Assembly: GCA_019746175.1 (NCBI GenBank)
Contig: JAIESH010000136.1
Span: forward strand, 1-34,397
DNA from: Candidatus Altimarinota bacterium
GTDB lineage: Bacteria; Patescibacteriota; Gracilibacteria; BD1-5; UBA2023
Length of the DNA: 34,397 nucleotides
Direction of reading: 5' to 3'
The translations under genes were made by a program, and so were the position numbers. This document shows positions 1 to 34,397 of this stretch, piece after piece (position 1 is the stretch's first letter; each line of letters starts with the position of its first letter). A model generated the notes under the pieces. The model was not told the origin of the DNA and searched no databases. It saw nothing but the letters and a program-made list of their open reading frames with translations.

Positions 1-1
1 A

Positions 2-118
2 GAACTATCATCTGATATGAGATTTCACCATCATTGGAATCTCCTTCCAATATTTTATGAGGCAAGACTATTTCCTGATAAAAAAGCAGCACTCAAAAAA
101 ATCCTCTACGGTATGTAG
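2..118 (+). CDS. C-terminal end of an unidentified protein (partial)
   Basis: An open frame enters from the left edge and runs 38 codons to a TAG at 116-118. The end is Lys/Ala-rich (FPDKKAALKKIL). The stop lies inside the right arm of a hairpin terminator, an arrangement also seen at other genes here (for example the stop at 1905). A second frame is also open through this stretch, so the frame choice rests on amino-acid composition and on the stop in the terminator. No family can be named from so short a piece. Confidence 0.45.
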   Translation, partial: ELSSDMRFHHHWNLLPIFYEARLFPDKKAALKKILYGM

Positions 119-128
119 AGGATTTTTT
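96..128. terminator. Bidirectional hairpin terminator
   Basis: A 14-bp perfect stem (96-109 with 115-128, core ATCCTCTAC) has a 5-base loop and is A-rich on the left and T-rich on the right. It can therefore stop transcripts from both sides. It sits between the plus-strand gene end and the minus-strand gene ending at 130. Confidence 0.85.
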
Positions 129-129
129 A

Positions 130-1809
130 TTAGAATTCTATGATCTTCCATCATTCTTGATCTTCAACTGACATAATAATTTTATTGTCATATCCAAAAC
201 TTATATCGAGTCATACATCTTTCCAATTTCCAATAATCCAAGATCATTTTTTATAAAGTTTATATCAATTATCTATACGTTTTATGAAGAGATAATAACT
301 TGGATTAGTAATGTCAAAAAATGCATAATCTTGAGATATATCAGGGCCACTCATATATCCAGTATTTGATATTATTGGTGATGCGTTTCTATAGATCCCC
401 CATGTACCATCTTTTAGTGCTGCATATATAACACTAGATCCATCTGCACTTAGGCGAGGATTCATATAACCAGTTATCCCACATAGATTTCATCTATATC
501 GAGTATAGAGACAGTAACTCTGTTCACCAAGAGGTCGTCCAAAGTAGACATAGCCATCGCCATCTTTATCTAAGAAAATCTCTCTGATTTCATCAAATTT
601 TCGATTAATTAATACTCCATTATATACGAGTCATATATATCAATCTTGCTCTATCGCATACATACTATTCATACCGTTCATCTTTATACTATTCTCTATA
701 AATCCTGTGAGAATTTTTTCTATCTTAATACCGTTTTTGATAATATATTTTGCTCCACTTCAATTTTCTATTAGTGCCATTATCGAATTAGCATTTTTAT
801 TGATTGAAATATGTGAAATATTTATTTCCTCATTTCATATAATGTTTCAATTTTTTACTAAAACATATCCACTGGCTGTTTTATTTTTCCATACAAAATT
901 ATTTCACTCAGAAGAAAATATTATATCTGTAACTTTATTATACTCACCAGAGTATGTATTAATTCATCATTGTGTTATTGATTTTATTACATTTCCACTA
1001 TAGAAAAGAATTCAATCTTTTGTATTTTGTGGTAAATATGCTTTTCCTATACTTTCCCCAGAAGAATTACTGATAGTTCAATCAGCTGATACTATATACC
1101 TTGTATTTCCAATATTCGATATAGCATAAGGAAGTCTATCGAATTTGGTTCAATCTGGAACTAGTATCATTTCTTTTCCGCTTGAACTAAAGAAGCTAAT
1201 AGTATCTTGTTTTCTATCAAAAGTGAAGTTATTGATACTTGGAAATGTTTTTGTTTCAGTTACTCATGATATGGTTTTAGTTCCTCCACTTCCAAATATA
1301 TTTTCAAGAATTCTTCAATTAGTACTTTTTTCAAGTTCAGGAGTATACGACACAGCTATTATAAGTCATGTGAGTCCGAGGACTATACAGGCACTGAACC
1401 ATCCAAGGAGATGATCAGCAAGACTCAACTTATGTTTTCATCATATATTTTTATGAAAGACACTAGCAATCAAAAGTCCCATTCCAATAGTTAAAAATAC
1501 CCATCCCCATGATAGATTAGGTGCTAACACTCCATTATTAGTTCGCATTTCTCATCCCCAAGATACAATAAATAGATATCCAATAGAAGCCAGTATCAAA
1601 TATGCAAACAATTTTACTCCAGTCCAGGCTCGTGCTGTTAACAATATACATATTATTGCTAAACTCAATAATATCAAATATGTTGGAATTTGCATATTTG
1701 TAAGTGGAAACGCAAATACCCCATTTGAATTTTTGACAACCGGTGAAATCATCCCAGTAAATATACTTACCACACCAAGCATCCCCAGATGCATACGGGA
1801 AAATGTCAT
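130..1809 (-). CDS. Integral membrane protein with C-terminal propeller-like repeats
   Basis: A 559-residue protein, continuous only when UGA is glycine. The first ~155 residues hold about five hydrophobic segments (for example YLILLSLAIICILLTARAW and FSACIVLGLTGLIIAVSY). The remaining ~400 residues are a soluble beta-rich domain of repeating short strands with motifs such as LSADGSSVIYAA and KDGTWGIYRN, which resemble TolB/PD40-type propeller blades. A segment DKDGDGYVYFG looks like a partial EF-hand or dockerin calcium loop but lacks the usual acidic residue at loop position 12. The start is the first ATG after an in-frame TAA. No Shine-Dalgarno is obvious. The propeller fold is inferred from the repeat style, and no enzyme motif is visible. 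Function unknown. Confidence 0.8.
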
Positions 1810-1885
1810 ATAATTATAGATTAATCTTCCTAAATATAGACATTGTACTTATTTTTTGTATAATGCAAGTTTTATCAAGAAAAAT

Positions 1886-1906
1886 AAATCCCCAAGAAGG
1901 GGATTT
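1886..1906 (-). terminator. Hairpin terminator
   Basis: The stem AAATCCCC/GGGGATTT (1886-1893 with 1899-1906) with a 5-base loop is followed on the minus strand by a T-rich run. It overlaps the TAA stop of the gene ending at 1905. Confidence 0.8.
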
Positions 1907-3842
1907 AGGATTGATCTTCTCCAGGTTTTTCTACTTTTGTTGTTTCGGTTTGAGGTTTTTCGTAGAGATAATTTATGAAACTATCGAGACTAGCAGATTT
2001 CATGGTTTGGAATTTGACTCATTTGGATATATCTTGCAGTGAGGTTCTCCAATTTGGCGAATTCATCTGTAGTACCGAGTTAGTGATATCATTTCCTTCC
2101 ATTCACTGCCATGTGGACATAAGCCCAGATTTACGAGATAATCTTGCTAGTGCTGTAAGGAGTTCTTTCTCTTGTGAAGTATTTAGTTTGGGATTCTTTG
2201 ATAAGTTGATCTCTTCTATTTTTCCTTGATTTCTTAGATTAATAGCTGCAATTACTTTTTCTAGTAAGTCTTGTCCAAGTTCATTATATCCGATAGATGA
2301 TAGATATTTTATTGTTTTCTTAGCATCTTCATCGAATGTATCAGGTGGGGGATTTGGGATTTTTTTAGCTTGTTCACGTAGAGATACTTCTTCACGATAA
2401 ATGGATTCAAGTGATTCAATTGTTCTCATTTCTTCCTCAAGTTTACCGTTAAGTGGCTCTGGATTAGTATTCCCATCAAGCATTTTCTTGATATTCGCAT
2501 CTTTTCTTGATCCATTCAGTAATCTGAGATTTCATATGGCAGTGATTCTATCTTGTGGGGATAATCCTATATTTATGATTGTACTATAGAGAGTTGAGAT
2601 TTTTTCATTTTCGCCTGGAATATCACTCGGTATTGGATTAATATTGAGTTTTCCTATTTTCTCATAATTTTTGATATAAGCTTCTTGTATCGCTTGACGC
2701 TTGAGATCTTCCGGAGTAGCAGGAGGTATCTCTCGTCATATAGATAAACCATTCATGCCGATTTCTGCACGAGGTGGCTTGTCCATATAGATATCTTTTC
2801 GAGTTTTTCCATCAGCTCCGATGAGTGTATATCGATCTCCGATACCGTCATAGTGTACACCATTGAATTCCTTACTCATCAGTCCAGATCGGATATTTGC
2901 TATCGCTGTATTGGTACGATCCCCAGGTGCAAATCTCTCAACTATATGATCCGTTACAGATGAAAAATCTGGTTGTACCCGAACTGGAATTCATTGAGAT
3001 TGAAGTGCTCTGATTGATTTCTGAAATTCTGGATCTTTCGCAGCCTCAAATTTGCTCGCGTTCTCGATGATAATCGAAGCAGATATATAGCTATCGTATT
3101 TCCCGCTTTTGATATCAGTATCTTCAACTCATAGTCTCTTGAGTTCTAGGACTGCAGCATTGTTGTCTTGTCCATTCTTGGCTTGAGAAAGGGCAGCAGA
3201 TAGAGTTGATTTATCATTGGCTGATAACTTTGCTGTAATATTTTTTACTTCCTTGCTGATGGCAGGAAGTTTTGTTTTTAGTTCCTCTCTTTCTGTTATT
3301 ATTTTGGCCTTTTCTCAAATTACTCATTCTACCTCAGTCTTTTTCTGAACCTTTTCTCAAATTACTCATTCTACCTCAGTCTTTTTCTGAACCTTTTCTC
3401 AAATTATTCATTCTACCTCAGTCTTTTTCTGAACCTTTTCTCAAATTACTCTTTCTACTTCATTCTTTACGTTGTTTATTCATTGATCTATGAGTGCCTG
3501 TTTCCATTTGTAGTAATCCTTTTTTTCACTACGAGAGAGTTTATCTACGTCTTCTTGTCCCAATCTAGAGAACTCTCTGCCATCCTTGGTCATCTGATTA
3601 TACCCTGGTATTGTATCTCAGAGTATTCTCTGTTGTTCTCTGATATTGTCTCATTGACTGAGAATAGGGCTATTGGTTCATACTACTCTTGCAATCTCTC
3701 ATGATTTATCTCATTCTTGACTGAGTTTCTGAAGTCGAGCATCACGAGATATATACTCCTGTGTTTCAGGAGTGGTGTTTGTTTGTATCTCACGAGTCTG
3801 TATTGGTGATTCACTTGAGGATGTGGGGGTAATTTCAGACAT
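1905..3842 (-). CDS. Unknown protein with shared TKDGRE module and 14-residue repeats
   Basis: A 645-residue protein read with UGA as glycine. The N-terminus is Ser/Thr-rich and polar with no signal peptide. Around residues 100-120 is a module (TKDGREFSRLGQEDVDKL, then YYKWKQ) that recurs in the next upstream gene (3893-4627; TKDGREYSKLIEADVDAL, then YQKWKT). Next come four 14-residue repeats of the form GVIGEKVQKKTEVE, likely helical, then a mostly alpha-helical body with DRTNTAIANIRSG and DGIGDRYTLIGADGKTRKDIY. The start follows a terminator/promoter pair by about 20 bases. No known family was recognised. The shared module suggests the two neighbours are functionally linked paralogs, which is inference. 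Confidence 0.8.
3308..3475 (-). repeat. Four tandem 42-bp units (14 codons each)
   Basis: Units begin at 3308, 3350, 3392 and 3434 with an exact 42-bp period. The first three are nearly identical and the fourth degenerates after about 28 bases. They are in frame inside the gene 1905-3842, and two of the 14 codons in each unit are UGA (Gly). Confidence 0.95.
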
Positions 3843-3846
3843 AAAA

Positions 3847-3873
3847 ATATGCTACCTATATAAGATAGCATAT
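3847..3873 (-). terminator. Hairpin terminator of the upstream gene, overlapping a promoter
   Basis: The perfect 8-bp stem ATATGCTA/TAGCATAT with an 11-base loop is followed on the minus strand by TTTT directly before the ATG at 3842. It lies about 20 bases past the stop of the gene 3893-4627 and overlaps the -10 element of the next gene. Confidence 0.7.
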
Positions 3874-3890
3874 TTTGATGATTGATGCAA
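3862..3890 (-). promoter_or_regulatory. Promoter of the gene 1905-3842
   Basis: Minus strand: TTGCAT (3885-3890), 17-base spacer, TATCTT (3862-3867). This predicts a 5' leader of roughly 13 bases. The -10 overlaps the terminator hairpin of the preceding gene. Confidence 0.65.
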
Positions 3891-3892
3891 AA

Positions 3893-4627
3893 TTATGCAA
3901 AGTATTTTACGAGTTCTTGTGCGAGGGTTCTCATATCTGGTGGTGGGAGCTTTCACTCTGCTATCTGTATGAGAGTATTACGTAGATCTTCTGATATTAC
4001 AGGTTTCTCTCAGGCTTGGTATTGAGCAAGAAGTGGCTTGATACTCTGGCTTGCTTTTAGTCCAAGTTCCAATCTATCTTTTTCAAGCTGAATTTTTAAT
4101 TGTGCTACTTCTGCTTTTTCAGTCTTAAGTTGCCCATCCAATTGTGCTACTTCTGCTTTTTCAGTCTTAAGTTGCCCATCCAATTGTGCTACTTCTGTCT
4201 TATTAGAATTAAGTTGTGCAGTTGCTGCAGCAAGTTTTGCTAGTTTATCTGCTGTCTTCCATTTTTGATATGCATCGAATTCATCATCACTGAGAGCATC
4301 CACATCCGCTTCGATAAGTTTACTATATTCACGTCCATCTTTTGTGAGTTGTTTTGCTTCCTCTTTTTTCTCTGGCGTTCTTAATGTAATTGTTACAACA
4401 GCGCCTGGGATTTCTTTTTTTACTGTTTTTTCTGCAGTTGCAGTCACAAGAGGAGTGGTTTCTTTTTGAACTTCTTGAGCTTTGATATTTTGAGAAAGAC
4501 CAATCGCTAAAACTGCCATAGCAAGAGCTGCATGTGTGCGAGAAATAATACTAGATCCTTGATCTTTCGTTATTTCAGGTGCCGCATCTATATTTTCTTG
4601 AGATGTGAGAATTCCAGTCTTAGTCAT
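3893..4627 (-). CDS. Unknown anchored coiled-coil protein sharing the TKDGRE module
   Basis: A 244-residue protein. A hydrophobic segment near residues 30-48 (HAALAMAVLAIGLSQ) may be a signal or anchor. Then come a Lys/Glu/Thr region, the module TKDGREYSKLIEADVDAL...YQKWKT shared with the downstream gene, and a heptad-type coiled coil containing 14-residue repeats (TEKAEVAQLDGQLK). The C-terminus (LAQYQA, then UGA-Gly, EKPVISEDLRNTLIQIAE) is reached only by reading UGA as Gly; under the standard code the protein would end 39 residues early. It is the upstream partner of 1905-3842 but has its own strong promoter and terminator. Function unknown; a structural envelope role is a guess. Confidence 0.8.
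4102..4197 (-). repeat. Tandem 42-bp repeat (two full copies plus a partial)
   Basis: Two identical 42-bp units at 4102-4143 and 4144-4185 are followed by a 12-base partial copy. They are in frame and encode two heptads per unit of the coiled coil in 3893-4627. The period matches the unrelated-sequence repeat at 3308-3475. Confidence 0.95.
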
Positions 4628-4662
4628 AAGTAGAAAGATAAAAGATAAAATCCTACACCCTT

Positions 4663-4691
4663 ATTTTACCCTATACCACTAGGCTCGTCAA
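4663..4691 (-). promoter_or_regulatory. Sigma70-type promoter of the gene 3893-4627
   Basis: Minus strand: TTGACG (4686-4691), 17-base spacer, TAAAAT (4663-4668), giving a leader of about 29 bases. This is one of the best consensus matches in the window. The rest of 4628-4867 shows no convincing gene. Confidence 0.8.
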
Positions 4692-4867
4692 CTTCATTTT
4701 TTATTATCTTTTGCATTCTCATTTTTCCTGACTATAGTGCCCGCCTCTTGTCCGGATTTTTTGTTCTGATTTCTTTGACATACTCTCAAAACCTTCCAAA
4801 AGTAGGTATTTCATGTATCATATGAATACAATATGTGAACGAAATGCTCCAAATTTCTCTATTATTA

Positions 4868-4898
4868 AAAAAATCTCACTATTTGAGTGAGATTTTTT
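4868..4898. terminator. Hairpin terminator
   Basis: A 13-bp perfect stem (4868-4880 with 4886-4898, core ATCTCACT) with a 5-base loop and T-tracts on both strands. It terminates the small minus-strand gene ending at 4901. Confidence 0.85.
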
Positions 4899-4900
4899 AT

Positions 4901-5119
4901 TTAGATTACCATGAGAGGATGATCTTCTTGGATCATCAGGGAGTGATCTTCTTGGATCATAAGAGCTCTTTTTGATCTACTTTGTTTCGCGAGGGAGCGA
5001 TCCTGACTTCTGTAGAGGGTGAGAGTCATAGGATCAATGCCGAATGACTCGAGAGCCAATTTGCGAGAATGATATGAGGCCAGAGCATGAGGTCCCATTA
5101 GGGTAATATCCGTAGTCAT
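4901..5119 (-). CDS. Small hypothetical protein with C-terminal 8-residue repeat
   Basis: A 72-residue basic protein with no in-frame UGA. The C-terminus carries two copies of LMIQEDH(S/P), encoded by a 17-base direct repeat with a 24-base offset (4920-4936 and 4944-4960). No signal peptide or known domain is visible. It is flanked by a terminator downstream and by the divergent recX gene upstream, about 90 bases away. The coding assignment rests on the ATG, the TAA stop just before the terminator, and reasonable composition. Confidence 0.6.
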   Translation of the reverse strand: MTTDITLMGPHALASYHSRKLALESFGIDPMTLTLYRSQDRSLAKQSRSKRALMIQEDHSLMIQEDHPLMVI

Positions 5120-5207
5120 ATTTGTATTTTTATGAAATGTATATAGAGTGTATCACATATATTTTTGCGCGTCAATTTTTTTATTGGATAATATTTTTAT
5201 TTATTAT

Positions 5208-5771
5208 ATGAATATCACTCTGCGTCTTGCAAACTATCTGAGTCGATATGCTCCATCCAAAACCAAGGTATTGCAATATCTGCAGACCAAAAAAATTGAG
5301 AATCCACTAGAGCTTTTAACCGAAAATGGCTACGATGAATCTATGATGTGTGATATGTGGATGAGATCATTCGTGACTATAGGTAAATGAAAACAAGAAA
5401 TCAAACTCAAATTACTCAAAAAGCAATTCCCAAAAGAGATGATAAATGAAAAATTAGAATTATTTGATGCTGAGATCATTGATTGGGAAAATCATAGTTC
5501 ATCTATACAACATCAGATACAAACACTGAGCAATCGTGGAAAATCTACTCGTATTATCCAATCAACCATAACAGCTAAGTATCCATACTTCAAAGATGAA
5601 ATATCAGAATTATTTGCTGAAAAAGATGATACTGATAATCTAGAAAAAGAAGTGCAAAAATATAAAAATCGATATGATATATCTGACAAAAAAATTCAAG
5701 AAAAAATGATTACTTCATTGCTTCGAAAATGATTTCGCTATTCTGATATTAAAAACTTAATTCAAAAATAA
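5208..5771 (+). CDS. recX: RecX-family regulatory protein
   Basis: A 187-residue protein. RecX proteins bind RecA filaments and modulate recombination. The helical three-repeat pattern is visible: MMCDMWMRSFVTIGKGKQEI (Gly by UGA), then KYPYFKDEISELF, and the typical ending KKIQEKMITSLLRKGFRYSD. Length fits the family (about 150-220). ATG at 5208 is preferred over one at 5148, because the extra 20 residues are hydrophobic and would cover the promoter region. It is followed after 2 bases by radA, so recX-radA form an operon devoted to recombination. Confidence 0.75.
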
Positions 5772-5773
5772 CT

Positions 5774-7090
5774 ATGTACATCTGTTCTTCGTGTTCAACT
5801 ACATCTCCAAAATGGACAGGGAAATGTCCTACCTGTGGTGAATGGAATACTTTTGTTGAATCCAGTGTTCAAAAACCCAAGTCAAAAGCCTGAAATGGTA
5901 AAATGCTTGAAGTAAAATCCATTGATCCCAATCCAACTTCCAAATGAATGGAACGATATACGAGTTCATCTATGGAACTGGATGGAGTATTGGGTTGATG
6001 ACTCTCTGCCGGTTCACTCGTTCTGCTCTCAGGAGAGCCTGGTATATGAAAATCTACTCTAGCACTTCAGATGAGCGAATGGTATGCAAGTCGCAATCAA
6101 GGCGTCCTCTATATATCATGAGAAGAACATATTGGGCAGATTAGCGCCAGAGCTCGTAGACTCTGAGTGAGCCATGAGAATATCTCACTTCTTACGGATT
6201 CAGATTTTGACTCTATATTTGTCACTATTGAGAGATCAACTCAAAATATCATAATTATTGATTCATTATCTGTACTCTCATCCAGCTCTATCGATGGTTC
6301 TCCTGGGAGTATATCTCAGATTCGAATCATGACAGAAATGTGTATGCATATTGCCAAAAAAATGCAAAAATCTATCATACTCATTGGGCATGTTACAAAA
6401 GATGGATCAATAGGCTGACCAAAATCACTCGAACATCTTGTTGATGTTGTATTATTTCTTGAGTGAGTACGTACCGAAAACTATCGTATACTTAGAGCAC
6501 TCAAAAATAGATTCTGACCAACTGATAGTGTTGGATTATTCAGAATGGAGGAATCATGACTGATTGATCTTCCGAATCCTGGAATGGAATTCATCGATTC
6601 GGAGAGTTCAGTCTTATCAGGTTCAGCACTTACATTTGCTATAGAAGGGAATCGCCCAATACTCATTGAGATAGAGGCATTAACCACTTATACTAAGTTT
6701 GGTTATCCCAAAAGATCTGCACGGGGTATTAGTCAATGAAAACTTGATCTACTTATTGCTGTGATGACTAAGTTTACAAAACTTGATCTAGAAAGTCATG
6801 ATGTATACCTTAATATAGCTCGCTGAATACAATCGTCTGAACCATGAATTGACCTTGCATGTATTGCAGCAATATCAAGTAGTAAAAAAGAAAAACCTCT
6901 TGGAAAAACTATATACCTGGGGGAAGTATCTCTAACTGGTGTTGTCAAAAATGTATTATTCTTGGATCGTAGACTTACGGAGGCAAGCAAACTTGGTTTT
7001 ACCCATGCTGTGATACCGGCAAGTTATGAATGAAAAATTCCAAAATGAATGGAATGCACGAAGGTAAAAAATGTTTCAGAATTAAAATAA
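5774..7090 (+). CDS. radA: DNA repair protein RadA
   Basis: A 438-residue protein, close to the usual family length (about 450). It is an ATP-dependent branch-migration helicase acting with RecA on recombination intermediates. Visible features are a C4 zinc finger (C4, C7, C18, C21), Walker A GEPGIGKST at about 87-95 with G92 encoded by UGA, the KNRFG motif at 244-248 with its Gly encoded by UGA, and a C-terminal Lon-like domain. A TGA TGA pair encodes the GG of the LGGG segment before the Walker A. These invariant glycines are the strongest evidence for the recoded UGA. It starts 2 bases after recX and ends in a strong terminator. Confidence 0.97.
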
Positions 7091-7121
7091 AAAAATCCCT
7101 CATATATGGAGGGATTTTTTT
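7090..7121. terminator. Hairpin terminator between convergent genes
   Basis: A 12-bp stem (7090-7101 with 7109-7120, core ATCCCTC) with T-tracts on both strands sits between the radA stop and the minus-strand stop at 7133. It can serve both. Confidence 0.85.
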
Positions 7122-7132
7122 ATGAGAAATAA

Positions 7133-8941
7133 TTATTTATGCTTCTTGTGTTTCTTATGTTCAGTTTTTTCAATTTCTGCAACTTTTTTAGTAACTGGCT
7201 TTCGAATAGGAGTTTCTTTTTTCACTGGAGCTACTACTTTCTTTTCTACCGTTTTCTTAGCTACAGGTTTCTTGATTACATTTTTGGTAACAGGTACTAC
7301 TTTTTTTACTGGCGTTTTTTTATCTACAGATTTTGTAGTAGTAACGGCAACTTTTTTAGTAACTGGCTTTCGAATAGGAGTTTCTTTTTTCACTGGAGCT
7401 ACTACATTCTTTTCTACCGTTTTCTTAGCTACAGGAGTTATCTTTTTAACAGAGGCCTTTGCTTTATTTAGTTCTTCAGATTTTTTTTCTTTTTTTGATT
7501 TTCCAAGTATTCAAGAAAAAACCTTCAAGGTTTGTTCTCATGATATTTTTTTGAGTTTATTTCATTTCTTACCAAGAAGAGAATATGCATTTTCTAATGC
7601 ATGTATTTCTTCATTGTATAAAGGGGTTTTATTTTTTCAGTGATGATGTTTATTTTCATTTCTTCTTCTTTTTTTTATAAAAAACCAAAGTAGGTAAATT
7701 CATACTATAAAAAACAATCAAGTGTTCCAAGTTTTAGTTACCTCATCAAATTCTATATGCAATGGAATTTCTGAATTTTGAGGTACTCGCTCATTTGTTA
7801 TTGGATCTATGTAAGATAGATCTATTTTTGCGGTAAGTTTTTTAGTCGTATGAGTGACTGCTAATTTTTCCCATGGATATAAAAAAGATTGGTTTTCTTT
7901 TAATATTCGAGAATAGTAAATACCAGGAGATTCAAATCTGATAGCAATTTTTCAGCTACTTGTGAAGTATTCTTGAGCAAATCATTCCCAGCTCATTTTA
8001 AACACACGAGTAGTTCCTGGGAGTACATTTCCATTTTCTTCATTGATTATAAGATAATCGACTATCTTCTCACCTACTATTGCTCAATTATCGTTGATAA
8101 CAAGTTCCTTTCCAATGCCTAGTAATTGTTTACCATCTTCTTCGTGAATGGTAATTTTTCATTCGGGACTAATGTGTATAGTTCATTTATTTGAAATAGG
8201 TAGATCAGTATTTATAACGAATTTACTTCCCGTATTGGTTGGAAGTTCTGGTGTATCCCAGAAGGGATTAATGAAATCAATAATATCACTACGTATAATA
8301 GGATCTGTAAATACCATGAGGAGTTTTTTTCATTTCTCTATGATGCTTCCAGTTTGACTTGGACTAAAAAAATCTAATATTGGATTTGTTATCCCAGATA
8401 TACCTCATCATGCTCCTGTTATTTTTATTTCTCAAAACTCGGGAGCTACAATAATATCTCATGGAATTGTCACAAGAAGCAACGACCCAATTCTACGATT
8501 CATACTAATACTAGTATTAGTATTAGTTGTTTGGTTATTGAAGAATATTGCTCAATAGTGACCACCAGGTATAGCATTTATTGGCGGAGCAATAGAGTAA
8601 GTTATTGTTCTTTTTCATCTAGCAGCAATAGAAAATACTCCTGATGTATCGAATGTTACCCAACTTGCAAGTGAATTTGGATTAATACCAGGATAAGTAT
8701 ATGGTTTGCATATTGGAGTACCATTTATTGCTCCAGCAGTACAATCTTCAATACTCAAACTAAATGAGTGAGTTTCATCAGAATTATTATATAGAGTCAC
8801 AGTACCATTGGTAGCTCAACTTAATGATGCATTAATACTAGTTCTAATTGGAGTAATTGCCAATTCTAGTGCATCATTGGCGGCTATTGCATTTGTTATC
8901 CCTATAGAAAATAGGAAACAAAATAAAAGAATTTTTTGCAT
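7133..8941 (-). CDS. Secreted, membrane-anchored WxL-interacting-like protein with Lys-rich tail
   Basis: A 602-residue protein. A signal peptide (ILLFCFLFSIGITNAIA) is followed by about 385 extracellular residues forming beta-sandwich-like domains with PGGHYGAIFF at 125-134, and then by a single membrane helix (LFFIVGIYLLWFF, 409-421) with a stop-transfer IKKRRR. A cytoplasmic tail of about 180 residues follows, made of KKxPV/KKTV repeats and ending HKKHKKHK. The order of domains and the PGGHY motif recall WxL-interacting (DUF916/DUF3324) proteins of Firmicutes, though those lack such a tail. The tail resembles histone H1-like or AlgP-like sequences that bind nucleic acid. It adjoins two secreted beta-rich paralogs upstream. 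The binding roles are inference. Confidence 0.8.
7179..7435 (-). repeat. 89-bp direct repeat in the Lys-rich tail
   Basis: 7179-7267 and 7347-7435 are nearly identical (168-base offset, 56 codons). They encode a duplicated segment of the Lys/Pro/Val-rich tail (VEKxVVAPVKKETPIRKPV). Confidence 0.9.
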
Positions 8942-8977
8942 AATTATAATTTTTATTATCATAACTATCTTTATATA

Positions 8978-9021
8978 AAAAGCAAAATGTCCCTACGAAC
9001 TCGTAAGGACATTTTGCTTTT
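8978..9021 (-). terminator. Strong hairpin terminator
   Basis: A 15-bp perfect stem (8978-8992 with 9007-9021, core GCAAAATGTCC) can be extended by an inner TACG/CGTA pairing. It lies just past the stop at 9032 and ends in T-tracts. Confidence 0.9.
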
Positions 9022-9031
9022 TTATTCTATA

Positions 9032-9685
9032 TTAGAATCATCCAAGTACTGTTATTTGAAGTTCATCTGTATAATTTCCAGCTGGAGATTGTGCATTTGG
9101 CATTGCAGATACTGTGAATGAGAAATCATTAACACCATCTAATGCTTGTGGTCGGTTTGAGGTATAGAGAGTACGAGGGGTAGTATCACTTACCTCAGCA
9201 TTATAGCTTGCTGTTTGATTAAAAGTACTAAAATCAGAATCATCAGCTGATCCAAGTGCTGAAGAAAATTTGTAACTATCAGCAACACCATCAGTTGTAA
9301 GGCTATTTAGATAGTCACCTGTACCACTCTTAAGTCCACCATTTACAGATGCAGCTGTTACTACTGCACCATTTGTTGCATTAGTTCCAACTTCAATATT
9401 TACCGTTCCACTAGAATAGTTAGATGCACTAAGTGTTCCAAGATCAATTTGTCCATTTCCATCAATAACCATATTGAGTGTTGGAAGAATTTTTGCCGTT
9501 ACATTGATACCACTTACCATACCAGTTGCTGTTCCAGGAAATGCATCATCCCAAACAACATTCTGAGTGAGAGCACTACTACCTGTTACAGATCCACTAC
9601 CGATTGTACTAGCACTTGCACCGGACATAAGAACGATACTGGCAACGAGAGCTCAAGAAATGAGCTGATTTGTATTTGTACGCAT
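9032..9685 (-). CDS. Secreted beta-sandwich protein (paralog 1)
   Basis: A 217-residue exported protein. A signal peptide (LISGALVASIVLMSGASA) precedes a Ser/Thr/Gly/Asn-rich mature part with IDLGTLSASNYSSGTVNIEV and a C-terminal strand pattern SPAGNYTDELQITVLG. That pattern is common in extracellular beta-sandwich surface proteins such as WxL-like or pilin-like folds. No catalytic motif is seen. It is a close paralog of 9834-10496. The start at 9685 is chosen because it gives a complete signal peptide, with one UGA-Gly inside the signal. It has its own promoter. A structural surface role anchored or displayed with 7133-8941 is inference. Confidence 0.85.
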
Positions 9686-9718
9686 ATTGATATTTGTTAT
9701 GAATTACTATGCATATAT

Positions 9719-9747
9719 AATTTATCATATATATTTTTTAATGTCAA
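9719..9747 (-). promoter_or_regulatory. Promoter of the gene 9032-9685
   Basis: Minus strand: consensus TTGACA (9742-9747), 17-base spacer, TAAATT (9719-9724), giving a leader of about 27 bases. Confidence 0.75.
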
Positions 9748-9800
9748 ATAAATTATTGATTAAATTATAATTTAGTCTATAAAATAATTTTTTGGTCATA

Positions 9801-9827
9801 AAAAAAGATTACTTAGTAATCTTTTTT
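9801..9827 (-). terminator. Hairpin terminator
   Basis: The inverted repeat AAAAAAGATTA/TAATCTTTTTT around a 5-base loop lies immediately past the stop at 9834. Confidence 0.85.
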
Positions 9828-9833
9828 ATTTTT

Positions 9834-10496
9834 TTAGAATGAACCAATGACACTCACTTGAACCACATCGGTATAATTTCCAGCAGGAGATTGTGCATCT
9901 GGTTTTGCCGAAACACTGAATACAAGATCATTTACTCAGTTCAATGACTGTGGCCTATTGGAGGTATAGAGTACATACGATGTTGTACTGTTATTTACTT
10001 CAGTGCTAAGTGATGCTGTTTGAACGAATCAACCAAATAGGGAATCAGTGGGAGCTCAAAGTGCTGATGAAAATCTATAACTATCAGGAACACCATCAAC
10101 AGCAAGACTGTTAATATAATCACTTCCAGTTCCATTTCTTAGACCACCATTTGTTGATTTTGCTGTTACGGATGCTCAGGCAGATGCATTAGTACCAATC
10201 TCTATATTTACTGTACCAGTAGAATGTGTTGCAGATGATAGCGTTCCGAGATCAATTTCACCACTTCAGCTTATAGTCATGCTGAGTGTGGGTTGAATTC
10301 TAGCCTTAATAACAAGTCCATTGATAGTACCAGTAGCTGTACCAGGAAAGACATCATTCCATACTACGTTCTGTGTCAGTCCGCCACTCCCCACTACTGT
10401 TCCACTACCAATATTGGTAAGGGCACTAGCGCCTCATATTGTTAGTGCTGTAGCAATTATAACCCATACTATGAGTTTATTTGTAGTTGTATACAT
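9834..10496 (-). CDS. Secreted beta-sandwich protein (paralog 2)
   Basis: A 220-residue paralog of 9032-9685, with matching blocks NVVW(D/N)D(A/V)FPGTATG, IDLGTLS and SPAGNYTD. A signal peptide (LIVWVIIATALTIGGASA) includes one UGA-Gly. UGA is used several more times in the body than in paralog 1. It has its own promoter and terminator, so the two copies are separate transcription units. It is likely a surface-exposed or secreted structural protein; the partner and ligand are unknown. Confidence 0.85.
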
Positions 10497-10507
10497 ATTT
10501 AAAGGAT

Positions 10508-10549
10508 AAAAAAATAATATGTACCATTACGATAACATATTATTTTTTT
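10508..10549 (-). terminator. AT-only hairpin, terminator of the kinase gene
   Basis: A perfect 15-bp inverted repeat (10508-10522 with 10535-10549) with a 12-base loop ends in a run of seven T on the minus strand, about 30 bases after the stop at 10577. The -10 element of the next gene lies in its loop. Confidence 0.75.
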
Positions 10550-10557
10550 GAGGTCAA
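10529..10557 (-). promoter_or_regulatory. Promoter of the gene 9834-10496, nested in a hairpin
   Basis: Minus strand: TTGACC (10552-10557), 17-base spacer formed by the hairpin arm, then TATCGT (10529-10534) in the hairpin loop. The leader is about 27 bases. Confidence 0.6.
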
Positions 10558-10576
10558 CGAATTAGGCTTGATCTAT

Positions 10577-11356
10577 TTATATAATCATTTCTAATACTTG
10601 TTTTTTTAGACTTTCTGCAATTTCTTTACTTTTTTGTACGCCATCAATTTCTATTGCTTTTTGTTTCTCAGATTGAAATATAGTTGTATATGTATCAATG
10701 ATTTGAGATTGAGTTTTTCGAATGAATTCTTTTTTATCACTTCGCGTCATTTTCTTTCCATCTGGAGCATAAACCAGAGTATTAATAAAATGAAGTGTGA
10801 GAAGAGTACCGTCCATTCGTCCCTTTTCTTTTTTAGAAAGGAATTTTTGTTTTTCTTTCCAGGCTCTCTTAGTAAGACGTTTAAGCGATGTCTCAGAATC
10901 TACAGTTATATGAATAGTATGCGCACGATCAAAGAGTTCTTTATATATACTATTTCTCCACCATAGAAGGCCAGTTCGAAGTTGTTCCTCACTCATCCCA
11001 ATCATAAGTCCACGAACAATAAGTGTATGAAGTCCACGATCAAGGATTACTATATGTCCGCGTTTCATCGCAGGAATAACTTCTCTCTCAATTCTATATA
11101 AAAGATCTGCTGATTGCATGAATAAGCTTGTTTCTGGAAGAATGCGTTCATCGAATTTTTTCAGACTCTCGTTGGTTGCAAGAAAATCTCCTATAATTGG
11201 AGCTGTTTTCCATGAACTTACAGTCACTTCATGTCCTTCTTTCTCAAGCATTTTCTTGAGTGTTTTGACTTGAGTGGTTTTTCCAGAACCATCAGCTCCT
11301 TCAAATACAATGAAGGTACCAGGAAGGGCATGACAATTGCTAATATTTGGACGCAT
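10577..11356 (-). CDS. Thymidylate kinase-like P-loop kinase (divergent)
   Basis: A 259-residue protein with no in-frame UGA. P-loop EGADGSGKTTQ at 19-29, DR motif VILDRGLHTLIVRG (where dTMP kinases normally have DRY/DRW), and a basic LID-like stretch RLTKRAWKEKQKF. dTMP kinase phosphorylates dTMP to dTDP, but the altered DR motif and extra length (usual about 210) leave the substrate uncertain. The gene begins 40 bases after the stop of a second thymidylate kinase-like gene, probably in one operon. Confidence 0.8.
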   Translation of the reverse strand: MRPNISNCHALPGTFIVFEGADGSGKTTQVKTLKKMLEKEGHEVTVSSWKTAPIIGDFLATNESLKKFDERILPETSLFMQSADLLYRIEREVIPAMKRGHIVILDRGLHTLIVRGLMIGMSEEQLRTGLLWWRNSIYKELFDRAHTIHITVDSETSLKRLTKRAWKEKQKFLSKKEKGRMDGTLLTLHFINTLVYAPDGKKMTRSDKKEFIRKTQSQIIDTYTTIFQSEKQKAIEIDGVQKSKEIAESLKKQVLEMII

Positions 11357-11396
11357 AAAACAGAATTAGGATTTCAAAATTAAAAGTGCTCAGGTA

Positions 11397-12173
11397 CTAT
11401 TCCTTCGTAAAATGTTGTCACATAAGCTTAACATCGTACTTTTTCTCAAAATATTCAGCAATTTCTGCAATAAACATTGGAGTTGTCTTGTACACCGGAG
11501 CAGTACCATCTATTACATGCATTCCATTTTCTTCAGCCAAAATATCATATCCTTCGATAACTTTGGTTTGAAACTTTTTGAAACTATCAATGATATTTTC
11601 TGAGTAACGTACATCCATGCCGGCTTCGTAATGTTTGAGTGGATTTCTTCCAATAGCTCGTTCTGCCGCGATCTGTACAGGAATTCTAAAGTAGAATGCT
11701 AGATCTGGAACAGGGAAGTAGAGATCATAGAACGGCTTAAGATGTTCCATTCGAATTCCGCGTGCATAACCACGAGCAAGAGCAGTATACATGTAACGAT
11801 CACAGAGAACTACCATACCAGCCTTGAGTGCACCTCTCATCTCAGTGAGGTAGCGCTCAATAAAGTCAGAAGCATATATAGTATCAAATACTGCAGCTGG
11901 CATATGAAGATCAAATTTTTTGAATTTTTTTTGCATTTCGTGCATCTTGATAGATGAATTCCATATGCTATGTACACAGAAAAATCCGTTCGACTCAAGA
12001 AGATTCTTGGCAATGAGTAGTTGTGTTGATTTTCCTGATCCATCAGATCACTCTACAATAATAAGAGTACCAGGACGTTCCTCTGTAGAGAAGAAAATCT
12101 CCTTTTTTGTACTCTTTGGAGTATCATTTTTTGGAGTATCATTTTTTGCTTTTGACGGTTGTACTGTAGACAT
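11397..12173 (-). CDS. tmk: Thymidylate kinase-like protein
   Basis: A 258-residue protein. An N-terminal polar extension (two KNDTP repeats, residues 10-19) precedes the P-loop EGSDGSGKST at 41-50, whose G42 is UGA-coded. Then come the DRY motif LCDRYMYTALARGYARG and a LID-type segment RAIGRNPLKHYEAGMDVR. The DRY motif makes this the better candidate for the true dTMP kinase of the pair. The final residues GQHFTKE are reached through a UGA. A consensus promoter lies upstream and the paralog 10577-11356 follows in the same transcript. Whether they form a heterodimer is unknown. Confidence 0.8.
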
Positions 12174-12195
12174 AGGTTGTATAAGAATATGATTC

Positions 12196-12224
12196 AATAT
12201 ACACTATATAGTGCTTTTCGTCAA
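12196..12224 (-). promoter_or_regulatory. Promoter of the two kinase genes
   Basis: Minus strand: TTGACG (12219-12224), 17-base spacer containing the palindrome ACTATATAGT, then TATATT (12196-12201). The leader is about 23 bases. Confidence 0.8.
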
Positions 12225-12348
12225 AAGAAATGTATTATTTTCTCTTGCTATTTGGCTAGTATAGGGAAATACTAGTATTTTTTTATGTAAAATTATACTT
12301 AATTTTAATTACTACATTATTATATTGGATATACCCAATACTGTATTT

Positions 12349-13023
12349 TTATAAAAAGAAGCTATCAAGTATAGATCTGGGATTTTCATGAGTTGAAGAC
12401 AGTGATTCAATGGCAATACTACATCTATCCATCTCATCTTCAGAAAGATATGGATATACTCATTGTAATATTGATATAGCTTCACTACTTGTGCATTTTA
12501 ATCAATACAATAATCAAATAAGTTTCTTATCTTGTTTGAGTTTGAAACATTCTATAATTTCTTTTCATATAGCCAAATCTGAGTCTGATCCTTTGTTTTC
12601 GGTGAGATTAATCGTTCGTGATTTTATTGTCTCTAGTATGGAATTCTGATTTTCTACCTCAAGAAGTATAATTGCATATTCTGGTGCTTCTTCTAGTACT
12701 TTTAATAGTGCATTTTGTGCTTGAATAGTTGCTGTATCAAAGTGTCTGAGAATATAAATATGCTTCCCTTCGTATGGACGTAATTCTATCTCTATAATAC
12801 AATTTCTTACTGTTTCTATGCTGAATTCCTTTCTGTCTTCGGGAATATCATATATAGAAACATTACTCATGTTTTCCTCAAAAACTTCTTCGTATGAAAT
12901 AATATGTTTTTTTGTGTATTCTGATAATAATAGAAAAATATTTGATTCACTAATTATAGCCGGAGTAGTTCATTTTTCTTCTACCATTGAGGATAGGCAA
13001 TGCTTGATTTGTGATATGTTCAT
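12349..13023 (-). CDS. holB: Short DNA polymerase III delta'-like subunit
   Basis: A 224-residue protein. The clamp-loader signature is clear in the middle: IYILRHFDTATIQAQNALLK, LEEAPEYAIILL, ILETIKSRTINL. The delta' subunit of the clamp loader helps open the sliding clamp and is normally about 300-340 residues. Here the N-terminal Walker A region and zinc-binding cysteines are missing, so it is a minimal AAA-like fold. Three UGA glycines lie in the C-terminal half. It is divergently transcribed from 13095-14117. The family call is good; assignment to delta' rather than another clamp-loader-like protein is less certain. Confidence 0.7.
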
Positions 13024-13094
13024 AATCTATTCCTACTTGTAAAATATATACTTTCTGTATAATCATTTTTAGATTTTTCACAAGCTATAAATAT
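13024..13094. promoter_or_regulatory. Divergent promoter region
   Basis: This short gap serves divergent genes. On the plus strand TATAAT (13058-13063) is preceded by TTGTAA (13037-13042) at a short 15-base spacing. No equally good match is seen on the minus strand. Confidence 0.4.
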
Positions 13095-14117
13095 ATGCGT
13101 GCTCGTATTCTTGCTGTTATAATATTGGTAATATTTCTTATTATTCCAATTACCCTTTACTGGTACCTTACTACTCAAAAGATAGCTACCGTATCATTTA
13201 CAGTACCTTCACAAGCGGAATTCTCTGTTAAAATGGTATGAACTTTTGGTGTAGATGGTCTACCGCTAGCTGATACTGTCTTGTTTTATGAAAAAACATG
13301 TGTGAGTACTTGTGTAATTGGGCCGATTCTACCCGCAAAATATAGTCTTACAATAGCTAGTAAAGATAAAATTAGCATAACCGATGATATTAGTGTAGAT
13401 GCTTGAGCTAATATTGAAAAATCTTATACTCTTCTTGAGGATGTTCCATTTTCTCTTGTATGACAAATCAATGCCGATACTTCGTCTATTGAGAATTTTA
13501 TCAATAATGCTAAAAATAATAATTTATGAGATTATAAAGCTATTGGTATAGATATTAAAAATAGAGTTTGGGTATGGAGATCTACAGATAGTTCTTCTCA
13601 AATTTGAATACTTACGCTCGAAAAATTTAGTCCTATAAAAAATACTAACACAATATTATTAGATGCTCGAATGGATGAGACAAGATCAGTGATTATTGCT
13701 TCGGTATGAAGCGAACATCTTATTCTTATGCCTATTGATCTTTCCGATGAAAAAGAGATTATATTTTCATCATCTGATATTGTTTCAGTAGTTCCATGAG
13801 ATACTTGGAAATTAAAAACTAATACTACCTCAATAGAGTTGCGATGAGATCGATTTATTGAAGATATTCGTTTCAGTGATTCTATTGATATATCCCCTGA
13901 TATTAGACTGGGATATATCGATCAAAAAGATACTAAAAAACTCTCACTTTCTAATTTGCCTTCCGGAAAATCAGTATTGATTCGCCTGGATAGAAAAACA
14001 GGAAATACTATTATCATAAAGGATGGAGTTGATATAAAATCCTTCTTTTATTTTAATAAAAAACCAGCGTATATAGACACTGTATGAAATATTTTTCTCT
14101 TAGATATTAATAAATAA
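13095..14117 (+). CDS. Membrane-anchored extracytoplasmic protein, unknown
   Basis: A 340-residue protein. One N-terminal helix (ILAVIILVIFLIIPITLYWY) is followed by a beta-rich domain of about 310 residues with repeated Asp/Ser/Ile strands. A Cys pair (CVSTC) lies near residue 70 and may form a disulfide outside the membrane. No family motif was recognised. The stop is 1 base before tatD, so the two are cotranscribed, though no functional link is obvious. It contains about a dozen UGA glycines. Confidence 0.8.
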
Positions 14118-14118
14118 T

Positions 14119-14919
14119 ATGATTATAGATACACATGCTCATTGTTATTGGGAAAACCTTGAACCTCGGATTGAGGAGATTGTAGTCAACATGAAGCAAA
14201 TGAATGTGAGCCATGCTGTTCAAATTGGATGTGACGTAGAGTCATCTGTACAGGCAATTGCTCTTGCAAAACGATTTGCAGGTATCTTCTATGCCACAGT
14301 ATGACATCATCCTGAAACAGCTCAAAATATTCCTAAAGAGCTCATTCCTCATCAGATTCAAGAATTTGAATCTCTAGTTTCTGAAAATAGGAAATATATT
14401 GTTGCTATTGGTGAAACGGGTTTTGATTATCATTATCTTATTCCATGACAAGAATCAGAACAAAAAAATAATCAACAAGCCTGGTGGCTTGCTCAATGGG
14501 AACTTGCAAAAAAATATGATCTCCCTCTAGTTATTCATACTCGTGATGCCAGAATTGATACGGTTGAATTTATGGTTCAAAACGATATCAATCGTGCAGT
14601 GATACATTGCTATAGTGAAAATCCTGAATTTGCTCAAAAATTAATGGAATTTTCATCTGAAATATATTTTGCTTTTGGGTGAATACTTACCTACAAAAAA
14701 TCAGAAGATGTTCAAGAAACCGCAAAAATGCTTCCTCTTAATCGTATTCTCCTTGAAACGGATTCTCCATTTTTATCTCCGCAAGTAGTTCGTGGAAGTC
14801 TGAATGAACCAGCTCATACAAGGTATATCTTTGATCGGTTATGTGAGATTCGAAGTGAATCTCCTGAAGAAATAGAAGATACTATTTATCAGAACTCACT
14901 TAGATTTTATTCTATTTAG
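14119..14919 (+). CDS. tatD: TatD-family metal-dependent deoxyribonuclease
   Basis: A 266-residue protein, the normal family length. TatD enzymes are TIM-barrel metal hydrolases with 3'-5' exonuclease or DNase activity. Metal ligands are visible in order: H6 and H8 (DTHAH), E99 (GETGFDYH), H140 (HTRD), H163 (HCYS) and D215 (ETDSPFL). UGA encodes glycine in the VGHHPE segment among others. It is translated directly after 13095-14117. Its TAG overlaps by two bases the stop of the convergent gene 14916-16964, leaving no room for a terminator between them. Confidence 0.95.
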
Positions 14920-16964
14920 ACTTCTCTTGAGAGATAAAATTTTGCATCTGCAATATATGGAATACCATTTTCAAATAAAACTGGATTAATATCAATTTCT
15001 TCTATTTCTGGATGTTCAAAAAATAGTTTTGAAAGCTCCGAAAAAATTTCTGTAAGTATCTTGATATCTGCAGATTGTTGTTTTCTGTAGCCAGTGAGCG
15101 CAGGATATGATCTGAGGGAATATATAACTTCCGTGATCTCATCACCATTCCATTCACCTATATGAATACGTGTATCATTTAAAATGGTGAGAAATATTCA
15201 TCCAGCACCTATAATAAATGTTTCACCAAAAATAGGATCGCGTTTTGCTCCAAAGAATAATTCAATTTTTGGAGATGTTTCTATATATTTTCCAATGGTT
15301 ATAATATTTTCAGTAGTATTATACTGTTTTGCTCTTGTGGTGAGTTGTTCATATGCCTCTATAACTTGCTCGTTTGTATCGAGTCTTCCACTTACTCCAT
15401 TCATTTCAGTTTTGTGTGCTACTTTTTTTCCACCTATTTTCATGATATATGGACCACTATTATGCTTACAATATTCCAAAATATCTTCAATATGAGAATA
15501 TTCTAGCGTATAAGTTGTATTTATGCCATAATGTTTCAGGAGCTTTTCAGTTTCATTTTGATTCAATAAATTCGCTTCTTCTCTTGGTTTTTTATTAATG
15601 ATATTAGGTGTATTTAATTCTTCTCTTGGTTTTTTTGACTGTAATAATTTTCTATAGGATCCTATCATTCACTCCGTTGTTCTAGATGTAAAAATACCTG
15701 CGGAAGTAAGTAATTCTTCAGCTGAATCGACAGTATCTCCTCCAATCAATCCAACAAAAATACAGTATTCTGGATTTTCATCTTTGAATTCAATTATGGC
15801 TTTCGAGATGCTTTCTATATCGGTAGTTGCTTGTATTGTAAATAAGAAAATTATATCGCTTGGAGTAGTGAGTTTTGATATATTTTCGAGTATTTGAATT
15901 ACACGTATACTATCGGCATCACCAATGATATCAATAGGATTCTTGGCACTCATCATAGTTGGCATATTTTCACGTAACAATCTACTTGTTCCTGGATCAA
16001 TCGACATGAGCTCAAGATTCATGAATTCACACTGATCGGTTGCAAGTACTCAGGGGCCTCCTGCATTAGTTATAATGATCGGATTTCCATTAATACGTTT
16101 TTTTGCATTAAGTGAAAATATCTGAAGATACTCAAAAAATTCTGCTATAGAATAAGTGAGTATTGCTCAGCCTTGTTTCAGTGCAGCTTCATACATATTT
16201 TTATCTCATGAGAGTGATCCAGTATGTGAAGCGGTAGCGATTTTTCCTCTTGATGACATTCATCACATCATGATGATTACTGGTTTTGTCATCGTAAGCT
16301 CTTTGAGTACTTTTATGAAATCAGATCATCGATTTATACTCTCAAGATATATTCATAAAACATCAGTATTTGTATCATTTTCAAACTCTTTGAGTAGGTC
16401 AGTCTCATCGATATTTACTTTATTTCAAAGTGAAAAAAATGTTGAAAAACCAAGATTTTTCGAAGAAAGTATATCTGTTATAGCAACTGCCATGGCACCA
16501 GATTGGGATATAATTCCGATATTTCCAGTATCAAAAAAATTACCACCAAAACTGAGATTTAATTTTTGATGAGTATTGCCGTAACCCAAGCAATTAGGAC
16601 CAAGAATTCGTATGTTATATTTATTGGCAATCTGTTTTAATTTTTCTTCACCTTCTATGTTTCCTATTTCCTTGAAACCAGCAGTTATGATGATGGCTTT
16701 TTTGATTCAGAATTTTCCAATTTCCTCGAGCGATTCATAGATAAATGTTTCAGGTATAGCGAATACTGCGATATCTGGAATTTCAGGAAGATCAGTGATA
16801 TTTTTCACAAAATCTATTCCATATGCAGATCATCATCTTGGATTGATCCCATATATTTTTCATTCAAAGTTTTGATTTTTCCCAATGAGAATATTTCCTA
16901 TTTTTTTTGAATCTTCAGAAGCTCCGATAATTGCAACACTTTTTATATTTTTGAAATTGAACAT
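14916..16964 (-). CDS. ADP-forming acetyl/acyl-CoA synthetase, fused alpha-beta
   Basis: A 682-residue protein. These enzymes convert acyl-CoA, ADP and phosphate to acid, CoA and ATP, giving substrate-level ATP in fermenters. The CoA-binding domain starts VAIIGASEDSKKIG. The succinyl-CoA-ligase-like domain has GIISQSGAMA and the loop ATASHTGSLSG with the expected phosphohistidine H247. A polar linker near 440 contains a duplicated KKPREE. The ATP-grasp beta part begins near 460 (YIMKIGGKKVAHKTE) and ends EIDINPVLFENGIPYIADAKF. UGA fills conserved glycines (the GG of MMGGMSSRG). It lies 10 bases after the acyltransferase gene, probably in one operon. Confidence 0.92.
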
Positions 16965-16974
16965 ATGGCTTTGA

Positions 16975-18087
16975 TTATGATTTTCGACTGATACAAGGGA
17001 CTTCAACAAATCTATAGAGGAGCCAAGCCGAGATATAAGATAAAATAACCGTTGTTATACAGTAGATCATCCAGAGATTAATAGTGAGATCTTTCGGAAA
17101 AATATAAGCATCAAGTAGTACCATCACGAGCGCATGGGTGAGAAATAGAGAATATGATATTTTTGCAGTAAAAGTTAAAAATACATTATCGAGTATATTT
17201 CCTACATACCGTGAGAATGGAACTACCGTTACAATAATACTTATCAATGCTGGAATCCAAGGGAAATGATAAGGTCAATTCGGATAAGATAGTGCCCAAT
17301 CATTTTGATCTCTAATTATCCATATAAATAGAGCAAGCATAATTACACTTACTCAGAATATGAGATCGAAGTAGATATGATTAGATATTTTTTTTCATCT
17401 AAGCCAAGTTACAACTCCTGCGGAGAGAATTCCAAATATAAAATGTAAAAAAAATAGAAATGGATTATAAGTAGGAAACCAAATCGAACTAATACCGCTT
17501 CCTGTTTTCCATGGAAGTGAAATCCATATAAAATGAAGTGCAACAACTGTGGCAATGATGATAGGGAAGTATATGATTTTATACTGTTTTGGAATCTGAA
17601 AAAATCCCCACATTACGAATGATGTCAATATCCATCCAATCATATCCATTGATATAAACCAAAGTGGGCCATTGATGAGTACTGGAAAAATAGTATCTGG
17701 AGATAGCCAAGTGAGGAAAAAGAATCCAGTAAAGAAAGCAGGTATATTTATTCCGTCTTTTCACCAAAGTAAATAAGTCACAATTAAACTCAAAATAAGC
17801 ATCACATAATACGCTGGAGCAATTCTTATGAATCTGTCTTTGAGCGAGGGAAAAAATTGTGGTATTTTTTCAGGTGTATCTATATTTTTCCAGTAAGAAA
17901 GTGATCTAAAAAATCCAGAAAGTATAAAAAATACACTTACAATGATAGAAAAATGTTCGACAAATTGATGTGCGCTTATATATCATTCTGAGAGATTTTG
18001 AGTCGGAAGGTGTTGATTGAGATGATATACAACAACGAGGATAGCAGCGAGTGCACGGAGTCAATTCATTCCGGAGAGTAGATTCAT
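16975..18087 (-). CDS. Membrane acyltransferase (acyltransferase 3 family)
   Basis: A 370-residue polytopic protein with about ten hydrophobic segments. The N-terminal family signature is MNGLRALAAILVVVYH with R11 and catalytic-type H22, followed later by FFILSGFF and LSYSLFLTHALVMV-like segments. Family members transfer acetyl or other acyl groups to surface polysaccharides or lipids, using a cytoplasmic acyl-CoA donor. There is no C-terminal SGNH domain. The downstream acyl-CoA synthetase in the same operon would interconvert acyl-CoA, a possible but unproven link. UGA codes the Gly of the signature. Confidence 0.9.
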
Positions 18088-18202
18088 ATGAGAGTTGTAT
18101 TATGCGTATAGATTGAGTATATCAGATAATGCCCTATAAAGAAAAATAAGATGAGTATTTTGCTCAAAATTGATTGACATAACATCTAATGCTAATTCTG
18201 AA

Positions 18203-18237
18203 AATAATAAATCCCATCAGAGATGGGATTTATTATT
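18203..18237 (-). terminator. Hairpin terminator
   Basis: A 15-bp perfect stem (18203-18217 with 18223-18237) with a 5-base loop. It begins at the stop of the His-rich peptide gene. Confidence 0.85.
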
Positions 18238-18388
18238 AGTGATGTCAATGATCATGTCATCCATCATTTCAATCACAGATACCTATAGTTGTAAATCGTA
18301 CTCATTCTGTAAATAAGCCGCATACACTTTTCATTACACTTGGTCCGCTATGACTACTCGCTGCCGGTGCCTCATGGTGTCATGACAT
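18236..18388 (-). CDS. 50-residue His-rich peptide
   Basis: ATG at 18388 to TAA at 18236, with five UGA glycines in 50 codons, so it is invisible under the standard code. The N-terminus has SGHHE and the C-terminus HDHGHH; seven His, two Cys (C23, C38) and several Asp suggest metal binding. A weakly hydrophobic centre contains VCGLFTEGVRFTTIGIC. There is no signal peptide. It has a consensus promoter upstream and a strong terminator exactly at its stop, which supports it as a real transcription unit. It is the last gene of the LemA/DUF3137 cluster. Function unknown. Confidence 0.7.
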
Positions 18389-18418
18389 ATATTATAGGGT
18401 TAATTTTAAATATGTTAT

Positions 18419-18447
18419 ATAATATACCAATTTAATATAATTGTCAA
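18419..18447 (-). promoter_or_regulatory. Promoter of the His-rich peptide gene
   Basis: Minus strand: TTGACA (18442-18447), 17-base spacer, TATTAT (18419-18424). It starts just past the stop of the DUF3137 gene (18453), so the peptide can be transcribed alone. The leader is about 25 bases. Confidence 0.7.
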
Positions 18448-18452
18448 TTTAA

Positions 18453-19805
18453 TTATGTTTTTAGAACGTAGCGAGTTAAGAGTCATCCTATAATTCATGT
18501 TTTACTATTTTTTTGATTGGTAAATGCAATAGGGGTTACTTGATGGATTATTGAGCCATTGTTTTCAATCGATTTAGTTGTATCAGTTTTTGAAAGATAC
18601 ATGAGATTCATATCATAGGTAAACTGTATAATCTCACGCATATCTGCATAAAATTGAGTAAATCAAGCGAGGTTTGTGAGCATGTTTTTTTCAGTTCATG
18701 CTTCTAGATAGTTTCCCTTAATTTGCCTTTTTATGTACATAATATTATCTCTTAAAAGGAACTCGTAACTATTACCTGTTTTATTTACAAATGATATAAT
18801 CCGATCCATGAATGCAGGAGTGATAATCATACGACTTGTTACTTGATCTTCGCATTTTACATCGAAAAGTTTTTCAAATTCCATATTTTCTAGTTGTACA
18901 CGGTTTGTATTAATATTTTTCTGATAAAAGTAGTGAATACTATATCATATACATCCGCCAATCATCAAGCTCGTGAATATCAGTGTTCATGAATTTATGA
19001 TTACCAATGAAAGTATTACTAAACTAATAGTTGTTCAGAAGAATAGTCCAAGAATAGGAAATATTAATTTATTTGATAATCAAGAGTCCGCAATATCATG
19101 TGTTATAAGTAAATCACTTGATAGTGGTATTCTTGCGTGTGGAAATGCTGCTCGCATCAAATAACAATGATTGGTGGTTACGCGTCTTCTATTTTTTCCA
19201 CTACCTCTTACTTCAGAAGTTTCGAGTTCAAATCCATTTACTGAAAAAATCTTTCAATCTTTTTCTATATCAAAGTGTACTGAATCCTCCACTCGATCCA
19301 TACTATCATATGAGTCTATAAATTTCTTTGATCTCAGATCCTCCACTTCATCAAATGAATACTTGCCATCATAGCTATATTCCAGTTTTGAATAGAGTAT
19401 TGGGCACATTTTCTGTAATACTTCACTTTTGAGGGGGATCTCGATTTTTGATGAAAATTTACTATACAAAAATCCAATTCCAAGTGAATATGATCCAATT
19501 GTTGACCATATTACTGGTGCAAATGCATCATCTCAGGTTCCAATTGTAAAAAATAATCCACTAATCAATCTTGAAAAAATATTCTCTCAAGTTCAGAATA
19601 TATATGATAATGTTAATGCAAGTATAGTGCATCATCCGTAGATAACATATTTCCAATTTTGACGTATTTTTCTTTGTTCTTCGATATCTTCAAGTTGCTT
19701 TTGTATTGTTGGATCCTGAAAAAGTCCGTTTAGAGATGTGATTTCTTCTGGAGAGATATTTTTTCTCGATGCTTCAGGTAGTGTTCCAAAATCTATATTG
19801 AACAT
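18453..19805 (-). CDS. DUF3137-family membrane protein
   Basis: A 450-residue protein. A cytoplasmic N-terminus (PEEITSLNGLFQDPTIQKQL) is followed by hydrophobic segments near 52-100, a soluble domain, two more hydrophobic segments near 255-300, then the family signature MEFEKLFDVKCEDQVTSRMI and ITPAFMDRI. Family members commonly sit beside LemA; their function is not established. It begins 11 bases after the lemA stop, so the two are cotranscribed. UGA glycines are frequent in the membrane segments. Confidence 0.85.
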
Positions 19806-19816
19806 ATGTATATAGA

Positions 19817-20425
19817 TTATGCAGTAAACATTGCTTTGGCATCCATTTTTTCTACTTTTGCAACCGCATCAGCCTCAAACATATTATATTCAGAAATCTT
19901 GATCATCTTTGCTACAATACTTGATGGGAACATCTCTTTACTGTTGTTAAGTTGTTTCACTGCAGAGTTATAAGCACGACGTGCTCATTGAAGACGATCT
20001 TCAATCTCACTCCATTGAGTTTGTAGTTCTAGAAAATTAGAACTTGCCTTTAGGTCTGGGTAATTTTCAGCTATTGCGAAAATTGATTTCATGCTAGCTT
20101 GTAATTCATTTTCTTCAGAGAAACGTTCTTTGCTTCCTTTATTAGTACTTGATATCAGCTTTGATCGCATTTCTGATACATTATTCAGGAGAGATGCTTC
20201 GTGAGACATATATTGTTTCACTACTTCTACAAGATTAGGAATGAGATTATATCGATTTTGTAGCACAGTATCTATTGCTGAAAAAGCTTCTTCAGTAGTA
20301 TTTTTTGTATTAATAATTGAGTTGTAAGTTACAATAAAATATATCGCAACAATAATCCCTATGCCACCAATTCCAAAAAACGTATTTGTATACTGACCAA
20401 GAAGACCAAATGTTTGAGTTTCCAT
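19817..20425 (-). CDS. lemA: LemA family protein
   Basis: A 202-residue protein, typical LemA length. One N-terminal membrane helix (GIGIIVAIYFIVTYNSII), then the conserved helical core: AFSAIDTVLQNRYNLIPNLV, VKQYMSHEASLL, AIAENYPDLKASSNFLELQ and RRAYNSAVKQLNN. The start at 20425 is preferred over an upstream TTG at 20455, because that extension falls in a terminator hairpin. LemA proteins are membrane-anchored helical proteins of unclear function, repeatedly found with TPM-domain and DUF3137 proteins, both of which occur in this cluster. Confidence 0.95.
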
Positions 20426-20447
20426 AATAATTATATTAAAAAAATAA

Positions 20448-20465
20448 ATACCCAAAATAGGGTAT
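20448..20465 (-). terminator. Weak hairpin terminator
   Basis: A 6-bp stem ATACCC/GGGTAT with a 6-base loop is followed on the minus strand by a T-rich run. It lies between the stop at 20497 and lemA and may only attenuate readthrough. Confidence 0.5.
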
Positions 20466-20496
20466 CATGTTTTAAATATAAAAGCAAAAATTCGTT

Positions 20497-21204
20497 TTAT
20501 GTCTTTACGAGTACTCTCTGTAATTCCTCGAATTGCTCGATTTGTTTATCGAGTCTGGTTTTCTGAAGTTCAGAAACTTGATCGAGTTCAGTTGTTCACT
20601 GGATGTTTTCTTCGACTTCGGATTTGGCTGATTTGAGAGATTTCTGTTGTTCTGTGAGTCGGATTGATAGATCGGAACGGAGATTTATCAGTATTGATAA
20701 TACCCATTTATCAGTATCCTTCATAAGTGATGAAAAAAATGGTACTATGTTTTTTGTGAAAATACTCAGAAATATCTGCGATCGTTGTAATGTTTTTTGT
20801 AATTCTTTAATTTCTGAAGTTTTTTCGATAATTGCATCAATACTTTGAATTGTTAATATATCAGAATCTATAGTAATTCCGAGTTTTATAATAGTTTCTG
20901 ATATATGGTTTATTATAGTTATTGTTGGCTTTATAAAAATGTTTTTTCAAATATAAAATACTATGATATATATTATATAAGAGCCAATTCATAATACTAT
21001 TATTAAAATAATAAATATGATGATATCATTAATTATATAGTCTTCAGCAATTAGTGCGAGTACGAAAAAACATAACATAGACATGGGAAATATTAAAAAA
21101 AACGAAATTAATATTCCAATTTTTGATATTTTTTCATGAAAATCTTTTTTAAGTTTAGTTTCAAAGTTTTTATATTTTGATATCGGAAATGAATAATCGT
21201 TCAT
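20497..21204 (-). CDS. Membrane coiled-coil protein, tandem paralog A
   Basis: A 235-residue protein. Two hydrophobic stretches (about 28-55 and 60-85; ISFFLIFPMSMLCFFVLAL, IIIFIILIIVL) precede an alpha-helical region. The C-terminal ~60 residues are Lys/Glu/Gln-rich coiled coil (KSEVEEN, ELDQVSELQKTRLDKQ, QFEELQRVLVKT). The C-terminal block is almost identical in the next two genes, while the N-terminal membrane parts differ. It is therefore one of a triplicated set directly downstream of an AAA+ ATPase. No named family was recognised. Confidence 0.8.
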
Positions 21205-21248
21205 ATTTTATTACTTAATTTTTTAGATTTAATTCTTATAAATATAAT

Positions 21249-21899
21249 TTACACCTTTACTAGAACTCTCTGCAATTCTTCGAATTGCTTGACTTGATTG
21301 TCAAGACGGATTTTTTGGAGTTCGGAAACTTCTTCCAATTCAGGGGTTCATTTGATATTATTTTCTACTTCTAATTTAGCTGATTCTAGGATTTTTTGTT
21401 GTTCATTGATATGTACTCCTAAGTCATTCTTGAAATCAAATATTACTTTTTGAAATTCTCTAATGTTGTGATCTACAAATCCTTGAATATCAAATTTTGA
21501 GATATTCCCAAACTTACTAATAATTTTTAGTAATATAGAATACTTGAGATAATATAGATTATCATATCATTTATCGATATTTATGATCAATGTCTCTATC
21601 TCATCATAGCCCTGAATACTAGATTGTATTCTTGGAATTTCTTTATATATTTTTATAGTATTGGTAAGTTCGATAATTTCCTTCTTTAATGGTGATAATA
21701 TTATTGTAGTAATTAATAGAGCTGGTACTATAGATAATATTAGCCAGATAATTAGTTGTATTTGATTCGCATAAAAAATAAGAATAAAAATTATTACCAT
21801 TGCATAATCAAATAAAATTTTATATTTGATGCTCTCAAAATATTTGATATACGAATTTTGTAATATAAAATAGTTTTTTTCAATATTTTTAGTTTCCAT
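21249..21899 (-). CDS. Membrane coiled-coil protein, tandem paralog B
   Basis: A 216-residue protein. Two hydrophobic segments (about 29-46 AMVIIFILIFY and 50-68 LIIWLILSIVPALLITTIIL) are followed by a helical middle and the shared C-terminal coiled coil (AKLEVENN, ELEEVSELQKIRLDNQ, QFEELQRVLVKV). It lacks the ILINLRSDL/YLNNLRSDL motif in the form seen in paralogs A and C (here FDFKNDLGVHI). The 59-base gap to gene C and 44-base gap to gene A fit a cotranscribed array. Confidence 0.8.
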
Positions 21900-21958
21900 G
21901 AAATTAATTACAGTAAAAGCATTTTTAATATATCAGAAATACCTCAAATAAACAAAAA

Positions 21959-22708
21959 TTAAACTTTTACAAGAGCTCTCTGTAATTCTTCGAATTGTTC
22001 GACTTGTTTATCGATTCTGATTTTCTGAAGTTCAGAAATTTTTTCTAGTTCAGTAGTTCACTTGATATTTTTCTCGACCTCGGATTTCGCTGATTTAAGG
22101 TTGGATTGTTGTTCCTGGAGACGAATAGCGAGATCAGAACGGAGATTATTAAGATAAAAAATAATTTTATATGTTGCCTCTTTTAAATAGTCTTGTAGCA
22201 TATTTTTATATTTTTTACTTCATATGAGGAAATATAAATAATTCATATATCCAATTATTCTTACAAAGCTATAACTACTCTGTATTTTTGAAAGAATTTC
22301 AGATATTTCCTCTACTTGATTTTCAGTATTTTCTAATAGTTTTTCTATGGATTCTATTTTAATAATTGTGAATCTAAGAACGATATTATATATTCAGAAA
22401 AAAACCAGTGCTATTATAGTGAGTATAAATATTAGCGTTGCAATATTTATTAATCAATTATCACCAATATTCAGTATTACAGTAAAATGTGTATTAAATA
22501 ATATATCACCAATACTTAATAAGGTGCCAATAATTAGATATAGTACCATTACTATGCTTACAGGCATAATTAATACATATATTAATTTTGAATACATACC
22601 TTGTCCAGCTTCTCTTATTATTTTGTGTATTGGTGATTTTTTGCTTTTCGGTTTTTGTGTTATTTCCGTATTGAGCATATTTAACACTTTTTCCTTTATT
22701 GTGGACAT
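21959..22708 (-). CDS. Membrane coiled-coil protein, tandem paralog C
   Basis: A 249-residue protein. A basic cytoplasmic N-terminus (TQKPKSKKSPIHKIIREA) is followed by two hydrophobic segments (about 43-66 and 88-105), a central helical part with EKLLENTENQVEEISEIL, then NNLRSDLAIRLQEQQ and the shared coiled coil ending QFEELQRALVKV. It starts 10 bases after the AAA+ ATPase stop, so it is translated with the ATPase. A scaffold or adaptor for the ATPase is inferred from position only. Confidence 0.8.
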
Positions 22709-22718
22709 AAATATATAA

Positions 22719-23999
22719 TTACTTAATTTTCTCGAGCCAACTTTCGTAAATACCCATATCTACCATCTTGAGGGATGATGGAGTTTCTTGTATGGTTCTT
22801 TGGATTGATTCCATAGAGATACTATGTCATGAGAGATCCTTATCAGTGAGCTTTCCTGTTTCGGCTTCATCGATGAGTTCAAGAAGATCTCTTGATGCAT
22901 CACGTGCAACCTCATCACAGATGGCCTCTATATCAGCAGAAACGTATCATTCTGATAGCCTTGAGAGTTCCTCATAATTCAGTTTTTTATGAGGGCGACC
23001 TGCCTTTTCTATGTACATCTCAAATAGAGCCTTACGAGCGACATCATCGGGTGGTCCGAGATATATCTTCTTATCAAGACGGCCAGAGCGGAGGATAGCA
23101 GAATCAAGATGATCTGGGCGATTGGTCGCAGCGATAACTATGAGATTTGGAGCTGTCTCGAGTGCATTGAATTCTTGGAGAAATTGTGAAACTTCTTCAG
23201 CTTTATTTGCATCTACATTGCTCGTTCTTGCAGATACAAGAGAATCGATCTCATCGAGGAAGAGAATAATTGGTTCTTTTTCTGCAGCTTTTTTTGCTCA
23301 TTCGAAAAAGTCTTTGATATTTTTGGTAGTTTGATGCAGATATGATGATCCGAATTCACCCATATTTTTTGAGATAAATCCACATCCGAGTTCTTCAGCG
23401 AGTTTTTTTGTGATGAATGTTTTACCAGTTCCAGGAGGCCCATAAAAAAGCATTCCTGTGGGTATGGAGATCTTGAATTTCTCGTATTCAGAGTAGAGTT
23501 TGAGTATGAGTTCATGTTTTGTGATATCTTCTGTAGTTTTGTCTTCAGATGATTCATTATTCTTGAGTTTTTCCACCATGAATTTGAATCTGAGTGGCTT
23601 AATGAAACTATCTTTGAGTTCATTTTTGAGTTCATCCATTCCAGCAACTGCCTCAAATCCCCATGGTTTTCATTCTTTCCGTATAAAATGCTGTACTTCA
23701 ACAGTAGGTTTTTCTGTTTCATCTTTTGCATTTCCAGTTTTTGGCGGCGTGACTCACATAGATGAATTATCTCTTTGAATTTCTTTTCCTCTTGATGATA
23801 ATTCATCTGTTGCAAAATTTGTATTTAGCTCATTCATGAGTTTACTTGCATGATTTACTCATGATTGCATCTCTAGAAGTGATTTTTCTAGAGCATCCAT
23901 CGAATCTCATTTCCAATCTTTTGTGACTGCAGATTTGAATTCTGGGGATGTGGTGATGGCTTGGAAAAATGCATCGAAGCCAGTATCTTTTTGAGACAT
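22719..23999 (-). CDS. AAA+ ATPase
   Basis: A 426-residue protein. The N-terminal ~120 residues form a helical region with no known domain. The AAA module follows: AGMDELKNELKDSFIKPL, Walker A GPPGTGKT at 187-194, Walker B LFLDEIDS near 247, ATNRPDHLDSAILRSGRLDK with sensor and arginine-finger residues, and a C-terminal helical lid (YVSADIEAICDEVARDA). The sequence is of the FtsH/p97/Vps4-like class but lacks a protease domain, MIT domain or membrane helix. It is encoded between one membrane coiled-coil gene upstream and three downstream, suggesting it acts on or with them at the membrane. Confidence 0.92.
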
Positions 24000-24016
24000 A
24001 TATTAATTGTTATTAA

Positions 24017-25234
24017 TTACTTTGATACAGTGAGTTTTTCTTTGTATTCGTTTAGAATTTTTTCTATTTTAGAGAAGCTCTCTACCTGAAGAATGAGACG
24101 ATCTTTCTGCATGAGTAATGGAGATTTTAGGTGTTTTTCTGTAGTATTTAGGATTTGTTCTTCTATGGAATCAATGGTTGATTGTAGTGTTTTATGATTT
24201 TTTTTAATAAGAGTTAGAATTGAATCGATTGGTTCAAGTATTTGAGTTTTTATCCAGTTACCGTATTTAATAAAATTAAAAATATCTTTATATTCTGATG
24301 ATTCAAGAATCTTTCTGAGTTCTATACTTTTATCTGTTGCGTTTGATGCGAGTGAATTGATGAGTTCTAGTGATTCTCAGATTTTACCAGATAGATTCTC
24401 TTTCCATTCATCACGTCAGGCCTCATGGAGGAGTGTTACTGTAGTTTTTTGTCATTCTCTCAATGAATCAGAGCTTAACTGAATATCTCCAAATAACGTT
24501 TGGATTTTATGTTCAGTATTACTGGTCATGAGAAGATACTGATGAGCGAGTCATGAGAATATCTTACCAAAAAGAGATATGAAAAAAATTCAAATAAAAT
24601 ATACAATTGCCATCATCGCAGCATAGAGAAATCAAGCCACGAGAACTACAATTACAATTCATCCCGAATCTTTAGATCTTCATACTTGCTGTAGTATTTT
24701 TCATCATCCCATGGCCACTTCTTTGAGACTTTCAAAAAGTTCGGTTTTGGCTTTTATTTTTTTGTCCTCTAGTTTTGACTCACCGAGAAATGGTTCATCA
24801 AATATAGTTTCAATTTTTTTAAAAGCATTTTTCGTAGATTCTGTGTCTGATTGTTCCAGGATAGTTCATCCGGATACGTAGTGATTATCAGTAATAACCA
24901 CATTGGCTCATCTCGTATAGATGTATGATCTATAGAGAAACTTGATGAGTAAGATAATACTTACTATCGTGTAGAATACACCCAGTACTGCAAGCACTGC
25001 AATCATAGTTCCAATTGGCCCACCAGAGAATCATATGAATCCAGCAATAATTGTGATTATCGCCAAAGGAATACTAGAAGCTTTTACTATTTGTAGGTAA
25101 TCTTTCTCGAGTGTCATCTGAAGTTCATCTGATGAAATCCATTCATGAAGATAGAATCCTCGTTCATCCACAATATTTGCTATATCAGTAATACTTTTAG
25201 ATTCAGGGATTGGTGTAAGGGTTTTGGTTTGCAT
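24017..25234 (-). CDS. Membrane coiled-coil protein, distant relative of paralogs A-C
   Basis: A 405-residue protein. Hydrophobic segments near 54-72 and 75-98 (IPLAIITIIAGFI, IAVLAVLGVFYTIVSIILL) and a further region near 190-215 (IVIVVLVAGFLYAAMMAIVYF) are followed by a long helical C-terminal half (LSSDSLREGQKTTVTLLHE, LESSEYKDIFNF). It ends MQKDRLILQVESFSKIEKIL, which matches the spacing of ELQKTRLDKQIEQFEELQRV in the tandem paralogs. It ends 18 bases before the AAA+ ATPase start. Two membrane parts plus a C-terminal coiled coil again fit a membrane platform for the ATPase. Confidence 0.75.
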
Positions 25235-25240
25235 ATATAA

Positions 25241-26800
25241 TTATTTTGATTGTCTATAAAAATGATATCCAGAATCTCTGTATAATGGTAAAAAATATTG
25301 ATATAAATTGTCTCATCATCAGTTATATTCGGCAATAATTTTTTGATATGTGTACATTAGAAAACTATCAGCTTCACTACTTCATTGATTCATAATAATT
25401 CTACCATCATATTTTTTAATATTTCATGGCAGTTTAGAAAAATCATCTTTTGTTCAATTTTTTTGACAGAGAGTCGGTCTTTTTTCTGACATTTTATCAC
25501 TACCACCAAAATGATCATCTATGAAATAAGTATTATCTAGTATTGGCTTTTTCCAATTTAAGTATGCGTTTTGCATTCTTACATTAAAAACACTAAATGT
25601 TGCATCGTATCATCGTTGTTTGATTTGTTCCTCATTAAATTTTAGCATATAGTTACTTGTCCAGCTATCTTGTTTCATCCAAAATCGATAATCATGAGCA
25701 TATCGATTTCATACTTCTTGTAATTCTACAAAATTGTAAGAATTTGGATTTTTTGACAAGTAATATCCCAGTACTTCCAATGTATAGTTTGATGCAAGGT
25801 GATTATTTTTTCAATCATACTCATATTGAGCAAGACTAAACCCTGTTGGACAAGTTTGAATAGTTGGATCTTTGTAGAGTTGAATTCCTGAAAATTCTTT
25901 TTTGGAAATGGAGAGATAATTGTTTAGATAAATAAAGTTACTATCAGAGTTTATTTTTCAAGAGAGCTCTGAATTGATTTGATTCATAAAGTCATCTCTT
26001 TGTGATTTTGTAACAGGATTCATATAACCCCTCCAGTTTTCAACATTATTTGACGTACTTGTTATTTTTTCACAAGCTACTTGATAGCTAGAATTACAAT
26101 TTACCCTATTATTCTTAAGTTCTACTCATCATCGAATTGAATAGATGAATCAAAAATTCTTTTCTCATAATGAATTATAGTTATTGCAGCTAATGCTTCA
26201 TTTTAGTGTATCCCATGCTGTATTATCTTTTGTTAACATGAGATGTGCATCTCGACTATTTTGTGAAATTTGCCATTCATTTCCAAACTCCATAGCACAT
26301 ACATCTTGGTTATTTTGTTTAAAATTTCATTTATACTTTTTTTCTGTAAGTTGGTATATCCCTTGTATTATTTTATTTTGATTTTTTTTTGAAATACCAA
26401 TCACTTCTCATTCTTTATTTCTCAATGCTGTCTGTTCTTTTGATAAAAAAGCTACATAACTCTTTAGATTATTGAGTGTTTTTTTGTAAGACTCATTAGA
26501 AGAATATTTTTTTTCGAGTAGAGTAATAGACTTATTAAGCTGGTTTAAGTAATTAATATTAATAGTAATATTTTTACTTTTATTCATACTTCAACTAATC
26601 TCTTGAATAAAGCTTGTAAGATTTTTACTGCTAGTTAATCCATTTTCTATTTTTTTCTCCAAACTTAAATTTGAAGTGATAGGATTTTTTCCAGTTATGA
26701 CGATTCATGAGAAATTATCTGAATTTTTTATTTCTACAGCGTAGCTAGTCTGTAATAAAAAAAAGCCAGATAATATTATAAATATACATTTTGTAGTCAT
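25241..26800 (-). CDS. Large secreted protein of unknown family
   Basis: A 519-residue protein. A signal peptide (CIFIILSGFFLLQTSYA) is followed by a helical ~130-residue Asn/Lys-rich region and a C-terminal domain rich in Tyr, Asn and Trp, with about six Cys (DVCAMEFGNEW, ISCNNY, VNCNSSYQVACEK, TCPTGFSLAQYEYD, TLCQKN). More than ten UGA glycines include GGGDNLYQYF near the end. No catalytic motif was recognised. It sits between telA and 24017-25234, ending 6 bases before the latter, so it belongs to the cluster. It is the only clearly secreted protein there. Confidence 0.8.
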
Positions 26801-26833
26801 CCGTATAAAAAATAAGCATATAAATCTATATCA

Positions 26834-26861
26834 AAAAAATCCTGAAAAGATCAGGATTTTT
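26834..26861 (-). terminator. Hairpin terminator after telA
   Basis: The 11-bp stem AAAAATCCTGA/TCAGGATTTTT with a 5-base loop begins 2 bases past the telA stop. It separates telA from the secreted-protein gene that follows. Confidence 0.85.
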
Positions 26862-26863
26862 CT

Positions 26864-27979
26864 CTATTTATTGAGTTCTTTTGCGAGTTCTTCTTGATCT
26901 TTTGCATTGAGAACTTTTACTTTTGCTAGTTCAGCGCTCGCATCTTCAAATGCTTTTTTTTCTGCGTCGGCCTCGATTTTTACTTGTGCTCGGTAGGCTT
27001 CTATTGTTTCAAAATGAGTCTTTAGTTTGGTAACATTTTCGATAAATACTGTCGATGAAAGTACTGGCTTAGAAGAGAGCTCTTCACTCTTTCGAGATGA
27101 TTCAATAGCCTTATCGGTGAGTTCAGAAGACATCTTGTCGATAGTTTCTCCCATAACATTGATAGCCTTCATACTGGCGTCAAGAGCTTTTTGTGAACTT
27201 GTTTCGATAAGTGCTGTCGAGAGAAGAGTTTTGAAAATAGGACGGCTAGAACTCATGGAAAGTGAGAGTTTTGCTGCAGCATCAAGTCTCATTAGAAGAC
27301 GTTTTCTCGCCATATCAAGATTTCCAATAAGTACATTCATATTCCCAATGAAATACTCTACTTGTCGGATAAACATATCAAGTTTCATCTTGGTAGTCTC
27401 ATCGGTTGTTTCGCTAGATTTTGCTTTGAATTCTTCAACTTTTTGTATGAGAAAATCTCTATACGCTACTACTTTTCCAAGATTTATATCAATTCCTTCA
27501 AGGAACTTTTTTTGCATATCAATAGAAGTATTGAGTGATGAATATGCCTGATCAAAACCAGAGAAAATCATCTCAATTTTGCCTTGAAGAGTTTGAATAT
27601 TGAATTTTGCTTCATCCCATTTTGAATCAAGAGATCTCATAAGTGATCCAAGAAGTGGAACTGCCTTTGCCATTTTCATCATTGTACCATCATTATTGAT
27701 GATTTCTTTGTATACTTCTTGAACTGATGAATTCATTTTTGAGAGCTCATCAGAAACATTCATAATTGGATCTGCATCAATAATTGTTGCGGTTTCAGCG
27801 ATGATTGAATCAAGTGGCGCAGTAATCTTTTCTCCAAGGGAACGGAAATCTGTGGCTTCTGAAAATGTTTTCTCTACTTCAGCCTGTTCAGTTGCTGATA
27901 GAGGCTTGGTTTCGATTTTTGTAAGTGTTTTAACAGTTTCTTCTTGTGGATCCTGAGTTTGGACTTGATTATCGGCCAT
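26864..27979 (-). CDS. telA: TelA-family toxic anion resistance protein
   Basis: A 371-residue soluble helical protein without UGA codons. The family core is clear: AVPLLGSLMRSLDSKWDEAK, LNTSIDMQKKFLEGIDIN, FIGNMNVLIGNLDMARKR and LLMRLDAAAKLSLSM. TelA family members are linked to tellurite and other stress resistance; their mechanism is not established. The start at 27979 (MADNQVQ) is preferred over an in-frame upstream ATG at 28108, since the extra 43 residues are atypical and span the promoter. It has its own promoter and terminator inside the cluster. Confidence 0.92.
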   Translation of the reverse strand: MADNQVQTQDPQEETVKTLTKIETKPLSATEQAEVEKTFSEATDFRSLGEKITAPLDSIIAETATIIDADPIMNVSDELSKMNSSVQEVYKEIINNDGTMMKMAKAVPLLGSLMRSLDSKWDEAKFNIQTLQGKIEMIFSGFDQAYSSLNTSIDMQKKFLEGIDINLGKVVAYRDFLIQKVEEFKAKSSETTDETTKMKLDMFIRQVEYFIGNMNVLIGNLDMARKRLLMRLDAAAKLSLSMSSSRPIFKTLLSTALIETSSQKALDASMKAINVMGETIDKMSSELTDKAIESSRKSEELSSKPVLSSTVFIENVTKLKTHFETIEAYRAQVKIEADAEKKAFEDASAELAKVKVLNAKDQEELAKELNK

Positions 27980-28032
27980 ATGAGATGATTTTACGAATAA
28001 ATGATAGATCAAAAATAGATTATATCGTGAAT

Positions 28033-28061
28033 ATTGTATTAGAAAGTGGGATTTTTTGCAA
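28033..28061 (-). promoter_or_regulatory. Promoter of telA
   Basis: Minus strand: TTGCAA (28056-28061), 17-base spacer, TACAAT (28033-28038). The leader is about 47 bases, and the promoter begins 13 bases past the stop of 28074-28523. Confidence 0.65.
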
Positions 28062-28073
28062 AAGAAAATACGT

Positions 28074-28523
28074 CTATATTTTTTCGAGAATTCTATTATG
28101 ATTTTCAAGTCGGATTACTACTAGATCCAATACAGCCTTATGTCCTAAATCTGTTGATTTCATTTTTTTTATAGTATCTTCCATAATTTGGAGCTCATCC
28201 GCATGTCGATCAAGCCAGATTTGTAAGTGCAGATTAAATTCTTTTATTAAACTCGTGAGCCACTGTTTATTATCTTTACTTTGTTCTTGGATTTTAGGTA
28301 TCATTTTTTCAAGTTCAGAAGTGAAATTGATGATACTTTGAGAAATATTGTAAATATTTATTGATCATATATCGTTATTTGCATGATCGAGATTCATATC
28401 TGAAATTACTGAAGAATACATATTCATAAGTCGTTTCTGTCTTGTTGAAAAAGAAGGACGAGAAAAATATAATATAGCAATGAATATTGCTCAAAGAAAT
28501 AAAATAAGAAAAATAGTTTCCAT
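28074..28523 (-). CDS. Small membrane-anchored helical protein
   Basis: A 149-residue protein. An N-terminal helix (TIFLILFLGAIFIAILYF) and a cytoplasmic helical domain (KKMKSTDLGHKAVLDLVV) suggest a coiled-coil protein held at the membrane. No family was recognised. It starts 13 bases after the TPM-domain gene stop and precedes telA, so a role with TPM and TelA proteins is suggested by position only. It uses two UGA glycines. Confidence 0.75.
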
Positions 28524-28536
28524 AGAGTATTATAAA

Positions 28537-29250
28537 TTAGTCACCATAACCACCGCCATTCGAAGAACCTCATCATCAGTCATAACTGGATGATGAATAA
28601 TCACTTGAACTGTTGTCGGAGTTGTAAGATGAATCATAAGAGCTATTATTGCTAGAATTATTTCATGTATCACAAGCTGAATTACTACTACCGCATAGAT
28701 AACTACCCATTGTTATGAGTCAAATCATTACCAGCATGATAAGTAATATCCATAGAAACGGCACTATTTTGCTTTGCTCTGTATTAGAATTTGATATATA
28801 TGAGTTAATTTGATTTGGATTTCAATTGGGTATATTTGTAATTTGAGTTGTCAATTCTTGCCATTTTTCTATGAGTTCTCAATATTTTCATTCATTTAGA
28901 AGTGGACGAAGATAGTTTTCTACTAAATCACGACACACCATTTCTGTGTATTTGATTTCCAGTCATTTCCCTACAATAATTCTAAGTTTTTTCTCTTCTG
29001 TGGCAATAATAAGAAGAAGTCAATTATTGAGTTCTTTTTGTCAGATACCATTTTCATTAAAAATTTTGAGTCCAATATCAATAAGTTCGATTCATTTTCG
29101 ATTTGGTATAAATATAGTAACAATTTGTTCGGTTGTCTCATATTCATGTTTCTTGAAATTTTGGTCGATGATTTTGACTTCTTCTTTTCATAGAAGTCAT
29201 GAAAAATCATTAATATATTTATCAAGTTTTGGTATCTCTAGAGGATTCAT
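28537..29250 (-). CDS. TPM-domain membrane protein
   Basis: A 237-residue protein. The TPM domain (residues ~1-130) has VKIIDQNFKKHEYETTEQIV, GIGQKELNNGLLLIIATEEK and LRIIVGKGLEIKYTEMVCRD, with the usual conserved Gly residues supplied by UGA. Then come one membrane helix (IVPFLWILLIMLVMI) and a Ser/Asn/Asp/Gly-rich tail ending SSNGGGYGD, typical of the family. TPM proteins are repeatedly encoded with LemA, which occurs about 9 kb downstream in the same direction. It lacks an N-terminal signal peptide, so the TPM domain may be cytoplasmic here, unlike most relatives. It is the first gene of the cluster. Confidence 0.88.
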
Positions 29251-29271
29251 AATTAAATTTAGTTATAATCA

Positions 29272-29300
29272 ATATTACTATACTTTTTGTAGAAATCCAA
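29272..29300 (-). promoter_or_regulatory. Likely promoter of the TPM gene cluster
   Basis: Minus strand: TTGGAT (29295-29300), 17-base spacer, TAATAT (29272-29277). The leader is about 15 bases. The -35 is a moderate match. Confidence 0.5.
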
Positions 29301-29315
29301 ATAAAATTAGATATT

Positions 29316-30515
29316 TTAAAAACCTATTTTGACAATAAACTTCTTACTTTTTGTATCAATATCCATGGTCCATCCAAGAATTGTTGTAATTTTATTTACA
29401 AGAGCAAGTCCAAGTCCGTATCCAGTTGAGCTTCGTGAGCTATCTCATTGATAAAATACTTTAATGATATTTTTTTGTTCCACCTCACTGAGGTTCTTTT
29501 CAATACTATTACTGATGCTAATATATTCATTGTTTAGTATGATATCTATTTCTCATCCAGATTTGTACTTGATAGCATTTTCTATCAGATTACAAATTAT
29601 GCGAGTATAGAGATCATCGTTCGTTAATTTAGTAATATTTTTAGATTTTGATTTGAATGTAATAATTGCCTCTGTTTGATATTTTGATATTATTTCTTCG
29701 GTTTTTTTGACGAGATTGATACTTTGGTGATTATTTTTTCCATCTGGTTTTGCAAGAAAAAGCAAACTATCAATGATATGTTCCATGCCTGTGATTTCTT
29801 CATCAGTTGAATCGATAAACCGATTTTCAGGCTTGATCTTAAGTAGTTCGAGATTTGATCTCATGATAGAGAGGGGAGTGCGGAGTTCATGTGCTACATT
29901 GTGGCTATATGCTTCGAGTTCACGAGATTGCGCCTTAATAGGTTCAATGGTAATTTTAGCGAGATAGCGGGATAGGGCATATATGATGAATAATCCAATG
30001 AATGATGCAACTATAGCGATACTAAGTAGTGTTATATGAAATGATTGGAGTGGGCTAAGGTCACGAAAAAATAGTACAGAATTTGAATCTACAGTATTTT
30101 TGCTTACTAGATAATCTTTTCCATTTATCGTTATAGATGATATTATATATTTCCTTATACTGTATAGTGCATCTATATTTTCTTTGCTTAGATCTAGAAA
30201 ATCATTTTTTATGATGGTACCATGTTTTTCATTTATAACAATGAAATCTCTGGGTCATCTCTTTCTATTTTCGTTTTTTCGATCAGGAAAACTCGGTCGA
30301 TCACTCAGAAAGAGATCACGCGCTTCGGGAATACCGAGAATATTCTGAGACTCTTCTCTGAGTTCTTTTTTAATTTCTCTATAAGAAAAAATATAACTCA
30401 TTCATACTATGAGACTCAGTGTCAAAGTAAATATAAAAAAAGCTGCAATACTCAGCTTGAACGCCAATTTCTTCTCATCATCTTGTAGGTATGTATTTAT
30501 GAAATTACGTATCAT
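29316..30515 (-). CDS. Two-component sensor histidine kinase
   Basis: A 399-residue membrane kinase. TM1 is near 18-40 (IAAFFIFTLTLSLIV); an extracytoplasmic sensor of about 110 residues and TM2 near 160-182 (ITLLSIAIVASFIGLFIIYAL) follow. The H-box SHNVAHELRTPLS carries phospho-acceptor H209. The N-box is NLIENAIKY and the last box QGDSSRSSTGYGLGLALV, with its first Gly by UGA. The usual DxGxG (G1) box is degenerate (NEYISISNSIEKN). The start overlaps the response regulator stop by 19 bases, so the two are translationally coupled. The signal sensed is unknown. Confidence 0.93.
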
Positions 30516-31156
30516 GTTCCTTTTATAGTTACAATTGTTGATTTACCGAGTTTCTTCCTAATAGTTGATATATGTGCTTCAAGTGTTACTGAGTTCATAG
30601 CAAGCTCAGCTTCGCGCAGTCACCATACTGCTTCGAGTATTTCTACTTTATTTTTTGGAAAACTTTTGTTTCTACAAAGGAATTCTAGAATTCCATATTC
30701 CTTGTTCGATAGCTCCATAGTAATATCTCATTTTTTTATTATTTTTTTTGATATATCTATACTATATTTATCAAATTCTATAATTTCTTCTATTGCCTTT
30801 TCTCTTCTTCTCCCAAGTGCTATAATTCTTGCTTCAAGCTCTTTCATCTCAAATGGCTTAACTACATAATCATCTGCACCAAGATCAAACATAGTTATTT
30901 TATCAGACAGAAGGGAATTCGATGTGAGTACTATTACTGGAGTCATATCTCCATTCTCGCGTATTTTTGCGATAAATGTTTTTCCATCCATAATTGGCAT
31001 ATTCATATCAAGTACAATGATATCATAATGTGCATGTAACATTGTGAGGGCCTCTTCCCCGTGTATAGCTCACTCAGCAGTATATCACTTGATATTGAAA
31101 TATTCTATAATATTCTCGCGTATCTTCGGATGATCTTCAATAATGAGTATTTTCAT
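30497..31156 (-). CDS. OmpR/PhoB-type response regulator
   Basis: A 219-residue protein of standard length. The receiver domain starts MKILIIEDH, with phospho-acceptor D50 (IIVLDMNMP) and conserved Lys in YVVKPFE. The winged-helix DNA-binding domain has LSNKEYGILEFL and NSVTLEAHISTIRKKLG, then VTIKGTGYVIS. The true end needs UGA as Gly in GTGY; the standard code would cut it there. It is partner to the overlapping kinase. A direct repeat upstream of its promoter suggests autoregulation. Confidence 0.95.
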
Positions 31157-31182
31157 GGTGTTTGCGACTAGAAAGTAAATTT

Positions 31183-31210
31183 AGTATATTCTATCAATAT
31201 ATGATTGCAA
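31183..31210 (-). promoter_or_regulatory. Promoter of the two-component operon
   Basis: Minus strand: TTGCAA (31205-31210), 16-base spacer, TATACT (31183-31188). The leader is about 26 bases. Confidence 0.7.
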
Positions 31211-31228
31211 GATTAATATAATTATGAA

Positions 31229-31247
31229 CTTTAAATCATCTTTAAAT
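31229..31247. promoter_or_regulatory. Candidate response-regulator binding site (direct repeat)
   Basis: CTTTAAAT occurs twice with an 11-base period (31229-31236 and 31240-31247), the spacing used by PhoB/OmpR-type dimers. It lies about 19 bases upstream of the -35 of the regulator promoter, as expected for an activator site. Binding by this regulator is inferred. Confidence 0.55.
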
Positions 31248-31248
31248 T

Positions 31249-31280
31249 ATAAAAATATCCCTAAGAAGGGATATTTTTAT
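31249..31280 (-). terminator. Hairpin terminator
   Basis: The 14-bp stem (31249-31262 with 31267-31280, core AATATCCCT) with a short 4-base loop lies just past the stop at 31285. Confidence 0.85.
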
Positions 31281-31284
31281 ATTG

Positions 31285-31899
31285 TTATCTATGTCATTTA
31301 TGAGACTTCATCTTATATTTTTCTCATTCAAGTTTTGAAGTTTCAAGCTTCGTTTTTACTTCAGGATATGCACTGAGCAGTGTATCAATTTTTGCTTTTT
31401 CTTCAGTTCTGAGTGCTTCTTGTTTTGTTTTATATGAATCACGTATTGCTTGTAATTCTGTTTGTACATTTGCAGGAAGTGTGGCTATGATAGCTTTTAT
31501 TTCATCATTTTTTCCTCCCTTTTTATTTCGGAATTCTTTTTGTGGCATGGCAACTTTGAGTTCAGGATATTTTACCATAAGTGCTTCCATCTCTGTTTTG
31601 AATGCTTCATGCTTTGTTTGCATTGCAGTCTTATCAATAGGCATTGCTGTCATGAGTGTATCCATTTCAGCTTTGTGTTTTGTTATAAGAGTCTGTAATT
31701 CTTGTAGTGCTGGAGCTGAAACCTTTCCTGAAAGAGTAGAGATGATATCTTGGTCCTTTTGGGGATTATTCAGATATCTCATTGCCATAGTGCTAGATAT
31801 TGCTGTTGTATCTGTGCTTGCTGCTGACATCCCAGTGGCAAGTAGTGCTGTTCCAGTAACCGCAATCGTTGCGAGTCCAATTAGGAGTTGTTTTGTCAT
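31285..31899 (-). CDS. Secreted Lys/Met-rich helical protein, Spy-like in style
   Basis: A 204-residue protein. A signal peptide (LLIGLATIAVTGTALLATGMSAAS) is followed by a charged all-helical body with internal repeats (TEMEALMVKYPELKVAM and KIDTLLSAYPEVKTKL). It ends in basic residues (KMKSHKGHR) reached through UGA. The pattern recalls periplasmic Spy/CpxP chaperone-like proteins controlled by envelope-stress two-component systems, but no LTxxQ motif is seen, so the comparison is loose. It lies upstream of the two-component operon, which has its own promoter after a terminator. Confidence 0.8.
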
Positions 31900-32167
31900 A
31901 TATATTATAAAGTATTAAAATAAATAAAGAATGTAGTTCTTGTTATATAGATAGTTACGGCATAGATTTGTAAATGATTTTTATCATATGGCTTAAGTAT
32001 TGCTATGGGTGTATATCAAGAATACGTGAACTACTATAATCGTATTTGTTTAAGAGAAGTTGAATAAATATATCTCACTTTATTTATAATACTTTTTTAT
32101 GTGATAAAAAAATCAAAAATATATAGTAAAAATTTGCAAAAATATATAGCTTGATTATACTGTGCTG
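31900..32167. other. AT-rich divergent intergenic region
   Basis: No gene is seen. On the minus strand TATAAT lies directly before the start of 31285-31899, with only a poor -35. The plus-strand promoter at 32134-32161 occupies the right end. A T-run/A-run inverted repeat near 32090-32112 could form a weak hairpin. Confidence 0.5.
32134..32161 (+). promoter_or_regulatory. Promoter giving a leaderless transcript
   Basis: TTGCAA (32134-32139), 16-base spacer, TATACT (32156-32161), with exactly the same elements and spacing as the two-component promoter. Only 6 bases separate the -10 from the ATG at 32168, so the transcript should start at or next to the start codon. Confidence 0.65.
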
Positions 32168-32941
32168 ATGAATAAAAAACACGATACTGTTTCTGACATT
32201 TTTGTAAAAAAAATGATTGATTATATGTGAGAAATTCTCACCAAGAAAGACATAACCGAAGTATGGATGCGATCAGGTGGATCACTCACACGTATCAATT
32301 ATGCCATGAATATACTCACTGGACGATCTTTGATTGAGAAAATTTCAAATAATATCTATTTTATTTCGGGTGCTAGTATATCATTTGATATCTATGGGTT
32401 GTATTGGAAAATTGTTAGAAAACTTATCAAACTTCATACACCGAGTGGTGGCATTATTGGTTGAGAAAAGTCCATGGAATTACATTTACAGAATTTTTCC
32501 ATTCCTGATATTTTGATTATATATACTCGTGATACATCACTTCGAATCAAACTATCTGATAGTAGGGAAGTACATTTTCGAACCCTCGTATCCGGTGAAA
32601 AGACATGAAAAAAGTCTCTCTGGAGACTTATTGTAAGTAATTCTACTTTATTAAGGCAGCCTTTTGAATTAGAATTTTGTTCGAAGGAGCTCGCACTTAT
32701 GGAGGCACTCTCACTTCGTAGGCATGAAGTGGGTATTTGAGATAATAATATTCATCATTTTTTAAAATTATTTCACTCAAAAATTGATCGAGAAGTTCTC
32801 GGAAATCTCGCTCGTTATCGCTATATCAGACCACTGAATCGTCTGAGGGTTATATCAAAAAATCTTGGCTATACTGATGTATATAATATGATCTTAGAAG
32901 TTATCCGTGATGAATGATGAGGTTGCTATATTAATCTATAA
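32168..32941 (+). CDS. Unknown protein, possibly AbiEi-like
   Basis: A 257-residue soluble protein. The N-terminal ~70 residues could form a winged helix (ILTKKDITEVWMRSGGSLTR, then a wing-like NNIYFISG). The centre has PSGGIIGGEKSMELHL and IPDILIIYTRDTSLRIKL. This layout loosely resembles AbiEi-type antitoxins and transcriptional repressors, but no AbiEii nucleotidyltransferase gene follows, so the call is tentative. It ends DEGGGCYINL with two UGA glycines. It overlaps the convergent gene 32931-33203 by 11 bases. Confidence 0.7.
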
Positions 32942-33203
32942 GTTCGGACGTTTCATCTTGAAAATCAAGTAATCCATTCATAAGATGTCTAATTCGTAAT
33001 TGTGTTCATTTTTGAATGAGTACTTCTGGATTAAGTGTCTTTCTGGCACCATTTGCCTCTATGCTTCTTATGCGTTTCCCAATGAGCTTTTGTAGATCAA
33101 AAATCCCTTTACTTGAGATTACTGTAAAACCAATTTCATTGATTTTAATAGGACAACCATCAAAGGGTTTTCAAGCAGAGTTTTCTACGAGGAGTATTGC
33201 CAT
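32931..33203 (-). CDS. Small hypothetical protein
   Basis: A 90-residue basic protein with two UGA glycines (SAGKPFDG, QKGTQLR). It starts MAILLVENSAG, and the predicted mix of strands and helices shows no known motif. A consensus promoter lies 20 bases upstream. Its 3' end overlaps the convergent gene 32168-32941 by 11 bases, so simultaneous transcription would produce complementary 3' ends. Function unknown. Confidence 0.7.
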
Positions 33204-33222
33204 TATTTTTATAAAAAAATAA

Positions 33223-33250
33223 AGTCTAAAAAAACTTCGCCATCTGTCAA
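33223..33250 (-). promoter_or_regulatory. Promoter of the gene 32931-33203
   Basis: Minus strand: TTGACA (33245-33250), 16-base spacer, TAGACT (33223-33228). The leader is about 13-15 bases. Confidence 0.65.
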
Positions 33251-33337
33251 AAGATTTTTGCTTTTTTACCTTTTTTACCTATTATAACCTTCTATTATTA
33301 TTGCTCGTAGAAATACATATTATTTGAATTAAAACTT

Positions 33338-34120
33338 ATGAAGTTACAAAAGTATCTTGCCCACGCCTGAGTCTGTTCGCGTAGAAAAGCTGAAGAATAT
33401 ATAGAAAAATGACTCGTTACCGTAAATGGAACTGTAGCACATATTGGACAAGTTATTGATCCAGATGTTGATGTTGTAAAGTTTTCTGATCAAATTATTA
33501 AAGATCAAGAAGAGCTCGTGTATTATGTTTTTAATAAGCCACGTGATATTGTAACAACTTGTCTTTCTGGTAAAGATGATGAAAAATGAATACTAGATAT
33601 TGTTAATATACCAGAGAGAGTATTTCCAATTGGTAGATTAGATAAAGAAACTACAGGATTAATAATCCTTACTAATGATGGTAGATTATCTAATTATCTG
33701 ATGCATCCGAAATATGAACATGAGAAAGAATATGTAGTTGAGGTATATTGAAAAATTGATGATGAAGCACTTGAAAAAATGCGAAGGGGAGTACGCATAG
33801 AACTCAAGGACAATGGCTCACGTACACGTATAGTTCGTCGTATAGAAGGGAAGGATACTATTATTACTCGAAAATATACAACACGCCCCTGCGAGATTAC
33901 TCGACTTTCTTCATCAAAGTTTTCAATTATATTGAAAGAATGAAAAAATCGACAAATCCGCCGTATGGTTGCTGCGGTTGAATATGATGTCAAAAAACTA
34001 AAAAGAATACGCGTAGAAAGTATTATGCTATGAGACCTAGACGAAGGGCAATGGAGAAGAATGACTTCAAATGAAAAACAAAGCATTCTTGATCTTTACA
34101 ATGATGAGAGTCTTACATAA
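33338..34120 (+). CDS. rluB: rRNA pseudouridine synthase, RluB/RsuA family
   Basis: A 260-residue protein. The N-terminal S4 RNA-binding domain (QKYLAHAGVCSRRKAEEYIE, VTVNG) is followed by YVFNKPRDIVTT, the catalytic motif GRLDKETTGLIILTNDG with D102, and the C-terminal KEGKNRQIRRM. Members isomerise specific uridines in rRNA during ribosome assembly. The exact site (23S RluB/E/F or 16S RsuA) cannot be told from sequence. UGA codes Gly at A-G-V of the S4 domain and in the GKNRQIRR motif. It ends in a strong terminator. Confidence 0.92.
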
Positions 34121-34124
34121 TAAT

Positions 34125-34151
34125 ATAAATCCCCTTATTTAGGGGATTTAT
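34125..34151. terminator. Bidirectional hairpin terminator
   Basis: The 10-bp stem ATAAATCCCC/GGGGATTTAT with a 7-base loop sits between convergent genes. The stop of the minus-strand gene touches its right arm. Confidence 0.85.
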
Positions 34152-34397
34152 TATTGAAGTGTTGACATGCCTTGATCTATAATATCATCTGGAATTGAAG
34201 CAAGTTGTTCAAGAAATGCAATTCTTTGAGCTACCTTATCATTGAGTGTAGTACTTTGATGCATTGCCATTCTTTGTTCACCTATGATTCACTTTTTTGT
34301 AGTTATCCAATTTTTAATTCTTGCCTTGAGCACTTCTCTGTATTCCTCTTTGCTCATTAGTGGTTCCTCATCAGGTCCATATCAACTTGGCTGTAAT
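34151..34397 (-). CDS. C-terminal part of an unidentified protein (partial)
   Basis: 81 codons from the right edge to TAA at 34151. Mostly helical and charged (LMSKEEYREVLKARIKNW, VAQRIAFLEQLASIPDDIID), with two UGA glycines. The gene continues beyond the window or may start at an internal ATG (MSKEEY). No family recognised. Confidence 0.65.

Follow-up and report, generated by a model that had tools for sequence, protein, structure and literature searches.

A TelA-like protein, a membrane coiled-coil protein and a CDC48/Vps4-type AAA+ ATPase as a conserved gene module in an order of Gracilibacteria

A conserved three-gene core

The window, a 34,397-nt stretch of contig JAIESH010000136.1 from Candidatus Altimarinota bacterium, carries a well-supported module whose conserved core consists of a TelA-like protein, the membrane coiled-coil protein cc405 and a CDC48/Vps4-type AAA+ ATPase. 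The longer 12-gene cluster in which these genes lie is a local extension of this core, and a literature search found no description of the combination. The core genes are as follows:

26864..27979, minus strand: TelA-like protein (core gene 1), 371 aa, all-helical, soluble
24017..25234, minus strand: cc405 (core gene 2), four TM segments by hydropathy, with a C-terminal helical bundle that ends in a hairpin (AF2 model), predicted to be cytoplasmic
22719..23999, minus strand: AAA+ ATPase (core gene 3), 426 aa

Among the 59 genomes of the order, the TelA-like protein is found in 30, cc405 in 27 and the ATPase in 25, and these genome sets nearly coincide (pairwise Fisher p of 3.5e-8, 1.4e-9 and 4e-10); at genus level the core pairs give p of 2e-4 to 3e-6. 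The association of an ATPase with membrane coiled-coil proteins and a TelA-like protein, originally read from the window alone, is thereby seen to be conserved. None of the ATPase-bearing genomes lacks both other components, while cc405 is present without the ATPase in four genomes, and the genomes with the TelA-like protein include five without cc405 and seven without the ATPase; the TelA-like protein can therefore act without the motor.

Scattering of the genes in relatives, which the initial annotation had named as evidence against a module, is observed only in part. In the sister family the TelA-cc405-AAA genes are spaced by 1-5 nt at two loci (L040 and L046) and almost as closely at others, whereas in the family of the source organism the TelA-like gene lies away from cc405-AAA in several relatives. 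The two families are fully separated in the gene tree of cc405 and mostly separated in those of TelA and AAA, a pattern that fits mainly vertical descent with loss. No relatives of the TelA-like protein were found among 286 other genomes of the phylum, nor of the ATPase among 379, and matches that turned up in Saprospiraceae- and Micavibrio-labelled MAGs probably stem from misbinning of contigs. A plasmid search found no cc405.

The TelA-like protein

TelA proteins occur widely and have been tied to the ability to withstand toxic oxyanions and membrane-active drugs, through a mechanism that is poorly understood. Disruption of TelA in Listeria results in higher susceptibility to nisin and tellurite (PMC12791056), and TelA has been described as forming submembrane structures (PMC7824862).

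By strict Pfam membership core gene 1 is not a TelA: the protein of the window has no match to PF05816, and the three of 28 orthologues that do match (best 3.2e-4) score under the gathering cut-off. As genuine TelA is scarce in the class (2/192 genomes), plasmid and phage TelA were used for the profile; hhalign against bona fide TelA gave an E-value of 0.046, with reversed controls at 0.15-0.2, and some hmmsearch alignments were roughly collinear with TelA. The structural model has low confidence (pLDDT 60), and its best Foldseek matches are phage TelA proteins: four of the best five BFVD matches to this model are annotated as TelA, toxic anion or tellurite resistance proteins and one is unnamed, with E-values of 1e-3 to 7e-3 over near full length. 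No meaningful sequence relatives are present in the PDB. Taken as a remote TelA homologue, the protein is weak in sequence and supported by the modelled fold and the gene context; the TelA label of the initial annotation may thus hold as a distant relationship, although not as a Pfam assignment.

The AAA+ ATPase

The ATPase has one classical AAA domain (residues 183-315; PF00004, 2e-36) with intact Walker A and B, sensor 1, two Arg fingers and an aromatic pore loop (Y220); the motifs GPPGTGKT, FLDEID, ATNRPD and RSGRxDKK, together with Y220, are invariant across 16 orthologues. Its closest profiles in Pfam, NCBIfam and the PDB are those of CDC48/p97; no TM segment was detected by hydropathy and no peptidase family by Pfam. 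The domain, motifs, arginine fingers and aromatic pore loop are shared with CDC48/p97, Vps4/CdvC and FtsH-type ATPases, but the protein differs from each of these: it has a single AAA domain in place of the two AAA domains and N domain of CDC48/p97, lacks the TM segments and zinc protease domain of FtsH, and, in contrast to Vps4/CdvC of ESCRT, has no MIT domain and no Snf7/ESCRT-III partner among the Pfam matches shown for the cluster. Unlike the known classical AAA ATPases compared, it carries a lineage-specific N-terminal region of ~110 aa.

Membrane coiled-coil proteins and their shared tails

In addition to cc405, the cluster encodes four smaller membrane coiled-coil proteins, and the hairpin tail of cc405 is listed with them:

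24020..24274, minus strand: cc405 hairpin tail, residues 321-403 (helices 321-363 and 367-403 in the AF2 model), with profile matches to the ccT tail and the cc149 family
21959..22708, minus strand: ccA, two TM segments, conserved 71-aa C-terminal hairpin (ccT family)
21249..21899, minus strand: ccB, two TM segments, conserved C-terminal hairpin (ccT family); an in-frame TTG at 21947 is a possible start
20497..21204, minus strand: ccC, two TM segments, conserved C-terminal hairpin (ccT family)
28074..28523, minus strand: cc149, one TM segment, coiled coil, in an XpaC-like position before the TelA-like gene; 13-member family at 11 loci

The genes for ccA, ccB and ccC directly follow that of the ATPase, and their bodies are only ~19% identical, in contrast to ~62% for the 71-aa hairpins. 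Comparisons of the ccT tail with the cc405 C-terminus and the cc149 family gave P of 2.4e-4, 1.4e-4 and 2e-6 (reversed controls 0.004-0.3), and the cc149 C-terminus matches the cc405 tail. The ccT and cc405 tails thus appear weakly but consistently related; tail homology between the coiled-coil families is marginal, and coiled coils are prone to false matches. The AF2 model of cc405 (pLDDT 83, pTM 0.70) had no significant match in a fold search; the C-terminal half of the protein gave a match to the membrane protein that accompanies genuine TelA in two genomes, G034 and G038 (P 3e-5, 191 columns). The earlier description of four related two-helix proteins is therefore accurate for ccA-C, which strongly share the hairpin, but not for cc405, which has four TM segments and a diverged, related tail.

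All 12 full-length ccT tails come from six ATPase-bearing genomes and are encoded immediately downstream of the ATPase gene, so that coiled-coil proteins occurring apart from the ATPase, a pattern raised initially as contrary evidence, were not seen among them. The exception is a truncated tail at a contig end in an 80%-complete genome (G039) where no ATPase was found.

XpaC-TelA pairs (Listeria lmo1966-lmo1967, B. subtilis xpaC-yaaN) likewise place a soluble all-helical TelA-type protein beside a gene for a membrane-anchored coiled-coil protein, and the inner face of the membrane is the expected location in both cases. In contrast to pairs of TelA (PF05816) and XpaC (PF10112), the TelA here is under the cut-off and cc149, cc405 and ccA-C have no Pfam XpaC match; neither the cc149 family nor cc405 shows hhalign similarity to Listeria XpaC. 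The module here also has its own AAA+ ATPase and a set of paralogues with shared tails, neither of which is annotated beside the XpaC-TelA pair compared.

Accessory and flanking genes

The remaining genes of the cluster, the upstream genes and two predicted terminators are as follows:

28537..29250, minus strand: TPM-domain protein, accessory, one TM segment, Gly/Ser-rich tail (PF04536, 1.6e-21)
25241..26800, minus strand: secreted 519-aa Cys-containing protein, a window-specific insert between the TelA-like gene and cc405
19817..20455, minus strand: LemA, accessory (PF04011, 8e-46)
18453..19805, minus strand: DUF3137 protein, accessory (PF11335, 4e-19)
18236..18388, minus strand: His-rich 50-aa ORF with its own promoter-like site and terminator
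29316..30515, minus strand: sensor histidine kinase upstream of TPM (HisKA/HATPase_c)
30497..31156, minus strand: OmpR-type response regulator
31285..31899, minus strand: exported helical protein with weak Metal_resist (Spy/CpxP/ZraP-like) similarity (PF13801, 3.5e-5, under the cut-off)
26835..26861, minus strand: terminator-like hairpin after the TelA-like gene (shuffle z -4.0)
20447..20466, minus strand: terminator-like hairpin between ccC and LemA (shuffle z -3.3)

Reading TGA as Gly (code 25), minus-strand ORFs run back to back across 18236-29250, and nearly all collapse under code 11; they number 12, correcting an earlier count of eleven. Pfam cut-offs are passed by TPM, AAA, LemA and DUF3137. 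Hairpins similar to that after the TelA-like gene lie 3' of TelA at five other loci (L024, L025, L027, L028 and L030), and the His-rich ORF is preceded by a promoter-like TTGACA-17-TATTAT site and followed by a strong hairpin. From the predicted terminators and promoter-like site, the region is probably split into three or four transcription units, with LemA and DUF3137 probably forming a unit separate from the core.

The initial annotation had treated the entire set as one unit, a view that does not survive the comparison; TPM, LemA-DUF3137, the secreted protein and the His-rich peptide all fall outside the conserved core. TPM, which has no signal peptide and a domain predicted to be cytoplasmic, is near TelA in only 4/40 loci. 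Of the 59 genomes, 10 have DUF3137 over the cut-off; four of these 10 lack the ATPase, and DUF3137 and the ATPase are not associated in the order as a whole (Fisher p 0.3). This independence excludes LemA/DUF3137 from the core. Although the LemA, TPM and DUF3137 families are all present in the window, LemA and DUF3137 are eight genes away from TPM and occur independently of the core; the two are adjacent in four of the 10 DUF3137 genomes, spanning two genera. The secreted protein has no Pfam family and no homologue at any other related locus. Similarly, none of the 58 other genomes of the order contains a relative of the His-rich ORF, which probably lies outside the module; its proposed role as a metal-binding member was dropped given its restriction to the source genome and its own promoter-like site and terminator.

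A response regulator and kinase, or a kinase alone, lie upstream of TelA at six other loci, and the Metal_resist-like family precedes the kinase and TelA in four loci including the source locus, where a hairpin separates its gene from that of the response regulator. Pfam identified no TerD, TerC or TerB in the cluster.

Proposed function and alternatives

A CDC48-like ATPase alongside a remote TelA and a membrane coiled-coil protein suggests a motor acting on membrane stress complexes. The explanation we favour, with about even confidence, is a submembrane stress assembly that resembles XpaC/TelA and is served by its own AAA+ remodeller; the original idea of an ATPase that acts on a platform in the membrane thus remains the best reading of the conserved association, as a proposal from sequence. 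It builds on the observed co-occurrence and synteny, the intact ATPase and pore-loop motifs and the shared tails on divergent bodies. By their predicted topology, cc405, cc149 and ccA-C would be anchored in the membrane and present cytoplasmic helical hairpins, and the soluble all-helical TelA-like protein would scaffold them at the inner face. A hexameric CDC48/Vps4-like ring could then engage the hairpins, or the TelA-like protein, and thread or twist them, so that the complexes would be disassembled or remodelled and reset after envelope stress. The tail would likely be a docking or substrate element for the ATPase, and a stress role is suggested because of TelA biology and the two-component genes upstream. 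A more specific and rather improbable version is that divergent membrane proteins share the C-terminal hairpin as an address for the CDC48-like motor and TelA-like scaffold, a system that would be specific to this lineage, functionally analogous to the pairing of Vps4 with ESCRT or of NSF with SNARE, and equipped with exchangeable membrane bodies.

A role in conflict or defence has been proposed for some Ter/TelA systems, and the AAA-membrane core could be a sensor or motor with exchangeable effectors against phages, neighbouring cells or toxins, which we consider unlikely. Core presence is patchy, in about half of genomes, and the neighbouring genes are varied: an SF2 helicase with TM segments and a 353-392-aa partner lie between cc405 and AAA in G019 and G033 and just after AAA in G023, a related helicase adjoins TelA in G043, an ion channel is also inserted between cc405 and AAA in G019, a Fic-like gene is upstream of cc405 in G002, and the 519-aa secreted protein precedes cc405 at the source locus. 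Jumbo phages also carry TelA, for which a part in superinfection exclusion has been proposed (PMC7824862). The ATPase scores on PADLOC IetA models, but the match covers the generic AAA domain only and the cluster contains no IetS-like protease, so that it does not make up an IetAS system (IetA with the subtilisin-like protease IetS). Furthermore, the TelA-like protein is very conserved (orthologues 62-87% identical), the trees are largely vertical, and the upstream neighbours are two-component genes rather than nucleases or toxins.

The conserved pore-loop aromatic would also suit membrane-protein quality control, with the ATPase as an extractase (FtsH without its protease, or Msp1/ATAD1), cc405 and ccT as adaptors and TelA loosely linked; cc405 and AAA usually share a contig in genomes whose TelA lies elsewhere or was not found (G002, G029, G033, G030, G045 and G023). 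This is doubtful, as TelA-cc405 co-occurrence is as strong as that of cc405-AAA, the TelA and cc405 genes nearly overlap in the sister family, and cc405 without AAA occurs in the four genomes noted. We consider it very unlikely that the ATPase, CDC48/CdvC/NSF-like as it is, functions as a Vps4/NSF analogue disassembling membrane-deforming helical bundles. Among natural proteins, Foldseek places syntaxin-type helical bundles closest to cc405 (prob 0.97-0.99); however, the E-values of 0.02-0.1 lack significance, and bundles of helices are prone to promiscuous matching. Bacterial operons of PspA/Snf7 with AAA+ provide a precedent (PMC11237479), but no Snf7, PspA or MIT domain is among the Pfam matches shown. 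PspA/Vipp1 (PSP) systems likewise combine a membrane stress context, a TPM domain, an AAA+ partner and two-component regulators, whereas here no cluster protein matches PspA/IM30 and a TelA-like protein is found instead (PMC11237479).

With TelA genetically tied to a remodelling motor, and a small hairpin as the likely dock, TelA function becomes a testable biochemical question, and such a module would reveal how reduced Patescibacteria cope with stress on the envelope.

Conserved core and its descent

The TelA-like protein is encoded in 30 of the 59 genomes of the order, the membrane coiled-coil protein cc405 in 27 and the AAA+ ATPase in 25. Their pairwise associations are strong both by genome (Fisher p 3.5e-8 to 4e-10) and when collapsed to genera (2e-4 to 3e-6), and TelA, cc405 or both are present in each ATPase-bearing genome. 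The initial annotation had proposed a single envelope module spanning 18236-29250; the association is real, but the unit is smaller than the whole cluster, being a three-gene core with membrane accessories that share a C-terminal tail. In the window, the core consists of:

26864-27979, minus strand, TelA-like protein
24017-25234, minus strand, cc405
22719-23999, minus strand, AAA+ ATPase

Synteny extends to the sister family, which keeps the order TelA-cc405-(small coiled-coil)-AAA with gaps of often a few nucleotides. Outside the order, the TelA-like protein was not found in 286 genomes of the phylum and the core's ATPase was not found in 379; the core is known so far from one order of Gracilibacteria. 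The gene trees place the two families of the order apart, completely in the case of cc405 and for the most part with TelA and the ATPase, and are consistent with mainly vertical inheritance, with loss. In the window, the TelA-like gene branches with two genera of its family other than its own (support 100/99), to which it is 87% identical versus 73-77% to its genus-mates; this leaves room for some exchange or mislabelling. TelA-like loci L086 and L091 sit in MAGs labelled Saprospiraceae and Micavibrio, and are probably misbinned Gracilibacteria contigs.

Relationship to TelA

The TelA-like protein scores under the Pfam TelA cut-off, and its similarity to eight TelA proteins in hhalign is not significant. 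Local alignments to TelA are in some cases roughly collinear, and the top matches to its fold among viral proteins are TelA proteins along almost the full length, with a query model of low confidence. It is probably a remote TelA homologue, although membership is not demonstrated. Two genomes, G038 (L051:1462-3980) and G034 (L052:1465-3980), have a genuine TelA gene in an operon whose other members encode an OmpA-like protein, a 2-TM coiled-coil protein and, downstream, a product similar to periplasmic solute-binding proteins. None of the first three genes uses TGA for glycine, suggesting that they were recently acquired from an organism with the standard code.

ATPase and shared hairpin tail

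The motor motifs of the ATPase are intact: Walker A, Walker B, sensor 1, two arginine fingers and the aromatic pore-loop Y220 are invariant in 16 orthologues. TM prediction and domain search found neither a TM segment nor a protease domain, and the closest solved relatives are CDC48/p97.

Four related two-helix membrane coiled-coil proteins had been described around the ATPase; TM prediction agrees for ccA, ccB and ccC, the three genes directly after it, but gives cc405 four TM segments. In the ccT family, represented by three proteins in the window and nine in five other genomes, the bodies are ~19% identical and the aligned C-terminal 71-residue segment is ~62% identical. Full-length tails were not seen apart from the ATPase: all 12 among the 59 genomes lie in six ATPase-bearing genomes, each encoded directly downstream of the ATPase. 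A truncated tail at a contig end belongs to G039, an 80%-complete genome in which no ATPase was found; G029 carries two more tail fragments. The tail profile matches the C-termini of cc405 and of the family of cc149 (the 1-TM coiled-coil gene before TelA), which also match each other (P 2e-4 to 2e-6 versus 0.004-0.3 for reversed controls), and a further match links the 2-TM partner of genuine TelA in G034/G038 to the C-terminal half of cc405 (P 3e-5, 191 columns), with coiled-coil bias reducing the weight of every such match. In the cc405 model (pLDDT 83, pTM 0.70), the tail region is a helical hairpin formed by residues 321-363 and 367-403.

Cluster layout and accessory genes

Read in NCBI code 25, the minus strand carries twelve successive ORFs from 29250 to 18236, one more than the eleven initially counted; code 11 interrupts nearly all of them. 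The TPM, AAA, LemA and DUF3137 proteins exceed Pfam cut-offs. Terminator-like hairpins lie 3' of TelA (shuffle z -4.0), between ccC and LemA (z -3.3) and, as a very stable 16-bp hairpin, 3' of the His-rich ORF (18200-18240, z -7.4), and this ORF is preceded by a strong promoter-like TTGACA-17-TATTAT. Several transcription units are therefore probable, namely (RR-HK-)TPM-cc149-TelA, sec519-cc405-AAA-ccA-ccB-ccC (sec519 being a secreted 519-aa protein), LemA-DUF3137 and the His-rich ORF. The post-TelA hairpin recurs in relatives (L024, L025, L027, L028, L030) and is absent from several sister-family genomes in which TelA and cc405 are almost fused. A comparison with the order's 58 other genomes gave no relative of the 50-aa His-rich ORF.

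In four genomes belonging to two genera, the LemA-DUF3137 pair comes after the ATPase. Ten genomes of the order encode DUF3137, including four without the ATPase, and the two genes show no association across the order (p 0.3). TPM is near TelA at four loci. A kinase or regulator-kinase pair lies upstream of TelA at seven, the window's included, and four of these seven additionally encode an exported protein with weak similarity to Metal_resist. Other loci carry different genes within or beside the core, including SF2 helicases with C-terminal TM segments (two to four predicted, as the range for all four); a helicase anchored in the membrane is unusual.

L106:15272-18259 (-), SF2 helicase-like (ResIII/DEAD), ~1000 aa
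L097:3306-6332 (-), SF2 helicase-like (ResIII/DEAD), ~1000 aa
L100:2102-5158 (-), SF2 helicase-like (ResIII/DEAD), ~1000 aa
L032:6490-9546 (-), SF2 helicase-like (ResIII/DEAD), ~1000 aa
L106:18820-19497, Ion_trans (PF00520) channel-like protein, between cc405 and ATPase (G019)
L106:18273-18857, small membrane protein, between cc405 and ATPase (G019)
L095:4666-5439, Fic-like protein (HPFVDGNGR motif), upstream of cc405 with a membrane coiled-coil paralogue on either side (G002)

The helicases of L106, L097 and L100 have a 353-392-aa partner and adjoin the core ATPase.

Proposed mechanism

The parsimonious reading, in which co-occurrence, synteny, intact motor motifs and the conserved tail are observed and topology, docking and stress role are inferred, is that TelA and the membrane coiled-coil proteins would form a stress assembly on the cytoplasmic face, which a dedicated AAA+ ring may remodel by pulling on the common hairpin tail. 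The stress context is drawn from TelA's reported role in nisin and tellurite tolerance (PMC12791056) and from the submembrane structures proposed for it (PMC7824862). The nearest described analogue is found in those PSP systems that have AAA+ and TPM partners (PMC11237479); the core would be of the TelA/XpaC kind, to which an AAA+ motor is added here.
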